DNA from: an uncultured Saprospiraceae bacterium
GTDB lineage: Bacteria; Bacteroidota; Bacteroidia; Chitinophagales; Saprospiraceae
Length of the DNA stretch: 64,000 nucleotides
Reading direction: 5' to 3'
Assembly (NCBI GenBank): GCA_938045585.1
Contig: CALIAU010000015.1
Coordinates: forward strand, 1 to 64,000
Below are positions 1 to 64,000 of this stretch, in pieces; the first letter of the stretch is position 1, and every line of letters begins with the position of its first letter. The notes below the pieces were generated by a model, which saw only the letters and a list, made by a program, of their open reading frames with translations, did not search any database and was not told where the DNA came from. Position numbers and translations under genes: made by a program.

Positions 1-64
1 CGATCTCCTCCATTGACCTATCGCCACCCACAAATAGTTGCCTATCGGTTTTGTTTTTGCCCAT
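1..64 (-). CDS. Possible 5' end of a gene running off the window
   Basis: An ATG at 64-62 on the minus strand opens a frame that stays open to the window edge and encodes MGKNKTDRQLFVGGDRSMEEI. Only 21 residues are visible, so no family can be named. The charged, Lys/Arg-rich start followed by an aromatic stretch would suit a transposase or other DNA-binding protein, but that is a guess. It lies next to the abrupt edge of an Rhs fragment, a common place for insertions. Confidence 0.25.
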   Translation of the reverse strand, partial: MGKNKTDRQLFVGGDRSMEEI

Positions 65-234
65 GCTCTGCTTAACTGAAATCGAATCGAAAACCCATAC
101 TTATTTTTTCAATTGAAATCTTCTTCAAATGAAAATAAAAAGGGAAATGAAAATGTTATCTTAGCAACTGTGCAAAGGCACAATAAATGAGCTTGAAAGG
201 CTGTGTAAGGAAAGTGAATCTGAGGTAAAAATGT

Positions 235-933
235 GTGCAGAGGTTTACTGGGATAGACCCACTGGCGGAAACATACTCTTTTCAATCTCCATATAATTAT
301 GCGATTAATAATCCCACTACATTCATCGATTACCTTGGTTTAGGTCCAATATATGGACCCGATGGAACCTTAATTGGATATGAGGTTGAAGAAGGCCAAG
401 GTCCTACTCAAATTGCACAAGACCTTAATGAAAACTATGGATGTGAAATGACTTGTGAAATAACTTACACTGATATTGTTCAAGACAACTCAGATGCTTT
501 TCCGAATGGATTCAACGATGATGGTACTGTTAAAGATAGGTCTGATGACGCATTTAAGTCTGGAAATATTGAACCTGGTCAAGAGTTGGTAATTAATGGA
601 GGAATTGAAGGTGGCGAGAATGGACCTGAGGTTGCAAAAAATTTAGAATCGATAGCTAGCGCTGAAAAGAGTATTGATTCTCTTAATGGAATTATTGATG
701 ATTCTAAGGCTACGATAAAAGATGTTTTAAATAGTCCCATGTATCAACCTACTCCTGGTGATGACGGAACTATGATGGGGCCATTAAGGACAATAAAGAT
801 GAGGCCATTTGAGAAAAAGATAAAGAGAGATAAAAAGTTGATACAGGGTCAAAAAAGAAAAATTGATAGTCTAAAGAACGTTAACAAAAAACTAAAACCC
901 GCAAAAAATGATTTGCGCCCTGTTAAAGGATAA
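235..933 (+). pseudogene. Orphan Rhs core tip with LysM-like C-terminal tail
   Basis: The first ~35 residues (RFTGIDPLAE, SPYNYAINNP, FIDYLGL) match the last part of the Rhs/YD-repeat-associated core, which in complete proteins closes a shell of hundreds of residues. Nothing before it is Rhs: an in-frame TAA lies at 226-228 and the GTG start at 235 falls inside the conserved core, so this is a 5'-truncated module. Residues ~50-125 (GYEVEEGQGPTQIAQDLN through IEPGQELVI) look like a LysM-type domain. The last ~80 residues are Lys-rich and probably helical or coiled coil. Complete Rhs proteins carry variable, often toxic, C-terminal domains; none can be identified here. The gene converges on the CPBP gene with 5 bases between stop codons. 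Expression is doubtful. Confidence 0.7.
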
Positions 934-938
934 TTTCA

Positions 939-1613
939 TCAAACATATTTAATAAAATATGCAGTAATATTCCAAAACGTATGGAATGTGATTGGCAGGA
1001 GGATTTTGTTAGTTTTAATATAAATTCCTCCTGCTATTAATCCACCAAAAAACGTTAAGTAGATTATATTGAGACTGGAAAGATGTGTGATTGCAAATAG
1101 AAATGAAGAAATGATAACTGCAATTAATTCACCATAGTTTTGTTTAAGAGAGTTAAGGATGAATCCTCTAAAAAAGAATTCTTGAGTTATCACAACTATT
1201 GATATACTTGAAATAATATTAGGTATGTCCCAAGGGTCAATTTGAGATGAGCTAAATGTCAAAATAAATTTCTCATCATTAATAACTCCGTAAATATAAT
1301 TTAGGGGATACTGGGCAAATACAAACAAAATGCCAAGTAGAGCTGATCCAAATATATACTTCCAGTCTACCTTCTTTTTTACGCTATTAATTATAAGTTT
1401 TAAAACTTTGATTTTATATAAAATCAGTAAAATAAAAATCAGAAAAAGAACTCTGTGTGTAATTGTTAAAATAGAATCTAACCATAGGATCGAGTTTATT
1501 GAGTCTGTATCGAATACTGTGTTAAATAAGAAAACCAGTCCAATAATTTGGTGAGACAATATGTATGCTATTCCTAAGAACAGTGCTGAAAAAATGCTTA
1601 GTCCTTTACTCAC
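939..1613 (-). CDS. CPBP (CAAX-type) intramembrane metalloprotease
   Basis: This 224-residue polytopic membrane protein has the glutamic-type protease signatures of the CPBP/Abi family. They are a QEFFFRG motif (Q144, E145, R149) corresponding to the usual EExxxR, a His in AITHLS (H177), and a final FHTFWN motif (H211, N215). The first Glu of the EE pair is Gln, which may alter or weaken activity. Family members process prenylated proteins or peptides or act in bacteriocin self-immunity; the substrate here is unknown. The GTG start overlaps the stop of the upstream XRE regulator by four bases (GTGA), so the two are translationally coupled and probably functionally linked. Confidence 0.85.
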   Translation of the reverse strand: MSKGLSIFSALFLGIAYILSHQIIGLVFLFNTVFDTDSINSILWLDSILTITHRVLFLIFILLILYKIKVLKLIINSVKKKVDWKYIFGSALLGILFVFAQYPLNYIYGVINDEKFILTFSSSQIDPWDIPNIISSISIVVITQEFFFRGFILNSLKQNYGELIAVIISSFLFAITHLSSLNIIYLTFFGGLIAGGIYIKTNKILLPITFHTFWNITAYFIKYV

Positions 1614-1951
1614 GAATAAGCCAATCTAGTTTTCACATCCCTAAGCACAGCATCAAGATTATATAAGATACATTCTTTGTCCTTTTTTGGCAGGGAATTT
1701 ATCTCTTTAAGTCTACGGAGCATATCCTGATCACGGAATAGCTCATTATATCCAGCTTCACCGATTAAGTAAGCTACAGTAGTATCAAGCTCATCAGCAA
1801 GACGCTTGACAGCGTCAATAGATGGGTTTACTTCATCTCTTTCATACTTCCCAATCACAGAATGATTAGTACTGAGAATCCTTGCAAGTTCAGATTGCGA
1901 AAGATTTTTTGCTTTGCGACACTGCCTTAACCTATTGCCAAAAGTGCTCAT
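1610..1951 (-). CDS. XRE-family helix-turn-helix regulator
   Basis: A 113-residue DNA-binding protein whose residues ~6-62 form a Cro/CI-type HTH (FGNRLRQCRKAKNLSQSELA, then HSVIGKYERDEVNPSIDAV). The rest is a short helical tail. I start it at the ATG at 1951 (MSTFGNRL). A longer frame reaches 2023, but its extra 24 hydrophobic residues are not HTH-like and would run through a good promoter box at 1999-2006. It is the first gene of a two-gene unit with the CPBP protease, overlapping it by four bases. It probably controls its own operon, possibly through the inverted repeats upstream at 2104-2238. Confidence 0.85.
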   Translation of the reverse strand: MSTFGNRLRQCRKAKNLSQSELARILSTNHSVIGKYERDEVNPSIDAVKRLADELDTTVAYLIGEAGYNELFRDQDMLRRLKEINSLPKKDKECILYNLDAVLRDVKTRLAYS

Positions 1952-1998
1952 AATAAATGCTTTTAATGCTAAAATGATGCAGATATAAACCGATAACA

Positions 1999-2006
1999 CA
2001 AAGATA
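1999..2006 (-). promoter_or_regulatory. -7 box of the XRE/CPBP operon
   Basis: The minus strand reads TATCTTTG, an exact match to the Bacteroidota -7 consensus TAnnTTTG. It lies 47 bases upstream of the XRE start at 1951, implying a leader of about 40 bases. No clear -33 TTG is seen at the usual spacing. Confidence 0.55.
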
Positions 2007-2103
2007 CGGTTCAAAAAGTACATTGGAAAACCTTTTACAAAAAAATATCAGTGATGAAATTATTCGAGATCAAAGCAAGCTTAGACATCTGGTCCTGCTT
2101 TAT

Positions 2104-2144
2104 CCGGACCAACAGTCCGGTCATCGTAGTATTCACTACGATGA
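2104..2144. repeat. Two adjacent inverted repeats upstream of the XRE gene
   Basis: CCGGAC (2104-2109) pairs with GTCCGG (2115-2120) across five bases. TCATCGTAGT (2121-2130) pairs perfectly with ACTACGATGA (2135-2144) across four. A TGGTCC just upstream can also pair with GGACCA, giving an alternative fold of the first hairpin. They lie between the 3' end of the metallo-hydrolase gene and the XRE promoter. They could be 3' hairpins of the former or operators for the latter. The 303-base gap 1952-2254 holds these, the palindrome at 2215 and the promoter, and no credible gene. Confidence 0.6.
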
Positions 2145-2214
2145 TATATTAATCGTTTTAAATGGATTTGTAGGTGCTGCCACGATCCATCCCACAATAA
2201 TTTGCACATCCGTA

Positions 2215-2238
2215 ATCTGTAGTTTCCAAACTACAGAT
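2215..2238. repeat. Perfect 11-bp inverted repeat after the metallo-hydrolase gene
   Basis: ATCTGTAGTTT (2215-2225), two bases, then AAACTACAGAT (2228-2238). It starts 16 bases beyond the stop of the minus-strand metallo-hydrolase gene. No T-tract follows on that strand, so it is not a textbook terminator; with a 2-base centre it looks as much like a protein-binding palindrome. Confidence 0.6.
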
Positions 2239-2254
2239 GAATATATTAAAATGC

Positions 2255-3109
2255 TCATAAGCCCAATACCCCCAAGTCCCCCCATACATCCATCGCATAC
2301 CTCCCTCTTTCATTCTTCTTCAACTTACCCAACACATTCTCTCTATCATGCTCAAAAAAGATGTAGGATTCCGTATCCAAAATATCATCGTAGAATTTCT
2401 TCTTCTCTTGCAGTGTTACTAATGGACGAATGTCATACGCCATCACATAGGGCATGCGCACATGTCCAGCAGAGGGTAGGAGGTCGGCAGCATAGATTAG
2501 GGTCTTGCCATTGCCTAGATCAATTTCCGGAACCATCATCGCTTCAGTGTGGCCGTATGAAAACCGGATTTTTATATTGTCATTAAAATGCACGCCCTGT
2601 TCAACCTCTATAAATTTCAGAATACCGGCATCCATGAGTGGCACAAAATTCTCTTTAAGGAAGGACGCTTTTTCTCGTGGGTTGGGATCAAAGGCCCAGT
2701 CGTAGTGTGTCTTGTTTGACCAGTAAGTAGCGTTGGGAAAACTTGGAACCGAATTTCCATCCGCATCAATAGTAACAGCACCACCGTCGTGATCAAAATG
2801 CAAATGCGTAAGAATCACATCCGTAATCTCTTCTTTTTTAAAGCCCGCTCTTTCTACAGCAGAAACAATGTCCGTTCCACCGTGTGGTTCAAAGTGTGAT
2901 CTAAATTTCTCTCCCTGCTTATTTCCCATTCCCGTGTCAAACAATATCTTCTGATCACCATCTTCAATTAAAAGACAGCGCATCGCCCAGGTACACATAT
3001 TGTTTTCATCGGGAGGATTAATCTTCTTCCACATTTGATGTGGAACGACTCCAAACATTGCACCTCCATCTAATTTGAAAAACTCTGTTTCAATGATGTG
3101 TGCTTTCAT
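2255..3109 (-). CDS. MBL-fold metallo-hydrolase
   Basis: The 284-residue protein has the metallo-beta-lactamase fold zinc signature THLHFDHDGG (H102, H104, D106, H107), followed by H187 in SYGHTEA, D209 in AADLLP and H254 in FFEHD. This is a complete set for a binuclear metal centre. There is no signal peptide, so it is cytoplasmic. The layout resembles lactonase-type members (YtnP/AHL-lactonase-like), but the substrate cannot be read from the sequence. It starts two bases after the ribH stop and is the last gene of a TPR-ribH-hydrolase unit. Confidence 0.85.
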   Translation of the reverse strand: MKAHIIETEFFKLDGGAMFGVVPHQMWKKINPPDENNMCTWAMRCLLIEDGDQKILFDTGMGNKQGEKFRSHFEPHGGTDIVSAVERAGFKKEEITDVILTHLHFDHDGGAVTIDADGNSVPSFPNATYWSNKTHYDWAFDPNPREKASFLKENFVPLMDAGILKFIEVEQGVHFNDNIKIRFSYGHTEAMMVPEIDLGNGKTLIYAADLLPSAGHVRMPYVMAYDIRPLVTLQEKKKFYDDILDTESYIFFEHDRENVLGKLKKNERGRYAMDVWGDLGVLGL

Positions 3110-3111
3110 AT

Positions 3112-3627
3112 CTAGAATCCGATTTTAGTTTTAGTAGACTTGATTTCTTTTTTGAGCCCTATCATTTTTAGTGCAGTATAAGCTGCTTCATCGCCCTTGT
3201 TACCGTGCTTCCCTCCACATCTATCCAAAGCCTGCTGCTTGGTGTCTGGTGTCAGTACACCAAAGATGAATGGAATACCTGATACAAGAGATAGGTTGGT
3301 CAGTGCCTGTGCGACTGAGGTATTAATATACTCGTTATGTTTTGTTTCTCCCTTGATAACACAGCCAATACATATGACAGCGTCTGGAGATTTTTCTTGA
3401 TAGAGCATCTTAGCGCCTAGGGGTAGTTCAAACGAACCCGGTACCTGTATTTGGATTATGTTAGCGGCTTTTACCTTACATGCCTTGAGTGTCTTTACAG
3501 CACCCTTGGTCAGCTTTTTGGTAATACCCTCATTCCATTCGGAAGTGACAATACCGATAGTGTATTCTGAACAATCGCCGATACTAGAAAGATCTATACT
3601 GGAAAGGTTCTTATCGGCACTGGACAT
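3112..3627 (-). CDS. ribH: 6,7-dimethyl-8-ribityllumazine synthase
   Basis: Lumazine synthase condenses 5-amino-6-ribitylamino-uracil with 3,4-dihydroxy-2-butanone 4-phosphate, the penultimate step of riboflavin synthesis. The 171 residues contain the family landmarks: VTSEWNEGIT near the N-terminus, VPGSFELPLGA (63-73), CIGCVIKGETKHNEYI with the catalytic-position His (H97), PFIFGVLT, and the ALDRCGGKHGNKG loop near the C-terminus. A ~20-residue N-terminal extension precedes the core, as is common in this phylum. It sits five bases after the TPR gene and two before the metallo-hydrolase gene. No other rib gene is present in the window. Confidence 0.96.
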   Translation of the reverse strand: MSSADKNLSSIDLSSIGDCSEYTIGIVTSEWNEGITKKLTKGAVKTLKACKVKAANIIQIQVPGSFELPLGAKMLYQEKSPDAVICIGCVIKGETKHNEYINTSVAQALTNLSLVSGIPFIFGVLTPDTKQQALDRCGGKHGNKGDEAAYTALKMIGLKKEIKSTKTKIGF

Positions 3628-3632
3628 AGCTC

Positions 3633-4322
3633 TTACATGTTTTCTAGAAGAGTGATATATCGCGTTGCGCTTCTTGCTTCCGTACTATTTGGAAATTTAG
3701 AATCGATTTGTTTGAAGGCAGCAAGTGCACCGGCAGTATCTCCCTGTCTCTTTTTCAAAAGTCCAAGTTTGTTAAGATAGTAGGGTGCAGAGAATTCATC
3801 TCCTCCCTTACTTGCACTACTATATGCTGACATCGCCGCATCCCAATTTTGGTTTTCAGAATGTGCGTCACCGATTGCTCCATTTTTCATTGCAGACATC
3901 ACTGCAGATCCAGATGCATCAAAGCTTTTAAGATATTCTATCGCCTCATCGTATCTTCCTAAGTTTAGGTAAGAAACTCCAGCGTAGTATTTTGCTAAGT
4001 TAGCCTGCTTCGTACCACCGTAGTTTTCTATGATGTCTAAGAATCCTTCTGCATCGCCACCTGGGCTTTCGAGTGCAAGTGCAAATGAATCTCTAGCAAA
4101 CTGTGTTTCTGCTCTAAACATGCTTGTTTGTGCTTCTTCCGCTCTTGGCTCCACAACTCCATATTTGTAGAACATATATCCACCTACTAGTAATATAAGT
4201 GCTGCTATCCCTCCAAGGATGAGCATTTTATTATTCGCAAAAGATTCTTCCAAAGAGCCTTTTACTTCTACGATATCTACTAACGTTTCGTCTTTTTCTT
4301 TTACTTTTCTTCGTCTTGCCAT
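3633..4322 (-). CDS. Membrane-anchored tetratricopeptide-repeat protein
   Basis: A charged N-terminal tail (residues 1-30) is followed by one membrane span at ~33-52 and then by TPR-like helices out to residue 229. Examples are AKYYAGVSYLNLGRYDEAIEYLKSFD and NKLGLLKKRQGDTAGALAAFKQ. The layout resembles YfgM-like anchored TPR proteins, with the repeats outside the cytoplasm acting as a protein-binding scaffold. It is the first gene of the unit with ribH. A TPR gene next to ribH is familiar in Bacteroidota, but a functional link to riboflavin is not evident. Confidence 0.85.
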   Translation of the reverse strand: MARRRKVKEKDETLVDIVEVKGSLEESFANNKMLILGGIAALILLVGGYMFYKYGVVEPRAEEAQTSMFRAETQFARDSFALALESPGGDAEGFLDIIENYGGTKQANLAKYYAGVSYLNLGRYDEAIEYLKSFDASGSAVMSAMKNGAIGDAHSENQNWDAAMSAYSSASKGGDEFSAPYYLNKLGLLKKRQGDTAGALAAFKQIDSKFPNSTEARSATRYITLLENM

Positions 4323-4347
4323 TGTCCTAGTTCTTAGAAAATTTCTG

Positions 4348-4355
4348 CAAAATTA
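4348..4355 (-). promoter_or_regulatory. -7 box of the TPR-ribH-hydrolase unit
   Basis: The minus strand reads TAATTTTG, matching TAnnTTTG, 25 bases upstream of the TPR start at 4322. Confidence 0.5.
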
Positions 4356-4451
4356 AGCTTTTTAGTGAATTTTCGGAGATTTTCAGTGTTAGATATTAGC
4401 TCTTAATCAGGTATTTGCCATATATATGATGAATTTCTTATATATGAGGGC

Positions 4452-4524
4452 TAATCTTTGGTTATCCTGCGCGCAAAGGGCTGGACCATGATTTTCAGGA
4501 TTAGCGAGATTAAGCAGGATTTTT
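4452..4524. repeat. Short degenerate GATT repeat resembling the GxxExxY flanks
   Basis: GATT recurs at 4490, 4499, 4508 and 4518, about every 9 bases, within AGGATTAGCGAGATTAAGC. Two inverted copies (AATC at 4453, ATCC at 4464) precede it. The same GGATT-type, ~9-bp-period sequence flanks the GxxExxY gene at 27.3-28.0 kb. Here no gene accompanies it. It is part of the 470-base gap 4323-4792, which otherwise holds the direct repeat at 4561-4749, a hairpin at 4773 and one short hairpin at 4638-4661 (CTGTCTGC/GCAGGCAG). Confidence 0.5.
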
Positions 4525-4560
4525 CTTGTGAATACGTAAAACCTAACTAAGACCACTTCA

Positions 4561-4749
4561 ATTAGCAATGTATTAAGACAAGCCAATTATACGTACAAAC
4601 TCAAACCATAAAACCAGCGCAGCGAAAACCGTAACACCTGTCTGCGTGCGTAAGCAGGCAGAAGATACCGTGAGAAGAAATTAGCAATGAATTAAATAAA
4701 GCCAATATTCATAACAAACTCAAACCATGAAACCAGCGCAGCGAAAACC
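4561..4749. repeat. Imperfect ~70-bp direct repeat plus a third partial copy
   Basis: Bases 4561-4630 and 4680-4749 are two copies of the same ~70-base sequence. Both begin ATTAGCAATG and end CCAGCGCAGCGAAAACC, and they are 119 bases apart. The end motif ATGAAACCAGCGCAGC is repeated a third time at 4750-4765. A related, more diverged string (CCATGATACCAG, then GGAAACC) occurs at 44168-44195. Between the copies is a hairpin, CTGTCTGC (4638-4645) with GCAGGCAG (4654-4661). Nothing here looks coding. Confidence 0.65.
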
Positions 4750-4772
4750 ATGAAACCAGCGCAGCGGAAACC

Positions 4773-4791
4773 GCGACACACCCCGTGTCGC
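4773..4791 (-). terminator. Hairpin directly after pdhA
   Basis: GCGACAC (4773-4779) and GTGTCGC (4785-4791) form a perfect 7-bp stem with a 5-base loop, one base beyond the pdhA stop codon. There is no T-tract, so it may stabilise the 3' end rather than act as an intrinsic terminator. Confidence 0.45.
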
Positions 4792-4792
4792 T

Positions 4793-5830
4793 CTAATCCA
4801 TTATATAAGGATAATCCTTCTGCACATAGTTATCCTCATACAGCTCAGAACTCATCGGATAGTCGGACTCCTCAGCAAATTTGTATGCTGCTTCTATTTC
4901 AGCCTCTATTCTTGCATCGATGGCCTCCATCTCTTTCTCCGTAGCAAACTTCTTATCAAGGATAGTTTTACGTGTAACTTCGATAGGATCTAGTTCCTTG
5001 TAGTCATTTAACTCATCCTTGGTTCTATATTTCGCTGGATCGGACACAGAATGTCCTCTATATCTGTAGGTATTAATTTCTAAGAAGTAAGGTCCTTTGC
5101 CTGAACGAATATGTTCTGCCGCTCTAGAGATAGCCTCATGTACTTTTTCTGGGCTCATACCATCTACTGGCTCGCTTGGCATTTCAAAAGCTGATCCTAC
5201 CTTATATATCTCTTGCACATTACTGGTTCTCTCTACAGAGGTTCCCATCGCATATTTGTTATTCTCACAGATATACAATACAGGTAACTTCCACGTCATT
5301 GCCATATTGAAGGACTCATATAGTGCGCCCTGTCTTGCAGCTCCGTCACCAAACATCGTCACACAAAGGTTTTTCGTCTCTCTATATTTTTCGGCTAAGG
5401 CCATTCCAGTTCCTATTGGAATCTGAGCACCTACGATACCGTTTCCTCCAAAGTAGTTATGCTCCTTAGAGAAGAAGTGCATAGATCCACCTTTTCCTTT
5501 TACACAGCCTGTTGCTTTTCCAAACAACTCCGCCATACAAGAATCCGAACTCAATCCACGCATGAGACCTATTCCATGCTGTCTATAAGCAGTAACGATT
5601 TTATCTTCTTTCGTTAGGGCTGACTTTAATCCCGCAGCAATTGCTTCTTGACCTATATATACATGTAAGAATCCTCTGATTAACTGTTTTGAGTAGGCCA
5701 TTAAGGATTTTTCCTCGAACCTACGTATGCGTAACATCACCTCATACCAATCCAGATAAGTCGCCTTATCTACGGCTTTTGTTTTTCCTTTTGAACTGAT
5801 TTTCTTTGACTTTGCAACTATCTCTGCCAT
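4793..5830 (-). CDS. pdhA: Pyruvate dehydrogenase E1 component, alpha subunit
   Basis: PdhA carries the thiamine-diphosphate-binding half of the E1 heterotetramer that decarboxylates pyruvate and acetylates the lipoyl arm of E2. The 345-residue protein has the ThDP/Mg motif GDGAARQGALYESFNMA ending in ENN (residues ~161-191). It also has RQHGIGLMRG (83-92) and the YRYRGHSVSDPAKYR loop that in relatives contacts the cofactor and, in mitochondria, is phosphorylated. The first ~25 residues are a Lys-rich extension. E1-beta and E2 are not adjacent. An E3 gene (lpdA) lies at 34.3 kb. It is divergent from recF. A branched-chain 2-oxo acid E1-alpha is the main alternative, but the match to PdhA is closer. 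Confidence 0.93.
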   Translation of the reverse strand: MAEIVAKSKKISSKGKTKAVDKATYLDWYEVMLRIRRFEEKSLMAYSKQLIRGFLHVYIGQEAIAAGLKSALTKEDKIVTAYRQHGIGLMRGLSSDSCMAELFGKATGCVKGKGGSMHFFSKEHNYFGGNGIVGAQIPIGTGMALAEKYRETKNLCVTMFGDGAARQGALYESFNMAMTWKLPVLYICENNKYAMGTSVERTSNVQEIYKVGSAFEMPSEPVDGMSPEKVHEAISRAAEHIRSGKGPYFLEINTYRYRGHSVSDPAKYRTKDELNDYKELDPIEVTRKTILDKKFATEKEMEAIDARIEAEIEAAYKFAEESDYPMSSELYEDNYVQKDYPYIMD

Positions 5831-5937
5831 ATCTATGTACTTTTGAAGCTGTGAAGATACAAATTGACTAGGAATTCCATGAAAACATAGTCATTTCGAT
5901 GTATCTATTAAATAAACGGTAAATATCACACCAAAGT

Positions 5938-7038
5938 TTGATTCTAAAGAGTATAATACTGACAAATTATAGGAATTATCCCTCTTGCAGCATTGATGGC
6001 TTCAAGAAAATAAACCTCTTTTTGGGCAAAAACGGCTCGGGCAAAACCAATTTACTGGACTCTATCTACTACACAGCCCTCGGTAAAAGCTATTTCTCCT
6101 CCAAAGATGCCAATGTAATCAAATTCGACGCATCCTTTTTTAGACTGGAGGCACGGATAGAAAAAGGGGATGCCTTCAAGATAGAACATGCTATCGTTCC
6201 AGGGAACAAGAAAGAATCTAAGATTAATGGGAAAGCAATCAATAAGCTGTCCGAACTACTAGGGCAGTTTCCGGCTATAGCCATCGCTCCCAAGGAAGTC
6301 TATACCTTACTTTCCACCAGTCAGGAAAGAAGGAAGGCCTGCGATCGGGTGATAGCACAATTTGACAAGGAATACATTGCAGCACTTATTTTGTATAACA
6401 GCCTGCTCAAACGTAGAAATCAGTTGCTCAAAGACGCTAGTTCTATGTCTACACTCAACATTGATTTGATCAAGGTCTTGGATGCACAGTTGGATGCCCC
6501 TGCTGCTTTAATTTATGCACGTCGAACAAAATTTGCAGAGAGTATTCGTACCGATTTTCTGAACAGCTACAAAAGCATTTCAAACAACCAAGAGGAAGCA
6601 GATTTGCTCTACGTCTCAAGTTTAAAAGAGGGGAAATTATCCGAACAGTTATTCAAGTGTATCGAATCCGATTTTTTCAAAAAAAGAACAACACTAGGCA
6701 TTCACAAAGACGATTATATTTTCAGAATAAATGACAAGCAATTAAATACCTTCGCCTCGCAGGGACAACTCAAGTCCTTTATCATTGCCTTCAAGTTATC
6801 ACTGTTCAGAATCCTCAGCAACAACTCATCCGTCTTACCCTTTCTCATACTGGATGACATCTTTGATAAAATAGATAGTGCACGTACCGCCGCCTTACTC
6901 AATTTGTTGAGCACCGGAGACTATGGTCAGATTTTTATTTCAGATGCCGACACAAAGAGACTGCCAGAAATCATGGAAAAGAACGAATTAGATTACTTTA
7001 GAGTTATAATAGAAAACGGTCGAGTTGAAACGCAATAA
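5938..7038 (+). CDS. recF: DNA replication and repair protein RecF
   Basis: RecF is an ABC-type ATPase that binds gapped DNA and helps load RecA with RecO and RecR. The 366-residue protein begins ILKSIILTNYRNY, typical of RecF. It has a Walker A at GKNGSGKTN (30-38), an ABC signature SQGQLKS near residue 275 and a Walker B LPFLILDDIFDKID near 300. The start is TTG at 5938, which gives the expected family N-terminus; no upstream ATG does better. Its 3' end overlaps the DUF721 gene by 14 bases in another frame. Confidence 0.95.
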   Translation: MILKSIILTNYRNYPSCSIDGFKKINLFLGKNGSGKTNLLDSIYYTALGKSYFSSKDANVIKFDASFFRLEARIEKGDAFKIEHAIVPGNKKESKINGKAINKLSELLGQFPAIAIAPKEVYTLLSTSQERRKACDRVIAQFDKEYIAALILYNSLLKRRNQLLKDASSMSTLNIDLIKVLDAQLDAPAALIYARRTKFAESIRTDFLNSYKSISNNQEEADLLYVSSLKEGKLSEQLFKCIESDFFKKRTTLGIHKDDYIFRINDKQLNTFASQGQLKSFIIAFKLSLFRILSNNSSVLPFLILDDIFDKIDSARTAALLNLLSTGDYGQIFISDADTKRLPEIMEKNELDYFRVIIENGRVETQ

Positions 7039-7318
7039 AGACGAGAAAATAACTACCGCCCTCCAAGGCTTCATCGCTTCTAACAAGAAGATTAGAAACG
7101 GACTCATTAATGAGGAAGTCTCCCGTATCTGGAATGCAAAAATGCCCGACTCCGTAAAGTCCTACACGAAGAGTATCATCTTTTCCTATGGCAAAATATA
7201 TCTCAAAATAGAAAGCGCCGCCCTGAAGCAAGAACTCCATAGCAGTAGAGAAAAACTCAAGGAGCTCTTGAACACAGAACTAGAATCTGAGTTGGTAAAA
7301 GAGGTCTATGTTTCTTAG
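7025..7318 (+). CDS. DUF721 (DciA-like) protein
   Basis: A 97-residue basic protein with the DUF721 pattern: an N-terminal helix (ALQGFIASNKKIRNGLIN), then VSRIWNAKMPDSVKSYTKSI, then strands YGKIYLKIESAALKQEL. DUF721 includes DciA, the helicase-loading factor of bacteria without DnaC, and its linkage to recF is recurrent in Bacteroidota. It starts with TTG at 7025 inside the recF 3' end, so translation is probably coupled. A role with recF in replication is inferred from family and context. Confidence 0.85.
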   Translation: MKRNKDEKITTALQGFIASNKKIRNGLINEEVSRIWNAKMPDSVKSYTKSIIFSYGKIYLKIESAALKQELHSSREKLKELLNTELESELVKEVYVS

Positions 7319-7326
7319 ATTTTTTA

Positions 7327-7440
7327 TTTGGGCGTGCCCTATATCTTTACAGATATAGGTCGTTCCCTTCTAGGCTCGCCATTCGGCTCGGTCTCCTTCA
7401 GAGACCACACTTCGTGTGCCTGCCAGGCAACTCACGCGGG
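7327..7440 (+). repeat. Hairpin-rich 3' element A, TTTGGGCG type
   Basis: It begins TTTGGGCGTGCCC eight bases after the DUF721 stop. A perfect 9-bp hairpin follows (CCTATATCT 7338-7346 with AGATATAGG 7351-7359), then GGTCG. Next is a TTCGGCTCGGTCTC segment whose GGTCTC (7390-7395) pairs with GAGACC (7401-7406), and a small CACAC/GTGTG hairpin. The same modules in the same order occur at 50321-50447. Related elements follow the genes ending at 28179 and 44396. It leads directly into the tandem array at 7433. Confidence 0.65.
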
Positions 7441-7521
7441 ACGCAACGGACACGACGGACGCAACGGACACAACGGACGCAACGGACATAACGGACGCAA
7501 CGGACACAACAGAAGCAACGG
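7433..7521 (+). repeat. Nine-copy 9-bp tandem array, left arm
   Basis: From 7441 there are nine consecutive 9-mers, mostly alternating ACGCAACGG with ACACAACGG or ACATAACGG, giving an 18-bp higher-order unit. The same unit occurs in opposite orientation in the right-hand array at 7.8-8.3 kb. The region 7319-8304 (986 bases) has no credible gene. Open frames persist across it because the period is a multiple of three. Confidence 0.9.
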
Positions 7522-7703
7522 CTATCATTGTGCGTATGCAGGTAGGATAGTGCATAACTTTGAGAAGTAAACTTATTGGACAATTTTTGGCCAAAGAACA
7601 ATATGATGTATGTAGAGTGATGGGCTATAAGAGGAGAGTGGCTAGGCCAGTGAATTTTTAAAAAAACTTTCGGTGTTTTGTTCGACCTAAAATTAATACC
7701 TCC

Positions 7704-7723
7704 CAATGGGTCATGACCCATTG
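7704..7723. repeat. Perfect 20-bp palindrome
   Basis: CAATGGGTCATGACCCATTG is its own reverse complement with no central spacer. It lies in the middle of the convergent intergenic region between the two inverted 9-bp arrays. It could be a dimeric protein-binding site or a cruciform; nothing nearby says which. Confidence 0.75.
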
Positions 7724-7793
7724 AAACGCAATTGCTTCTTTATCCCTTTTAAATCTTTATTGAAACGTGCTCTTGCAACTCTTGATTCGTTCT

Positions 7794-8299
7794 AGTCCGC
7801 TTCATCTTTTCGACCTTCCTCAGTACACGTCGCTCTCTTCTATCCGTTCGTCCGTTCGTCTGTTAGTCCTTGAACAGGCCGCTCTCTTCCGTCCGCTTCG
7901 TCCGCTCCGTCCGCTTCGTCCGCTCCGTCCGTTGAGTCCGTTGCGTCCTTCCTCCGAACACGTCGCTCTCTTCTATCCGTTCGTCCGTTAGTCTGTTAGT
8001 CCTTGAACACGCCGCTCTCTTAAAGTCCGCTCCGTCCGTTGAGTCCGTTGAGTCCGTTGAGTCCGCTCCGTCCTTCCTCCGAACACGCCGCTCTCTTCCA
8101 TCCGTTCGTCCGTTCGTCCTCACTCCGAACACGCCGCTCTCTTAAAGTCCGCTCCGTCCGCTCCGTCCGTTGAGTCCGTTGAGTCCGTTGAGTCCGTTGA
8201 GTCCGTTGAGTCCGCTCCGTCCTCCCTCCGAACACGCCACTCTCTTCCGTCCGCTATGTCCGTTGCGTCCGTTGCGTCCGCTCCGTCCGCTCCGTCCCT
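7794..8299 (-). repeat. Composite tandem array: seven constant blocks with 9-mer runs
   Basis: On the plus strand a constant block, GAACACGCCGCTCTCTT with small variants, recurs at 7823, 7872, 7956, 8005, 8081, 8127 and 8230. The intervals are 49, 84, 49, 76, 46 and 103 bases. They are filled by runs of 9-mers such as TCCGTTGAG, TCCGCTCCG and TCCGTTCGT. The array ends six bases past the S8 protease stop. Read on the minus strand, that is downstream from the protease gene, the 9-mers become GGACGCAAC or GGACTCAAC, the same strand sense that follows the DUF721 gene on the left. The apparent proteins (STD, RTQ or LNG repeats) are by-products of the period. Confidence 0.9.
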
Positions 8300-8304
8300 C
8301 AAAA

Positions 8305-9981
8305 CTACGCCGACGTTTTCTTCTTCTTAATTTTCTTCTTACCCTTCGTTACACTTGCTTTCTTAATTGCATTGTAAAGATTGACAACACCACCTGTTTT
8401 AGAGAGGCTAGAGAAGGGTACAAGTTCGTCTGTAGTGCCAGGCTTAGTCACCATCTGATCAATCTTGATAGTGGTAGACTCAAGGATTTCTTTTACCTGC
8501 TTAGCTTTAAGCGTTGGGAAGTATGATCTTAAAACAGCAGCCATACCAGCGACAATAGGTGATGCCATAGAGGTACCCTGTAGTCGCGCATAATTATCAT
8601 CGGGGAGGGTAGCATAGATTTGCATACCTGGTGAAAAAAGATCTACATTGTTTTGTCCGTAATTAGAGAAGGGCGCTACCATGCCTTCTTTAGGCATGAA
8701 TGAAAGTGCACCTACTTCTATCCAAGTTTCACAATGTTTCTTTTTCCAAAACCACCATCCACTAGGCTTGTCATATTTATCATTTGGATAGTTTTCTGCA
8801 CTATCATTATCTTGGCTACCGTTTCCGGCTGCATGCACAAGAAGCACATCATTTTTTGCTGCGTATTTAATGGCATCGTCCACCACTTCTTTATCCCAAG
8901 AATGACCTTTACCGAAACTCATGTTAATTATGGAAGCACCATTATCAACTGCATAGCGAATTGCATTCGCTACATCCTTATCACGTTCATCTCCATCTGG
9001 CACACAACGCACAGACATCAACTGTACATTCTTAGCAATACCATTCCCACCTAGACCATTGTTGCGCAGGGCGCCTACAATACCACCAACATGGGTGCCA
9101 TGTAAAGCATCAGGTCCTTCGTAATGATTGTTTCCGTAATACATCTCCTGACTATTTGCATAGTTATCTCCTACGATCTCTTTTCTACTATCATAATCAG
9201 GATTATATGCATAATTTAATTTTACCGACTGTGCATCAATCTCTTGGTCTAGATCAGCATTTATTACTTCTAGAAGACTATCGATTTGGAAGTCTTCATC
9301 CGTGCTTTGATAGATGTCCATCATGATGTTTTTACCAAGCATCACAAGTTGGTCATCGCTGCTCACATTGTTTACAGATTCTTTAGTTAATATCTTACTA
9401 TCGAGATGGGTTGCTAAGGCAGTGATAGATAAGTTGTATGCTTCCTTTGCCTGCAAAACTTGATCAAGGGAAGCTTGCGCAGATTCTCGTTTACCTTCTA
9501 CCTCTTCTTTGTACTTTAAGTACTTTGAGTATTCTTTCTTATCATCCTTAGAAAGCTGCATAGCATCTTCTATCTGATCATACTTAGGTTTCAATTTTGC
9601 ATATAGACGGGTTACTTCATAAGTTTCATGATTTACATCTCCCTTCGCTCCTCCTATAAAGTTCCAACCATGTATATCATCAATGTATCCATTCTTATCA
9701 TCGTCAATTCCGTTTCCAGGAATTTCATCTACGTTTACCCAAATATTATCTTCAAGATCCTGGTGCTCTACATCTATCCCAGAATCTAATATTGCTACTA
9801 TAACAGGAACGGAGGGCCTGTCTTTTAATAACTCATTATATGCTTTGTCTGAGGAAACGCCCTGATAGCCATCTACAGTTTTATCCATATGGAACCAGTT
9901 CTCTGGTGGTGCAAATTGTCCATAAGCGGTAAATACAAATAAGAAGGAAAGGGATAATACTGTAGCAATTTTTAATCTCAT
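8305..9981 (-). CDS. Secreted S8-family (subtilisin-like) serine protease
   Basis: The 558-residue protein has a signal peptide (residues 1-21, ending AYGQ). The complete catalytic set of the S8 family is visible: D66 in VAILDSGID, H294 in LHGTHVGG, N387 in AAGNG and S471 in GTSMASP. Between the Asp and His blocks there is a ~180-residue, charged, mainly helical insert (about 110-290), much longer than in classical subtilisins. The C-terminus is a Lys-rich tail (KGKKKIKKKK). I see no C-terminal type IX secretion domain, so it is probably periplasmic or membrane-associated. The gene converges on recF-DUF721 across the repeat region. Confidence 0.93.
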   Translation of the reverse strand: MRLKIATVLSLSFLFVFTAYGQFAPPENWFHMDKTVDGYQGVSSDKAYNELLKDRPSVPVIVAILDSGIDVEHQDLEDNIWVNVDEIPGNGIDDDKNGYIDDIHGWNFIGGAKGDVNHETYEVTRLYAKLKPKYDQIEDAMQLSKDDKKEYSKYLKYKEEVEGKRESAQASLDQVLQAKEAYNLSITALATHLDSKILTKESVNNVSSDDQLVMLGKNIMMDIYQSTDEDFQIDSLLEVINADLDQEIDAQSVKLNYAYNPDYDSRKEIVGDNYANSQEMYYGNNHYEGPDALHGTHVGGIVGALRNNGLGGNGIAKNVQLMSVRCVPDGDERDKDVANAIRYAVDNGASIINMSFGKGHSWDKEVVDDAIKYAAKNDVLLVHAAGNGSQDNDSAENYPNDKYDKPSGWWFWKKKHCETWIEVGALSFMPKEGMVAPFSNYGQNNVDLFSPGMQIYATLPDDNYARLQGTSMASPIVAGMAAVLRSYFPTLKAKQVKEILESTTIKIDQMVTKPGTTDELVPFSSLSKTGGVVNLYNAIKKASVTKGKKKIKKKKTSA

Positions 9982-10028
9982 GAGATACTTTATTTAAATA
10001 TGTACGTCTATATGACGAGGAAAGTTGT

Positions 10029-10036
10029 CAAAGTTA
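10029..10036 (-). promoter_or_regulatory. -7 box of the S8 protease gene
   Basis: The minus strand reads TAACTTTG, matching TAnnTTTG, 47 bases upstream of the protease start. Confidence 0.5.
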
Positions 10037-10129
10037 CCAGAATTAAGAATATCTTAGCACTAATTCCCCACCATCCTGAGATAGATTTTCCCAATTACAT
10101 ATATAATTTATAGTAATATTTGCGTTACA

Positions 10130-11023
10130 ATGAAAAATAGAATGAGAATACTGGTTTTTATAGCATTTGTTTTAGCTGGTTTAAATGTACAAGCACAAAA
10201 TTCACAAATCGGAATTGGTTTTGGAGGAACTACCTATGCAGGAGATCTGGATGCACCTAATGTTTTTGATAAGGTTGGATTAACTAAAGGAGCCTTTCAA
10301 ATCAACTTTTCCTATTTCTTGAATCCCAATATGAATTTGCGTATTAATGCCTTATTTGGAGGATTAGAAGGAGATGATGCACGATCTACCAAGGAATGGC
10401 AATTAGAAAGAAATCTAAGTTTTGAAAGTTCGCTTTCTGAATATAGTCTTGCCTTTGAATACAATGTTTTTGATATCTTCTCCAGTAGGGCAAAAAGGAG
10501 ATTTACGCCCTATGTAACGCTAGGTGTTGGCTTATTTAATTTCAATCCACAGGCAACATATCTAGATCCTGACGGGACAAGTAAAACTGTAGAGTTACAG
10601 CCTTTAGGGACTGAGGGACAGGGAATTGTAGGTTATGCAGCACCCTATAGTCTTACAGCAGTAGCCATTCCATTTGGTGGCGGAATCCGCTATGCCTTAT
10701 CTGAAAACCTAACTATATCACTGGAATTAAATTCTAGATATACATTTACAGATTATATCGATGATGTCAGTACCCTATATCCTAATCGCGATGATTTATT
10801 AAGTAAGGGAGACGTCGGTGTTATTTCACTCTATGTATCCAATCAAATCGATGAAGCCTTAGGATTACCTCAGAATGATATTTCTGTGGATAGAAGTGGT
10901 GGCGTAAGAGGCGATGATACCAGTAAGGATTATTACTTTAGTGGTATGATTAATATTGCCTACAGACTAAACGGAGGACTGTTCAGCAGAGGAAGTGGAG
11001 CTATGGGCTGCCCTAGTTTCTAA
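10130..11023 (+). CDS. DUF6089-type outer-membrane beta-barrel protein
   Basis: A signal peptide (residues 1-22, ending VQAQ) precedes a 275-residue barrel-like sequence that starts SQIGIGFGGTTYAGDLD. This opening is typical of the DUF6089 family of Bacteroidota outer-membrane proteins. Alternating hydrophobic strands run through the centre (YVTLGVGLFNF, GGGIRYALSENLTISLELNSRYTFTDY). The protein ends in phenylalanine (CPSF), as many outer-membrane barrels do. The function of the family is not known to me. It lies six bases upstream of recQ and may share its transcript. Confidence 0.8.
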   Translation: MKNRMRILVFIAFVLAGLNVQAQNSQIGIGFGGTTYAGDLDAPNVFDKVGLTKGAFQINFSYFLNPNMNLRINALFGGLEGDDARSTKEWQLERNLSFESSLSEYSLAFEYNVFDIFSSRAKRRFTPYVTLGVGLFNFNPQATYLDPDGTSKTVELQPLGTEGQGIVGYAAPYSLTAVAIPFGGGIRYALSENLTISLELNSRYTFTDYIDDVSTLYPNRDDLLSKGDVGVISLYVSNQIDEALGLPQNDISVDRSGGVRGDDTSKDYYFSGMINIAYRLNGGLFSRGSGAMGCPSF

Positions 11024-11029
11024 TTTCTA

Positions 11030-12925
11030 TTGGTATTGAACAAACTCGAAGAACTACTTTATAAACATTTTGCTTACAAGTCTTTTCGACCTTTACAAAA
11101 GGAGGTTATAGAGGATCTATTAGAAGCTAAAGATACGCTTGCACTATTCCCAACAGGAAGCGGAAAATCTCTCTTGTATCAAATAGCTGGTATTGCACTA
11201 CCCGGATTAACAGTTGTCATTTCTCCCTTATTATCGCTTATGAAGGATCAATTAGATTCTGTTAGAAAGGCGGGAATGATAGGAGATACAATCAATTCAG
11301 AAAAAACAGAAGACGAAATTGTACAGGTATTTAATAATATCAAATATGGAAACACAAAATTCATATTTGTTTCACCGGAACGCTTTGAATCAGATCTGTT
11401 TTTAAAACTGTTAGGGCAAACAGATGTTTCTCTTTTCGCTATAGATGAGGCTCACTGTATTTCTATGTGGGGGCATGATTTCAGACCTGCCTATCTCAAT
11501 TTATCTCTACTTAAAAGAGAGTATCCCAGAGTGCCAATCTTGGCTCTGACAGCGACAGCTACACAGTATGTAAAGGAAGACATTCTTAAAACACTCGGTA
11601 TTCCCAAAGCTAAGACTTACCAAAAGAGTTTTGCAAGAGATAATATTGAAATCCAAGCGTATAATATCGATAACAAGAAAAAAGAAATTGTCTCTTTGCT
11701 TGGACGCCATCTTGGTGATAGCACAATAGTGTATTGTAGAACGCGTAGACAGGTAGAAGAAACTACATACCTACTTAATCAAAACAATATACCTGCTCAA
11801 TTTTATCATGCGGGATTAAACAACAAAGATCGTAAGAAAAGACAGGATGCCTGGTTTGCAGACAAATTCCGCTGTATGGTTTCAACGAATGCCTTTGGAA
11901 TGGGAATTGATAAATCCAATGTCCGTTTGGTTGTACATTATGAGATGCCAGGTTCCTTAGAAAACTACTATCAAGAAATTGGCCGGGCAGGACGTGATGG
12001 AGTCTTAAGTAAGGCAGTTTTGCTTTATAATAATTCAGATATTCTCGCCTTACGAAAACGAACTAAGAAAACATTTCCTGAAGAAGCGATAGTAAAAAGC
12101 TTCTATAAAAAATTGATGCACTATCTCAAGATAGCCTATGAAGAAGGAGAAGGACTCATTAGACCATTTACCTTTCATTCCTTTTGTAAGGCATCTGAAA
12201 CTTCCGTCAGTCAGGCCTATTATGCCTTAAAAGTATTGGAAGACGATGGATGGATTCGTTTTTCTGAAAACTTACGCAATATTTCGACTGTACGTATTTT
12301 CTTAGACAGAAAACAATTAGAATATAGCTTAGAAGAAGGCTCTATAAATTCAGAGGTATTATCCAGCTTACTGCGCAGTTATGAAGGCTTGTTTTTTTCG
12401 AATGTCCGTATTGAAGAAACATTTATTGCGAATAAATTGGGCCTAAGCTTAGATCAAACAAAATTGGCCTTACAAAAATTAGATGCACGCAATTTAATCA
12501 GCTATCGAGAATATAAAGAGGGACCACAAATCCAAATTTTAAAACCACGTGTACGTCAGGAGTTTTTCAGCATCGATAAAAAGCGATATGCCGCTAAACA
12601 GATAGAGGTAGAAAGAAAGCAGAATAGCATAATTAAATTCATTGAAGAGGAGGATACTTGTAGACAAAAACGGATCTTGGCATACTTTGATGAACATGAC
12701 TACACACGTTGTGGTATTTGTGATAACTGTAAGCGTAAAGGGCACGATGCACAAACACTGAAAGAAAAGCTCTGGAAATATATTTCGAAAAATGAACCAA
12801 GTATTTTTGATCTTGTGCAGCAGTTTGGAGAAGAACATAAAACGTCAATTCTTCAATATGTCAAAGAGTGGGAAGACTTGGATCGAGTTTCAATTACTAA
12901 GGATAAAAGAATACAATTACATTGA
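11030..12925 (+). CDS. recQ: RecQ-family ATP-dependent DNA helicase
   Basis: RecQ unwinds DNA 3' to 5' in recombination and repair. The 631 residues show Walker A TGSGKS (42-47), the DEAH box in IDEAHCISMWGHDFRP (138-153), SALTAT-like ALTATAT, QIGRAGRDG-like QEIGRAGRDG, and a zinc-binding region with C..C.IC..C spacing (CRQKRILAYF, then CGICDNC). The C-terminal ~60 residues are winged-helix-like; a classical HRDC domain is not evident. The start is TTG at 11030 or 11036. The stop codon overlaps the TTG start of the next gene by four bases (TTGA). Confidence 0.92.
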   Translation: MVLNKLEELLYKHFAYKSFRPLQKEVIEDLLEAKDTLALFPTGSGKSLLYQIAGIALPGLTVVISPLLSLMKDQLDSVRKAGMIGDTINSEKTEDEIVQVFNNIKYGNTKFIFVSPERFESDLFLKLLGQTDVSLFAIDEAHCISMWGHDFRPAYLNLSLLKREYPRVPILALTATATQYVKEDILKTLGIPKAKTYQKSFARDNIEIQAYNIDNKKKEIVSLLGRHLGDSTIVYCRTRRQVEETTYLLNQNNIPAQFYHAGLNNKDRKKRQDAWFADKFRCMVSTNAFGMGIDKSNVRLVVHYEMPGSLENYYQEIGRAGRDGVLSKAVLLYNNSDILALRKRTKKTFPEEAIVKSFYKKLMHYLKIAYEEGEGLIRPFTFHSFCKASETSVSQAYYALKVLEDDGWIRFSENLRNISTVRIFLDRKQLEYSLEEGSINSEVLSSLLRSYEGLFFSNVRIEETFIANKLGLSLDQTKLALQKLDARNLISYREYKEGPQIQILKPRVRQEFFSIDKKRYAAKQIEVERKQNSIIKFIEEEDTCRQKRILAYFDEHDYTRCGICDNCKRKGHDAQTLKEKLWKYISKNEPSIFDLVQQFGEEHKTSILQYVKEWEDLDRVSITKDKRIQLH

Positions 12926-14022
12926 CCTACGATAAAAATCATATTCTATTTATTTCTACTAGCTATGCGGAGTATGACAGACGTATGCAACGTATTATTC
13001 AGACCTTGATTCATGCTGGATATAAGGTCAGTTGGATTGCACGTTCAAAAGACTTTCACGTTGAAATAGACCAACTTAATTATATTCCCATTTCCACACG
13101 TGCAAAGTCAGGCTTTATGTTTTACGCTCAGTTTAATATCAAAGCCCAAAAATTGGCCTTACAATCCGATGCAGGAATAATAAGTGCTGTGGACCTGGAT
13201 ACGATTATGGCAGGAAGCTGGGCACTGAGAGAGGGCAGACGACTCGTCTTTGATTCCCATGAATACTTTACCGAGGTTCCCGAATTGAAAGGCAGAAATC
13301 TAGTTAAAAATTATTGGGGCAGACTGGGGAGAAAATATATTCCAAGAGCGAGAAAGGCCTACACAGTAAATCATTCGTTGGCAAGAATTTTAGAACAACT
13401 TTATAGAAGGAAATTTGAAGTAGTGCGTAATGTCCCATTTGCGGAAGTCAAGACAAAAGCAAACAGCTATAGTGCTAAAAAGACGATATCCTATGTTGGT
13501 GTTTTAAATATCGGTAGAGGCCTGCATCAGATTCTAGATGCCATGGTAGAATTAAGTCCAGAATATCATCTACAATTGATAGGTGACGGAGATATTACAC
13601 AGCATTTAAAAGCACGAGTGCAAGAACTGAAGCTAGAAGATCGTGTACACTTTCTTGGCTATGTCGCTCCGGAAAAAATCAACGCCCTCTTAGCCGCATC
13701 CTGGTGTGGAATTAATCTTTTAGATTCTACCTCCCTGAATTATTATTATTCCTTGGCGAATAAATACTTTGACTACATACATGCTGGCTGCCCTCAGATA
13801 TGTATGTCGTTTCCAGAATACAAGTTTTTGAATACACAATATGAAACTGCAGTATTGGTGGATAATTTAGAACCCCAGTCCATACAGCGTGCCATAGAAA
13901 AATTGGGCCGTACGAACACCTACAAGGCAATACAAGAAGAATGCGAAAAGGCAAGAGAAGAGTATACTTGGGAAAAGGAAGAGGAACAATTGCTGTCTAT
14001 TTATAAACAGGTATTCTCATGA
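12922..14022 (+). CDS. Glycosyltransferase (GT-B, GT4-like)
   Basis: The 366-residue cytoplasmic protein has an N-terminal Rossmann half (HILFISTSYAEYDRRMQRII, then DSHEYFTEVPEL) and a C-terminal donor-binding half. The second half contains ISYVGVLNIGRGLHQILDAM, LIGDGDI and VHFLGYVAPEKINALLAASW, which are GT4-type landmarks. It probably transfers a sugar from a nucleotide donor to a glycan or lipid, but donor and acceptor cannot be read. The TTG start overlaps the recQ stop, and its own stop overlaps the phosphoesterase ATG (ATGA). The three genes form a tightly coupled set with no obvious common pathway. Confidence 0.85.
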   Translation: MTYDKNHILFISTSYAEYDRRMQRIIQTLIHAGYKVSWIARSKDFHVEIDQLNYIPISTRAKSGFMFYAQFNIKAQKLALQSDAGIISAVDLDTIMAGSWALREGRRLVFDSHEYFTEVPELKGRNLVKNYWGRLGRKYIPRARKAYTVNHSLARILEQLYRRKFEVVRNVPFAEVKTKANSYSAKKTISYVGVLNIGRGLHQILDAMVELSPEYHLQLIGDGDITQHLKARVQELKLEDRVHFLGYVAPEKINALLAASWCGINLLDSTSLNYYYSLANKYFDYIHAGCPQICMSFPEYKFLNTQYETAVLVDNLEPQSIQRAIEKLGRTNTYKAIQEECEKAREEYTWEKEEEQLLSIYKQVFS

Positions 14023-15023
14023 AAATTCTCGCACTTTCTGATTTCTATTGGAATGCCACGGCTAAGCAAATTACTGCGAATGATTTTATGGTATTTCGAG
14101 AGACTGGTCAGCTCTTACAACGGAGTCGTTTCAAAAACTTGCTGTATTACGCTGCAATAGTAGAGAAGGAGCAACCAGATATAATACTCCTAGCTGGTGA
14201 TCTCACTGGAGATGGTAGTTGTGGGCATGGTTTTCAAAAAGCCTTCATGTATTTTTGTTTGTATCTGGAGAGTTTGGAAATTCCTTCCTTTATGGTGCAG
14301 GGTGATAATGATGTGGACGAGTTTTACGAGGAGCTAATTCCATTTATTCAAGGGATGCAATATGTAAAAGAGTGTACTGGAGAAATCTGTAAGGTAAATG
14401 GAATAAATATACTAGGACTGAATTTTCTTCAAACAAATAGAAAGTATGTCCTTAAGGAACATATAGAAAAATATAAGGACACACAAATTGATATTTTATT
14501 TACCCATACACCCTTAAAACGTCGTACGAAACTGTTTGACTTTCATGCGAAGAATATAATCACAGGCCATTTTGATAACAAACTATTTGCCTTAGAGGAT
14601 AGCTGTTTTATTTCCTTATCCAATGATTCTGATCTAATAAGTTATTGTACGATTGAAATGGAATCAGATAGTACTAATTATAGGTATTGCCTGCACAATA
14701 GTCAACAACGATTTACCGCTTGCTTAGAAGATACTATGGAGGGACTCATTAAGGATCCGCAGGCTATATTGCAAATGGGAGTTAAATCTTGGTTGCACAT
14801 AAAAAAGTTTGAGGAAATAGAGGCGCCCCATGAATGGGAGCGTAGGAATAATAATCACATTGCGATGAAATTAAAATACCTGCGTGGTCAAAAATACAAA
14901 GAAGCTGTTCGTCGTATACGCAGTCCTCAGATAAAAAAAGGAGATAAGCCTTTCGAGATACTTGGTGACAAAATAAATCCTTTCTCTAGGGTGTCAAAGA
15001 CAATGATCCTGGACTATAAATAA
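14019..15023 (+). CDS. Divergent metallophosphoesterase
   Basis: A 334-residue calcineurin-like phosphoesterase. Visible motifs are D8 in ALSDFYWN, GD in LLAGDLTGDG (60-61), GDND (95-98), the His in LFTHTPLK (~165) and GH in ITGHFDNK (~186). The usual first DxH lacks its His and the final GHxH reads GHFD, so two metal ligands are replaced. It may bind one metal or have lost activity. The last ~100 residues are basic and helical. It is translationally coupled to the preceding glycosyltransferase. The substrate is unknown. Confidence 0.75.
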   Translation: MKILALSDFYWNATAKQITANDFMVFRETGQLLQRSRFKNLLYYAAIVEKEQPDIILLAGDLTGDGSCGHGFQKAFMYFCLYLESLEIPSFMVQGDNDVDEFYEELIPFIQGMQYVKECTGEICKVNGINILGLNFLQTNRKYVLKEHIEKYKDTQIDILFTHTPLKRRTKLFDFHAKNIITGHFDNKLFALEDSCFISLSNDSDLISYCTIEMESDSTNYRYCLHNSQQRFTACLEDTMEGLIKDPQAILQMGVKSWLHIKKFEEIEAPHEWERRNNNHIAMKLKYLRGQKYKEAVRRIRSPQIKKGDKPFEILGDKINPFSRVSKTMILDYK

Positions 15024-15047
15024 TGGGCTTCAGTTCGCATGGATTCT

Positions 15048-15055
15048 TATCTTTG
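15048..15055 (+). promoter_or_regulatory. -7 box abutting the 15063 gene
   Basis: TATCTTTG matches TAnnTTTG exactly and ends only seven bases before the ATG at 15063. Transcription would therefore begin at or next to the start codon, giving a leaderless or nearly leaderless mRNA. Confidence 0.5.
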
Positions 15056-15062
15056 AAAAGTC

Positions 15063-16166
15063 ATGCACGAAGAACTCAATCAAATACATCTTTTTTATGG
15101 TTGGTGGCAAATGATGGTTTGCCTCTTTGCCTTTCTTGCTCTGATTGCTATCTGGTTTCATCTTGGTAGAAAGCAAAAAGACTACGGACAGGTCTTATTA
15201 GCCAGTTCGATACTATGTTGGAGTATTTCAGGTGCTATGGAGATCTTATATGCGCACGGATATTTAGGTGCGAGTCACGGCTTGTATTACATTCAAGGGA
15301 GTAGGAGCGTCTTGTCCTTGATGAATAGTCTTCTCATCTTATTGGCCCTACCTTATTTTAAATATCTACCCCATGTATTAGAAAATACAATTAAGTCTAA
15401 GTACTGGATATTAATTGTAGGCTTGCCCTTTCTTTTTTCTCTATTGCCCACGCTAACAAAACTATGGAGCCCACAAGAGAGCTTTTTGATTAGTGAACTA
15501 GATGTCTATTATTCTATACTGACCCTGCTCATACTAGCCTGGGTCTTATGGGAATCCTTTAATAAGCGCAGATTATCCCTCTTGGCCTATTTAAGCATCT
15601 TTTGTATTGCGATAATTTTTGCAGCGCAGCTGTATAAGTTGACGGACAACCATATGTTTCAACTTCTATTCTCCGCTATTTTTAAGAGTAGTTTGATAAT
15701 GATATTTTTTGCCTTAGCACTGAGTTGGGTAAAAGATCTTGCAGAAACCTTACAAGGGGATAAAGGGAATCTTAAGCTTCGTTTACTTGAGCGTACGAAT
15801 GGTGAGGGCAAGAAAGAACACTTGTTTAATCTCTCAGGTGTATTCGATGAAAACAAAGAAATACAACTTTCAAAAACTCAATTTCAATTGATGAATAAAT
15901 TTGCACTGCGAAGGAAAGAATCTGAAGAAGGATGGTTGGAGATTAAACCGAAGAATGAGTCACGCTTAGATAAGGAATACGACATCAGAGATTATAATGA
16001 AATCAAGAGGTTATTACATGCCATTCTGGATGCGCAAATAGGAAAGGGAGCCTGGACAAAAGAACAGCACGAGTTGCCATTGAAAGAATTACTCTTAGAG
16101 CGTTCTACTGACCGTGAACGAAAAATTCGGCTTGCTCTTGACCCTAAAAACATTGAAATAGTATAG
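15063..16166 (+). CDS. Uncharacterised multi-span membrane protein with soluble C-terminal region
   Basis: I do not recognise the family. The first ~225 of 367 residues contain about seven hydrophobic segments (e.g. MMVCLFAFLALIAIWFHLG, YWILIVGLPFLFSLLPTL, LALSWVKDL). The last ~140 residues are soluble, charged and begin NLKLRLLERTNGEGKKEHLF. A 7-span sensor-like N-terminus with a cytoplasmic output region is one possible reading, but no kinase, cyclase or DNA-binding motif is visible. It stands alone, with its own promoter box and a strong hairpin after the stop. Confidence 0.7.
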   Translation: MHEELNQIHLFYGWWQMMVCLFAFLALIAIWFHLGRKQKDYGQVLLASSILCWSISGAMEILYAHGYLGASHGLYYIQGSRSVLSLMNSLLILLALPYFKYLPHVLENTIKSKYWILIVGLPFLFSLLPTLTKLWSPQESFLISELDVYYSILTLLILAWVLWESFNKRRLSLLAYLSIFCIAIIFAAQLYKLTDNHMFQLLFSAIFKSSLIMIFFALALSWVKDLAETLQGDKGNLKLRLLERTNGEGKKEHLFNLSGVFDENKEIQLSKTQFQLMNKFALRRKESEEGWLEIKPKNESRLDKEYDIRDYNEIKRLLHAILDAQIGKGAWTKEQHELPLKELLLERSTDRERKIRLALDPKNIEIV

Positions 16167-16173
16167 AGAACTG

Positions 16174-16204
16174 TATTTGTCAGTAGCTGACTTACTGACA
16201 AATA
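16174..16204 (+). terminator. Strong hairpin after the 15063 gene
   Basis: TATTTGTCAGTA (16174-16185) pairs perfectly with TACTGACAAATA (16193-16204) across a 7-base loop, eight bases after the stop codon. No T-tract follows, so it could instead be an operator for the transporter gene at 16276. Confidence 0.5.
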
Positions 16205-16275
16205 TCTATTCCTTCTGACAATCAAATACTTATCGTCTTGGTCAAAATATATTGCAATCCTAAACGATTGTAATT

Positions 16276-17883
16276 ATGCTCAACAAAAAGACCAATTATC
16301 TGCTCCATATCATTAGTTTTCTGATCTTTTTTCCTGCATTGTTAGATGCGCAGGCGGGTTTAGATGAACGCATAAATGATGCCTTTATGCCTATTGCTGA
16401 TTGGTGGGAAACTTTGATATTTACAAGTATCCCCATTGCTGGTTTTGACATTCCTATTGTTTTAATTCTTTTACTAGGTGGAGCAGCATTCTTTACCCTT
16501 TATTTTGGATTTATTAACCTAAGAAGATTTCCGCTTTCCATTCAGGTGGTACGGGGTAGCTATGATGCTCTGGATAAACAAATTCCTCAAAAAGATATAT
16601 CAGATACCATAAAGGATGAGTCACAGATAGGAGAGGTCAATCATTTCCAGGCCTTAGCAACAGCGGTTTCAGGTACGGTAGGACTAGGTAATATTGCCAT
16701 GGTCGCAGTAGCTATTTCCATTGGAGGACCCGGAGCAACATTCTGGATGATAATTGCTGGAATACTTGGGATGTCGACAAAATTTGTGGAATGTACATTG
16801 GGTGTAAAGTACAGAGATATACAAGCAAATGGAGAGGTGCATGGTGGCCCCATGTATTATCTTAGTAAGGGCTTTAAGGAGTTAGGAAGGGCGCGACTGG
16901 GTAAGTTTTTAAGTGTACTGTTTGCTTTGCTTTGTGTAGGTGCTTCATTTGGTGGTGGAAATGCCTTCCAGTCTAATCAAGCAGCAGCACAAATCATTTC
17001 AAGATTAGGTATTGAGAGTGCGAATGCAGGAACCTTCATTGGAATTTTATTTGCAATACTCACTGCCATCGTTATTCTAGGAGGAATAAAACGGATTGCT
17101 CGAGTGACTGAAAAAGTTGTTCCCTTTATGGCATTGATCTATGTACTTGCTGCCCTTACAGTCTTGGCAATGAATGCTGCTTTGGTTGATGATGCGATAG
17201 GTCTTATCCTGAGGCAGGCCTTTACGCCAGAGGCAGGTGTAACAGGAGGTATAATAGGTGTGATGATACAGGGTTTTCGACGAGCTGCATTTTCTAATGA
17301 GGCAGGTGCTGGATCCGCCGCTATTGCGCATGCTGCAGTACGCACAAATTATCCTGCTTCAGAGGGCTTAGTTGCCTTACTAGAACCCTTTATAGATACC
17401 GTAGTTATCTGTACGATGACAGCTTTAGTCATCGTGATATACAATATGAATGGCATCTTCGTGTATGGCGATGTTATAAATGATGAGGTCTTGGATCTTG
17501 CGTCTCAAACGAGAGTAGGAGGTGTAAATCTAACCTCTATGGCTTTTGATGCAAGCATCCCGGGTTTTTCATATGTGCTATCCGTAGCAGTTGTGCTTTT
17601 TGCTTTTTCCACAATACTGTCTTGGTCGTACTATGGATTACAGAGTTGGAAATTTCTATTTGGAAGAGGCAAAGTGGCTGACCTGAGTTACAAATGTATC
17701 TTCTTACTATTTACAGTACTTGGTGCAGCTGTTAGTTTGGAAGCTGTTATTAAGTTTTCAGACGCTATGATTTTGGCACTAGTAATTCCCAATATGATTG
17801 GTCTCCTGTTTTTATTTAAGGAAGTTAAAAAGGAACTCACTATTTATCTGGAAGCAATTTCAAATATTTCAGTTAAGCAGTAG
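16276..17883 (+). CDS. Alanine/glycine:cation symporter (AGCS family)
   Basis: AGCS transporters (TC 2.A.25) import alanine or glycine with Na+ or H+. The 535-residue protein is hydrophobic throughout and carries the family signature region [31 protein letters not shown] in its first third. Later landmarks include [19 protein letters not shown] and [15 protein letters not shown]. An N-terminal hydrophobic segment ending [10 protein letters not shown] resembles a cleavable signal and precedes a ~30-residue periplasmic stretch, as in other Bacteroidota members. It has no operon partner on the upstream side, and the VOC gene follows after 35 bases. Confidence 0.93.
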
Positions 17884-17918
17884 CTATATTTTTTATCTTA
17901 GGAAAAAATAGTATCACT

Positions 17919-18341
17919 GTGGAAAAAATAGCTCCTTTTCATATTGCAATTCCTGTGCAGGATTTAGCGGTAGCAAGAAAATTTTATAGAGAGGTACTAC
18001 TTTGTTCGGAAGGACGAAGTAGTGAGCAATGGGTTGATTTTAATTTGTATGGACATCAATTAGTAATTCATGAAACGAAACAAGCAAAGGAAGATTTAGC
18101 CTATAATGCAGTGGATGCTCATGCAGTACCTATCCCGCACTATGGAGTTGTTCTTCCTTGGGATGAATGGGAGGCACTTTCGGAACGCTTGAAAACGCAC
18201 AAGATTGAGTTTATAATAGAACCCTATATTCGATTTAAAGGAGAGGCAGGTGAACAGGCTACTATGTTTTTCTTAGACCCCAGTGGTAATGCCTTAGAGT
18301 TTAAGGCCTTTAAAGATTTGAATCAACTCTTCGCTAAATAA
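17919..18341 (+). CDS. VOC-superfamily (glyoxalase-like) protein
   Basis: A 140-residue protein with a vicinal-oxygen-chelate fold in two beta-alpha-beta halves. The first is [22 protein letters not shown], with H8 as a likely metal ligand. The second includes [14 protein letters not shown] and ends with the diagnostic [15 protein letters not shown]. Members include glyoxalases, extradiol dioxygenases and resistance proteins, and the substrate here is unknown. The start is GTG at 17919. The NTF2-like lipoprotein gene follows after six bases and is probably co-transcribed. Confidence 0.85.
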
Positions 18342-18347
18342 AATGAA

Positions 18348-18821
18348 ATGAAATCAAAGATGCGTACACTTATTTCTCTTTGCCTTGGTTTTTGTTTTTT
18401 AATTCTTGTCAGTTGTCAGCAGAAAGAAACCGTTTACAAGCAAGACTCACTTGAAAAAGAAAAGGCGACTATTACGGGAGTATTAATGCAGCAAAAAGAG
18501 GATTGGAATGCCTTTGATATCGATGGTTTTATGGAAGGGTATTGGAAGTCTGAAAAGCTAAGCTTCATAGGGTCTAGAGGAATCACTAGAGGCTGGCAGC
18601 AAACCTTAGATAATTATAAAGAATCGTACCCTGATCAAGCGGCGATGGGGAAACTTGATTTTGAGGTGATTGAATTGGATGTAATAGGTCCTGAGGATGC
18701 CATTATGATTGGACGATATACCCTGTTTAGAGAAAAAGATACACCCAGTGGCTTATTTACTCTTCGATGGAAAAAGATCGCTGGAGAATGGAAGATAGTC
18801 AGTGATCAGACCTGTGGATAA
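18348..18821 (+). CDS. NTF2-like (DUF4440/SnoaL-type) lipoprotein
   Basis: The protein (157 aa) has a lipoprotein signal with the lipobox LILVSC (Cys at residue 23), so it is anchored in a membrane on the periplasmic side. The mature part has the NTF2-like pattern: a first helix LMQQKEDWNAFDIDGFMEGYW, a RGWQQTLDNYKESY helix, and closing strands GLFTLRWKKIAGEWKIVSD. Such domains bind small molecules or act as enzymes; none can be assigned. It follows the VOC gene by six bases. Confidence 0.8.
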   Translation: MKSKMRTLISLCLGFCFLILVSCQQKETVYKQDSLEKEKATITGVLMQQKEDWNAFDIDGFMEGYWKSEKLSFIGSRGITRGWQQTLDNYKESYPDQAAMGKLDFEVIELDVIGPEDAIMIGRYTLFREKDTPSGLFTLRWKKIAGEWKIVSDQTCG

Positions 18822-18867
18822 AGAATCTCTTAGTGGAAATGAGTAATAAGTGGTATAAAAAAAAACA

Positions 18868-18897
18868 AAGCCGGTATCTACATACCAGCTTAGCTTT
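18868..18897. terminator. Bidirectional terminator between convergent genes
   Basis: AAGCCGGTAT (18868-18877) pairs with ATACCAGCTT (18882-18891) with one mismatch and a 4-base loop. A run of A precedes it and a TTTT lies just after, so it can serve the lipoprotein gene on the plus strand and the exonuclease gene on the minus strand. Confidence 0.7.
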
Positions 18898-19052
18898 TAA
18901 AACACCCTTAAAAAATTGAGAAACAATACTTCAAAGATAGGAGCGAAGTAGTGGCTACGCAAGGCCTTTTGACCTACAGAAATATACCAACGGCCCACAG
19001 AATGACTACAGGAAACTAGAGCTAGAAACTACCAGACAAAAAAGTGCTTGAT

Positions 19053-20453
19053 TTAGAAGTAAATTGTCTCTACTTCGTTGTTATATAGGTGGTTTCTGAT
19101 GATGTAACTGGCCTCTTTTGTGTCACTTTGTGTGTATGTGAGGCATTCTTTGAGTTCTTCCACACCAAATTGTACATGATCTTGCTCTAAATAGCCATAG
19201 CCTTGATATACACCCTCTTCTACTAATATGACAGCACGTTCTGATAGAGAACGCCCTGGAAGAATAAGAAAGAAGTTTTCATGAAAGAAACTATTGAGAT
19301 ATGAGCTCGCAGTAATGGCTCGCTCATTGTAGCTATCGGCATCTTCTTCTAATACACAGGCACCGATACAGTTCCCTAAGTTTTTCTGAAAGCAAGGATG
19401 TTCATCCTTAGGACCTAGTTCGCAGTATTTATCACAAAGTTGTAAATCTCTTACTATCCTGCGCATATAACTAGCAGCAGCTTTCTTACTAGTCACATAG
19501 GTGAGGATATCCTTGCCATCTAAATTTTTCTTCGAAGTTTTTTCATAGGAGAAATTTAGATATCCATGTAGGTCAAGGTATTGATAAATAAAGTACGGGT
19601 AAGACTTTTTTCTTTGCGCCTTATTAATCTCGGGATTGTGTTTTTTGATTTCATCTGATTCTAATAGGAGAGCAATAAGTTCGTTTCCTGTTTCTTCAAA
19701 ACTTATAGAGCGCACGCGTTGTAACATGCGTTCATTCTTTCTACTTGTTTTGCCAAAGTGCTGGATAATGCGTTTTTGAATGTCAATACTTTTGCCAATA
19801 TAGACAACCTTGCCTGTGTCATCATGCATATAATAGACTCCTGGTGTTTCAGGAAGCTCTTTGATGTTTTCTTTTGTTATGCCCTCAGGTAATTTAGTGA
19901 GATCAAGGCCCTTGTTTATAAAGCTTTTTATCTGATCCTTGCCCGATTGGAGCTTCAGCATTTTATCAAAAATGATAGCCGTGGCTCTGGCATCTTCCAA
20001 AGCTCTATGCCTGCTATTCACTGGAATTCCAAAATGCCGAATCAAACTACCTAGACTGTAAGACTTTAGTCCCGGAAATACTTTTTTAGTAAGTCGTACA
20101 GTACATAATTGTTTTTTAGAAAATGTATACCCAAGGTTTTCAAACTCATGTCGGATGAATCCATAATCAAAACGTACATTATGTGCAACGAAGATGGTAT
20201 CCTCTGTCATTTCAACTATCTTCTTCGCTACCTCGTAAAATTTGGGTGCATCTCTAACCATCTCATCGTTAATCCCGGTAATACGCGTAATGTTTGAGGG
20301 TATACTTCGCTCTGGGTTGATAAGCGTCTCATACATTTCCACGATTTCCTCCCCATCATGGATAACTATACCAATTTCAGTAATGCGATCACGCTTTGAT
20401 AAACCACCCGTGGTTTCAATATCAATAATAGCGTATCGTCTTTGTTTACTCAT
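19053..20453 (-). CDS. DEDDh exonuclease fused to a GIY-YIG endonuclease domain
   Basis: The 466-residue protein joins two nucleases. Residues 1-165 are a DnaQ-type 3'-5' exonuclease, with DIE (11-13), the HNVRFD block (91-96) and SRHRALEDA with H149 and D154. Residues ~200-290 are a GIY-YIG domain like the UvrC/Cho N-terminus (PETPGVYYMH, VVYIGKS). The remaining ~175 residues resemble the region that follows GIY-YIG in such proteins and contain a Cys-rich stretch (CDKYCELGPKDEHPC, then CIGACV). The combination suggests a repair nuclease that incises and trims damaged DNA. This fusion is known in Bacteroidota and Actinobacteria. It is monocistronic. Confidence 0.9.
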   Translation of the reverse strand: MSKQRRYAIIDIETTGGLSKRDRITEIGIVIHDGEEIVEMYETLINPERSIPSNITRITGINDEMVRDAPKFYEVAKKIVEMTEDTIFVAHNVRFDYGFIRHEFENLGYTFSKKQLCTVRLTKKVFPGLKSYSLGSLIRHFGIPVNSRHRALEDARATAIIFDKMLKLQSGKDQIKSFINKGLDLTKLPEGITKENIKELPETPGVYYMHDDTGKVVYIGKSIDIQKRIIQHFGKTSRKNERMLQRVRSISFEETGNELIALLLESDEIKKHNPEINKAQRKKSYPYFIYQYLDLHGYLNFSYEKTSKKNLDGKDILTYVTSKKAAASYMRRIVRDLQLCDKYCELGPKDEHPCFQKNLGNCIGACVLEEDADSYNERAITASSYLNSFFHENFFLILPGRSLSERAVILVEEGVYQGYGYLEQDHVQFGVEELKECLTYTQSDTKEASYIIRNHLYNNEVETIYF

Positions 20454-20577
20454 ACATGTATGTTACTAGCCTGTTAAACCGGTATTTGAGATAAGAATTA
20501 TAAAATGTTTCCGTTCTAATTTTCTGGAATTAAGCCCAATTAAAGAAAATTAAGCAAAATACACGTAACTTTATATT

Positions 20578-21801
20578 ATGAAAATTCGTAATATGATATT
20601 ATTGCTCCTTGTGAATATACTATTTGCTTGTAGCGGTACCAGCAGGACTGATACGAAGCAGTCCGATATTGAACCTATTCAGGAAATAAGTGATGCTGTC
20701 AAAGTAGGTGCAGAACGAGCAGATCAATATTTAGACCTCTTAGCAGATAAAAGAGTAGGCTTAGTCGTAAATCAAACGAGTACTGTTGGTGATCAACATC
20801 TTGCCGATTTTCTGATAGAACAAAATATAGGTCTTGTTAAACTGTTTGCACCCGAACATGGTATTCGAGGTAAGGAAGATGCTGGAGCAAAAATTGAAGA
20901 TGGTAGGGATAGCAAGACGGGTTTAACAATTACTTCCCTCTATGGTAAAAAGAAAAAACCAGCTAAAGAGGATTTAGCAGGTATAGATGTTTTAGTCTTC
21001 GATATCCAAGATGTGGGGGTACGCTTTTATACCTATATAAGTACACTGCATTATATCATGGAAGCGGCAGCAGAAAACAACATCAAAGTAATTGTTCTAG
21101 ATAGACCAAACCCCAATGCGCATTATATTGATGGGCCTGTCTTAGAAAAAGAATTCAGCTCCTTTGTGGGTATGCACCCTGTACCTGTGGTGTATGGTTT
21201 GACAATAGGGGAATATGCTCATATGATAAACGGAGAAAACTGGTTGGCGCAGGGTCTTAGGTGCGACTTGAAAGTAATACCCTGTGCGAATTACACGCAT
21301 GAGACAAAGTATGCCTTACCAATTAAGCCTTCACCTAATTTACCTAATTATAAATCCATTTTGCTATACCCATCTCTTTGCTTTTTTGAAGGAACAACAG
21401 TGAGTGTGGGAAGAGGTACAAATACTCAGTTTCAAGTTCTGGGAACACCACTCTTAAAAGGCATGAAAGATTTTAGTTTTAAGCCAGTATCTATGGCAGG
21501 TGCTAAATATCCAAAGCATGAAAATAAAAACTGTTATGGAGATACTTTTGTGCAAATAAATACAGATGCTTTGTTTGATTCTAAACGTTTAGATCTAAGT
21601 TATTTGATTGACTATTATGCAGTCCACGCCAAGCAGGGTGAAGAGTTTTTTCTAGAAAATAATTTCTTCAATAAGCTGGCAGGGAATGCACGCTTACAGG
21701 CAGCCATTCGAGCTGGTAAAAAAGAAGACGAAATACGAGAGACTTGGCAAGAAGACCTAAGAGCTTACAAAACTATACGTGAGAAATATCTTCTCTACTA
21801 A
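20578..21801 (+). CDS. namZ: NamZ-type (DUF1343) exo-N-acetylmuramidase lipoprotein
   Basis: DUF1343 proteins include NamZ, which releases N-acetylmuramic acid from the ends of peptidoglycan fragments during cell-wall recycling or scavenging. The 407-residue protein has a lipobox (LLFAC, Cys near residue 18) and then the family core: VGLVVNQTSTVGD, LFAPEHGIRGKEDAGA, TSLYGKKKKP, VLVFDIQDVGVRFYTYISTL, VLDRPNPN and EGTTVSVGRGTNTQFQ. It is therefore exported and membrane-anchored. A small lipoprotein gene follows after three bases and is probably co-transcribed. Confidence 0.9.
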   Translation: MKIRNMILLLLVNILFACSGTSRTDTKQSDIEPIQEISDAVKVGAERADQYLDLLADKRVGLVVNQTSTVGDQHLADFLIEQNIGLVKLFAPEHGIRGKEDAGAKIEDGRDSKTGLTITSLYGKKKKPAKEDLAGIDVLVFDIQDVGVRFYTYISTLHYIMEAAAENNIKVIVLDRPNPNAHYIDGPVLEKEFSSFVGMHPVPVVYGLTIGEYAHMINGENWLAQGLRCDLKVIPCANYTHETKYALPIKPSPNLPNYKSILLYPSLCFFEGTTVSVGRGTNTQFQVLGTPLLKGMKDFSFKPVSMAGAKYPKHENKNCYGDTFVQINTDALFDSKRLDLSYLIDYYAVHAKQGEEFFLENNFFNKLAGNARLQAAIRAGKKEDEIRETWQEDLRAYKTIREKYLLY

Positions 21802-21804
21802 TCA

Positions 21805-22269
21805 ATGAATCTCGATTCTATGCACAGTAAATTTATATTCTTGCTATTTGTAATTGGAATGACTTCCTGTCTTGATCAAAAGAAAATTGACTCAGAAACA
21901 GAGTTGTTTAAAGAAGAATACTTAAAAGGGACGGTAGCTTTACGCTTAGCAGAAAAAGATATAATCACCTGGAAAGAAATTTTGCCAAAAATTAAAGAAT
22001 TAGATGCACACAAAGAAAAGGATAAAAATCTCTTGCGTTTAGAAAAAGATTTGGTTCGGTTCAGTGATCAGTTAGATAGATTTCAGAGTCAACTCAAGAA
22101 TTGGAATAATCTAGATAAAGATTTTCCTACTATGAAGAATGTCAACGTTGAGAAAATGTCTGAGATGCGTTTAAAAGAAACGCGCATTATAAATAAGAAT
22201 ATCACTAAATTTCATAGGACAGGTAATAGGGTATATGAAAACGTAGTGTCTACTTATTTTACGAAATGA
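21805..22269 (+). CDS. Small helical lipoprotein of unknown function
   Basis: The 154-residue protein has a lipoprotein signal (FLLFVIGMTSC, Cys near residue 22). The mature region is Lys/Glu-rich and almost wholly helical, with heptad-like spacing (IKELDAHKEKDKNLLRLEKDLVRF), so a coiled coil is likely. I do not recognise a family. It lies three bases after namZ and may be a cell-envelope partner, which is inferred from linkage only. It converges on the HhH-barrel gene with 28 bases between. Confidence 0.7.
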   Translation: MNLDSMHSKFIFLLFVIGMTSCLDQKKIDSETELFKEEYLKGTVALRLAEKDIITWKEILPKIKELDAHKEKDKNLLRLEKDLVRFSDQLDRFQSQLKNWNNLDKDFPTMKNVNVEKMSEMRLKETRIINKNITKFHRTGNRVYENVVSTYFTK

Positions 22270-22297
22270 TAATACTACGTGAAGGTAGAATTGAAAT

Positions 22298-24415
22298 TTA
22301 AAATTTGAATTTTGCTTGCATTTTCACATCCGTCCTAGTGTTCCCGTTGATTTGATTTTTTCCACTCCCTATCGTTTCTCTATTATCAAACACAGTGCGA
22401 GCAATTCTAAATTCTAGCATAGTGTCATAGGTGATGTTATAACGGAAGTTAATGTAGCTACGAAAGCCACGATCAGAGAAGGCTGGTATAAAAAACTCAT
22501 ACAAGATGTCATTCTCATAGACGTAGATGGCCGAATTAAAATCATCTGTATCAAATAAGGCCACCCGTCCTGTGAAACTAAACGATGAGCCAATAGGTTT
22601 ATAAATGATGTCTTGGTACATCATAAAGCCTTTAGAGGTGATATCCGAATGCTTATAAAATGAAAACTCAATTCTATTACGTAGTTGAACACCTTTGGCA
22701 ACATCCACTGTACTGTGTAGTCTTGCTCGCTGTCGGAAACGATCCCTTACAAGGCTGACCACATTGCTTTCTCCAGTATAATTTTGTTCTTTCTTTTCGA
22801 TGACATACTGGAGATAGGCGCTATACTTCCGTTTCTTTCTGTAGGTGATTCGTCCAAGCATTTCATAACCAGTAGAGGGGGCATCTACGCCAGAACGTAA
22901 CCATGGAAATTTCCATAGATCTAGATAAGTTGAAAAGTTCCAGTTATAATTTGGTCTTACATCAAGGCCCATATAGATTCCTCTTTCATTTGCTGCCTCA
23001 GAACCTTCACCAAAGGCATTGCTGCGGATACTTGGGAAGTCTCTAGGATAGTCACGATAAAGGAGTGAAAGAGAGGCCTTAGGTCCCAAGGCTGCTAAAA
23101 TGCCTTGCATGTAGGCAATTGAACCTGTATCTGCGTGTACTGCTTCACCAAAGAAATTAAAATTCTTGTATCTCCAAGTATAATCAAGTCCATTGTATAA
23201 GACCTGGTCACCATTAAATCTAAATTTATTGTAGAGGCGATCTGCACGTTGGAGTTGCTCTCCAAAAGAAAAATAGCTACTGGATGCTGATAGAATAAAA
23301 TCGTTAAATGAATATTTTAGATTCAGACCAGTGACAAACTGCGACAGTTTATTTTTCCTTCTGAGTTCATTTTCTGTTCTATGATCTCCGCTTTGAAGAA
23401 TACTGGTAAAAAATACTTGGGTGTTTTCGAAGTCTTGGATAGTATCTATGTTTGCATCCCGTTTTGAGAACGAGATAAAGGGTGTGATTTCCAATCGATC
23501 TGTTGGGGCCAAAGTGACAGCGCCACCACGGAAGTAATTGTTTTCTGCTACTGATCCATAGGGACGTAAGACTCGTCCATCTTTTTTTATCTGGGTGACA
23601 AATGCGCCCTTACCTGAACCGAAGTTATTATGCATAATGATGCCCTGTCCCAAACTGACCGTATAATCTCCAATCACCAGATCTTTTAACCAAGATCTAT
23701 AATTCCTTAGGTGAAAGAATGCAGAATAATAATCAAAGCTGTTGAAGGTTCTCTTTCCATCCAATGTGTGTGATTGGAAAAATAATTCACCTGCATCTTT
23801 TTCGGCAAGCAGGCCAAGCTTCATACGATTCTCATATTCATATCTGTAGCGCAGTGTATATTTATCCTTAGAACCTAAATAGGGGTTTGTTTCATTTTCA
23901 TCAAAACCATCTTGATCTTCGAGGACACGCTGCCATTTCGTATAGAGGGTAGATTTACCTTCTGCAAACATGCGCGGTATGGAAACTTGAAAGTCTTTTG
24001 TATTTCCGAGTGTGACAAAGGGAAGTAGTTGTTCAATAATGTTGGCATTAAAACCCTCTACCGCTTGGAGTTCTTCTAAGGCAATGAAATCTCCAAACTC
24101 TCTACGGTATCTGAGAAATTGTTCAGTTTGAATGGGGTCGAGTAAACGAGTACTATTTAGAAACTCTTCATCAATGCTATTGAGATCTTGAGGATTCTCG
24201 TAGTAGAAAAGTAAATCCTCGTAGATTTCATTGAAGCTACTTTCATTCAGGTCCTCGTCTTCAGAAAGAATACTTTCTATGACTGTTTCTATATCGAAGC
24301 TAGTATTCTCCTTCTGTCCATGGAGTATAAAGGGGCTAATAAACCATAGGACTATACAACAGGATTTAACAACTGTTCCATACTCAAGTTTTTGTGTTTT
24401 AGACTTTCTACCCAT
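22298..24415 (-). CDS. Helix-hairpin-helix outer-membrane barrel protein
   Basis: A signal peptide (first ~35 residues, ending FILHGQ) precedes an HhH/ComEA-like region at ~60-135 (NPQDLNSIDEEFLNSTRLLDP, then LEELQAVEGFNANIIEQLLPF). About 560 residues of amphipathic strands follow and end in phenylalanine (AKFKF), as expected of an outer-membrane barrel. The combination of HhH repeats and a barrel is a recognised but functionally unassigned Bacteroidota family. DNA binding or uptake has to remain speculation. Its first 64 bases overlap the 3' end of the next gene upstream in a different frame. Confidence 0.8.
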   Translation of the reverse strand: MGRKSKTQKLEYGTVVKSCCIVLWFISPFILHGQKENTSFDIETVIESILSEDEDLNESSFNEIYEDLLFYYENPQDLNSIDEEFLNSTRLLDPIQTEQFLRYRREFGDFIALEELQAVEGFNANIIEQLLPFVTLGNTKDFQVSIPRMFAEGKSTLYTKWQRVLEDQDGFDENETNPYLGSKDKYTLRYRYEYENRMKLGLLAEKDAGELFFQSHTLDGKRTFNSFDYYSAFFHLRNYRSWLKDLVIGDYTVSLGQGIIMHNNFGSGKGAFVTQIKKDGRVLRPYGSVAENNYFRGGAVTLAPTDRLEITPFISFSKRDANIDTIQDFENTQVFFTSILQSGDHRTENELRRKNKLSQFVTGLNLKYSFNDFILSASSSYFSFGEQLQRADRLYNKFRFNGDQVLYNGLDYTWRYKNFNFFGEAVHADTGSIAYMQGILAALGPKASLSLLYRDYPRDFPSIRSNAFGEGSEAANERGIYMGLDVRPNYNWNFSTYLDLWKFPWLRSGVDAPSTGYEMLGRITYRKKRKYSAYLQYVIEKKEQNYTGESNVVSLVRDRFRQRARLHSTVDVAKGVQLRNRIEFSFYKHSDITSKGFMMYQDIIYKPIGSSFSFTGRVALFDTDDFNSAIYVYENDILYEFFIPAFSDRGFRSYINFRYNITYDTMLEFRIARTVFDNRETIGSGKNQINGNTRTDVKMQAKFKF

Positions 24416-25893
24416 AAATCAAAAGCAAAATACAAAAAAGGTCTTTTTTCCAGTCTATCTGAACGCAGAAGCATTAATTTATCATGTATTTGCTCTAATT
24501 CTTGTTTTGATGGCGATTGCTGTGTCTTTGCAGCCTTTCTTAAGAGTTCTAGGATCAGGTCCACTGCAGTGCTTTGTTCGTTTAATTTGATAAAGCTACG
24601 TTTCACATTTAAAATTGTATTACTAATAAGATTATAGCTTCCTAAATGATAGTGACACATAAGTAAGAGTAGCTTAGAATAGACTATCACATCCTGTCTC
24701 AAGTAGTTTCCATCTGTGTAAATGAGTCGGTTGAGGTAGTCAACGGCTATCTTATACTTTCCAGCTCCAAAGTAGATCCATGCTATCTTGTAGTAAAAGA
24801 TATAATTCTTATGCATGTCTAGACTTTGTTGGTGTTCTGATAGTCCTTCCAATATCTCAGGGACAAGACTGAGTCCTTGGGCATATTCCCCTTCCAGATA
24901 AATTCGATTTATTTCAGCAATGGATAAGTAATAGAAGTATTGCACTCGATTGTTTTCAGAAAAGTTACTACCATACTTTCTGTAAAAGCTAACCATGATA
25001 TAATATGCTCTTAGGAATTTGTCTAAAGAGCCAAGGTAATATGCAGTTGTCATGGTATAATGTAGGCCACGTAAAAACAAGTGCGGATCCTTTTGTTTCA
25101 TAATGGATTGCGTGTTAAAATGCTCTACCCATTGCAGTGCATGCTTGTACGCATACTTAAAATTTAGCGTCATGTAGTTATACCATACATAACTTTGATG
25201 TAAAAATACATATTCGTAAAAGCTGAGCTTTCTGATATCATAGGCGGGGAGATTCGATTGAAAGTATTCATTAAAGATAAAGAGATCACGTTCTGACTTA
25301 GCAAATCCCAATTTTATATACAGTCCCTGTACCCGTAGACTTAGGTTTAAGAAGGTAGAAGTCCCGGCAACTAGTTCTTTCAATGTGTTGGATTTACTAA
25401 TGAGGCGTTCTACCTTGTTTTTTACTTTTCTGGATCGTGTAATATGTCTAGACTCAATACGCTTCTGAAATTCAAGCACTTCAAAATAGAGTAGGTTCCT
25501 AGAGGCAGCTTCCGCAAGGGGAGTGATACGATCTAATAATTGAAGGCTTTGCAGATACAGTCCCTTACTATAGAGGATTTGTGCAAAATCCAATTGCTCT
25601 CTTAATTGAATTTCTATGTCTTTCGCTGTGTGTAAGAGGCGTAAGCTTTTTAGAATCTGCGTATATAAGTGTCTTTTTAAGTTATTGAAATTATTGCGAC
25701 TAATGGATGGAAAGGCAGATGCAATCTTTTCTTCATTCAGCGCATCCATTTTTTCAAGGAGATCAAAGAGTTTCAAGAAGTGTACATCCTTATTACTTTG
25801 TAGCCTGTTGACAAAGAGTTTGAAGTTGCGCTTTTCCGACTTGTCCAAACTATGTACTAAATTAAATAAGGCCTTAGTTTTTGATATAGGCAT
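24352..25893 (-). CDS. Uncharacterised TPR-like helical-repeat protein
   Basis: This 513-residue cytoplasmic protein has no signal peptide or membrane span. It is nearly all helical, with repeated aromatic/leucine-rich helices that look like degenerate TPR or related repeats (ALQWVEHFNTQ, YYKIAWIYFGAGKYKIAVDYLNRL, LLLLMCHYHLGSYNLIS). The N-terminus (KALFNLVHSLDKSEKRNFKLFVN) is shared by unannotated proteins in Bacteroidota as far as I recall. No catalytic motif is visible. It overlaps the HhH-barrel gene by 64 bases, so the two are almost certainly co-expressed. Confidence 0.7.
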   Translation of the reverse strand: MPISKTKALFNLVHSLDKSEKRNFKLFVNRLQSNKDVHFLKLFDLLEKMDALNEEKIASAFPSISRNNFNNLKRHLYTQILKSLRLLHTAKDIEIQLREQLDFAQILYSKGLYLQSLQLLDRITPLAEAASRNLLYFEVLEFQKRIESRHITRSRKVKNKVERLISKSNTLKELVAGTSTFLNLSLRVQGLYIKLGFAKSERDLFIFNEYFQSNLPAYDIRKLSFYEYVFLHQSYVWYNYMTLNFKYAYKHALQWVEHFNTQSIMKQKDPHLFLRGLHYTMTTAYYLGSLDKFLRAYYIMVSFYRKYGSNFSENNRVQYFYYLSIAEINRIYLEGEYAQGLSLVPEILEGLSEHQQSLDMHKNYIFYYKIAWIYFGAGKYKIAVDYLNRLIYTDGNYLRQDVIVYSKLLLLMCHYHLGSYNLISNTILNVKRSFIKLNEQSTAVDLILELLRKAAKTQQSPSKQELEQIHDKLMLLRSDRLEKRPFLYFAFDLWVESLKHKNLSMEQLLNPVV

Positions 25894-26003
25894 AACACAG
25901 AATATTTTATATATGCCTGTATATCAGTGTAGTATGTACTAAATATATGTTTAGGCGTAACAAATTTATAATTAATTGGCAAAATAAATACTAAGGCTAC
26001 TAT

Positions 26004-26011
26004 TAGATTTG
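26004..26011 (+). promoter_or_regulatory. -7 box of the glutamine synthetase gene
   Basis: TAGATTTG matches TAnnTTTG, 26 bases upstream of the ATG at 26038. A TTGG at 25976 is rather far away (about 25 bases) to be the -33 element. A second box on the minus strand, TAAATTTG at 25968-25961, could serve the divergent helical-repeat gene. Confidence 0.5.
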
Positions 26012-26037
26012 TAGCTCATTGTAATAAATCAAAACTC

Positions 26038-27054
26038 ATGGGTAAAGTAAAATTAGAATACGTATGGTTAGATGGTTCTGAGCCAACTCAACAAATGCGT
26101 AGTAAAACAAAGGTCTTAGACACAAGAAAATTCAAAGGAAAATTAAAAGATGCACCAGTATGGTCATTTGATGGTTCTTCCACAAATCAAGCAAAGGGCG
26201 GTTCTTCCGATTTACTATTAAAACCAGCTCGTATTTTCACGGATCCTTCACGAAGAGATGGCTTTATAGTGATCTGTGAGGTGATGAATGCAGATGGTAC
26301 ACCACATATAACAAATGGTAGAGCAACGATAGACGATGATGACAATGATTTCTGGTTTGGCTTTGAGCAAGAATATGTATTCTGGGATATCGAGCACCAT
26401 TCACCGCTCGGGTTTCCAGCAGCAGGTTACTATCCAGCACCACAGGGACCTTACTACTGCTCTGTAGGTGCAGAATATGCGGTAGGACGTGAAATCGTTG
26501 AAGAGCATATGGATCATTGTATAGATGCAGATATCAATATTGAGGGAATCAATGCAGAGGTAATGAAAGGACAGTGGGAATATCAAGTATTTGCTAAGGG
26601 AGCAAAAGAAGCAGGTGATCAATTATGGGCAGCGCGTTACCTAATGGAAAAGGTAGCAGAAAAGTATGGTGTTCGTGTGAATCTACATCCAAAGCCTGTA
26701 AAAGGAGATTGGAATGGTTCAGGAATGCATGCTAATTTCTCCAACTCAAGATTGAGAAAGGGAGGTAGCAAGAAGGTCTTTGAAGAAATCTGTGAGAAAT
26801 TCAGACCAAAGGATAGAATTAAAGAAGCCATTAGTGTGTATGGTGCAGACAATGAGCAACGTTTAACTGGATTGCATGAGACACAGTCTATCAAGAAGTT
26901 CTCCTATGGAGTCTCTGATAGAGGCGCTTCTATACGAATTCCAATAGCAGTTGTAGAAAACAAGTGGAAAGGATGGTTAGAGGATAGGAGACCTGCATCA
27001 AATGCAGATCCTTATAAGGTAGCAGCAAGTATAATACGTTCAGTTAAGTCATAG
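26038..27054 (+). CDS. glnA: Glutamine synthetase, short (type II-like) form
   Basis: Glutamine synthetase joins ammonia to glutamate using ATP. This 338-residue protein is of the short class resembling eukaryotic and rhizobial GSII, not the ~470-residue GSI or ~700-residue GSIII common in Bacteroidota. Landmarks are the beta-grasp start VKLEYVWLDGSEPTQQMRSK, WSFDGSSTNQA, FGFEQEYVFWD, GINAEVMKGQWEYQV, the ATP-site NLHPKPVKGDWNGSGMHANF and the C-terminal DRGASIRIP. It has its own promoter box and a strong terminator, so it is monocistronic. No adenylylation site of the GSI kind is expected. Confidence 0.95.
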   Translation: MGKVKLEYVWLDGSEPTQQMRSKTKVLDTRKFKGKLKDAPVWSFDGSSTNQAKGGSSDLLLKPARIFTDPSRRDGFIVICEVMNADGTPHITNGRATIDDDDNDFWFGFEQEYVFWDIEHHSPLGFPAAGYYPAPQGPYYCSVGAEYAVGREIVEEHMDHCIDADINIEGINAEVMKGQWEYQVFAKGAKEAGDQLWAARYLMEKVAEKYGVRVNLHPKPVKGDWNGSGMHANFSNSRLRKGGSKKVFEEICEKFRPKDRIKEAISVYGADNEQRLTGLHETQSIKKFSYGVSDRGASIRIPIAVVENKWKGWLEDRRPASNADPYKVAASIIRSVKS

Positions 27055-27059
27055 TAATT

Positions 27060-27093
27060 AAAGAGCTCATCATTCACTTGATGGGCTCTTTTT
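27060..27093 (+). terminator. Terminator of the glutamine synthetase gene
   Basis: AAAGAGCTCATCA (27060-27072) pairs with TGATGGGCTCTTT (27079-27091) with one G-U pair and a 6-base loop, followed by a T-run. It starts six bases after the stop codon. Confidence 0.85.
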
Positions 27094-27121
27094 AATTTAT
27101 AAAGTTGTTTAGTTTTACACC

Positions 27122-27322
27122 ATGAAAACAGCACTCACGTCCGTAGGCTTTCTAATCTTCCTTTTTGGCTTTATTGCACTTGTCTTAAGTCTAGTAGGAC
27201 TCAAACTTAGTTTCTTGACTTGGATAGATAGCGGAAGTAGGACAATGGGTTTGGCTATACGTCTAGCCATGATTTTTGGAGGGGTAAGTATGATGTATGT
27301 GGGGAAGATGCGGGAGGATTAA
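27122..27322 (+). CDS. Small two-span membrane protein
   Basis: A 66-residue protein with two hydrophobic segments, ~5-30 (TSVGFLIFLFGFIALVLSL) and ~44-60 (LAIRLAMIFGGVSMMYVG), joined by a short polar loop. It has an ATG start and a charged C-terminus. Small membrane proteins of this kind are frequent in Bacteroidota and have no known role. It starts after the glutamine synthetase terminator and ends where the degenerate GGATT array begins. Confidence 0.6.
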   Translation: MKTALTSVGFLIFLFGFIALVLSLVGLKLSFLTWIDSGSRTMGLAIRLAMIFGGVSMMYVGKMRED

Positions 27323-27435
27323 CCAGGATTTACCAGGATTTTCTGGATTTCAGGATTTGTAGGATGTATTTGAGCGGGTGAACTGGAATTAGTAGAATTA
27401 ATTGAATTTCCAGAATTAGTATGATTTTCAGAATT
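27311..27435 (+). repeat. Degenerate ~9-bp-period array, downstream flank of the GxxExxY gene
   Basis: GGATT or GGATG recurs at 27316, 27326, 27336, 27345, 27353 and 27362. GAATT or GATTT then recurs at 27386, 27395, 27404, 27413, 27423 and 27431, so a motif appears every 8-10 bases over ~120 bases. Its first few bases overlap the end of the small membrane gene, which may have been extended by it. Confidence 0.75.
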
Positions 27436-27456
27436 GTACTCAGAAGACTGGTGATG

Positions 27457-27837
27457 TTATTTCTTTTTGTTGAATAGTCTCTTGTATTGTAGGGAAGTTC
27501 CACCAAAATTTATGAGTAGACCAGTTTCCAAATTAAAAGCTTCCAGATAGTTTTTTCCTTGAGCTAGATGAGCATTGTTTAATTCTACAACAGCTTTTAT
27601 CTCTAATAAAATTGTATTTGCAACAAAAAAGTCCACTCTGCGTGTTCCAATATGTTTTTTTCTATAATAGATAGGTATCTCTACCTCTCTTAGATACTCC
27701 AGATTTTCCCATTTAAATTCTATTTCTAAAGCGCGTTGATATATTTTTTCTTGGAAACCAGATCCCAAAGTCGAATGAATGCGCATTCCACATCCTATTA
27801 TCCTATGCGTACATCTGTTTATATCAGGAATATCCAT
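27457..27837 (-). CDS. GxxExxY protein (PD-(D/E)XK nuclease-like)
   Basis: The 126-residue protein shows the name-giving motif GSGFQEKIYQRAL (G25, E30, Y33), preceded by RIIGCGMRIHSTLG, and the nuclease-type VDFFVANTILLEIKAV with an ExK-like pair. It ends LLINFGGTSLQYKRLF, standard for the family. The fold is related to PD-(D/E)XK nucleases, but the biological role is unknown. The gene stands alone and is flanked on both sides by degenerate ~9-bp GGATT arrays in inverted orientation, which suggests a small mobile or self-maintaining unit. This last point is inference. Confidence 0.88.
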   Translation of the reverse strand: MDIPDINRCTHRIIGCGMRIHSTLGSGFQEKIYQRALEIEFKWENLEYLREVEIPIYYRKKHIGTRRVDFFVANTILLEIKAVVELNNAHLAQGKNYLEAFNLETGLLINFGGTSLQYKRLFNKKK

Positions 27838-27933
27838 AAATTATAATTTCATGTTTCAAGATTGTTATTGAATCATTCTTATATGTTCTGATTTTCTTAA
27901 TGGTAAACATATAGCAAAGTGAATTCTGATTTT

Positions 27934-27965
27934 AATCCTCCTAATCTTGTCATCTTGAAAATCCT
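27934..27965 (-). repeat. Degenerate ~9-bp-period array, upstream flank of the GxxExxY gene
   Basis: AATCC or its variants recur at 27934, 27943, 27951 and 27960 on the plus strand, equal to GGATT-type units on the minus strand, every 8-9 bases. They are inverted relative to the array at 27311-27435. The 341-base gap 27838-28178 holds this array, an A/T-rich stretch and the hairpin element at 28051-28151. Confidence 0.6.
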
Positions 27966-28050
27966 GTTCAAATACCCAAAGTAAACTCTACCATAAAACT
28001 TACACCCACCCGCGATAAGGAAGGTAAGGGCTCGGTAGGGGTTGCCACTA

Positions 28051-28151
28051 GGCGACCTACCTGCGTGCCACAAGCAGGCTGGCGGAACCCATGAACTGCC
28101 TGACAGCTCTTTCTGAACTTGAAGAGTGAAGAAAGAGATGGATCGCCCAAA
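28051..28151 (-). repeat. Hairpin-rich 3' element B, TTTGGGCG type
   Basis: On the minus strand TTTGGGCGATCC begins at 28151, 27 bases after the HMG-CoA lyase stop. A hairpin CTCTTTCT/AGAAAGAG follows, then a CCTGC (28060-28064)/GCAGG (28074-28078) stem close to an AGGTCGCC. It shares its start and general design with the elements at 7327, 44364 and 50321 but is the most diverged. Confidence 0.5.
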
Positions 28152-28178
28152 TAGAATTAAGAAATATGTGGAATAAGA

Positions 28179-29036
28179 TTATGGAAATACCTCGGTTGCA
28201 ATACCCATGGCTCTAAGGAAGGACTTACTGTCTATACCTAAGGCATCTTCTTTTTGATCAAAGTAGTAGATGAGATTTTCTGTAGGCATATTTCCGACCA
28301 GGTCATCTTTAGCCATAGGGCAGCCGCCATAGCCTCTAATGGTGCTGTCGTAGCGTTTGCAGCCACTTTGATAGGCAGCATCTATTTTTTCTTTCCAGTT
28401 GTGTGCATGTGTGTGTAAATGTGCGCCGAATTCAACGTCTGGGTAGGGAGGAATAAGGTTGTCAAATAAATAGGAAATACTCTCTGGTGTTGCCACTCCA
28501 ATAGTATCTGAAAGGGCAATAATACGAATTCCTAAATCAGCTAGTTTGTCTACCCAATGTTGGCAAATTTCAACATTCCAAGGGTCTCCATATGGATTTC
28601 CAAATCCCATAGAAACATACATGATGAGCTTTTTATCATTTGCATTTGCAATCTCGATAATATCCTGCACTCGTTCTACGGATTCTTCAATAGTAGCGTT
28701 TGTGTTTCTGAGTTGAAAAGTTTCTGAGATCGAAAAAGGGTAGCCGAGATAGTCAATGCAGTCATACTGTACGGCATCGATAGCACCTCGCTTATTTGCC
28801 ACTATTGCTGAGAGTTTTGTTTTGGTATTGGATAAATCTAAATTCTCAACAACTTCCTTAACATCGCGCATCTGCGGTATTGCTTTTGGGGAAACAAAAC
28901 TACCAAAATCAAGCGTATCAAAACCTACCTGCAAAAGTGCATTGATATAATTAATTTTCTTCTCTGTATCGATAAAGCTATGGATGCCTTGCATAGCATC
29001 GCGGGGACATTCTATGATCTTGATTTTATTGGACAT
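28179..29036 (-). CDS. Hydroxymethylglutaryl-CoA lyase
   Basis: HMG-CoA lyase splits HMG-CoA into acetyl-CoA and acetoacetate, the last step of leucine breakdown. The 285-residue protein has the HMGL-like TIM-barrel landmarks: IIECPRDAMQGI near the N-terminus, DFGSFVSPKAIPQM, YVSMGFGNPYGDPWN, ALSDTIGVATPESI, FGAHLHTHAHNW (metal ligands HLHTH) and the glycine loop GGCPMAKDDLVGNM with the catalytic-position Cys. I start at the ATG at 29036 (MSNKIKIIECPRD). A longer frame to 29129 is not family-like and would run through the promoter box at 29042-29049. It is divergent from the sigma factor gene. Confidence 0.92.
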   Translation of the reverse strand: MSNKIKIIECPRDAMQGIHSFIDTEKKINYINALLQVGFDTLDFGSFVSPKAIPQMRDVKEVVENLDLSNTKTKLSAIVANKRGAIDAVQYDCIDYLGYPFSISETFQLRNTNATIEESVERVQDIIEIANANDKKLIMYVSMGFGNPYGDPWNVEICQHWVDKLADLGIRIIALSDTIGVATPESISYLFDNLIPPYPDVEFGAHLHTHAHNWKEKIDAAYQSGCKRYDSTIRGYGGCPMAKDDLVGNMPTENLIYYFDQKEDALGIDSKSFLRAMGIATEVFP

Positions 29037-29041
29037 GGACT

Positions 29042-29049
29042 CAAAGATA
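29042..29049 (-). promoter_or_regulatory. -7 box abutting the HMG-CoA lyase gene
   Basis: The minus strand reads TATCTTTG, an exact TAnnTTTG match, ending five bases before the ATG at 29036. This supports the short start and implies a leaderless transcript. Confidence 0.55.
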
Positions 29050-29136
29050 TATAAAACACCATTTGATTCAGTTAATTCAATTAAATGAAATATTGCTGCG
29101 TTTCTAAATCTCTTGCTAAAAACATACATTAGCAGA

Positions 29137-29640
29137 GTGAAGATTCAGACGAAGGAAGACTTTAAACGGGTTTTTGATCAACTTTATAACCCTTTGTGTA
29201 ATTTTTCTGCCACAATTCTTAACGATGAGGCAGGGGCAGAAGACGTTGTGCAAGAGGTATTTGTGAAGCTTTGGAATAAAAGAGAGGAATTGGATGTTTC
29301 TGGAGATTTTAAATCTTATGTCTTTCAAGCAGTGAAGAATAAATCATTAGAAGTTCTTAGAAAAAAAAAATCTGATTTAAGGCATTTGGAATCTGCAATA
29401 CAGGTAGCATATGTTGACCGCGACACTCCGATACAGCGGGAACTTGATAATTATCTGCTGAAGGAAAAATTGTATAATTCTTTACGACAATTACCGCCTA
29501 AATGCAGGGAAATCTTTGAAATGAGTAAATTAGAAGGCCTAACTTACGGTGAAATTGCAGACGTCATGAAAATTTCTCCAAAAACGGTAGAAACGCAGAT
29601 GTCCAGAGCATTTAAAATATTGAGAAACTTTTTACAATAG
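29137..29640 (+). CDS. FecI-type ECF sigma-70 factor
   Basis: This extracytoplasmic-function sigma factor directs RNA polymerase to a small regulon when released by its anti-sigma partner. Region 2 is seen in FDQLYNPLCNFSATILNDEAGAEDVVQEVFVKLW and region 4 in LRQLPPKCREIFEMSKLEGLTYGEIAD then SPKTVETQMSRA, which match the Bacteroidota FecI-like group. The likely start is GTG at 29137; a TTG at 29113 would add eight residues. A FecR anti-sigma gene follows after 15 bases, then its receptor, so this is the head of a trans-envelope signalling operon. Confidence 0.92.
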   Translation: MKIQTKEDFKRVFDQLYNPLCNFSATILNDEAGAEDVVQEVFVKLWNKREELDVSGDFKSYVFQAVKNKSLEVLRKKKSDLRHLESAIQVAYVDRDTPIQRELDNYLLKEKLYNSLRQLPPKCREIFEMSKLEGLTYGEIADVMKISPKTVETQMSRAFKILRNFLQ

Positions 29641-29655
29641 GATTAAGCAATAGAG

Positions 29656-30645
29656 ATGAAAATTGATGAAATTTTAAGGAAATACTTTCTAGGCAAGCAA
29701 TCAGAGGAAGAACTGGCTATGCTGCAGGCTTGGAAGTTAGAGTCTGAGGAGAATTTGGCTGCAATCAATCAATTGGAGACCTATTGGAAAAATTACGAGA
29801 ATATAAAGGATTATAAAGAGTTTGATAAAATTTCAGCTTGGGATAGTATCTCAGAGCAAATAGAAAATCCAGTGAAAGAAGAAATTGAAGAGACGCAGAA
29901 GGAAGAGGCTAAAACGATTGCTTTTCCATTATGGAAGGTGGCAGCTAGTTTATTCATTGCGTTAGGTGCTTTCTATTTTATCAAAACTGGTGGAGGAGCA
30001 GAGGAGTCAATCAGTCAGCTGGCATTAGTGGATGTAGAAGTTCTCACTGAAAAAGCCTTAGAAGATGGTTCTATGGTTTGGTTTAATGCACATACGAAAG
30101 CAGATTTATCCCAGTTCACAAAAGAAAAACGCACAATAGAATTGCAAGAAGGAGAAGCCTATTTTGAGGTGCAGTCTGATAAAGAACATCCCTTTGTAGT
30201 CTCGGCAGGAGATTTTAATATTGAAGTAGTAGGTACAGAGTTCAATGTGAGTTACCTTAATAATCAGATAGAGATTTTTGTACAGGAAGGAAGAGTTCTT
30301 GTAATGAACGGTAATAGAAAAGTATATCTATCAGCAGGTGATATGATTGTAGGATCTACTGCTGCATTTAGTAAGAAAGAAAATGCAAATCAAAATACCA
30401 TTTCTTGGAAAACAAAGCGTTTAGAATTTAATAACAGTCAGCTTAGTGAGGTTCTAGAAGATTTATCAAATCATTTCCAAGTAGATATTACATTAAAAGA
30501 AGGGGTAGATCATAAAAATTGTTTTTTAAACACTTCATTCTCAGAAGAGAAACTAGAAGATGTTTTATCTGAACTTGAAGCACTATTTCAAATTAGTTCG
30601 CACAAAGCAGGCAACACTATCGTTATAGATAAGGTGAATTGCTAA
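29656..30645 (+). CDS. FecR-family anti-sigma factor
   Basis: FecR proteins hold the sigma factor at the inner membrane and receive the signal from a TonB-dependent receptor. The 329 residues comprise a cytoplasmic N-terminal part (1-~90), one membrane span at ~93-109 (WKVAASLFIALGAFYFI), the periplasmic FecR domain (~120-225, with KTKAD-like AHTKADLSQF, EGEAYFEVQSDKEHPFVV, VVGTEFNV) and a C-terminal DUF4974 domain (~255-329, FNNSQLSEVLEDLSNHF). It starts with ATG 15 bases after the sigma gene and ends three bases before the receptor gene. Confidence 0.94.
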   Translation: MKIDEILRKYFLGKQSEEELAMLQAWKLESEENLAAINQLETYWKNYENIKDYKEFDKISAWDSISEQIENPVKEEIEETQKEEAKTIAFPLWKVAASLFIALGAFYFIKTGGGAEESISQLALVDVEVLTEKALEDGSMVWFNAHTKADLSQFTKEKRTIELQEGEAYFEVQSDKEHPFVVSAGDFNIEVVGTEFNVSYLNNQIEIFVQEGRVLVMNGNRKVYLSAGDMIVGSTAAFSKKENANQNTISWKTKRLEFNNSQLSEVLEDLSNHFQVDITLKEGVDHKNCFLNTSFSEEKLEDVLSELEALFQISSHKAGNTIVIDKVNC

Positions 30646-30648
30646 TGA

Positions 30649-33273
30649 ATGATTAAAGTACATACATACTTCTTTAGTGTTGTATTCCTTTTCTTTGGAA
30701 CGGTATCTTCTTCTGCGCAATCATCCATTCTCGACTCTCCATTTGACTTAGAACTACTAGAGGGCTCCGTTATTGAAATTTTAACAGAGTTAGAACGAGT
30801 AAATGATATTCGTTTCAGCTATAGTACGCGATCAATTGATGTAGATAGGGTCGTTCTGGTTTCTACCAATGCCAATACTTTAAAAAAACTATTACGTTTC
30901 CTATTTGATGATTCTATCATCCCTATAGAAACTACGCACCGAAAAATAATATTGGTGCCTGCCAAAGATGCTGAGTATGAATACATATCTGGTTTTGTCA
31001 GAGATACACTTTCAGGCGAACCAATTGCACATGCTTTGGTAATTGATAATAATTCGAATAAGACCTATTTTTCTAACAATGATGGCTACTTCATATTTAA
31101 GCGGCTTAAGCAGGATAGTGCACATATAGAGATACGATACTTAGGCTATAGTAGTAAACTGATAGAGGGTGACTTAGCCAATAAAGATATTATTGTAGAA
31201 ATGAGCAGCGACTTCAGTTTTCCTGATATTATAATTTCAGATTCCAAGTTACTCAATAGCGAAAAAGGAGGAGATGAAAAGGTCTTCTTGAGTGAGGCAA
31301 GTTTGTTTCCTTCTATGATGGGTGAAAAAGATCTACTCAGATCGTTAAAGAAATATCCTGAAATAAGTTCAGGAGGAGAGGGGCAAAATGGATTCCTAGT
31401 TCGGGGAGGTAGTGCAGATCAAAATTTGGTATTACTGGAGGGAGTTCCTGTGTACGAAATTAGCCATCTAGGAGGTATCTCATCAATTTTAGTTACCGAT
31501 GCAGTACGTAAGGCAGATTTCATTTCTACAGGCTTTCCAGCAAAGTTTGGTGGAAGGATTTCTTCCGTAGTAGATGTCCAATTAAAGGAGGGGAACGCGC
31601 ATACAAGTACAGGAAATGTACAGGCAAGTATGATGGGTTTAAAAGCAGCACTGAGTGGACCAATTATAAATTCGAAAACGACATATTCAGTTGCTGGTAG
31701 ACTTTCGTGGTTTGATGAGTATTTAGGTCCCTTAGTAGAGCGGAATGCTGAATTGAATGCAGCTGAAATGAATTATAATGATATGCTAGCGAAGGTGACG
31801 CATTATTTTAGTCCCTCTAGTAAACTGAGTGTTTCGGCTTATCGTGGATCAGATGAGATAGATGTTACTCAGAACCAAATAGTGATTGATAGTCTTACTC
31901 CCTTAGATTTTATAAATAATAATCAGATTACCTGGTCTAACCAATTTGTAACAGTAGATTGGTCTAGCTCTATAGGTTCACAATTGTACTTGCATCTAAA
32001 AGCATTTGACTACACGTACAACTTTAGTTCTCGGGCGAAGTACAATTTTGAATTGCTACGGGACGGTGTTGTGAGCCAGAGAGAGTACTTTGTCAATTCT
32101 CAATCTAGTATAAATGATAGATCTTTATTGTTTGACGCGAGCTATTATTTTTCTAATGAACATAAGCTTGATTTTGGAGCTAGTGTTGCTTTTCAAAGTT
32201 TCAAACCAAGTTTGAGTCAAACAGATGAAGTAACCACTATAAACAATACAAAGACGCGCTATTCCAAATTCTATGTGGATGATGCCATTACAATTTCCGA
32301 TAGAATGGATCTTAATCTCGGGTTACATTTTTCCATTTTTGATAATAACAAAACGTATTATTCTTTAGAACCAAGATTTAATCTTTCATACAAGTTATCT
32401 AAAGAAAGTCGACTCAGCTTGTCGGGTTCCAAGATGAGTCAGAACATTCATTTGCTTACGAACCCAGGCATTGGATTGCCTTCTGATCTGTGGGTGCCTA
32501 GCACAGAACGTGTACGACCGCAAACTGCCTATGAGCTGAGTCTGTCTTATGCGTTTAAACCGAGTAAGAGTTTGAGTTTTTCATTGGCTTCTTTTTATAA
32601 GCGAATGGAAAACCTGATTGATTATCAATCCAATGCAGATTTGTTTTTTTTCATACTCAACGATGCTGATTATATTCCACCTATCAATACTGTAGAAAAC
32701 TGGGAAGACCTCGTATTTATAGGTCAGGGGGAAGCCTATGGTGCAGAATTCTATGGACAATACAGTAGAACGAAGTTTAAAACCTGGCTTTCTTATAGCT
32801 ATGGACATTCTAATAGAACCTTTGAAGAAATTAATGACGGAATTTCATTTCCATATAAATTCGATTACAGGCATGATATTAATGTAGGCATGTTGTATCA
32901 ATTTTCTCCAAGTTTTTCTGCGAGTGCCTTGTGGGTTTATAACAGGGGAAGGAGAACTTCTTTAGCGACCGAACAAATTTTACTTACTGACGGAACTAAG
33001 ATTATTCTACCTCCTAATAGGAATAATCTTTTGTTCCCGGATTTTCATCATTTTGATCTTAACCTTGAGTATAAAAAAGACTGGGGTGCACAAAAATTTA
33101 TTTTGAATTTTGGTGTGTACAATGTGTATAATCGGTTTAATACTTTCTATCTGTATTTAGTAGAGGAGGAACTAATAAACGAACAAACTGGGCAGACAGA
33201 ACAAGATTTTACTATTCGACAGTTAAGTATATTCCCGATTTTGCCTCAATTAAGTGCAGAATTGCAATTTTAA
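30649..33273 (+). CDS. STN-domain TonB-dependent transducer/receptor
   Basis: The 874-residue outer-membrane receptor has four parts. They are a signal peptide (1-24, SSSAQ), an STN domain (~30-105, DLELLEGSVIEILTELERVNDIRFSY) that in FecA-type transducers contacts FecR, a carboxypeptidase-regulatory-like domain (~113-195, SGFVRDTLSGEPIAHALVI), and a plug (~220-310, LVRGGSADQNLVLLEGVPVY). The barrel follows and ends in Phe. The STN domain and the upstream sigma/anti-sigma pair mark it as a signalling receptor. The ligand is unknown; it need not be iron. The DUF4249 gene follows after 54 bases. Confidence 0.93.
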   Translation: MIKVHTYFFSVVFLFFGTVSSSAQSSILDSPFDLELLEGSVIEILTELERVNDIRFSYSTRSIDVDRVVLVSTNANTLKKLLRFLFDDSIIPIETTHRKIILVPAKDAEYEYISGFVRDTLSGEPIAHALVIDNNSNKTYFSNNDGYFIFKRLKQDSAHIEIRYLGYSSKLIEGDLANKDIIVEMSSDFSFPDIIISDSKLLNSEKGGDEKVFLSEASLFPSMMGEKDLLRSLKKYPEISSGGEGQNGFLVRGGSADQNLVLLEGVPVYEISHLGGISSILVTDAVRKADFISTGFPAKFGGRISSVVDVQLKEGNAHTSTGNVQASMMGLKAALSGPIINSKTTYSVAGRLSWFDEYLGPLVERNAELNAAEMNYNDMLAKVTHYFSPSSKLSVSAYRGSDEIDVTQNQIVIDSLTPLDFINNNQITWSNQFVTVDWSSSIGSQLYLHLKAFDYTYNFSSRAKYNFELLRDGVVSQREYFVNSQSSINDRSLLFDASYYFSNEHKLDFGASVAFQSFKPSLSQTDEVTTINNTKTRYSKFYVDDAITISDRMDLNLGLHFSIFDNNKTYYSLEPRFNLSYKLSKESRLSLSGSKMSQNIHLLTNPGIGLPSDLWVPSTERVRPQTAYELSLSYAFKPSKSLSFSLASFYKRMENLIDYQSNADLFFFILNDADYIPPINTVENWEDLVFIGQGEAYGAEFYGQYSRTKFKTWLSYSYGHSNRTFEEINDGISFPYKFDYRHDINVGMLYQFSPSFSASALWVYNRGRRTSLATEQILLTDGTKIILPPNRNNLLFPDFHHFDLNLEYKKDWGAQKFILNFGVYNVYNRFNTFYLYLVEEELINEQTGQTEQDFTIRQLSIFPILPQLSAELQF

Positions 33274-33327
33274 TAGGACTAATGTTCCGTATTTGTTGTT
33301 AGAAATAATTATCTTTAGTCATTAGGT

Positions 33328-34251
33328 ATGACAATTCGATTAACACTAACCATATGTTTTATTGGCTTGCTAATTAGCTCTTGCCAGAAAGACTTAAATC
33401 TTAACCAAGATGATTTTGAGTCCAAACTGGTTATTAACTCTGTTTTCTCTCCAGATTCTGTATGGTTGATTAGTGTTACAAATTCAACAAGTATTCTTAA
33501 TTCTGATAGTGAAATAACCACTATTGATGATGCGCAGATACTTCTAGAAAATAGATCTCAAAACAGAGAGGTTGTTGTAGAATCAATAGGCAACGGAATG
33601 TATGCTACAAAGGGTTTACTTCCTGTGGAAGGACAAGAATATGAAATATTTGTTTCCAAGGACGGATATCAAACTGCAAGATCATTTACGTATGTTCCAT
33701 CAAATGCAAAAGCACCAGACCTCTTCAGTATAGAAGAGGTAAATACATTTTCTGATAAGGTGTATAAAGTGAATCTCAAAATAGAAGATGACCCTCTACG
33801 TACAAATTTTTACATTTGGGAACTTGTGTCTTCTTCTGGACGTAAAAATGCAGGTGCTGTTATAAAAGGAGAAGAACTGGATGAGTTAGTTACTTATTTA
33901 GATACTACTTTACCTACAAACCAACCTAAGTCTGGTAAACTTACTGCACTTTCTTCTGATGGAGCATTTACCGGTGAAACATACAGTGAAGAATTTTACA
34001 TTGTGCCTACACCTGATCAAATATCAGATAGCAGTGGAGGAGAACAAACAAATCCGACTCAAAAGTTTTATTTGAAAGTTAGATCTGTATCACAAGATTT
34101 ATTTAAGTACCATCAATCACTTAAGCAATACCAAGAATTTGATAATGTGAACACAAGTATTAGTTCGCCAACTCAAATCTATTCAAATATTGAGGGTGGC
34201 TACGGAATATTTGGATCTTATAGTGAAACGATTATTGCCTTAGAGCTTTAG
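33328..34251 (+). CDS. DUF4249 lipoprotein
   Basis: The 307-residue protein has a lipobox (LLISSC, Cys at ~20) followed by the DUF4249 layout: KLVINSVFSPDSVWLISVTNSTSILNSD, an immunoglobulin-like strand set (VEGQEYEIFVSKDGYQTARSFTYVP) and a C-terminal region with DLFKYHQSLKQYQEF and NIEGGYGIFGSYS. DUF4249 genes routinely follow STN or carboxypeptidase-domain TonB receptors in Bacteroidota. The protein probably acts as an accessory surface or periplasmic lipoprotein for the receptor at 30649, as a partner for ligand capture. This role is inferred. Confidence 0.9.
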   Translation: MTIRLTLTICFIGLLISSCQKDLNLNQDDFESKLVINSVFSPDSVWLISVTNSTSILNSDSEITTIDDAQILLENRSQNREVVVESIGNGMYATKGLLPVEGQEYEIFVSKDGYQTARSFTYVPSNAKAPDLFSIEEVNTFSDKVYKVNLKIEDDPLRTNFYIWELVSSSGRKNAGAVIKGEELDELVTYLDTTLPTNQPKSGKLTALSSDGAFTGETYSEEFYIVPTPDQISDSSGGEQTNPTQKFYLKVRSVSQDLFKYHQSLKQYQEFDNVNTSISSPTQIYSNIEGGYGIFGSYSETIIALEL

Positions 34252-34288
34252 TAATTCCTTTAATATATTTCTTAAAGATAACTACTTA

Positions 34289-35686
34289 TTATAAGTGGAT
34301 GACCTCGTCATACGCAGCTGCAGTTGCTTCCATAATTGCTTCACTCATTGTTGGATGCGGGTGCACGGCTTTTAATATTTCATGTCCAGTTGTTTCTAGT
34401 TTTCTTGCAGTAACGATCTCTGCAATCATTTCAGTAACATTTGATCCTACCAAATGGGCACCCAATAACTCACCGTATTTTGAATCATAAATGACTTTGA
34501 CAAAGCCTTCTTTTGCTCCAGAAGCACTTGCCTTACCAGATGCAGAAAACGGAAACTTACCTACCTTGATATCAAAGCCAGCTTCTTTTGCAGCAGCTTC
34601 AGTATAACCTACACTTGCAACTTCAGGATTGCAGTAAGTACAGGAAGGTATATTATTATAATCCATTGGTTCAGGATGATGACCTGCAATCTTTTCTACA
34701 CAGATAATTCCCTCCGCCGAAGCCACGTGAGCAAGAGCAGCACCGGGAACAACATCTCCAATTGCATATACGCCAGAAACATTTGTTTGGTAGAATTCAT
34801 CCACCTGTATTATTCCTCTGTCTAATTTAATTCCCAATTCTTCTAAACCTATATTCTCTGTGTTTGGTGTTACTCCTGTAGCTGATAGCACTATGTCACA
34901 TTTGATAGTAGATACGTCCCCTGACTTATTATCTTTTACACTCACCGTACATCCGGATCCAGATGTGTCCACTTTTTCCACAGCAGAGTTTGCCAGAACT
35001 TGGATACCTGCCTTTTTCAGCACTTTGGTAATTTCTTTAGAAACGTCTTTGTCCTCTCTAGGTAATAAACCATTTGGCATGTATTCGACAACTGTAACTT
35101 CTGTGCCGATGGCATTGTAGAAGTAAGCAAATTCTACTCCAATTGCCCCAGCACCAATGACTAACATTTTCTTAGGTTGCTTTTTAAGAGACATGGCCTC
35201 ACGGTAACCAATAACTTTCTTGTTATCAATTTTTATGTGTGGTAGTTCTTTAGATCTTCCTCCTGTTGCAACAATAATTTGATCGGCACTATATTCTTTC
35301 TTTTTTCCAGTGGTATCTGTTACTTGAACCTTTTTGTTACGTGTCAGTTTACCAGTACCTTCGATTACAGTAATCTTATTCTTCTTCATAAGGAAGGTAA
35401 CACCCTTACTCATACCATTTGCAACATCACGTGATCTACTAATCATAGATTTAAAATCAGCTTTTGGAGAGGCTACAGAAATACCATAGTCTTCCGCATG
35501 GCTTATATAATCAAATACCTGTGCACTCTTAAGTAAAGCCTTGGTAGGAATACATCCCCAGTTTAGACAAATTCCGCCCAAACTTTCACGTTCCACAATT
35601 GCTACTTTTTTACCTAATTGGGATGCTCTTATCGCTGCTACATATCCACCAGGTCCTGAGCCAATAATTATTATATCAAATTTCAT
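34289..35686 (-). CDS. lpdA: Dihydrolipoyl dehydrogenase (E3)
   Basis: E3 reoxidises the dihydrolipoyl groups of 2-oxo acid dehydrogenase complexes and the glycine cleavage system with NAD+. The 465-residue protein has the FAD motif IIGSGPGGYVAAI (7-19), the redox disulfide GGICLNWGCIP (C40, C45), the NAD motif VIGAGAIGVEFAYF, the ATGVTPN and YAIGDV segments, and the dimer-interface catalytic pair HPHPTMSE near the C-terminus. It is monocistronic, with its own promoter box, and would serve the PdhA-containing complex and others. Confidence 0.96.
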   Translation of the reverse strand: MKFDIIIIGSGPGGYVAAIRASQLGKKVAIVERESLGGICLNWGCIPTKALLKSAQVFDYISHAEDYGISVASPKADFKSMISRSRDVANGMSKGVTFLMKKNKITVIEGTGKLTRNKKVQVTDTTGKKKEYSADQIIVATGGRSKELPHIKIDNKKVIGYREAMSLKKQPKKMLVIGAGAIGVEFAYFYNAIGTEVTVVEYMPNGLLPREDKDVSKEITKVLKKAGIQVLANSAVEKVDTSGSGCTVSVKDNKSGDVSTIKCDIVLSATGVTPNTENIGLEELGIKLDRGIIQVDEFYQTNVSGVYAIGDVVPGAALAHVASAEGIICVEKIAGHHPEPMDYNNIPSCTYCNPEVASVGYTEAAAKEAGFDIKVGKFPFSASGKASASGAKEGFVKVIYDSKYGELLGAHLVGSNVTEMIAEIVTARKLETTGHEILKAVHPHPTMSEAIMEATAAAYDEVIHL

Positions 35687-35712
35687 ACGAATCGTTTTGT
35701 AGAATTATGCCA

Positions 35713-35720
35713 CAAATATA
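35713..35720 (-). promoter_or_regulatory. -7 box of lpdA
   Basis: The minus strand reads TATATTTG, matching TAnnTTTG, 26 bases upstream of the lpdA start. Confidence 0.5.
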
Positions 35721-35734
35721 GAATATGGATGAGA

Positions 35735-36901
35735 TTAATACACCTGAACTCTAGCCAGATTTTCATAAAAATCGCGTACATCAACGAAATAGGGTGGAAT
35801 GACCATTTTTCCACCGGTATCTATGAATCCAATTCCCCTTCTAGCTTCAATAACACGTGCATAACCGTCTTTAAAATCCCAAACCAAGGGATGTTTTGCT
35901 TCTCTTATAATTTCACCTTGTAAGTTCATAAAACCCCAAAGTCCTATCTTAGAGAAGGCAATATGAGACTCAGCTGTGTTATAGAACATCTCATACTCTA
36001 GATCGGCGACTAATTTGCCTTTTACATTCACTAATCCCCAATGCTTACCATCAAAGACTCTGAATATACCCTCACCAGCAGGTTCTGCTAGTTCGTAATC
36101 TAAATTGCTTAAGACTTTGCCAGTTGCGTTAATAACAGCATAGCGCTTATTTAGTTTAACTAAGGCATGGCCATCCAAATAATCAAAGGCCTGCGCATAT
36201 GTTTTTGAGTTCAATAACTTGCCTGAAGAAGAGAGATAGGCAAATTTGCCCTCTTTTTTTACGCGATATACATCTCCTTGTAAGGGGTATATTTTGTCAT
36301 ATTTCTCTGAGACGAACTCTCCATTTGTATTCAATAACTGATCCTGGTCTGTTTCTTTTACAATAGCAGTTGCATTATTAAAATCTGAGGCACGTAAGAA
36401 CTTTTTAGGTGTTAAAGTATCTCCTTCAAGTGTTAGGTAAGCATAAATACCCTGCTTTTGATATCGCAGAATACCGTCATTGGGTAAGAAAACACGATCT
36501 GCAGTTATCCGCATCTTGGTATTAGCCTTCGTATCTAATAGGAGCCAGACATCATCAAATCCTCTTACTAAGGCATATCCGTTTTTGTATCCATATGCCT
36601 CTCTATAAACAGGCTCTACTACAAAGCCGCCACCCTTATCAATAAATCCCCATTTCCCTTTATAGTTGACGGCTGCTCTTTTTTCGGAAAAATCTCTACA
36701 ATCATCAAATTTATCTTCTATGGCTAAGCGACCAGCGGTATTCACATATCCCCATTTTTTATCAGGCGAGTAATGATCTTCTAAAAAGATATCTTCTTCA
36801 GACTTTAACTCTTTTTTATCCTCTTTGCAGGATATATTCGTGCTTAGTAGCGTTACAATTAATATAAAGAAGGTTAAATTTATGCAAGAATCGAGTTTCA
36901 T
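35735..36901 (-). CDS. WG-repeat lipoprotein
   Basis: The 388-residue protein has a lipobox (LLSTNISC, Cys at ~25). It then carries about ten WG repeats of ~35 residues, each with a core such as KWGYVNTAGRLAIEDKFDD, KWGFIDKGGGFVVEPVY, HWGLVNVKGKLVADLEY or LWGFMNLQGEIIREAKH. WG repeats are expected to form a beta-propeller or solenoid surface; their ligands are unknown. It is exposed outside the inner membrane. Its ATG (36901) lies only two bases from an ATG of the divergent gene on the plus strand, so the promoters must lie within the coding regions. Confidence 0.88.
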   Translation of the reverse strand: MKLDSCINLTFFILIVTLLSTNISCKEDKKELKSEEDIFLEDHYSPDKKWGYVNTAGRLAIEDKFDDCRDFSEKRAAVNYKGKWGFIDKGGGFVVEPVYREAYGYKNGYALVRGFDDVWLLLDTKANTKMRITADRVFLPNDGILRYQKQGIYAYLTLEGDTLTPKKFLRASDFNNATAIVKETDQDQLLNTNGEFVSEKYDKIYPLQGDVYRVKKEGKFAYLSSSGKLLNSKTYAQAFDYLDGHALVKLNKRYAVINATGKVLSNLDYELAEPAGEGIFRVFDGKHWGLVNVKGKLVADLEYEMFYNTAESHIAFSKIGLWGFMNLQGEIIREAKHPLVWDFKDGYARVIEARRGIGFIDTGGKMVIPPYFVDVRDFYENLARVQVY

Positions 36902-37397
36902 AATGTTAGCTCTAATATTAAGCTTTAGCGTTACAGTTCATAATGACTGGTTTGTTCAAGAATCAGATGAGGGTGAGTTTTCCCTATATGTTCCCCACAA
37001 GCTAAACAAATATTCTAAAAAGACCCTGTCAGAGGTTGGTGAATTGACTCTGATTTCTTACCAATCCGATAAGGCTGATGCATATCAGAATCATTATTCA
37101 TTAAGCTATATAGATTATCCAGAAGATGTATTTGAAATGGACGATAGTCTTCGCATAAGTTTGGCTGAAACAACGATAGAAGGATTGCCAGGAGAAACGA
37201 TTTATGAAGAATTAATAAAAGGGAGAGATTATAATACGCTCTTATGTAGAAAAAAATTAGAAGAACAAAACCTCTATTCGAAGTCAAAAGTATTTGTAAT
37301 TGCTAATCGAGTATACATTATGATTGTATATGCACCTAATGACAGAGCGATTAATGATGGGATTGACCTCTTTTTAAATTCATTCAAGCTCCTGTAG
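36882..37397 (+). CDS. Uncharacterised exported protein, PsbP-like layout
   Basis: I do not recognise the family with certainty. From the ATG at 36882 the protein has 171 residues: a short hydrophobic N-terminus (MLALILSFSVTVHND) that may be a signal peptide, then strands GEFSLYVPHKLNKYSKKTL and GELTLISYQSD. The ending KVFVIANRVYIMIVYAP then FLNSFKLL resembles small PsbP/Mog1-fold lipoproteins. Alternative starts are 36903, which would shorten the N-terminus by seven residues, and 36825, which lies inside the WG gene. It is followed by coaD after 48 bases. Confidence 0.6.
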   Translation: MQESSFIMLALILSFSVTVHNDWFVQESDEGEFSLYVPHKLNKYSKKTLSEVGELTLISYQSDKADAYQNHYSLSYIDYPEDVFEMDDSLRISLAETTIEGLPGETIYEELIKGRDYNTLLCRKKLEEQNLYSKSKVFVIANRVYIMIVYAPNDRAINDGIDLFLNSFKLL

Positions 37398-37445
37398 AAA
37401 GACTACTTTTTCTTAATTAATTTTTATTTCTTTGTTTCATCAATT

Positions 37446-37928
37446 GTGGATAAAACACCTAACATAGCGGTATTTCCTGGTTCTTTTGATCCTATTACTT
37501 TAGGACATGTAGATTTAGTCAAAAGAGCGATTCCTCTTTTTGATAAAATCATCATCGCGATTGGGGTTAATTCCCAAAAGAAAAGCTTTTACGATTTAGA
37601 AAAACGTCTAGAATGGTTGAATCTAATATTTGAAGATGATGACAAAGTATTTGTTGATCATTTCCAAGGCTTAACCGTAAATTTTTGTGCAAAAGAAAAT
37701 GCGAATTTTCTTTTGAGAGGTCTGCGATATGCCTCTGATTTTGATTACGAAAAAACAATTTCTCAATTAAATAGAACAATAGGTGATAACATAGAGACTG
37801 TCTTCCTTATAAGCCAACCTCAATACTCACATATATCTTCTACCATAGTTAGAGAAATAATAAAAGGAAATGGAGATGCAACTCCATTTGTACCCTCTGA
37901 AATAGCAGAATTTATTAAACCTTCCTAA
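37446..37928 (+). CDS. coaD: Phosphopantetheine adenylyltransferase
   Basis: CoaD converts 4'-phosphopantetheine and ATP to dephospho-CoA, the penultimate step of CoA synthesis. The 160-residue protein has the nucleotidyltransferase signature PGSFDPITLGH (T18, H21), GVNSQKKSFYDLEKRLEWL, FLLRGLRYASDFDYE and the second signature ISSTIVREI. The start is GTG at 37446, giving MDKTPNIAVFPGSFDP, the expected N-terminus. The P5C dehydrogenase gene follows after ten bases. Confidence 0.95.
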   Translation: MDKTPNIAVFPGSFDPITLGHVDLVKRAIPLFDKIIIAIGVNSQKKSFYDLEKRLEWLNLIFEDDDKVFVDHFQGLTVNFCAKENANFLLRGLRYASDFDYEKTISQLNRTIGDNIETVFLISQPQYSHISSTIVREIIKGNGDATPFVPSEIAEFIKPS

Positions 37929-37938
37929 ATAATTATAC

Positions 37939-39570
37939 ATGAGTAATGCATTTTTTGAAGTTCCAGTAGCGAACAATGAACCCGTTTTATCCTATGCACC
38001 TGGAAGTCCAGAAAAACTAGCGCTTAAAAAAGAATACGCGCGTCAAAAAAGTAAAACTGTGCACGTACCTATGTATATAGGTGGTAGAAAAGTGAGTACT
38101 GACAAAAGGGTAGCTATGTACTCCCCACATGATAAAAAGCATCTCTTGGGACATTACTCAAAAGGAAATAAGAGCCACGTATCAAAAGCAATCGACGCTG
38201 CATTAAAAGCAAAACCAGCTTGGGAGAATATGCCGTGGCAAGAAAGAGCAGCAATTTTCTTGCGCGCAGCTGATTTATTAGCTGGACCGTATAGACAGCG
38301 TATGAATGCTGCTACTATGTTAGCACAGAGCAAAAATGCTTATCAAGCAGAAATCGACGCTGTTTGTGAACTGGCAGATTTTTTCAGATTTAATGTGCAA
38401 TATATGACGGAGATTTACTCCGAGCAGCCTGAAAGCGCCCCTGGTATTTGGAATCGCTTAGAGCACAGGGCCTTAGAAGGTTTTGTATTTGCTTTGACTC
38501 CATTCAACTTTACTTCTATAGCGGCGAATCTACCAGCTGCTCCGGCATTGATGGGGAACGTTGTTATCTGGAAGGCTGCTGAATCCCAGATCTATTCTGC
38601 ACAGGTTATCATGGAGTTGTTTGAAGAGGCAGGTTTGCCAGATGGTGTGATTAATCTTGTACATGTTTCTGGACCGGAAGCAGGAGATGTGATATTTAAA
38701 CATCCTGAGTTTACAGGTTTGCACTTCACAGGAAGTACTGGTGTGTTTAGAATGCTGTGGAAAACCATTGGAGAGAATTTAGGGAGATATAAGTCATATC
38801 CACGCATAGTAGGAGAGACTGGAGGAAAAGATTTTGTGATGGCACATTCTTCAGCAGATCCTAAGCAATTAGCGGTTGCACTTGTTCGAGGTGCTTTTGA
38901 ATTTCAGGGTCAAAAATGTTCTGCAGCTTCCAGAGCCTATATTCCAAAATCTTTATGGAAGCGTACTTGGGCTTATATGGAGAAAGATTTAAAATCCATC
39001 CAAATGGGAAGTCCTGAGGATTTTAGAAACTTTATTAATGCGGTTATAGATGAAAAAGCATTTAAGAAAATCAAATCATATATAACAAAGGCAAAAAAAG
39101 ATAAAGACGCTAAAATACTTTTTGGAGGCAATGCAAATGCATCTGTGGGCTACTTTATAGAGCCTACAGTTATACAGGCTAAAAAGCCAAACTACAGAAC
39201 GATGTGTGAAGAAATTTTTGGACCTGTTCTTACTATCTATGTATATGAAGACAAAGATTTTGACAAAATGCTTAAGGTACTTGATAATACATCTGAGTAT
39301 GCTTTAACAGGATCTATTTTTTCAAACGATAGGAATATAATTAGCCAAGCCACAGAAGCCTTACGTCATTCAGCAGGTAATTTCTACATAAATGATAAAC
39401 CAACGGGCGCCGTAGTAGGCCAACAGCCGTTTGGAGGTGCACGTGCGAGTGGGACGAATGATAAAGCCGGTAGTTACCTAAATTTACTACGCTGGGTATC
39501 CCCACGTACCATCAAAGAGAATCTTAATCCGCCTAGGGATTATCGTTACCCGTTTTTATTAGAAGAATAG
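37939..39570 (+). CDS. pruA: 1-pyrroline-5-carboxylate dehydrogenase
   Basis: This enzyme oxidises glutamate semialdehyde/P5C to glutamate with NAD+, the second step of proline breakdown. The 543-residue aldehyde dehydrogenase has a FALTPFNFTSIAANLPAAPALMGN segment, the VWKAAESQ cofactor region, GETGGKDFV with the general-base Glu, and the catalytic Cys C327 in FQGQKCSAASRAY. The C-terminal PFGGARASGTNDKAG is typical of the stand-alone P5C dehydrogenases. No proline dehydrogenase gene is nearby. A strong terminator follows. Confidence 0.94.
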   Translation: MSNAFFEVPVANNEPVLSYAPGSPEKLALKKEYARQKSKTVHVPMYIGGRKVSTDKRVAMYSPHDKKHLLGHYSKGNKSHVSKAIDAALKAKPAWENMPWQERAAIFLRAADLLAGPYRQRMNAATMLAQSKNAYQAEIDAVCELADFFRFNVQYMTEIYSEQPESAPGIWNRLEHRALEGFVFALTPFNFTSIAANLPAAPALMGNVVIWKAAESQIYSAQVIMELFEEAGLPDGVINLVHVSGPEAGDVIFKHPEFTGLHFTGSTGVFRMLWKTIGENLGRYKSYPRIVGETGGKDFVMAHSSADPKQLAVALVRGAFEFQGQKCSAASRAYIPKSLWKRTWAYMEKDLKSIQMGSPEDFRNFINAVIDEKAFKKIKSYITKAKKDKDAKILFGGNANASVGYFIEPTVIQAKKPNYRTMCEEIFGPVLTIYVYEDKDFDKMLKVLDNTSEYALTGSIFSNDRNIISQATEALRHSAGNFYINDKPTGAVVGQQPFGGARASGTNDKAGSYLNLLRWVSPRTIKENLNPPRDYRYPFLLEE

Positions 39571-39595
39571 ACACGGAAAAATTTAATATCTAATG

Positions 39596-39628
39596 GCGCC
39601 TCTGATAAACAATCTGAGGCGCTTTTTG
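39596..39628 (+). terminator. Terminator after the P5C dehydrogenase gene
   Basis: GCGCCTC (39596-39602) pairs with GAGGCGC (39616-39622) and is followed by TTTTTG. It starts 25 bases after the stop codon. Confidence 0.85.
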
Positions 39629-39770
39629 TTATTAGATATGCCAATCCATGATATTTACCCTTTAAGTTTGAATGAATTGTTAATGATACCTTTAATTAGG
39701 TAATTTTTACGATTTATCAAGCGGAAGAGAGAACTATGTCGCATCTTTGCAAAAGATAATACTACTCATA

Positions 39771-42170
39771 ATGAAGCCATTTTTTACTATCCTATTTATT
39801 TTGATAAACCTTGGTTTGTTTGCGCAAGACAGTATAGATCCTGTCCTAAGCCCGGGAACAAAGGATGAAGTAATTGTGTACTCTGGACTTGTTAAGGAGG
39901 CAAATTCTGGACAATCAATAGATTTTGCTAATGTATCTCTTTATGATAGAGAAACCGATAGCTTTATAACAGGAACAACAACAGAAGATGGTGGAAAATT
40001 CGAATTAGAAAGCTCCAATAAAAACGTGTACCTAAAAATCTCTTTCATAGGCTATGAAACACTTGAAATAAGTGAATATGAGTTGCGCGGCAATTCTGTA
40101 AATTTTGGGCAAGTAGAAATGAATGAGGCAGGTAAGATGTTAGAAGAGGTGGTAGTAACTGCAGCAAAATCTACTACAGAATTTAGAGGGGATAAACGCG
40201 TGTTTAACGTAGGTTCTGATTTAACGAATTCGGGTGCAAGTGCCTTAGAGGTACTCAATAATGTACCCTCAGTAAATGTTGATATTGAAGGTGCTGTAAC
40301 GCTGAGAGGAAGTAGTGGCGTACAGATCTTATTGAATGGTAAGCCCTCTGTTCTTGCTGATGACGAATCAGGAGCTCTAGGAAACATTACAGCAGACATG
40401 ATTGAGAAGGTGGAGGTGATAACAAATCCCTCTGCTAAATATGAAGCAGAGGGTACCTCAGGTATAATAAATATAGTGCTAAAGAAAAATGATAAAAAAG
40501 CGGTAAATGGTTCGGTTAGTGTCAACACCGGAGCACCGCATAATCACAGTGTAGGATTAAGCCTTAATAAGAGGACAGAAAATTTTAATCTGTTTACACA
40601 GGCAGGAGTTGGTTATAAAGAAAGGGTCTATGATACAGAGACAGCCTTTAAAAATTTATCATCAGGATCTGAATTAAATAGTACCGGAACAGAGGCAAGA
40701 AATGAAGTATACTACAATTTTGTTTTGGGTACAGATTATTATATAAACCCAAAAAACATAATTACGCTTTCAGGAAGCTATACACTTGAAATTGAAGATC
40801 AGCCCTCATTTACTGCATTTGATTTTATAGCAGGTGAGTCAAGTAAGATGTGGACACGTTCTGAGGTGACAACAGCTACAAATCCAAAGTTTCAGTATGA
40901 CCTTCAATATAAAAGAGAATTTGATGATGATAAGGATCATCAACTCATCTTTAGTGCAATAGGTAACTCGTTCTCTAAGGATCAGTCTTCAGTATTTTCT
41001 GAAAATCAAGTTACTGGTGTGGTGGCATTGAATGATCAGCTAACGGCTACTGATTTCAAGGAAACAAAGTTTACCTACAACTTAGACTATACCAAACCAT
41101 TTAATGAACAATTTACATTGGAGACAGGGTTTCAGTTTGTTGATAACATAGTCAGTAATGACTATAGTGTTGAAGACCGTATAGATGGTGTCTATGTCGT
41201 AAATCCAGGATTAACAAATCTATTTAATTATGACCAAAAGGTATTTGGGACATATGCTACTGGACAATTTGAAATAGACAGATGGAGTTTCAAAGGCGGA
41301 GCAAGAGTAGAGAATACCGATTTGACAACCTTTCTTGAGAATACCGGAGAAGAGAACACACAGCGTTTTACAAACCTATTTCCGTCTGCACATATTTCTT
41401 ACAAGTTAAGTGATAGAGTATCCTTGCAGACGAGTTACAGTAGTAGAATATATAGACCTAGGTTATGGGATTTAAATCCCTTCTTTAACATAAGGAATAA
41501 CTTTTCTATACGTGCAGGAAATCCGCAGCTTATGCCAGAATTTACAGATTCTTATGAGCTAGGAGCTGTGTTTATTCTTGAGAATATCACTTTCAATCTA
41601 AGTGGATACCAAAGAATAACTACAGATAAAATAGAATATATAACAAGTTTTGATGGTGATGTACGCACTTCTTCACCCTTCAATATTGGGACCGCAGATA
41701 CGAGAGGAGCTGAGCTGAATTTTAAGTACACACCGTTTAGAAAAATGACCTTGAATGGCGATGTCAATTATAACTTTTTCACACGTACAGGTTCTTTTAA
41801 CGAACAGGACTTTGACTTTAGTAATGATCAATGGAGTACTAAGTTGACTACAAAATATAAATTCAACAAAAGCTTAGATTTGGAAATAACAGGCAGATTA
41901 GATTCTGATATAGAAACTGTACAAGGCATACGTTCCGGTAATCTGTATTATGATTTAGGAGCTCGATACAAATTACTTGGAGGAAAGGTAGTTGCCAATC
42001 TAAGTATAAGAGATGTTTTTGCATCAAGAGTGCGCGAGTCCTTTGTATTTCAAGATAGTGTTGAAAGTAGTAGTTCTAGACAGTTAGGTCGATTTATCAG
42101 TTTTGGTTTGAGTTACGGTTTTGGTAAGGGTGAAGCAATGACATATGGTGGAGGAGGAAGAAGACGTTAG
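39771..42170 (+). CDS. TonB-dependent outer-membrane barrel family protein
   Basis: The protein (799 aa) has a signal peptide (ILINLGLFAQ), a carboxypeptidase-regulatory-like domain (~30-115, YSGLVKEANSGQSIDFANVSLYD), a plug (~120-220, LEEVVVTAAKS, then NVPSVNVDIEGAVTLRGSSGVQILLNGKPS) and a barrel of the OMP_b-brl_3 type ending YGFGKGEAMTYGGGGRRR. The C-terminus is Gly/Arg-rich instead of ending in Phe, which is common in this subfamily. I start at the ATG at 39771 because a TTG at 39747 lies inside a promoter-like CATCTTTG. No sigma/anti-sigma or SusD-like partner is adjacent. The ligand is unknown. Confidence 0.9.
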   Translation: MKPFFTILFILINLGLFAQDSIDPVLSPGTKDEVIVYSGLVKEANSGQSIDFANVSLYDRETDSFITGTTTEDGGKFELESSNKNVYLKISFIGYETLEISEYELRGNSVNFGQVEMNEAGKMLEEVVVTAAKSTTEFRGDKRVFNVGSDLTNSGASALEVLNNVPSVNVDIEGAVTLRGSSGVQILLNGKPSVLADDESGALGNITADMIEKVEVITNPSAKYEAEGTSGIINIVLKKNDKKAVNGSVSVNTGAPHNHSVGLSLNKRTENFNLFTQAGVGYKERVYDTETAFKNLSSGSELNSTGTEARNEVYYNFVLGTDYYINPKNIITLSGSYTLEIEDQPSFTAFDFIAGESSKMWTRSEVTTATNPKFQYDLQYKREFDDDKDHQLIFSAIGNSFSKDQSSVFSENQVTGVVALNDQLTATDFKETKFTYNLDYTKPFNEQFTLETGFQFVDNIVSNDYSVEDRIDGVYVVNPGLTNLFNYDQKVFGTYATGQFEIDRWSFKGGARVENTDLTTFLENTGEENTQRFTNLFPSAHISYKLSDRVSLQTSYSSRIYRPRLWDLNPFFNIRNNFSIRAGNPQLMPEFTDSYELGAVFILENITFNLSGYQRITTDKIEYITSFDGDVRTSSPFNIGTADTRGAELNFKYTPFRKMTLNGDVNYNFFTRTGSFNEQDFDFSNDQWSTKLTTKYKFNKSLDLEITGRLDSDIETVQGIRSGNLYYDLGARYKLLGGKVVANLSIRDVFASRVRESFVFQDSVESSSSRQLGRFISFGLSYGFGKGEAMTYGGGGRRR

Positions 42171-42175
42171 GTACA

Positions 42176-43153
42176 CTAGCGTACAAAACTATAGAAGTAA
42201 AATTCTGCATCAAATATTTCAGGTTTTTTAAAAAGCAAATCCCAGTATCCGTCCATTATGATTGATTTAGGGATATAGTCATCACCTATTTTGGTTAAAA
42301 CAATGTCTAGTTTCATATCAAAGCTATACAAAGGCAGGCCATGTTTAACACGATATTCTCTACCTACAATTTGTAAGTTCTCTCTGTCAAAATATGTATA
42401 CATATATTTTACTACTGTCTTTCCTTTCTTCTTCTTTTTAAATTTTTCCTTCACGTCTACTTTAAAGACATAGCAATCACCAAAGTGTTTGTAATCTTCT
42501 ACTACTAAACTATAATCATAATACGCTCGCATTTTTTCTTTGAAGATGGCCATCTTATCACCTAGTACAGGTAGGCCGGTTGCCTTACCGGGGGAGAATA
42601 TTACCTTTTTCAGTTGCGCAATTTGATTTTCAAATTGGGAATTGTTTTTTGTGCTAAAGTCCATTACCGTATCTACCTTAGAAAAACATTTTTGTCCTTT
42701 CGTTAAAAAGGCTCTATTAAAGAGGCGAGAGGTGTAATAATTATATTCCTTATTCTTCTTAAAGTAATCGCCTTCGATAAATTCATATTCTGTTTTCATC
42801 GTCCTACAGGTGTCTTTAATAGACTGTAATTGGGTTGCAAAATATTCGGCCTTCGGTTTATCTTTTTTGTCATAGAACACGGTATGCATATCAAAACTGT
42901 AGGCGTTGCGTCTCAAGTTTTTAAATGCAAAATAAAAGCTTTCGTCTTCTAGGACATGTTTGATGAAAGTTTCTACATCAAAGCCTTTGCGTCTCGCAGT
43001 AATTACTATGGAGTCCATCATTAGGTAGGCACCCGAACCAAGCGAAGTACTGTCCAAGTCAAATACCTCTTCTTGCGCATATAAAGAGTATGTTGCGCTC
43101 ATGCTTAATAGCAAAATAAGAATAAGACTTCTAAGGTTAAATATGTGTATCAA
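42176..43153 (-). CDS. Uncharacterised secreted protein
   Basis: A 325-residue protein with a signal peptide (ILLLSMSATYSLYAQ). I do not recognise its family. The mature part opens LDSTSLGSGAYLMMDSIVITARRKGFDVETFIKHVLEDESFYFAFKNLRR and ends with strands DIVLTKIGDDYIPKSIIMDGYWDLLF and AEFYFYSFVR. The beta-rich C-terminal half with a final aromatic-rich strand recalls periplasmic or outer-membrane proteins that act with TonB systems. It converges on the barrel gene with five bases between, and is divergent from the 3-hydroxyacyl-CoA dehydrogenase gene. Confidence 0.65.
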   Translation of the reverse strand: MIHIFNLRSLILILLLSMSATYSLYAQEEVFDLDSTSLGSGAYLMMDSIVITARRKGFDVETFIKHVLEDESFYFAFKNLRRNAYSFDMHTVFYDKKDKPKAEYFATQLQSIKDTCRTMKTEYEFIEGDYFKKNKEYNYYTSRLFNRAFLTKGQKCFSKVDTVMDFSTKNNSQFENQIAQLKKVIFSPGKATGLPVLGDKMAIFKEKMRAYYDYSLVVEDYKHFGDCYVFKVDVKEKFKKKKKGKTVVKYMYTYFDRENLQIVGREYRVKHGLPLYSFDMKLDIVLTKIGDDYIPKSIIMDGYWDLLFKKPEIFDAEFYFYSFVR

Positions 43154-43178
43154 CTTAAGATTCTTTGTTAATTTGCAA

Positions 43179-43186
43179 CAAAAATA
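43179..43186 (-). promoter_or_regulatory. -7 box of the 42176-43153 gene
   Basis: The minus strand reads TATTTTTG, matching TAnnTTTG, 25 bases upstream of the start at 43153 and eight bases from the divergent ATG at 43194. Confidence 0.45.
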
Positions 43187-43193
43187 CGCTTAA

Positions 43194-44081
43194 ATGAAGA
43201 AAGTAGCAGTTATTGGAGCAGGAACAATGGGAAACGGAATCGCACATGTATTTGCGATGAATAATTTTCAGGTAAATCTATGTGATGTGTCTGATACAGC
43301 TTTGGAAAAAGCATTAGAAACCATTGATAAGAATTTATGGCGTATGGTTGCCAAAGAGAAAATCTCAGAGGACGATCAAAAAGATACGATGGGGAATATA
43401 ACTACCTATACGAATCTTGAAGAAGCTGTAGAAGATGTGGATCTCGTAGTGGAAGCTGCTTCTGAAAATGTCAATGTTAAGTTGAAAATATTTGAAGCAT
43501 TGGAAAAGCACACAAAGCCAGAATGCATTTTGGCTTCAAATACTTCATCCATATCCATTACTAAGATTGCAGGCGCAACGCAGCGACCAGATAAGGTGAT
43601 AGGTATGCATTTTATGAATCCAGTACCCCTTATGAAACTCGTTGAGGTAATAAAGGGTTATGGAACTAGTGATGAAACAACACAAAAAGTAACAGCACTC
43701 TCCAAAGAACTATCTAAAATACCCGTAGAAGTAAATGATTATCCTGGCTTTGTTGCAAATAGAATCTTGATGCCAATGATCAATGAAGCGATTTACACAC
43801 TCTATGAGGGTGTCGCTGGAGTAGAAGAAATTGATTCCGTTATGAAACTAGGCATGGCACATCCAATGGGACCTCTACAATTAGCAGACTTCATAGGTCT
43901 AGATGTATGTAAGTCCATTCTAGATGTTTTGTATACTGGATTTGGTAATCAAAAATATGCATCCTGTCCACTCTTAAACAATATGGTACTCGCAGGTAAG
44001 CTGGGACGTAAAACGGGAGAAGGATTTTATACGTATGAAAAGGGTAGAAAGGAGTTGATAGTGTCTGATTCGTTCCTATAG
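43194..44081 (+). CDS. 3-hydroxybutyryl/3-hydroxyacyl-CoA dehydrogenase
   Basis: The enzyme oxidises 3-hydroxyacyl-CoA to 3-ketoacyl-CoA with NAD(P)+. The 295 residues have an N-terminal Rossmann motif VIGAGTMGNGIAHVFA, a VEAASENVNVKLKIFEALEK segment, SNTSSISITKIA, the catalytic-position His in VIGMHFMNPVPLMKLVEVI, and a C-terminal helical dimerisation domain (NRILMPMINEAIYTLYEGVA, MGPLQLADFIGLDVC, KTGEGFYTYEKG). It is a single-domain member like PaaH/Hbd, not a fused FadB. It works with the crotonase, acyl-CoA dehydrogenase and ETF encoded at 50-56 kb. Confidence 0.92.
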   Translation: MKKVAVIGAGTMGNGIAHVFAMNNFQVNLCDVSDTALEKALETIDKNLWRMVAKEKISEDDQKDTMGNITTYTNLEEAVEDVDLVVEAASENVNVKLKIFEALEKHTKPECILASNTSSISITKIAGATQRPDKVIGMHFMNPVPLMKLVEVIKGYGTSDETTQKVTALSKELSKIPVEVNDYPGFVANRILMPMINEAIYTLYEGVAGVEEIDSVMKLGMAHPMGPLQLADFIGLDVCKSILDVLYTGFGNQKYASCPLLNNMVLAGKLGRKTGEGFYTYEKGRKELIVSDSFL

Positions 44082-44159
44082 AATAGTTTTTGTTAACTGA
44101 GGGAAAGACGGAGAGATGAAGGGACTGAGAGAGAGGGTCGTGTTCTATATCTTCTGAGT

Positions 44160-44364
44160 TAAAAAACCATGATACCAGTCCGAACGACGGAAACCTTGAT
44201 ACCGCGAAACCACTCAATGGTTCGCTATCCCTTCATCCTGCTTGCGTGAGCAACTTGTAATGGAGCAATGAAATTGCTAGTCCGTAGGACCGAGTGAGTA
44301 ACGAGCATGGAAAACTGCGACGTTTTTCTGAGGCAATTAGCTGAAGAAAAAGGGCACGCCCAAA
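44160..44364 (-). repeat. Hairpin-rich 3' element C, TTTGGGCG type
   Basis: On the minus strand TTTGGGCGTGCCC starts at 44364, 31 bases after the stop of the CNNM gene. A TTTTTCT/AGAAAAA hairpin and CGTCG follow, then a CTCGGTCC-TAC-GGAC hairpin comparable with the GGTCTC/GAGAC module of elements A and D, then short AT-rich stems. Its far end (GGTTTCCG, then CTGGTATCATGGTTTT) resembles the repeats at 4731-4770. The 314-base gap 44082-44395 contains nothing else I can name. Confidence 0.6.
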
Positions 44365-44395
44365 TAGACTCTAAAATCTAGTGTCAAAAAATGTA

Positions 44396-45454
44396 CTATC
44401 CTTCTTTCTCAACAATCCCCAGGTCTTTAGCTCTCGCTTCCCAGTTCTTTCTAGCAAGCTGTTGTAAGTCTTCGACGTTATCAAATTCGTCTACTATCTC
44501 CATGCCTAATATAGTTTCTATAACATCTTCCATAGAAAGGATGCCAGACATACCACCAAATTCGTCTACGACAAGTGCGATCTGCTCTTTACTTTCCATG
44601 AGGCTATCAAAGACTTTTTGGATATGTGAACCCTCAGTCACAACGGCGATATCTCTGCGAATCGTTTTTAATTCTTGTGCAGATTTTTTATCGATAATAG
44701 CTTTTAATATATCATCCTTCATGACAAAGCCAGTGATGTTATCCTTACTGTCTTCAAAGACGGGGATACGAGAAAATCTAAGCTTTTCGTTTTCTTCATA
44801 GAAATCTCCAATAGAAATATCCTCGGGAGCAGCTGTTACTACAGTACGTGGGGTCATGATATCCTTAGCACGTACGCTATTCATTTTTAGAAGGTTGTCA
44901 ATGATCCGAGATTCGCTTGCAGAGGTAGCACCTGACTTTGCACTGATTTTTGCCATTGCAGCAAAATCTGTTCGACTGAATACACTCTTATCTTTGTCCT
45001 TTTTCAACCAACCTGTAATCATTTGTGTTACCCAAATAAGTGGCGTTAGAAACCACATAATTCCTTTAAGACTGGTAGCAGTAAAACCGGCCAAACTTTT
45101 CCAGTGACTTGCTCCAATTGTTTTAGGTATAATCTCTGAAAGAATCAAAATAATTAATGTCATCACAACAGGGACTACCATTGTTGCCATGATAGATCCT
45201 CCCCATATCTTTGTGGCCTGCGCACCCACACCAATCGCACCCACAGTATGTGCGATAGTATTTAGTGTAAGTATGGCCGCTAGGGGCTTATCTATATTTT
45301 CTTTAAAGGATTCTAAGGTTTTCCCTAAGCCGTCTCCTTCTTCCATTTTTACCTGAATAAATGAGGGCGTTATGCTGAGTAATACAGCTTCCCAAATGGA
45401 ACAAAGAAATGAAGCTATTGTAGAGAGTAGTGCAAAGGCGATAAGTAATGCCAT
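44396..45454 (-). CDS. CNNM/DUF21 membrane protein with CBS pair (hemolysin C/CorC-like)
   Basis: The 352-residue protein has an N-terminal DUF21/CNNM transmembrane domain (~1-150, four hydrophobic segments including ALLIAFALLSTIASFLCSIWEAVLL and AALLTLNTIAHTVG-like ILTLNTIAHTVGAIGVG). A pair of CBS domains follows (~195-320, MTPRTVVTAAPEDISIGDFYEENEKLRFSRIPVFED). It ends without the usual C-terminal CorC_HlyC domain, so it is a short member. The family exports or senses Mg2+ and other divalent ions; the CBS pair binds adenine nucleotides. It is monocistronic with its own promoter box. Confidence 0.9.
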   Translation of the reverse strand: MALLIAFALLSTIASFLCSIWEAVLLSITPSFIQVKMEEGDGLGKTLESFKENIDKPLAAILTLNTIAHTVGAIGVGAQATKIWGGSIMATMVVPVVMTLIILILSEIIPKTIGASHWKSLAGFTATSLKGIMWFLTPLIWVTQMITGWLKKDKDKSVFSRTDFAAMAKISAKSGATSASESRIIDNLLKMNSVRAKDIMTPRTVVTAAPEDISIGDFYEENEKLRFSRIPVFEDSKDNITGFVMKDDILKAIIDKKSAQELKTIRRDIAVVTEGSHIQKVFDSLMESKEQIALVVDEFGGMSGILSMEDVIETILGMEIVDEFDNVEDLQQLARKNWEARAKDLGIVEKEG

Positions 45455-45479
45455 AATATATATCTAGGATTTTGAAGGA

Positions 45480-45487
45480 CAAATATA
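45480..45487 (-). promoter_or_regulatory. -7 box of the CNNM gene
   Basis: The minus strand reads TATATTTG, matching TAnnTTTG, 25 bases upstream of the start at 45454. Confidence 0.5.
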
Positions 45488-45504
45488 CTATGGATATATA
45501 TAAA

Positions 45505-45533
45505 AAGGGTATATATTAAAAATATATACCCTT
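45505..45533 (-). terminator. Terminator of the PorT-like barrel gene
   Basis: AAGGGTATATATT (45505-45517) pairs perfectly with AATATATACCCTT (45521-45533) over a 3-base loop. On the minus strand a run of five T follows the stem. Confidence 0.8.
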
Positions 45534-45604
45534 GTTGGTTTTAACAGTTGGTAGCGAATTAATCGCTAACAATATTTTATATGCAAGAATTATACCGTAA
45601 ACTC

Positions 45605-46231
45605 TTAAAAAGCATAGCCTACATTTATTAAAAAGCGACTAGGTTTCTTGTCAAACTCAAAGGTATTTCCGTTCAATGTGATATGATCTCCAAAATTATC
45701 CAGATTCCCTTCATACATAATCTCGAGTCTTAATTTCACAATATCTAGTCCAAAGCCCAATAAATAGCCATATTTCAATCTACTGATCGTCTGACTATAG
45801 CCAACTATATCTAATAAATCCGAACTACTATCCAAGCTAACGTGACCGACAGCACCTACTTTGGCTTTTAGAAAGGGGATGAGTGGTATCCCTACGACCA
45901 TAGGTATATCTAGGTTTAGAAAGCTTTCTTCACGTATTGCGTCTACTATATCACCATCTGACAATTCATAGGAGAATTTTGTGGAATTAAGTAATAGTCC
46001 AGGTTCTACAAAGAAACCAAGTAGTTTCACGCGAGAATATAGACCAAATTGAAAGCCATAACTCGCTGAGTTAGGTTGTAAGCTAAAGTCAAGATCTCCA
46101 TCCATGATTTGAAGCTCAGCTATCTTACTGAGATCATAGCTATGAACGCCAGCTTTAACGCCAAGTTCGACCTGTCCAAATAGACTACTACTCAGCATCA
46201 GAATCAAGAAAAGGGAAGTAAGTTGTTGCAT
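45605..46231 (-). CDS. Small PorT-like outer-membrane beta-barrel protein
   Basis: A signal peptide (LILMLSSSLFGQ, residues ~1-20) precedes a 188-residue barrel. Strands alternate clearly (VELGVKAGVHSYDL, YGFQFGLYSRVKLLGFFVEPGLLLNS, LKYGYLLGFGLDIVKLRLEIMYEGNL) and the protein ends FLINVGYAF with a terminal Phe. It fits the broad outer-membrane-protein beta-barrel/PorT-like group. PorT itself belongs to type IX secretion, but such an assignment is not justified here. It has its own terminator. Confidence 0.8.
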   Translation of the reverse strand: MQQLTSLFLILMLSSSLFGQVELGVKAGVHSYDLSKIAELQIMDGDLDFSLQPNSASYGFQFGLYSRVKLLGFFVEPGLLLNSTKFSYELSDGDIVDAIREESFLNLDIPMVVGIPLIPFLKAKVGAVGHVSLDSSSDLLDIVGYSQTISRLKYGYLLGFGLDIVKLRLEIMYEGNLDNFGDHITLNGNTFEFDKKPSRFLINVGYAF

Positions 46232-46354
46232 AATTAAGTTTTTTAGTAAAATGCTTAGTTTTTGGGGAAAATTGAGTAAGATAGGATCAATTGCTTCTAA
46301 TATAAACGTAATTTATATTAGGATTTATTATAATGTAACAAAAAAAGTGCCGTA

Positions 46355-46951
46355 ATGCATATTGAAGAAGTCAGTTTTGTTGGAAGTTTTAAGAAAGAAA
46401 GTCAATGTCCTAAGGATAAACGGCCAGAGTTTGCTTTTATTGGAAGATCGAATGTGGGTAAATCCTCTCTAATCAACATGTTATGCAATAGAAAAGGTGT
46501 AGCAAAGGTTTCAAATACACCGGGTAAAACTCAGAGTATCAATTACTTCGATATTGATGATAAGTGGTATTTGGTGGATTTGCCTGGTTATGGATATGCA
46601 CGCAGCTCAAAAAAGGACAGATCTGCGTGGGAAAAAATGATTGAACGCTATTTGATAGTCCGAGAAAACTTGCAAGTAGCCTTTGTATTAATAGACCTGA
46701 GACACGAATTACAAGCTATAGACAGGGAGTTTATAAATTGGATGGGAGAAAACAGTATCCCGTTCTGTCTGGTTTACACGAAGATGGATAAGTTAAAAAA
46801 GGCACAGGTCAAAACAAATATCGCTAGAATTCAAAATGAGCTCTTAAAGTACTGGAATTCATTGCCGCAACAGTTTACAACAAGTTCGGAAAAACATATA
46901 GGTAGAGAAGAGATACTGGATTTTATAGAGGAATTATCGAATAAATTCTGA
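46355..46951 (+). CDS. engB: Ribosome-biogenesis GTPase YihA/YsxC (EngB)
   Basis: EngB is an essential GTPase needed for assembly of the large ribosomal subunit. The 198-residue protein has the G1 motif GRSNVGKS (30-37), a G2 Thr in SNTPGKTQSINYF, G3 DLPGYGYA and G4 TKMDK, with the usual short N-terminal extension. It is followed after 20 bases by the acyltransferase gene and then an exonuclease gene, all on one strand. Confidence 0.96.
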   Translation: MHIEEVSFVGSFKKESQCPKDKRPEFAFIGRSNVGKSSLINMLCNRKGVAKVSNTPGKTQSINYFDIDDKWYLVDLPGYGYARSSKKDRSAWEKMIERYLIVRENLQVAFVLIDLRHELQAIDREFINWMGENSIPFCLVYTKMDKLKKAQVKTNIARIQNELLKYWNSLPQQFTTSSEKHIGREEILDFIEELSNKF

Positions 46952-46971
46952 TTTTAGCGGTTAGAAGTCAA

Positions 46972-48609
46972 GTGCAAAATAATTATCCCCATATAATACA
47001 AGATATAGAGGATTGGCCAATACGTAAATTTGCCAAACAAAGACCTGAGTTTATTGAAGAACTCAATGCCTATACCTATTCTAGAATCAAGGAACAGTAC
47101 CAAGACGATTTAGAACCCTTACTTAATAAAACGGTATATCTAGAAAGCCAGCGTGTTAAAAATAATCCTTGGAAGGTAGATCCTCCGGATGACAAGGAGT
47201 ACTGGAAAGAGTTGCAAGGGGAGCTCACTAAAATAGGACAGAGAATAAACCCAGAAGGAGAATATGACCAGTTACTAAGAAGAATAATTAATAGGTATTC
47301 TGAAGAAATCGTTGGTGACTTCAATCCTAAAACCTACCGGTTTGCAAAACGGTTCTTAAATGGTTTTTTCAAACGGCTTTATTTTAAAGCCTTCGGACAT
47401 GGCTTTTTAAAAATGTGGGGTACTAAGGAAAAGATGTTGACAAAGTTTAAAGTGAGAGGGCACATGGAAGAGGTGCGCGGTCTATATGATCATGGTACTG
47501 TAGTTTTAGTGCCTACGCATTTCACAAATCTTGACTCTATTCAAATTGGTTATATAACAGATGAACGTATAGGCTTACCTGGATTTAGTTTTGGAGCAGG
47601 ATTGAATTTATACGATATGGAAATCATTGCCTATTACCTAAATCGCTTAGGGCCATATCGTGTAGATAGAAGGAAAAAGAATCCAATCTATTTAGAAAAT
47701 TTAAAATCATATACTAGCCTTTCCTTAGTCAAAAGAAACAGCAATATATTTTTCCCAGGAGGTACAAGATCTCGTTCAGGCCACTTAGAAGACAAACTAA
47801 AATTAGGTTTGCTGGGCTCAGTGATAGATGCACAGCGTTACTGTATAAAGCATAATTCAGATAATAAAATCTTCATAGTACCTGTCATTGTTAGTTACAA
47901 TTTTGTCTTAGAAGCAGGTAGTCTCATCGAACAACATCTGCGTAAAACGGGACGCGAAAAATATATGAAGACTAAAGAGAAGAGAGGGAAGATCAGAACA
48001 ACATTTGGATTTATTAAAAGGCTCTATACAAGGGAGTCAGATGTTCTTATAAAATTTGGCAAACCCATCGATGTATTAGGTAATACATTGAATGAAAATG
48101 GAGAAAGCATTGATAGAAACGGTAATGTAGTTGACATAAGTCAGTTTTTTGAGAAAGAGGGAGAAAAAAATAAAGATCTTCAACGTGAAACTGTCTACAC
48201 TAAAAAATTAGCTGATAAAATTGTAGACGCATATAAAGAAGAAAATGTGATACTTGCTTCTCACCTTGTCGCTTTTTCAGCATTTAAGATGCTGCAAGAG
48301 AAGCATAAAGATTTAGATATTTTTGGCCTCGTCCAATTACCTACTAATGAAGTAAGTATCCCGTACGAAGAATTTAAGTTATATTTTAACGAACTTCGGG
48401 AGAAACTATTTAAAATGAAAGCCTTAAGTTTATTGGATATGGATCCAGAACTTAATGGAGAACTTGATCAAGTAATTCATCTTGGACTACAAAATCTAGG
48501 CATTTATCATCCTAGTGCTCCACTGTTTTTAGACAATAATCTCGTTAAAACGAAAAGCTTAAAGCTTTTATATTTTTACCATAACAGAATGGACTCTTAT
48601 AGTCTTTAA
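46972..48609 (+). CDS. Acyltransferase of the PlsC/PlsB superfamily, long form
   Basis: The 545-residue protein contains the glycerophosphate-acyltransferase catalytic motif as HFTNLD (H183, D188) in VLVPTHFTNLDSIQIGY. The substrate-binding block is FFPGGTRSRSGHLEDKLKLG (~260-280). It has flanking regions of ~180 and ~260 residues without membrane spans. That is much longer than typical PlsC (~240 residues) and recalls PlsB-like or DHAPAT-type enzymes, so it probably acylates glycerol-phosphate or another lipid at the membrane. The start is GTG at 46972. It is co-directional with engB and the exonuclease. Confidence 0.85.
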   Translation: MQNNYPHIIQDIEDWPIRKFAKQRPEFIEELNAYTYSRIKEQYQDDLEPLLNKTVYLESQRVKNNPWKVDPPDDKEYWKELQGELTKIGQRINPEGEYDQLLRRIINRYSEEIVGDFNPKTYRFAKRFLNGFFKRLYFKAFGHGFLKMWGTKEKMLTKFKVRGHMEEVRGLYDHGTVVLVPTHFTNLDSIQIGYITDERIGLPGFSFGAGLNLYDMEIIAYYLNRLGPYRVDRRKKNPIYLENLKSYTSLSLVKRNSNIFFPGGTRSRSGHLEDKLKLGLLGSVIDAQRYCIKHNSDNKIFIVPVIVSYNFVLEAGSLIEQHLRKTGREKYMKTKEKRGKIRTTFGFIKRLYTRESDVLIKFGKPIDVLGNTLNENGESIDRNGNVVDISQFFEKEGEKNKDLQRETVYTKKLADKIVDAYKEENVILASHLVAFSAFKMLQEKHKDLDIFGLVQLPTNEVSIPYEEFKLYFNELREKLFKMKALSLLDMDPELNGELDQVIHLGLQNLGIYHPSAPLFLDNNLVKTKSLKLLYFYHNRMDSYSL

Positions 48610-48622
48610 TGAAAAAATAGCA

Positions 48623-49165
48623 GTGAACTTTATAATATACGATCTTGAGGCGACCTGCTGGAGGGGAAGACCACCAAAGGGAGTCCAAGAAATCATAGAA
48701 ATAGGAGCTTACAAAGTAAATCAGTATGGAGAAATCCTAGGGATTTTTGAGCGCTTTATACAGCCCTCTGTAAATAAGGTTCTTTCTGGTTTTTGCAAAC
48801 AGCTTACTTCCATTTCACAAGAAGATGTAGATCGAGCAGATACCTTTCCAAAAGTAGAAGAAGACTTTAGAGAATGGGTTGACATTTACGATGAAGAATA
48901 TATGTTTTGTTCTTGGGGAGCCTATGATAAGCAACTGTTGATTAACGATTGTGTCCTGCATAATCTAGATCCTGATTGGTTAGAACCGCACAAGGATTTA
49001 AAGGATGAATATCATGATTTGAAGAAAATGGATAAGCATGGTGGCCTTAAGGCAACCGTTAAAAAAGAGGGTTTTGAGTTTACCGGCGTACACCATAGAG
49101 CCATTGCAGATGCTGAAAATCTTGCCAAAATATTCATGAAATACATTGATGAATGGCGTATTTAG
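48623..49165 (+). CDS. DEDDh 3'-5' exonuclease, ERI1/KapD-like
   Basis: The 180-residue single-domain exonuclease has DLEATCW (D7, E9), a middle DEEYMFCSWGAYDKQLL with the second-motif Asp, and the C-terminal HHRAIADAENLAKIF with His and Asp. The opening YDLEATCWRGRP and the ~180-residue length match ERI1/KapD-type enzymes, which trim RNA or DNA 3' ends; bacterial substrates are mostly unproven. The start is GTG at 48623, 14 bases after the acyltransferase gene, so the two are probably co-transcribed. Confidence 0.88.
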   Translation: MNFIIYDLEATCWRGRPPKGVQEIIEIGAYKVNQYGEILGIFERFIQPSVNKVLSGFCKQLTSISQEDVDRADTFPKVEEDFREWVDIYDEEYMFCSWGAYDKQLLINDCVLHNLDPDWLEPHKDLKDEYHDLKKMDKHGGLKATVKKEGFEFTGVHHRAIADAENLAKIFMKYIDEWRI

Positions 49166-49203
49166 TCTTAAAAAATGGTTAATTCATCTGAATCTCCTCT
49201 TAA

Positions 49204-49241
49204 AGTGAAACTTTCACTACAATTATTCCATTATAGCTTTG
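49204..49241 (+). promoter_or_regulatory. Promoter with overlapping palindrome before the DUF4412 gene
   Basis: TAGCTTTG at 49234-49241 matches TAnnTTTG, 31 bases before the ATG at 49273. A perfect 7-1-7 palindrome, AGTGAAA-C-TTTCACT (49204-49218), ends 15 bases upstream, where the -33 contact would be. It may be an operator. Confidence 0.5.
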
Positions 49242-49272
49242 TACTTTTCGAGTAAATTAAACAGAAATAAAA

Positions 49273-49980
49273 ATGAAAAATCTTTTAATACTTCCTCTTT
49301 TCTTACTTATAACGATTACAGCAACGGCGCAGGAAACGCTGAGTAAGGGGATTATAAAAATGGAACTCACGGAAGCAAGTTCTGATAACGAACAGATGGC
49401 TACAGCCTTTGAGATGATGAAAGGAAGCGAAACAAACTATTTCTTCAATGAAGAAACTGCACTCGTACAACAGAGCTTTATGGGGGGTATGGTGTCTATG
49501 AGCACGCACAGTAACATGAAGACAGATGCCACGACCTTGTTGTTTGATATGATGGGACAGAAGATGATGGTAGAGACAACTTCAGAAGAATTAAACGCTG
49601 CTAACAATACACCAGAAGCTAAAAAGGCAATGGAGAATATGAAGGTATCGTATGACAAAGCAGATACAAAAAACATTCTTGGATATGAGTGCTATAAGGC
49701 GAATGTAGGTATTGCAAATGGAATGACTGTTTCACTGTATGTAACAGATGCCATAAAAGCAAATAACAATCTAATCAAAGGTCTAGAAACTGTGGATTTA
49801 GATGGATTTCCATTAGAGCTAGTTATGAATACATCAGACTTTAAAATGGTATACACTACAACTGAAATCAAAAAAGATGTGGAGAGAGCTCAATTAGAAA
49901 TTAATACAACTGGGTATAAAAAAATGACCTTCGACGAATTCCAGAAAACAATGGGTGCTATGGGAGGCATGGGTTTCTAA
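49273..49980 (+). CDS. DUF4412 exported protein
   Basis: A signal peptide (LLILPLFLLITITATAQ, residues ~1-19) precedes a 216-residue mature protein with the DUF4412 layout: SKGIIKMELTEASSDNEQM near the start, NYFFNEETALVQQSFMGGMVSMSTHSN and KNILGYECYKANVGIANGMTVSLYVTD. Met is unusually frequent. The closing DEFQKTMGAMGGMGF is Gly/Met-rich. These proteins are periplasmic or outer-membrane-associated and of unknown function, with a LolA/LolB-like fold suspected. It has its own promoter and terminator. Confidence 0.85.
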   Translation: MKNLLILPLFLLITITATAQETLSKGIIKMELTEASSDNEQMATAFEMMKGSETNYFFNEETALVQQSFMGGMVSMSTHSNMKTDATTLLFDMMGQKMMVETTSEELNAANNTPEAKKAMENMKVSYDKADTKNILGYECYKANVGIANGMTVSLYVTDAIKANNNLIKGLETVDLDGFPLELVMNTSDFKMVYTTTEIKKDVERAQLEINTTGYKKMTFDEFQKTMGAMGGMGF

Positions 49981-50008
49981 AAAACCTCAAAAAATAATTA
50001 TAAAAATT

Positions 50009-50040
50009 AAGGTACAGTTCTATAACTGTGCCTTTTTTTA
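50009..50040 (+). terminator. Terminator of the DUF4412 gene
   Basis: AAGGTACAGTT (50009-50019) pairs with AACTGTGCCTT (50024-50034) with one G-U pair and a 4-base loop, followed by a run of T. Confidence 0.88.
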
Positions 50041-50079
50041 TGTCCTACAAATCCGTATTTTGAGGAAAATTACAGAATT

Positions 50080-50292
50080 ATGAAAAACGCGATAAAAAGT
50101 ATGACACTGCTCTTTGCTATGTTTACCATGGTTATATTAAGTTCTTGTGGTGCAGAATGCAGGGAATGTGTAGCAAACGGTGAACCTACCTTGACGGACG
50201 CAGGAACTGTATGCCCAGAAGATTTTACAACTAGTGATGAGTTTGATGATTTCATAACACTCTACGAATTTAACGGAGGCAGTTGTAATTAA
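50080..50292 (+). CDS. Small Cys-containing lipoprotein
   Basis: A 70-residue protein with a clear lipoprotein signal (LLFAMFTMVILSSC, Cys at 23). The mature part is only ~48 residues, acidic, with five cysteines counting the lipidated one (CGAECRECVANG, VCPEDF, GGSCN). The spacing could support two disulfides in the periplasm. I do not recognise a family. It has a position of its own between a terminator and a hairpin element. Confidence 0.7.
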   Translation: MKNAIKSMTLLFAMFTMVILSSCGAECRECVANGEPTLTDAGTVCPEDFTTSDEFDDFITLYEFNGGSCN

Positions 50293-50313
50293 ATCTAAAC
50301 GCTCTTTATGTAA

Positions 50314-50447
50314 TTTTTTTAGGGCGAGACCTACCTGCCTACTTAACTAGGCAATTAGGTCGGAGTATTCCGGGCTCCCTGTTCGGTCGGTCTCAAGCAT
50401 GAGACAAATCCCTTCATGTTCCCTGCCTGCTTGCGCACGCAGGCAGG
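50314..50447 (+). repeat. Hairpin-rich 3' element D, GGGCG type
   Basis: TTTTTTTAGGGCGAGACC begins 22 bases after the small lipoprotein stop. An imperfect stem and GGTCGG follow, then GGGCTCCCTGTTCGG and TCGGTCTC, whose GTCTC (50390-50394) pairs with GAGAC (50401-50405). The element ends with a perfect 9-bp stem, CCTGCCTGC (50422-50430) with GCAGGCAGG (50439-50447). The order of modules matches element A at 7327. The 294-base gap to 50587 holds no gene. Confidence 0.65.
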
Positions 50448-50586
50448 CTCTCGCAGCAAGCTATACTTTAAGCTATCTTAGATAATACAACTCAGCTTAA
50501 AGAAAACAACTGTGTTATTTTTAAATAAATTGAATCAGTCTGCAATTTAGATTGTACATTGGGTTGTATCCAGAAAAATAAACACT

Positions 50587-51387
50587 ATGTCACGCGTAAC
50601 ACTAGAAAAAAAGAATCACATTGCTATCGTCACATTTAATCGACCAGAAAAATTGAATGCCCTAGACGATGATCAGATTAAAGCAATTCTAGAAATAGGC
50701 GATACACTTAAACAAGACAAATCTATTCGCGCTGTTGTCTTGACTGGAGCAGGGAAAGCATTTTGTGCTGGATTAGATGTACAAGCGCAGTTTAGTGCAA
50801 TAGGAACAGTTGCTGTAGAAAATGTGATTCATCGAACAGACGGTATTTTGAATGATTGGCAAAAATTAGTATGGCAATGGCACGCACTTCCCGTTCCAGT
50901 AATTGCAGCTGTACATGGCTATGCATTTGGAGGCGGACTGCAGATCATGATGGGCTGTGATATTCGGATAGTTGCTCCAGAGACAAAGCTGGCAATTCTC
51001 GAAACCAAATGGGGTATCGTTCCTGATATGGCAGGAACCCAATTGTTCCGACATTCAGTGCGCGCTGATATAATAAAACTGCTTACCTATACACACAGAA
51101 CATTTTCAGGAAAGGAGGCTTTGGAATATGGCTTTGCTACTCAGTTATCAGAAACGCCACTAGAATCTGCAATTGCACTAGCAGAAGAAATTGCTTCCAA
51201 AAGTCCAGATGCCATAGTGCAGTCTAAAAAGATCTTAAACGCTGCTCCTTATGTGGATGCTGAAGAAGGCCTTATGCAGGAGTCTGTTGCACAAAGCAAA
51301 CTTCTGAAAAGTAAAAATCAGATGGAAGCCGTAATGGCAGGAATTCAAAAACGTTCTGGCAACTTTGATGATTATAGCATACTCTAG
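50587..51387 (+). CDS. Enoyl-CoA hydratase/isomerase (crotonase family)
   Basis: The 266-residue protein has the crotonase fold: VTFNRPEKLNALDDDQI near the N-terminus, GAGKAFCAGLDVQAQF (first oxyanion-hole strand), and VHGYAFGGGLQIMMGCDIRI with the second oxyanion Gly. The usual catalytic Glu positions are partly replaced (e.g. LETKWGIVPDMAGTQ), so hydratase, isomerase or another crotonase reaction are all possible. It is the first gene of a tight set with an ACAD11-type kinase (three bases later) and an acyl-CoA dehydrogenase. Confidence 0.88.
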   Translation: MSRVTLEKKNHIAIVTFNRPEKLNALDDDQIKAILEIGDTLKQDKSIRAVVLTGAGKAFCAGLDVQAQFSAIGTVAVENVIHRTDGILNDWQKLVWQWHALPVPVIAAVHGYAFGGGLQIMMGCDIRIVAPETKLAILETKWGIVPDMAGTQLFRHSVRADIIKLLTYTHRTFSGKEALEYGFATQLSETPLESAIALAEEIASKSPDAIVQSKKILNAAPYVDAEEGLMQESVAQSKLLKSKNQMEAVMAGIQKRSGNFDDYSIL

Positions 51388-51390
51388 TAA

Positions 51391-52428
51391 ATGGATAAAG
51401 CACAAGCAGTACGTAAGGGGGAAGAGCTAGATTGGGTTCAACTTGAAAAATACATGAAAACTATTTTCCCTAATCTAATTGGGGAGATGCACACAACACA
51501 ATTCCATGGCGGACATGCGAATCTAACCTATCTTGTTTCTTTTGATAATCGTGCACTCATAGTACGCAGACCTCCCTTTGGGAAAATTGCACCGGGTGCA
51601 CATGATATGAAAAGAGAATATCGAGTCTTGTCCCAATTGTACAAACTTTACCCCAGAGCTCCTAGAGCCTTTCACCTTTGTGAAGATGAATCTATTATTG
51701 GTGCTCCGTTTGTAGTGATTGAACGGAGAACTGGGGTAGTGGTAAGAACCAAGGTCTTAGCATGCTTTACAAGTTTTGAACAAATTGAGATGCGACTAGT
51801 GGACGCGATGATACGTGCTATGGCCGAGCTGCATTTAGTAGATATTGAAGAGGCTGGATTAAATCAGTTAGGTAGACCAGAAGGCTTTGTCGAACGACAG
51901 TTAGTTGGCTGGGCTAAGCGATGGGACCTTTCAAAGTTAGAGGACGATGACAATATGAGCATTGTTATAAAACAATTGCAGTCTAATATTCCCATGGCAC
52001 AAAGAGCTTCCATTATTCACAATGACATTAAATTAGACAACTGCCAATTTCAAGCGGATAATCCAGATAAAGTGAGTTCTATCTTTGACTGGGACATGTG
52101 TACTCTTGGAGATCCTCTTATTGATCTAGGTACCTGCTTAAGTTATTATCCAAATGAGCATAATAAGAAATTTAAGTCACTTCCGATTCAGCTACATGGT
52201 AATTTTCCACCTAAGACTTTTTTATTAGCAAAGTATCAAGAATACACCGGCCTATCCATCGAAAATATTGCCTGGTATGAAGCCTTTGCCTGTATGAAGG
52301 GAGTCGTGGTAGCCCAGCAGCTATATAGTCGATATAAAAAAGGAGCATCTACTGATCCACGTATGGCTGCCTTTGGTCAAGCGGCAAAAGATTTGGCCAT
52401 TGTAGCGCGGGAAGTGCTAGAAGCATAA
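51391..52428 (+). CDS. ACAD10/11-type phosphotransferase (APH-like kinase)
   Basis: The 345-residue protein has the aminoglycoside-phosphotransferase/kinase fold. Landmarks are FHGGHANLTYLVSFDNRALIVRRPP (ATP-binding lobe), the catalytic loop SIIHNDIKLDNCQF with Asp and Asn, and the metal loop VSSIFDWDMCTLGDPLIDLG. This subfamily is the kinase half of ACAD10/ACAD11 and of bacterial LvaA, which phosphorylates the hydroxyl of 4-hydroxyacyl-CoA. It lies between a crotonase and an acyl-CoA dehydrogenase, exactly the partners expected. The assignment to hydroxyacyl-CoA is by family and context. Confidence 0.88.
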   Translation: MDKAQAVRKGEELDWVQLEKYMKTIFPNLIGEMHTTQFHGGHANLTYLVSFDNRALIVRRPPFGKIAPGAHDMKREYRVLSQLYKLYPRAPRAFHLCEDESIIGAPFVVIERRTGVVVRTKVLACFTSFEQIEMRLVDAMIRAMAELHLVDIEEAGLNQLGRPEGFVERQLVGWAKRWDLSKLEDDDNMSIVIKQLQSNIPMAQRASIIHNDIKLDNCQFQADNPDKVSSIFDWDMCTLGDPLIDLGTCLSYYPNEHNKKFKSLPIQLHGNFPPKTFLLAKYQEYTGLSIENIAWYEAFACMKGVVVAQQLYSRYKKGASTDPRMAAFGQAAKDLAIVAREVLEA

Positions 52429-52456
52429 ATTGATTAACAGAATAAAAACAGTTTAA

Positions 52457-53698
52457 GTGAATTTCGAATTATCAGACAAGGCTAAGAAGTATAAAGAGGA
52501 ACTGATTGCATTTATGGATACACATATTTATCCTATAGAACATGAGGTGGAATTATATTACGCTAGGAATCCTAAAAAATTACATCCTTCTATTGAGCCA
52601 TTAAAAGAAAAAGCAAGAGAACAAGGGCTGTGGAATTTGTTTCTCCCCTTAGATTATGCAGAACATACAGGTGGACTCACAAACCTAGAGTACGCAGTCT
52701 TAGCAGAAGAAATGGGAAAGATTATGTGGGCATCTGAAATATTTAACTGCAATGCACCTGACACTGGAAACATGGAGGTCTTAGCGAAGTATGGTTCGGA
52801 AAAACAAAAAGAAACATATCTGCTACCTATGTTAGAAGGCAGGATCCGATCTGCTTTTTTGATGACAGAACCTAGCGTTGCGAGTTCCGATGCAAGAAAT
52901 ATTGAGACTTCTATAGTGCGTGATGGAGATTCCTATCTCATTAATGGCCGTAAGTGGTGGTCATCAAATGTGCGACATCCTAATTGTTCCTTCTATATTG
53001 TCATGGGCAAAACGGATACCTCAGCCTCTTCCTATACGCAGCAATCTATGATCATAATTCCAACGAAGACAGAAGGCGTTGAAGTTGTCCGCGATCTTTC
53101 TGCTATGGGCCAGTTTGATTTTCCAAGTGCCCATTGTGAGGTACTCTTACATAACGTACGTGTGCCCGCTGAGAATATAATTTTAGGAGAGGGCAAAGGT
53201 TTTGAAATAGCACAGGGTAGATTAGGTCCTGGAAGAATACATCATGCCATGCGTTCTATCGGTGCTGCACAGCGTGCGTTTGATTATATGTGTAAACGTG
53301 TGAACGAACGAACAGCCTTTGGGAAACCATATCATGAGATGGGCAGTATTCGTGAAAAAACTGCAAAAATATTCTGTGCAATAGAGAAATGTAGAATGCT
53401 TACCTTAAAAACTGCATACATGGTGGATACCTTAGGGGCGAAGGGAGCAAAGGATTATATCGCAGCACTAAAGATATCTGTCATTCCAGAAGCTTCAAGA
53501 ATTATTGACGAATGCATGCAGGTGTTTGGTGGAAAAGGAATGAGTACAGATATACCCTTAGCAGCAATGTATAGTCATTGGCGTGCCATGCGTATTGCAG
53601 ATGGGCCAGAGGAAGTACATGCCTACCAGTTAGGTCGCAACCTGCTAAAAAAAGCAAGAGACAGAAAACAGACGGATATTCGCTATTTTGTTGACTAA
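52457..53698 (+). CDS. Acyl-CoA dehydrogenase family protein, ACAD11-like
   Basis: The 413-residue flavoprotein has the FAD-contact region FLMTEPSVASSDARNIETSI, RKWWSSNVRHPNCSFYIVMGKTD, a C-terminal FGKPYHEMGSIREKTA, the QVFGGKGMSTD motif and the closing RIADGPEEVH. These are features of the large ACAD10/11-type dehydrogenases, which with the kinase turn 4-hydroxyacyl-CoA into a 3-hydroxyacyl-CoA. The start is GTG at 52457. Electrons would pass to the ETF encoded at 54-56 kb. Confidence 0.9.
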   Translation: MNFELSDKAKKYKEELIAFMDTHIYPIEHEVELYYARNPKKLHPSIEPLKEKAREQGLWNLFLPLDYAEHTGGLTNLEYAVLAEEMGKIMWASEIFNCNAPDTGNMEVLAKYGSEKQKETYLLPMLEGRIRSAFLMTEPSVASSDARNIETSIVRDGDSYLINGRKWWSSNVRHPNCSFYIVMGKTDTSASSYTQQSMIIIPTKTEGVEVVRDLSAMGQFDFPSAHCEVLLHNVRVPAENIILGEGKGFEIAQGRLGPGRIHHAMRSIGAAQRAFDYMCKRVNERTAFGKPYHEMGSIREKTAKIFCAIEKCRMLTLKTAYMVDTLGAKGAKDYIAALKISVIPEASRIIDECMQVFGGKGMSTDIPLAAMYSHWRAMRIADGPEEVHAYQLGRNLLKKARDRKQTDIRYFVD

Positions 53699-53766
53699 TG
53701 GAAGAAGATTTATGCCATGTATAAAACTTCGAATTATTACCTTGCATTAGTGTAAAAATTAAAGAT

Positions 53767-54255
53767 ATGAGACTTATATGTTCAATTTGTGTGATCTTAG
53801 TTGTAATGAGCTGTGGGGGAGATAAGAAGAATACGGATGCATCTTCAAGTAAGAAAAACCAAACAGCAAAAAATATCGAACTGAAACCAGGATCTTCGGA
53901 TGAGGCTACTGGCGAATCTCAGACATCAAATGAAGAAAGCAGTGCGTCTACAAGTCCACCTATGACAAAGGAGCAATTATCAAAGGCAAAGGACCTTATC
54001 AAGAAAACTTCAAAAGATAAGGTAAAGGCAGTGAAGGCATCAACGGTCTTTAAAATGCGTTGTTCGTCCTGTCACGGCTTCAATGGTAAGATGATGGTAA
54101 ATGGAGCTAAGGATCTGAGCAAGTCAAAGATATCATTAGAAGAGAGTGTAGCTCAGGTGTATTTCGGAAAAGGCTTGATGACACCTTTTAAGGGGATGAT
54201 GAAGGATGAAGAGATAATTGCAGTTTGCAAATATATCGAAGACGAATTTAGATAG
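53767..54255 (+). CDS. Mono-haem c-type cytochrome lipoprotein
   Basis: The 162-residue protein has a lipobox (VVMSC, Cys at 16), then a ~55-residue Ser/Lys/Glu-rich linker, then a class I cytochrome c domain. Haem attachment is CSSCH (C99, C102, H103) and the likely sixth ligand is the Met in KGLMTPFKGMM (~140). It is tethered outside the inner membrane and probably carries electrons to an oxidase. It follows the acyl-CoA dehydrogenase by 68 bases, but co-regulation is uncertain. Confidence 0.88.
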   Translation: MRLICSICVILVVMSCGGDKKNTDASSSKKNQTAKNIELKPGSSDEATGESQTSNEESSASTSPPMTKEQLSKAKDLIKKTSKDKVKAVKASTVFKMRCSSCHGFNGKMMVNGAKDLSKSKISLEESVAQVYFGKGLMTPFKGMMKDEEIIAVCKYIEDEFR

Positions 54256-54285
54256 TCTTTAACGGCAGTTTATACATTTAAATAG

Positions 54286-54324
54286 AAAAAGTCCAATCAA
54301 TGCATTTCACTAATTGGACTTTTT
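54286..54324. terminator. Bidirectional terminator, cytochrome c and etfA
   Basis: AAAAAGTCCAAT (54286-54297) pairs perfectly with ATTGGACTTTTT (54313-54324). A-runs and T-runs at the stem ends serve both convergent transcripts. Confidence 0.88.
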
Positions 54325-54345
54325 ATACTTCTAAGACTCTGGTTT

Positions 54346-55305
54346 CTACGACATAGTCTTCTTAATAGCTTCTGTTAACTTTGGTACTACATCAAACAAA
54401 TCTGCACATACTCCATAATCTGCTGCCTTAAAGAAAGGAGCCTCGGGATCTTTATTGATAACAACAATACACTTACTACTGTTAACGCCAGCTAAATGCT
54501 GAATCGCACCTGAGATTCCTGCTGCTATATACAAATTAGGTCTGATTGCCACACCCGTTTGTCCTACATGCTCATGGTGTGGTCTCCAACCCACATCTGC
54601 TACTGGTCTTGAGCAGGCAGTGGTTGCTCCTATCGTATTTGCTAGGTCTTCAATTATTCCCCAGTTCTCTGGACCCTTCATTCCTCTTCCTGCAGACACA
54701 ACAAGTTCTGCTTCAGGTAGGGGAGCAGGTCCTCCGGTTTGTTCGTCTCTTGATACCACTTGCACGCCAGCAGATCCTACTTCCACATCCATACTTTCAA
54801 TAGGACAATCAGAGCCTGTCTCTTCTGGTTGAATAGTATTTCCAGTAACTGAGATTACTTTTTTTGCTGCAGTCAAAGAGATATTCGAAATCGCTTTTCC
54901 TGAAAAGATTTTCTTTTGAACTTGAAGATTAGCTCCATCAAGGCTAGGAAGACTATTTACACCAGATGCACAATCTGCACCTAGACGAACAGCAACTCTT
55001 CCTGTAAGAGATACTCCTGATGAATTTTGATTAAGTAATACAACTTGTGCACCTAGATTTTCTGCAACAGCCGAAATTGCTTTACTGTAGGTTTGACTAT
55101 CAAAATTAGCAAGTGCATCATTATTCACTTGTATAACTTTTGAAGCACCATACTTTCCTAGCTGCCCAGCATCATCTACATTTCCTAAAACTAATGCAAC
55201 ACACTCTGTGCCCATTAGGTCAGCGGTTTTCTTTCCATAGCTAACAGTTTCTAAAACTGCCTTCTTGAATTTACCGTCTGAATTTTCTGCGTATACTAAT
55301 ACCAT
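54346..55305 (-). CDS. etfA: Electron transfer flavoprotein, alpha subunit
   Basis: EtfA with EtfB accepts electrons from acyl-CoA dehydrogenases and passes them to ETF-quinone oxidoreductase. The 319-residue protein has the C-terminal FAD domain: AELVVSAGRGMKGPENWGII, TIGATTACSRPVADVGW, QTGVAIRPNLYIAAGISGAIQHLAG and the terminal INKDPEAPFFKAADYGVCADLFD. It follows etfB by 11 bases. Confidence 0.95.
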   Translation of the reverse strand: MVLVYAENSDGKFKKAVLETVSYGKKTADLMGTECVALVLGNVDDAGQLGKYGASKVIQVNNDALANFDSQTYSKAISAVAENLGAQVVLLNQNSSGVSLTGRVAVRLGADCASGVNSLPSLDGANLQVQKKIFSGKAISNISLTAAKKVISVTGNTIQPEETGSDCPIESMDVEVGSAGVQVVSRDEQTGGPAPLPEAELVVSAGRGMKGPENWGIIEDLANTIGATTACSRPVADVGWRPHHEHVGQTGVAIRPNLYIAAGISGAIQHLAGVNSSKCIVVINKDPEAPFFKAADYGVCADLFDVVPKLTEAIKKTMS

Positions 55306-55316
55306 TGGTTTCTCTT

Positions 55317-56057
55317 TTATAGCACTTTGGCTTCTTCTTTTAATAATCTTACTAATTCATCCATGTTATCTGGATCTATCATCTTTACACTTGCTTTACC
55401 TGCTGGTAAATCATAGTTGCTTATACTTGTAGATGTATTAGTAATTTCTCCAGATATTACATCAATAGGTTTCCTTTTACTTGACATGATATCGCGCATA
55501 TTTGGTATTCGCTGCTCTGCCATTCCTTTTGCACAAGAAAGAACAAATGGAGTATTGACTTGTACAGTTTCTGTACCACCTTCTATATCACGTTTGATTG
55601 TCGCACTATTGCCCTCTACTTCCATGTGTATACCTAGACCCACATAGGGTAGGTCCATATATTCTGCAAGCATTGCACCCACTTGTGAACCATTGTAATC
55701 GATGGATTCTTTACCACAATAAATAATATCATATCCACCTTCTTTTGCATGATCAGCAATTGCCTTTGCAACTGATAGAGCATTACCTGGTTGCATATCT
55801 ACACGTACTGCATCATCTGCACCAATTGCTAAAGCCTTTCTGATTACTGTATCATTAGAAGCATCTCCAATATTGATAACTGTGATTGTTCCACCTGCCA
55901 CAGCTTTTAGTTCAACAGCACGCACAAGGGCATACCATTCATCATAAGGATTTAAGATATAATTGACTCCTGCTGAATCTAAGGCCTTTCCACCTTCCGC
56001 TAACTTAATGTTAGTTGTGGTATCAGGCGTTTTACTTACACAAACTAATTGTTTCAT
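55317..56057 (-). CDS. etfB: Electron transfer flavoprotein, beta subunit
   Basis: The 246-residue partner of EtfA binds AMP and structures the dimer. Visible features are MKQLVCVSKTPDTTTNI at the start, NPYDEWYALVRAVELK, AIGADDAVRVDM, the ETF-beta signature region VGAMLAEYMDLPYVGLG and the recognition-loop area near PFVLSCAKGMAEQRIPNMRDIMSSK. It is the first gene of the etfBA unit. Confidence 0.95.
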   Translation of the reverse strand: MKQLVCVSKTPDTTTNIKLAEGGKALDSAGVNYILNPYDEWYALVRAVELKAVAGGTITVINIGDASNDTVIRKALAIGADDAVRVDMQPGNALSVAKAIADHAKEGGYDIIYCGKESIDYNGSQVGAMLAEYMDLPYVGLGIHMEVEGNSATIKRDIEGGTETVQVNTPFVLSCAKGMAEQRIPNMRDIMSSKRKPIDVISGEITNTSTSISNYDLPAGKASVKMIDPDNMDELVRLLKEEAKVL

Positions 56058-56076
56058 TTACTTTAATTATTGGATG

Positions 56077-56084
56077 CAAAAGTA
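56077..56084 (-). promoter_or_regulatory. -7 box of etfBA
   Basis: The minus strand reads TACTTTTG, matching TAnnTTTG, 19 bases upstream of the etfB start. Confidence 0.5.
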
Positions 56085-56206
56085 AGGAAATAATTTGTCT
56101 AAAAACATATGAATATGGACACAAACCAAAGACAACATTACTTGCTGTTAGTAAAAAGACAAAATGTAAAATTTATAATATGTCTTTTCTGTCAATACCG
56201 AATTTA

Positions 56207-58291
56207 CTATGGTCGCTGGATTTTGAAATATAAACCTAGGTAGTAGTTTATCCCAGGAGCGGGCTCATAGTACCTTCCACCGAATGCATTTATGCGTACA
56301 TTATCAAAGTAAGCTTGATTAAACAGATTATTAATACCTCCAAAGATTCCAAAGCGTCTATTTTGGACCATCAGACTTTTATCAAAACGAAGGTCTGTTC
56401 GCTGATACGAATCTATCAGGACGGAATTGGAATCGTCCGCAAACAATTGTCCATTCAGTTGGTGTATAAGATTTAGTTTGGTTTGAAATGGAAGTGTATA
56501 TGAAATATTTAGATTAAATTGGTGCATGGGTAATCCAGGCAATTGATTACCATTAAAATCTAAGCCGTTAACAATGAATTCTGCAAACTGGAATTGAGAA
56601 AAACTATAGTTTGCCTGAATGACATAATTATCTCCTTTTTGAAATTGAGTATCTAATTCAAATCCGATGCGCTGTGTCCTTCCTGCGTTCCTGAAAAAAT
56701 CACGCCCAGGAAAATCCTCTAATTCAAAGGCTACAATTTCATTGCTACTATTAATATAAAATAGGGAAGATGAGAAAGAAAATTGCTCACGTGTCCAACG
56801 GAATCCTAGTTCATAATTAGTAGAACGGATAGGGTCGAGATCTTGGTTAAATCCACCTCCCATTGGATTTGCTGAAAGTTCACTCAGCGTAGGTGTCTCA
56901 AAACTAGAAGAAAGCCTAACAAAAGGGTAGTAGTCCTTCCATTTACTAAGCCCTAATCCCAATCCATAATTGATCGCCTGATAATCGATATTGCCACTGT
57001 CATCCCTATCTTCTAAGAAATCATCTGCAACAGATAATTGATTGAAATCATAACGAAGATCAAAATGAACATCGAGTTCATTGTCTAATTTAAAATGATC
57101 TACAAGAAAAATAGCATAGTTATTAAATGATTCGGTTTGCTCCAGTGTTTTTTCGCCTGCCTCGCCATCTTGGTTTACAAATCTTAATCGCTTATCTGAT
57201 TGGAATTGGAGATCATATCCCAATAATAATTTGTTGTGCATTTTTTCTTGGTCATTATAGAAACTGAGATGACTGCTGTTGCCAAAAAAGTCTCTGTTTA
57301 AATCTATGACTCCACCATTTGCAAAGGGGAGTCGACCATCAAATGCTCTCTTGTGATAATATACTTTAGACTCGAATTTTTTGCTATCACTAACATAGGA
57401 TAAAGATGCAAAGCTTTTAAAATGCTGAATAGCTTCTCCTGCATTAAAATTGACATTGTTAGTACGAGCACTTCTCCTATCTTCTTGAACGCTATCAAGA
57501 TTTATTCCACCGGGGTCTTCTGCATATGGACTGTTTAAATAATTTGCAGAGAAACGAATTTTAAAAACGGGACTAAGGCGATATTGATATCTCAGAGAAA
57601 ACAAATCAGATCTACTACGTGCATGCATTCTATATCCATCCGTGCTAAATAAATTCCCACTCAATATGAGAGAAGACTTTTGATCCCTAATGCCTATTTG
57701 AATATTTTGTTTGAACATGCCATACTGACCAATCAGAGTACGTGACTGGATAAAATTTTTATCTACATCAAAATTGGAACTTAGTTGTATGACTCCTCCA
57801 GAAGCGTTTCCATAAAGTCCCGAACTAGGACCTTTTATTATTTCAATGGTATTGATATTATCCAATTCTAAGTTGTCAATCTGCCCCTGTCCATCCGGTG
57901 TTGTTTCTGGAACCCCATCTACGATTAATTTTATACCCCGAATTCCAAATGATGCACGTGCACCAAAACCCCGAATGGAAATACGTAAGTCCTGTGCATG
58001 ATTTAATTCATTTAGATTAAACACGCCCGACTGGGTTTGTAAGAATTCCTGGATAGAGTTTTTTGCAAAGAATTGTTTCTGATCAATTTCTTTCACCACA
58101 GATAATGAAAGAGGAGTAAATTCTAGAATCGTTGGTATCTGTGTTGCCTGAATTTGTATGTTCTCTAATGCGATGGTATCCAGTTTCTCTTGACCATCCA
58201 AGCTAATGCCAAAGAGCAACAATACAGAGAGTGTTATGCATCTTGCATTCCTTTTACCACTACGCATTATTCTGTACAATTCCATTCTCAA
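56207..58291 (-). CDS. TonB-dependent outer-membrane receptor
   Basis: The 694-residue protein has a signal peptide (ITLSVLLLFGISLDGQ; ATG codons at 58291, 58285 and 58267 could each be the start). Its plug is at ~45-165 (IQEFLQTQSGVFNLNELN, RISIRGFGARASFGIRGIKLIVDGVP, IEIIKGPSSGLYGNASGGVIQLSSN) and a 22-strand-type barrel follows, with YLGLYFKIQRP at the end. It lacks STN and carboxypeptidase-like domains, so it is a plain transporter, similar to siderophore or metal-complex receptors. The substrate is unknown. It is divergent from the molybdenum hydroxylase genes. Confidence 0.9.
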   Translation of the reverse strand: MRMELYRIMRSGKRNARCITLSVLLLFGISLDGQEKLDTIALENIQIQATQIPTILEFTPLSLSVVKEIDQKQFFAKNSIQEFLQTQSGVFNLNELNHAQDLRISIRGFGARASFGIRGIKLIVDGVPETTPDGQGQIDNLELDNINTIEIIKGPSSGLYGNASGGVIQLSSNFDVDKNFIQSRTLIGQYGMFKQNIQIGIRDQKSSLILSGNLFSTDGYRMHARSRSDLFSLRYQYRLSPVFKIRFSANYLNSPYAEDPGGINLDSVQEDRRSARTNNVNFNAGEAIQHFKSFASLSYVSDSKKFESKVYYHKRAFDGRLPFANGGVIDLNRDFFGNSSHLSFYNDQEKMHNKLLLGYDLQFQSDKRLRFVNQDGEAGEKTLEQTESFNNYAIFLVDHFKLDNELDVHFDLRYDFNQLSVADDFLEDRDDSGNIDYQAINYGLGLGLSKWKDYYPFVRLSSSFETPTLSELSANPMGGGFNQDLDPIRSTNYELGFRWTREQFSFSSSLFYINSSNEIVAFELEDFPGRDFFRNAGRTQRIGFELDTQFQKGDNYVIQANYSFSQFQFAEFIVNGLDFNGNQLPGLPMHQFNLNISYTLPFQTKLNLIHQLNGQLFADDSNSVLIDSYQRTDLRFDKSLMVQNRRFGIFGGINNLFNQAYFDNVRINAFGGRYYEPAPGINYYLGLYFKIQRP

Positions 58292-58391
58292 ACTCTAATA
58301 TTCATTGTTTGATGCAAACTAGTAAACTTTTTCAGATTCAATTCTTGACTTGCTTAACTTATTCATATTTTGCATAAAACATATAATAGAT

Positions 58392-58871
58392 ATGAAGCTC
58401 AAGATTAATGGAGAAATAGTGGATGTAGAAGTGGAGGAAAGTATGCCCTTACTATGGGTTCTTAGAGATGAATTGCATATGACGGGCACAAAGTATGGCT
58501 GTGGTATAGCACAGTGCGGGGCCTGCTCAGTAATCGTAGATGGTACAGTTATGCGGTCTTGTTCATTACCCGTAGGCTCTTTAGAGAATATGGATATTCA
58601 AACTATAGAGTCATCGGATGCTGCTGGAACATTGAGCGTATTGCAGGAAGCATGGATAGAAAAACAAGTTCCCCAATGTGGCTATTGTCAGTCTGGAATG
58701 CTCATGGCTGCTACACAATTATTAAAAGATATTCCAGCGCCACGCGATGAAGATATCAACGCCGCTATGACAAACATTTGCAGGTGTGGCACCTATAATA
58801 GAATTCGTGCTGCCATTTATCTGGCAGCAGAGCGATTAGCTCAGGCAGGTAAGGCAGTAACAATTAAATAA
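58392..58871 (+). CDS. Molybdenum hydroxylase, 2Fe-2S subunit (IorA-like)
   Basis: This 159-residue subunit carries two [2Fe-2S] clusters that relay electrons from the molybdenum site. The ferredoxin-type cluster is held by C37, C42, C45 and C57 (YGCGIAQCGACSV, then SCSLP). The second uses CGYCQSG and ICRCGTYNRIR. I start at the ATG at 58392, giving the standard MKLKINGEIVDVEVEE. It matches the small subunit of isoquinoline-1-oxidoreductase-type enzymes. The large subunit follows after six bases. Confidence 0.93.
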   Translation: MKLKINGEIVDVEVEESMPLLWVLRDELHMTGTKYGCGIAQCGACSVIVDGTVMRSCSLPVGSLENMDIQTIESSDAAGTLSVLQEAWIEKQVPQCGYCQSGMLMAATQLLKDIPAPRDEDINAAMTNICRCGTYNRIRAAIYLAAERLAQAGKAVTIK

Positions 58872-58877
58872 GGAGAA

Positions 58878-61169
58878 ATGGCAGAGAAAAATACAAAAGA
58901 AAGAAGCTCCTTATCTAAATGGACGCGCAGAGGATTTTTAGGAATAGGCGGCTTGTTAGGATTGGGTTTAGTAGTAGGCGTAGGTGGACTTGCTTATGTT
59001 GGTAGATCCATTAAAAAGTATTCTGGAAAGGGGATGGGAGAGGGCGCATCGCTCAATGCATGGATACGTATTGCTCCAGATAATAAGATAACTCTTGCGG
59101 TGGCAAGATCTGAAATGGGGCAGGGCGTATATACTGCTCTTGCCCAGCTGATCGCAGAAGAGTTAGAAGTGAATTTTGAGGATGTTCAAGTCATCCATCC
59201 GCAGGCAGAATCGCCCTACGCAAATACCTTTCTATCCACACAAAAAAGAGAAAACGCATTTACAGGATTTGGCCCCATGGGTAAAATTTTATCCTTTATG
59301 CCTGTAATAGCAACAGGAGGGAGTACTACTGTGATTGATGCCTGGGAAGGAATGCGTTATGCCGGTGCTACTGCAAGAGAAATGTTAATCCAAGCCGCAG
59401 CAAAGACTTGGGACGTAGATGCCTCTACATGTAAGGCAGAATTAGGCTTTGTTATAAATACCACAAGTGGCGAGCGATTGTCCTATGGTGCACTTGCTGA
59501 ATCTGCGAAGGATTATACGTTAGACAAACTGCCGACCCTAAAAGCAAAATCTGAATTCAAAATAGTTGGAAAGCCAGTCCAACGTCTAGACATACCAGCC
59601 AAGGTAAATGGTACAGCAATGTTTGGTTTAGACTATAAGGAAAAAGATATGGTCTATGCTGCTGTGAAACATGCAAAGATTACTGGAAATAAAATTACAG
59701 GATTTAAAAACGAAGAAGAGGTTTTAAAACTGCCCGGTGTCTTGAAAGTGGTGTTGACAGAATACGGTAAGGCCTTAGTCTATGCTGACAATTCTTGGCG
59801 TGCCATGCAGGCAGCAAAAAGCTTAGAAGTAAATGAAGAGGGTGCACAGGTGCCAGATATGGACTCAGCCTATTACTTTGGTGAAATGAGACGCATTGCA
59901 GATGAAGATCCCATTTCAGTTCGAATTGATAAGGGAGACGTACAGGGAATTACAAATGAAGATGTGCAAGAAGGAGAGAGGAAACTAGAAGCATACTATG
60001 AGGTTCCTTATTTGGCACATGCCTGTATGGAACCAGTGAACGCCACAGCTATCATGGAGAATGGAAACTTGGAAGCATGGATGGGGCATCAGGCAATTTC
60101 TGTTGCAGAAACTATGTTGAATGAATCCTCTGGTGTTGCTAAAGACAAGATTAAAATTAATATCACCTATCTCGGTGGTGGATTCGGAAGAAAGGGCGAA
60201 CCAGATTTTCCACGACTCATTGGAGCAGCTGCTAAAGCCATGCAGGGCAAGTTAGTTCAAATGATATTTAGTCGGGAAGAGGATATGAAAAATGATATGT
60301 ACAGGCCAGGAGCAGTATGTAAAATGTCAGGAGTTGTAACTCAAGATGGATCACTAAAAGCGCTACAGGCAAACCTTGCAATACAAAGTGTAGAACGGCA
60401 GGCCTTAGGTAGGATAGTTCCTTTGATGGCACCTGCAGCTGAGAAAGCAAAAACGACCTTGGAAGGTTTAGATAATCAAGCATATAATATTCCTAATCAC
60501 AGAGTTTCATTTGGAAATTTCGAAACAGATATTTTAGTGGGATTTTGGAGATCTGTGAGCTATAGTCAAAATGGATTCTTTCAAGAATCATTTATAGACG
60601 AGTTAGCACATGCTGCAGGCAAGGACCCATTAGAATTTAGACGGAATATGTTACTGGATCAGCCTAGGTATTTAAACGTATTGGACAGACTAAAGGAGAT
60701 GAGTAATTGGGGCAAGCAGGAGGCAGATACGTATCAGGGCATAGCACTGCAATATTCCTTTGAATCTATAGTGGCGCAGGTAGCTGAGATTAAAAAGATG
60801 GGTGAGAAAGAGTTTAAAATTGTAAACTATTACTGTGTAATTGATTGTGGGAATACAGTAAATCCGGATACAATTGAAGCACAGATGCAAAGTGGGATAG
60901 TATTTGGATTGTCAGCAGCCATTCATGGAGAGATTTCTTGGAAAAATGGAAGTCCAGTACAGAGCAATTTCCATGACTATCAAATGCTAAAAATGTATAA
61001 CTGTCCAAAGATCACTGTGGCGATTATGGAAAATAATGAAGAACCAGGCGGTGTGGGCGAACCAGGCGTGCCACCAGCAGCACCTGCATTAACGAATGCC
61101 TTGTTCAAAGCTACTGGAGAAAGAATTCGAAGTTTGCCTTTGTCCAAAAGTGATTATGTTTTTGTCTAG
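58878..61169 (+). CDS. Molybdenum hydroxylase, molybdopterin-binding subunit (IorB-like)
   Basis: The 763-residue catalytic subunit starts with a twin-arginine signal (KWTRRGFLGIGGLLGLG, R17-R18), so it is folded with its cofactor and exported or anchored facing the periplasm. Later blocks are LAVARSEMGQGVYTALAQLIAEEL, LGGGFGRKGEPDFPRLIGAAA, FWRSVSYSQNGFFQESFIDELAH and the active-site GGVGEPGVPPAAPALTNA containing the catalytic-position Glu. It is close to IorB and aldehyde-dehydrogenase-type enzymes; substrate is unknown. An AGGAG sits only two bases before the ATG, too close for a normal ribosome-binding site. A decayed copy of its 3' end lies at 62728. Confidence 0.93.
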   Translation: MAEKNTKERSSLSKWTRRGFLGIGGLLGLGLVVGVGGLAYVGRSIKKYSGKGMGEGASLNAWIRIAPDNKITLAVARSEMGQGVYTALAQLIAEELEVNFEDVQVIHPQAESPYANTFLSTQKRENAFTGFGPMGKILSFMPVIATGGSTTVIDAWEGMRYAGATAREMLIQAAAKTWDVDASTCKAELGFVINTTSGERLSYGALAESAKDYTLDKLPTLKAKSEFKIVGKPVQRLDIPAKVNGTAMFGLDYKEKDMVYAAVKHAKITGNKITGFKNEEEVLKLPGVLKVVLTEYGKALVYADNSWRAMQAAKSLEVNEEGAQVPDMDSAYYFGEMRRIADEDPISVRIDKGDVQGITNEDVQEGERKLEAYYEVPYLAHACMEPVNATAIMENGNLEAWMGHQAISVAETMLNESSGVAKDKIKINITYLGGGFGRKGEPDFPRLIGAAAKAMQGKLVQMIFSREEDMKNDMYRPGAVCKMSGVVTQDGSLKALQANLAIQSVERQALGRIVPLMAPAAEKAKTTLEGLDNQAYNIPNHRVSFGNFETDILVGFWRSVSYSQNGFFQESFIDELAHAAGKDPLEFRRNMLLDQPRYLNVLDRLKEMSNWGKQEADTYQGIALQYSFESIVAQVAEIKKMGEKEFKIVNYYCVIDCGNTVNPDTIEAQMQSGIVFGLSAAIHGEISWKNGSPVQSNFHDYQMLKMYNCPKITVAIMENNEEPGGVGEPGVPPAAPALTNALFKATGERIRSLPLSKSDYVFV

Positions 61170-61344
61170 ATTCAAATCTCACCAGAAAATATATGCAAAA
61201 TATAATAGGAAAGCTCTAAATCGGCTAAATGCCAAATATTTCTCTGGAAAAAGAGCCTACTATTGGCAATAAGTGGTAAAATTCGTCATAATAACACATT
61301 ATATACAAATATATTGAGTATATTTACACATTTAATACACTTAT

Positions 61345-62670
61345 ATGCTATTTAGACGTAAAATCGAAGAGAGCTTAATTAGTTGGAAAAGCAATGCTCA
61401 GCGGAAGCCCTTAGTTGTAATGGGAGCAAGGCAGGTAGGTAAAACGACTTTAATTCAATCTTTTGGTAAAGACAATTATGCAGATGTAGCATATTTCAAT
61501 TTTGAATTAAATCAGGAACTAAATGACTTTTTTGAATTAAATAAAGAGCCAGACAGAATTATGGAGAGTCTGACACTTTTTAGAGGGAAGGAGATAGACA
61601 TAACTAAAACATTGATAATATTTGACGAAATTCAAGAATGTCCTAAAGCGCTCACTTCTCTTAAATATTTCCAAGAAGCGAAAACTAAATACCATATAAT
61701 ATCTGCTGGCTCATTACTTGGAATTACTTTAGGACAGCAACATTCATTTCCTGTTGGTAAAGTCGAGTTCTTAGATTTGAATCCGCTTACATTCGAAGAA
61801 TATTTATTGAATACAAACGACAAACTCTATCAAACCTACATTCATTATTTAAATAAAAAAACATTAGAGAAAATACCTAAAGCCTTTTTTGAACCATTAC
61901 TGTTTGAATTTAAAACATATATGATTTGTGGTGGAATGCCAGAGCCTGCGAACATCTTTTCACAGACTAAAGACATTGGTAAATTACAAAAGGTGCAAGA
62001 TGAAATTTTGAGATCCTATCAACTTGATTTTTCAAAACATACCACACCAATTAACGCTAACCGCATTCAATACGTCTGGAACTCTATAACTTCTCAATTA
62101 GCTAAAGCGAATAAAAAATTCATATACAAAGCAGTTAAAGAAGGGGCAAGAGCAAGAGAATACGAAGCAGCCATCACATGGTTAAACCAAGCTGGGATTG
62201 TACATCAAGTATATAATGTAACTAATCCTTCATTACCTCTTACAGCATATCGAGATTTATCAGCATTCAAAATTTACTTACATGATGTAGGATTATTGAT
62301 GCGAATGTCCAAACTTAATCCAAGTGTGTTGCTGAATGGGAATGAATTATTTAAAGAATTCAAAGGATCATTTACTGAAAATTATGTATCACAAAGTCTT
62401 AGAAATTCGCTTAATAATCCGCCAAGCTACTGGACATCTGATAGAACAGCAGAGGTTGATTTTCTTATTGAATATATGAATCAAATTATTCCAATAGAAG
62501 TAAAATCAGGTAAAGCAACTCGTTCTCGAAGTTTGGCTGAGTATAACAAAAAATACAATCCTAGAATAAGGATTAGATTATCTCCTTTAAATTTTGATAC
62601 TGATGGAGCTTTTATAAATATCCCCATATTCTTTAGCGATAATATCATAGAATTTATACACAAAATGTAA
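61345..62670 (+). CDS. AAA-type ATPase with DUF4143
   Basis: The 441-residue protein has a Walker A at GARQVGKTT (27-35), a Walker B LIIFDEIQECP (~90-100) and a sensor-like IISAGSLLG. Its C-terminal DUF4143 region has a nuclease-like VDFLIEYMNQIIPIEVKSGK (D/ExK pattern). Such genes are frequent, solitary and sporadically distributed, and their function is unsettled. It is A/T-richer than its neighbours and lies between the IorB gene and a decayed copy of that gene's 3' end, which suggests insertion. Confidence 0.88.
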   Translation: MLFRRKIEESLISWKSNAQRKPLVVMGARQVGKTTLIQSFGKDNYADVAYFNFELNQELNDFFELNKEPDRIMESLTLFRGKEIDITKTLIIFDEIQECPKALTSLKYFQEAKTKYHIISAGSLLGITLGQQHSFPVGKVEFLDLNPLTFEEYLLNTNDKLYQTYIHYLNKKTLEKIPKAFFEPLLFEFKTYMICGGMPEPANIFSQTKDIGKLQKVQDEILRSYQLDFSKHTTPINANRIQYVWNSITSQLAKANKKFIYKAVKEGARAREYEAAITWLNQAGIVHQVYNVTNPSLPLTAYRDLSAFKIYLHDVGLLMRMSKLNPSVLLNGNELFKEFKGSFTENYVSQSLRNSLNNPPSYWTSDRTAEVDFLIEYMNQIIPIEVKSGKATRSRSLAEYNKKYNPRIRIRLSPLNFDTDGAFINIPIFFSDNIIEFIHKM

Positions 62671-62727
62671 CAAACATTGAAAACAGAAGTTATACTAAGC
62701 CATTCCTATAAGTAAGAATGAATAGTA

Positions 62728-62850
62728 TGGAAAATTGAAGTCAAATACAAAGTAGTTTCCGTGACTATAAAAAGTTGAAAATGTATAACTGTTATAAGAT
62801 CTATGTTGGCGATTATTGAAAATAATGGAGTGCCAGCTGCTGTAGAGAAA
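62728..62850 (+). pseudogene. Decayed copy of the 3' end of the IorB-like gene
   Basis: From TGGAAAA at 62728 the sequence aligns with the functional gene from 60939 onward. It shares strings such as AAAATGTATAACTGT, TTTCC-TGACTAT and GGCGATTAT-GAAAATAATG. By eye roughly three quarters of ~95 bases agree, including indels that destroy the frame. A deletion of ~30 bases removes the GGVGEPG segment, after which GTGCCA--AGC resumes. The 327-base gap 62671-62997 contains this remnant and a 15-bp repeat copy, nothing else. Confidence 0.75.
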
Positions 62851-62908
62851 TAAGCCAGCATCTAAAATCTAAAGTCTTCGATAAAGATAGGGTATATTCT
62901 AGAATTCG

Positions 62909-62923
62909 CTATTTAACATAATA
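62909..62923. repeat. 15-bp direct repeat, copy 1
   Basis: CTATTTAACATAATA, identical to 63529-63543. The two copies bracket the SRPBCC gene. Confidence 0.6.
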
Positions 62924-62997
62924 TTAATTATAGGTATTTTACATTGGTCAAGAATCCCAGTATACTGCAATACTTAGTTTACCACATATTTATCCTA

Positions 62998-63522
62998 TTA
63001 ATGATTCACCAGTTCTAGTTTTCGTGGATCATCCTTATATGGATTCGATTTTTCATTTAAAACGATCCCATGTTCTAACCAGGCTTTTAAGTTCAACATC
63101 CAGAACGACCATCCAAGGCTGCAGCCATAGTAATACATTTTTATATCGTTCTCTGAAGCTGATGGAATTTCGGATTGATGTAATATGAGCTCTGTACGGT
63201 TCTCTTGTACTTTATTAAATTCTAGAGCAACCCTGCCACCTGGATTAAAGTCAAATTCTAATCGTTCATCTTGTTTTGCTAGCAATATATTACCCGTATG
63301 CGCATGTGGCCATCCAAACCATTGCCAGTAAGCTGTATTACCAGATTGCACAAGCGCTGATTTATCAATATTTGTATCACCATCTACATACTCAGCCTTT
63401 TCAAAGAACCATTTCTCTAGTTCTGATGATTTGGCCCAGGCATTATACACAGTGGAAATATCAGCATTAATGAAGATGCGACGTGTAAAATCAGTCCACC
63501 CTGATGAGAAGGTCATTTCCAT
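62998..63522 (-). CDS. SRPBCC/AHSA1-like domain protein
   Basis: The 174-residue protein has the START/Bet v1-like fold of the AHSA1 group: FTRRIFINADISTVYNAWAKSSELEKWFF at the start, a central strand set (LAKQDERLEFDFNPGGRVALEFNKV) and the closing long helix SLGWSFWMLNLKAWLEHG. These domains bind hydrophobic ligands in an internal cavity; a specific role is not visible. It is flanked by identical 15-bp direct repeats at 62909 and 63529, the latter seven bases upstream of its ATG. Confidence 0.88.
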   Translation of the reverse strand: MEMTFSSGWTDFTRRIFINADISTVYNAWAKSSELEKWFFEKAEYVDGDTNIDKSALVQSGNTAYWQWFGWPHAHTGNILLAKQDERLEFDFNPGGRVALEFNKVQENRTELILHQSEIPSASENDIKMYYYGCSLGWSFWMLNLKAWLEHGIVLNEKSNPYKDDPRKLELVNH

Positions 63523-63528
63523 AGATTT

Positions 63529-63543
63529 CTATTTAACATAATA
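63529..63543. repeat. 15-bp direct repeat, copy 2
   Basis: Identical to 62909-62923. It lies immediately upstream of the SRPBCC start codon, so it could also be a regulatory sequence. Confidence 0.6.
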
Positions 63544-63552
63544 ATGTAGGGC

Positions 63553-64000
63553 CTAAGTATATTTTATAAGCTCCATTTTCTTGCATTTATTATCATTCCA
63601 TTGTCTAATGCGTTTGTCCAACAATTGTTGACTAGCTTTTAATTCTTTTAGAGTCCATAATTTAATTTGTTTACTAGCACTGTCCTTAGCAGCAAATTTA
63701 GATCGTGCACGTTTGCCTAATTCTTTTAAAAATTCAGAAAAGAATTTAAAAACAATCTTTTTGTCTTTTTGCCAAAGCATAATCATAAAATAGTTTCCAT
63801 TGATGTTATCCAAGTCTTCAAATACATCTTCCACATCGTCATCAATCTCCGTAATTAAATCAAAAATCCGCCAATCCGCTAAGCTATAGTCTTTCTTTAG
63901 CTCCGGGATATAATCATATATAATTCTACGCATGAGTTTAACATCACAGGACTTGTAGAAATAGTAATACTCCAAGGAATAATCTGTGGGGTATTTATTT
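63553..64000 (-). CDS. Uncharacterised protein, 5' end beyond the window
   Basis: The frame stays open to the window edge, so the true start is probably outside. A TTG at 63975 is the first internal candidate. The visible ~149 residues are hydrophilic and helical, acidic in the middle (LITEIDDDVEDVFEDLDNING) and basic at the C-terminus (KQIKLWTLKELKASQQLLDKRIRQWNDNKCKK). I do not recognise a family, and no signal peptide or membrane span is seen in this part. The gene ends 30 bases before the SRPBCC start, so they may be co-transcribed. Confidence 0.6.
   Translation of the reverse strand, partial: NKYPTDYSLEYYYFYKSCDVKLMRRIIYDYIPELKKDYSLADWRIFDLITEIDDDVEDVFEDLDNINGNYFMIMLWQKDKKIVFKFFSEFLKELGKRARSKFAAKDSASKQIKLWTLKELKASQQLLDKRIRQWNDNKCKKMELIKYT

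Follow-up and report, generated by a model that had tools for sequence, protein, structure and literature searches.

REP sequences are dispersed, intergenic, palindromic and present in high copy number in either orientation; a GTAG or CGTC tetranucleotide at the foot of the hairpin is a feature of the REP/RAYT system, and for E. coli REP/BIME a role as a host-maintained protein-binding DNA site has been proposed. IS200/IS605 elements have folded ends and a T-rich 5' flank and lack the usual terminal inverted repeat. The attC sites of integrons conserve their fold while their sequence is free, sit behind genes and carry the core boxes RYYYAAC and GTTRRRY. One account gives the length of the REP palindrome as 20–40 bases (PMC3733652). 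The Flavo-1 motif (RF01705) is typed by Rfam as 'Gene; sRNA', and Weinberg et al. 2010 list it as RNA 'y' and cis-regulatory 'n', with Bacteroidetes as its distribution (PMC2864571). A study of the F. psychrophilum transcriptome reports Flavo-1 hits at several 5' transcribed regions, but also that the hits occur sense or antisense indistinctly and that many fall outside transcribed regions; no clear link to transcription was seen (PMC9723704). A three-way-junction element of the kind reported below was not found described in the accessible parts of the literature on bacterial repeats, REP/RAYT, attC and structured RNA.

The window analysed here, positions 1 to 64,000 of contig CALIAU010000015.1, belongs to a Saprospiraceae genome of 4.31 Mb (the host genome). 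The original prediction, made from its letters, described four intergenic elements that begin shortly after stop codons on the strand of the upstream gene. Re-checking of the letters located all four where they had been described (Table 1), at re-measured distances of 8, 27, 31 and 26–28 bases from the stop codons of DciA/DUF721, HMGL-like and CNNM+CBS genes and of a 70-aa lipoprotein-like ORF, the last of these (upstream of the copy at 50319) without a Pfam match. We built a covariance model, R1, from an alignment (A1) of 13 host-genome copies, with three stems (P1, P2 and P3) and one hairpin. With filters off, R1 found only these four places at E<=1 in the whole window, the lowest score being that at 28151 (−), and the four fit one model. 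For the copy at 50319 the model end falls short of the likely end owing to a 26-base palindrome before the 3' end. The word TTTGGGCG occurs four times in the window versus 0.86 expected (1 of 100 shuffles reached four), and one of these occurrences, at 35575, lies inside a 465-aa ORF and is no element. The tandem repeat that begins at the base right after the 3' end of element A is probably a neighbour and not part of it. A PDDEXK_3 gene, which we take to be of the GxxExxY type, lies 173 bases past the 3' end of the 28151 element.

Table 1 Elements, their pairing segments and adjoining features in the 64,000-base window
Feature	Positions	Strand	Basis and detail
Complete element A	7327–7438	+	R1 107.4 bits, E 1.8e-22; single-copy fold; letters checked
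Element A, P1	7332–7336 with 7433–7437	+	GCGTG with CACGC
Element A, P2 hairpin	7338–7346 with 7351–7359	+	Followed by TC 7360–7361
Element A, P3 base	7362–7364 with 7429–7431	+	GTT with AAC
Tandem repeat	7439–7521	.	18-base unit GGACGCAACGGACACAAC, 4.6 units; Tandem Repeats Finder
PDDEXK_3 gene	27457–27837	−	
Divergent copy	28011–28151	−	R1 17.2 bits, E 0.026, filters off
Divergent copy, P1	28146–28142 with 28016–28012	−	GCGAT with ATCGC; both-sides change from GCGTG/CACGC
Divergent copy, palindrome insert	28056		Up to 3 mismatches allowed
Complete element	44243–44364	−	R1 76.3 bits, E 1.5e-15; P1 GCGTG/CACGC, P3 base GCA/TGC
Variant element	50319–50455	+	R1 32.5 bits, E 9.7e-6 over 50319–50437
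Variant element, P1	50324–50329 with 50449–50454	+	GCGAGA with TCTCGC; pairing and 3' end by eye

Across the host genome, R1 matched at least 114 copies (E<=0.1; 150 of 480 candidates scored), and this count, like the other copy counts given here, is a lower bound because only part of the candidates was scored. The 14-letter seed TTTGGGCGTGCCCT, with up to one mismatch, occurs at 59 places versus 0 for a reversed control pattern, and 56 of the 59 are R1 matches. Elements are about 74–190 bases long and, in the orientation of TTTGGGCG, have the layout TTT-GG-(P1 GCGNN)-(P2 hairpin)-TC-(P3 NNN ... N'N'N')-T-(P1' N'N'CGC)-R. Since P1 pairs both ends of the element, a strand can form a three-way junction, in which P2 is a hypervariable hairpin, P3 contains further hairpins, and TTTGG, TC and T are conserved and unpaired. 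P1 is invariant among the 13 copies of A1 because these were picked with the TTTGGGCGTGCCCT seed. Both-sides changes of P1 are found in two window copies (GCGAG/CTCGC at 50319, by eye, and GCGAT/ATCGC at 28151), and other genera carry GCATG/CATGC (L165), GCATC/GATGC (L163) and GGCAT/ATGCC (L162). Among 115 host-genome copies, 90.7% of cells are paired, 18 of 19 pairs have both-sides changes, and both-sides-changed cells number 375 versus 126 in shuffles and 11–54 in slid controls; these counts lean towards the model, as the alignments were fitted to it, and they agree with the original observation that stem sequences differ while pairing is kept. Alignments that bring in other genomes (33, 46 and 28 sequences) gave similar covariation, with a weaker signal in the count of further pair types, which 9 of 500 and 28 of 500 shuffles reached in the 33- and 46-sequence alignments. 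An outer stem P0 joining the flanks, suspected in some copies of genome G281, was rejected (mean longest stem 5.55 versus 5.12 shuffled, highest shuffle 5.6; mean longest stem in genome G000 4.71 versus 4.62 shuffled).

Such strong stem covariation argues for an RNA element, be it a 3'-UTR, terminator-associated or small RNA of the upstream gene or an independent sRNA of the opposite strand, the class in which Rfam places Flavo-1. For P1 plus the first three pairs of P3, G-U pairs number 14 of 903 in alignment A2, with none among 262 in A3 and none among 223 in A5, versus 7 of 146 in the acceptor stems of 21 tRNAs from the examined loci (Fisher p 0.019). Over all six P3 pairs of A2 the share is 29 of 611, close to that of the tRNA acceptor stems, a resemblance that counts for RNA. 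As G-U pairs are scarce in the first of these two sets of pairs only, their low number gives a weak hint of a fold at the DNA level, and we rejected it as proof of one.

The orientation of the copies relative to genes bears on a transcript-based role. A flanking region was available for 113 of the 114 copies, of which 108 have genes called on both sides and 5 are edge cases. The upstream gene lies on the same strand for 57 and on the opposite strand for 51 of the 108 copies, and the neighbour arrangement at the 60-aa setting is convergent for 33, divergent for 17, tandem sense for 24 and tandem antisense for 34. Tandem sense and antisense counts were 23/33, 24/34, 25/34 and 25/32 at four caller stringencies and 27/34 with a first crude caller. 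Contrary to the original prediction, sharing the orientation of the upstream gene is not a property of the family. Orientation across the host genome is random, an outcome that the original prediction had itself named as refuting; given these counts, the four window cases are genuine but belong to a family that is neutral in orientation. Stops on the 5' side are close: for sense copies the median distance from stop codon to element is 36 bases, and 35 of 57 lie at 50 bases or less, a pattern that also favours RNA. Stops on the 3' side are further off, with a median of 124 bases and 14 of 67 within 50. Of the 57 sense copies, only 6 are preceded by a terminator-like hairpin within 70 bp, and of the other 51 none is. 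With orientation random and terminators few, the proposed role in transcript ending, 3' protection or as an RNA of the upstream gene is unsupported, and the orientation counts rule out a transcript-end role as a general rule. Insertion behind terminators was rejected as a rule too: it is seen at one flavobacterial site, but the host genome has just the 6 of 57 and 0 of 51 copies. Neutrality extends to replication. With the origin taken at dnaA, 150 candidates per genome scored and 13 of 141 copies near the presumed terminus excluded, 62 copies in four complete flavobacterial genomes are oriented with fork movement and 66 in the opposite direction (p 0.79).

The feature that recurs is a T-rich 5' flank, which follows the strand of the element itself rather than that of the gene. 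With the first gene caller, a T-run of at least four within 18 bases 5' was present in 28 of 60 copies that share the strand of the upstream gene and in 22 of 52 that do not, and an A-run in 7 of 60 and 4 of 52. Position −1 is A in 61% and position −3 is T in 58% of copies, and TTA stands directly before 19 of 108 elements (17.6% versus 4.8% background). The possibility that P2 acts as a guide matching the target was rejected, as the longest word shared by P2 with its own flank equals that shared with the flanks of other copies (5.68 and 5.64 for 100 upstream bases; 6.41 and 6.54, 5.64 and 5.62, and 6.38 and 6.39 for three further ranges).

Reverse-complemented, the Flavo-1 consensus corresponds to the P3 arm of flavobacterial elements (GCTTTCCGCTACAATC...GATTTCCGCTTCAATC). 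The Rfam model of 76 positions spans P3 and the 3' end, without the P1 pairing and without the P2 hairpin. Ten of 17 flavobacterial and other related elements overlap an RF01705 match at E<=1, four of the 17 reach the gathering score, and one Fibrobacter copy scored 42.1 with a cut-off of 42. RF01705 had no match in the window at the gathering cut-off, none at E<=5 on 7200–7600 and none at E<=1 in 12 host-genome loci; these 12 loci were without any Rfam match at E<=1, which counts against the RNA reading, as does the one site at which the element stands directly behind an intrinsic terminator. Flavo-1 and the element are alike in their Bacteroidetes distribution and in having no fixed orientation, and the orientation finding of the F. 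psychrophilum study agrees with our whole-element result (PMC9723704). The Rfam type, the RNA 'y' of Weinberg et al. 2010 (PMC2864571) and the 5' transcribed regions at several Flavo-1 hits speak for RNA; the random orientation relative to genes and, in the same transcriptome, Flavo-1 hits in both orientations and often outside transcribed regions speak against it (PMC9723704). Weighing these, we consider an RNA element improbable.

The suggestion of similar repeats in other Bacteroidota that accompanied the original prediction was borne out by a phylum survey and an exact-pattern search. Including the host, 5 of 25 relatives carry the family (108, 94, 8, 46 and 108 R1 matches) and 20 of 25 have no R1 match at E<=0.01; among the same-family genomes other than the host, 4 of 15 are positive (94, 8, 46 and 108 matches) and 11 of 15 are zero. 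With a broader model, R2, and 27 candidates scored per genome, 21 of 148 phylum-wide genomes were positive, host included. The exact pattern was found in at least 117 stretches of named genomes, and the 80 matches listed are mostly Bacteroidota. Among the matches listed are three Fibrobacterota records (L387, L388 and L418) and two that we take to be Spirochaetota (L405 and L425), and misassignment of these is possible, since three of the five are labelled MAG. Occurrence is patchy between sister genera. In genome G014, copies that look near-identical stand at unrelated places (by eye). Two side observations belong here: inverted pairs of elements with facing 3' ends, about 76–580 bases apart, occur at L078, L083, L147 and L069 (contigs C9, C11, C10 and C5 of the host genome); and the element of a Treponema record has a DUF3800-XI RNA match (L425:2155-2203; 51.3 bits against a cut-off of 37.8) some 70 bases to its 5' side.

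Orthologous sites were also compared. Of 10 loci chosen by eye in two same-genus genomes, 6 have the element in both species with its orientation kept, and at 4 it is absent; at the shared loci core and pairing are kept where the flanks no longer align. At C5:290414 a rare P1, GTGTC/GACAC, is present in both species, and at C3:30996 the P1 types differ between the two species. In a flavobacterial locus next to a metH-like gene (named by eye; L268 and 29 relatives), the model matched in 16 of 29, four further copies were recognised by eye (L270, L275, L296 and L297), and nine relatives are without the element. Another flavobacterial intergenic region (L298 and 29 relatives) gave model matches in 7 of 29, that in L301 being partial; the copy of L308 lies about 0.5 kb further on, that of L307 looks decayed, and truncated remnants stand in L304, L310, L322 and L325 (by eye). 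In L298 and several relatives the element lies right behind the T-run of an intrinsic terminator, and other relatives keep the terminator without the element. None of the orthologous sites compared offered an exact empty site in which both junctions could be read, and the joined flanks of host-genome copies gave no spanning matches in the stretches of G000 and G001 examined. The element ends are therefore only likely ones and target duplication is unproven, as both would take a near-identical empty site with both junctions.

Retention of core and pairing beyond flank alignment (6 of 10 loci, by eye) would fit a host-maintained chromosomal site for a nucleoid, gyrase or repair protein, folded or double-stranded, that spread long ago. 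Such a site would also account for independence of gene and replication direction and for the conservation of one site across five Algoriphagus loci, of which two belong to genomes that have a single match. It sits poorly with the patchiness between sister genera, where 11 of 15 family members have none, with absence and decay at orthologous sites and with the near-identical copies in G014, and we regard it as unlikely overall, if not negligible.

Comparison of closely related copies shows that the hairpin arms change much faster than the core. Among 109 splittable host-genome copies, 81 pairs have a body identity of at least 0.85 (mean 0.92), and the identity of P2 in these pairs is 0.62, with 0.50 in random P2 pairs. 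The copies at C5:17896 and C7:106366 have an identical body, and their P2 are exact inversions of each other. At a shared Algoriphagus site, L416 and L417 agree in 241/250 of the upstream flank, 33/34 of the core, 22/22 of P2 and 30/49 of the P3 arm; a second Algoriphagus pair, L377 and L383, agrees in 225/251, 34/34, 19/22 and 32/49. The downstream flanks (250 bases) have also diverged (183/292 for L416/L417 and 169/287 for L377/L383), being alike in the first ~60 bases only (by eye), which counts against a simple reading of P3-arm turnover. Also against it, the sequences of a Chryseobacterium/Epilithonimonas pair have diverged to an ordinary degree in all parts (239/250, 34/34, 30/31 and 46/51). 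At E<=0.001 a single match was found in each of the L416 and L417 genomes (G319 and G320; 150 of 1,453 and 150 of 1,650 candidates scored), so that copy-to-copy exchange has no obvious source of arms there; at this site, a maintained local function fits better than a parasite.

A second repeat family was observed alongside the first. The palindrome CCTGCCTGC-N-GCAGGCAGG (up to 3 mismatches) occurs in the window at 4637, 28056 and 50418 and is nested in element arms, with 46 of 113 copies carrying one and 56 of the 91 palindromes in the 598 kb examined lying within elements. At the shared site C7:104983 it is present in just one of two species (by eye). In a subfamily of G281 (L338-L357), P2 is long, its upper part is AAAGGGG...CCCCTTT-like in most of the 20 copies and the remainder is variable (by eye); a ATAAGANCTTTA-like word stands past the 3' end in about 6 of these 20 (by eye).

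Known mobilising enzymes were sought as partners. No Y1/RAYT match (PF01797) was found in the element-rich G014 with its 108 copies. Of 20 RAYT-type loci, 8 are in element-bearing genomes, 2 of these 8 having a copy, about 1 and about 3 kb off, and the remaining 12, in genomes without an R1 match, have none, as expected. RAYT was rejected as a partner, being absent from G014 and its genes not being flanked by the element. The element resembles REP in being dispersed, intergenic, palindromic, high in copy number and present in both orientations. It differs from REP/REPIN in its ~74–190 bases and three-way junction, as against the 20–40-base palindrome given in PMC3733652. It shares with IS200/IS605-derived MITEs folded ends, a T-rich 5' flank and the lack of a usual terminal inverted repeat, but its ends pair together (P1), its copies have no replication-strand bias (62/66), and G014 has no Y1 transposase match. 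A group II reverse transcriptase (TIGR04416) had no match in the element-rich G000, G001 and G014 and was rejected on that ground; separately, the complete flavobacterial genome G127:C1 contains 22 group II reverse-transcriptase matches. When gene clusters were compared at 80 named loci, no recurrent neighbour gene was found next to the element, the neighbours being shared neighbourhoods or scattered common genes.

With attC the element shares a kept fold, free sequence and a position behind genes, and it could in principle be a site of that kind, at which a tyrosine recombinase recombines the folded strand, swapping small gene cassettes. Tyrosine recombinases of the ordinary type occur in 23 of 23 genomes, and a C38 ORF of the host genome matches the integron integrase model TIGR02249 in two pieces (122 and 96 bits). 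TIGR02249 was above cut-off in 0 of 23 genomes, for which the integron integrase was rejected as a partner, and sub-cut-off matches are present in all 14 control genomes too. The metH-like locus supplies the other argument for cassettes. Between the 3' end of the element and the metH-like gene, species of one flavobacterial genus (L268-L297) have differing small ORFs (~70–330 aa; up to ~1200 bases inserted), mostly co-directional with the metH-like gene and next to the CTCACGC end of the element, and this could be a cassette-like hotspot. Against it, the same locus has ORFs without the element (L277 and L284) and elements without a 60-aa ORF (L276 and L281), and copies are dispersed rather than arrayed and fold into a three-way junction, unlike attC. 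An attC-like site seems very unlikely to us. At L231:75-194 and 302-406, the metH-like locus that has the GGGCG element also contains a SAM riboswitch together with a canonical Flavo-1 (68.9 bits), and the Flavo-1 match adjoins a small hairpin whose loop includes a T-run.

The reading that we favour, with considerable reserve, is that of a mobile, REP/MITE-like structured DNA element in a Flavo-1-related, Bacteroidota-wide superfamily, its folded DNA read by a putative enzyme. An enzyme acting in trans would take the folded strand as its substrate and copy the element, or move it, into T-rich sites; selection on DNA recognition would maintain the fold, and the arms may be renewed by hairpin replacement, inversion or recombination. 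In favour are the high copy number and patchy occurrence, the neutrality towards genes and replication, the T-rich flank, the presence and absence of copies at orthologous sites, the near-identical copies of G014, the wholesale change of arms and the exact-pattern matches in Fibrobacterota and Spirochaetota records. Mobility is weakened by the result that no mobilising enzyme was found among Y1/RAYT, integron integrase and group II reverse transcriptase, by the lack of an exact empty site among the sites compared, and by the single matches of G319 and G320 at a shared site. Some old copies may be retained for local use, in view of their persistence at one Algoriphagus site and at 6 of the 10 orthologous loci.

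In some Bacteroidota genomes such repeats are a common feature between genes, and their Flavo-1 part has been filed as RNA since 2010. The present data supply the larger element with its likely ends, the three-way-junction fold, the T-rich flank and the orientation neutrality. They raise the possibility that a DNA element was filed as RNA on covariation alone, and the questions of which enzyme moves such folded DNA and what causes the fast turnover of arms. More speculatively, and with more doubt than confidence on our part, the family might represent a new class of mobile DNA, in which a putative trans recombinase reads a folded single-stranded three-way junction, inserts it 3' of T-rich tracts and swaps arms. 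If true, sequence would turn over while shape is inherited, and the Flavo-1 'sRNA' would be one arm of the element, described on the wrong strand.
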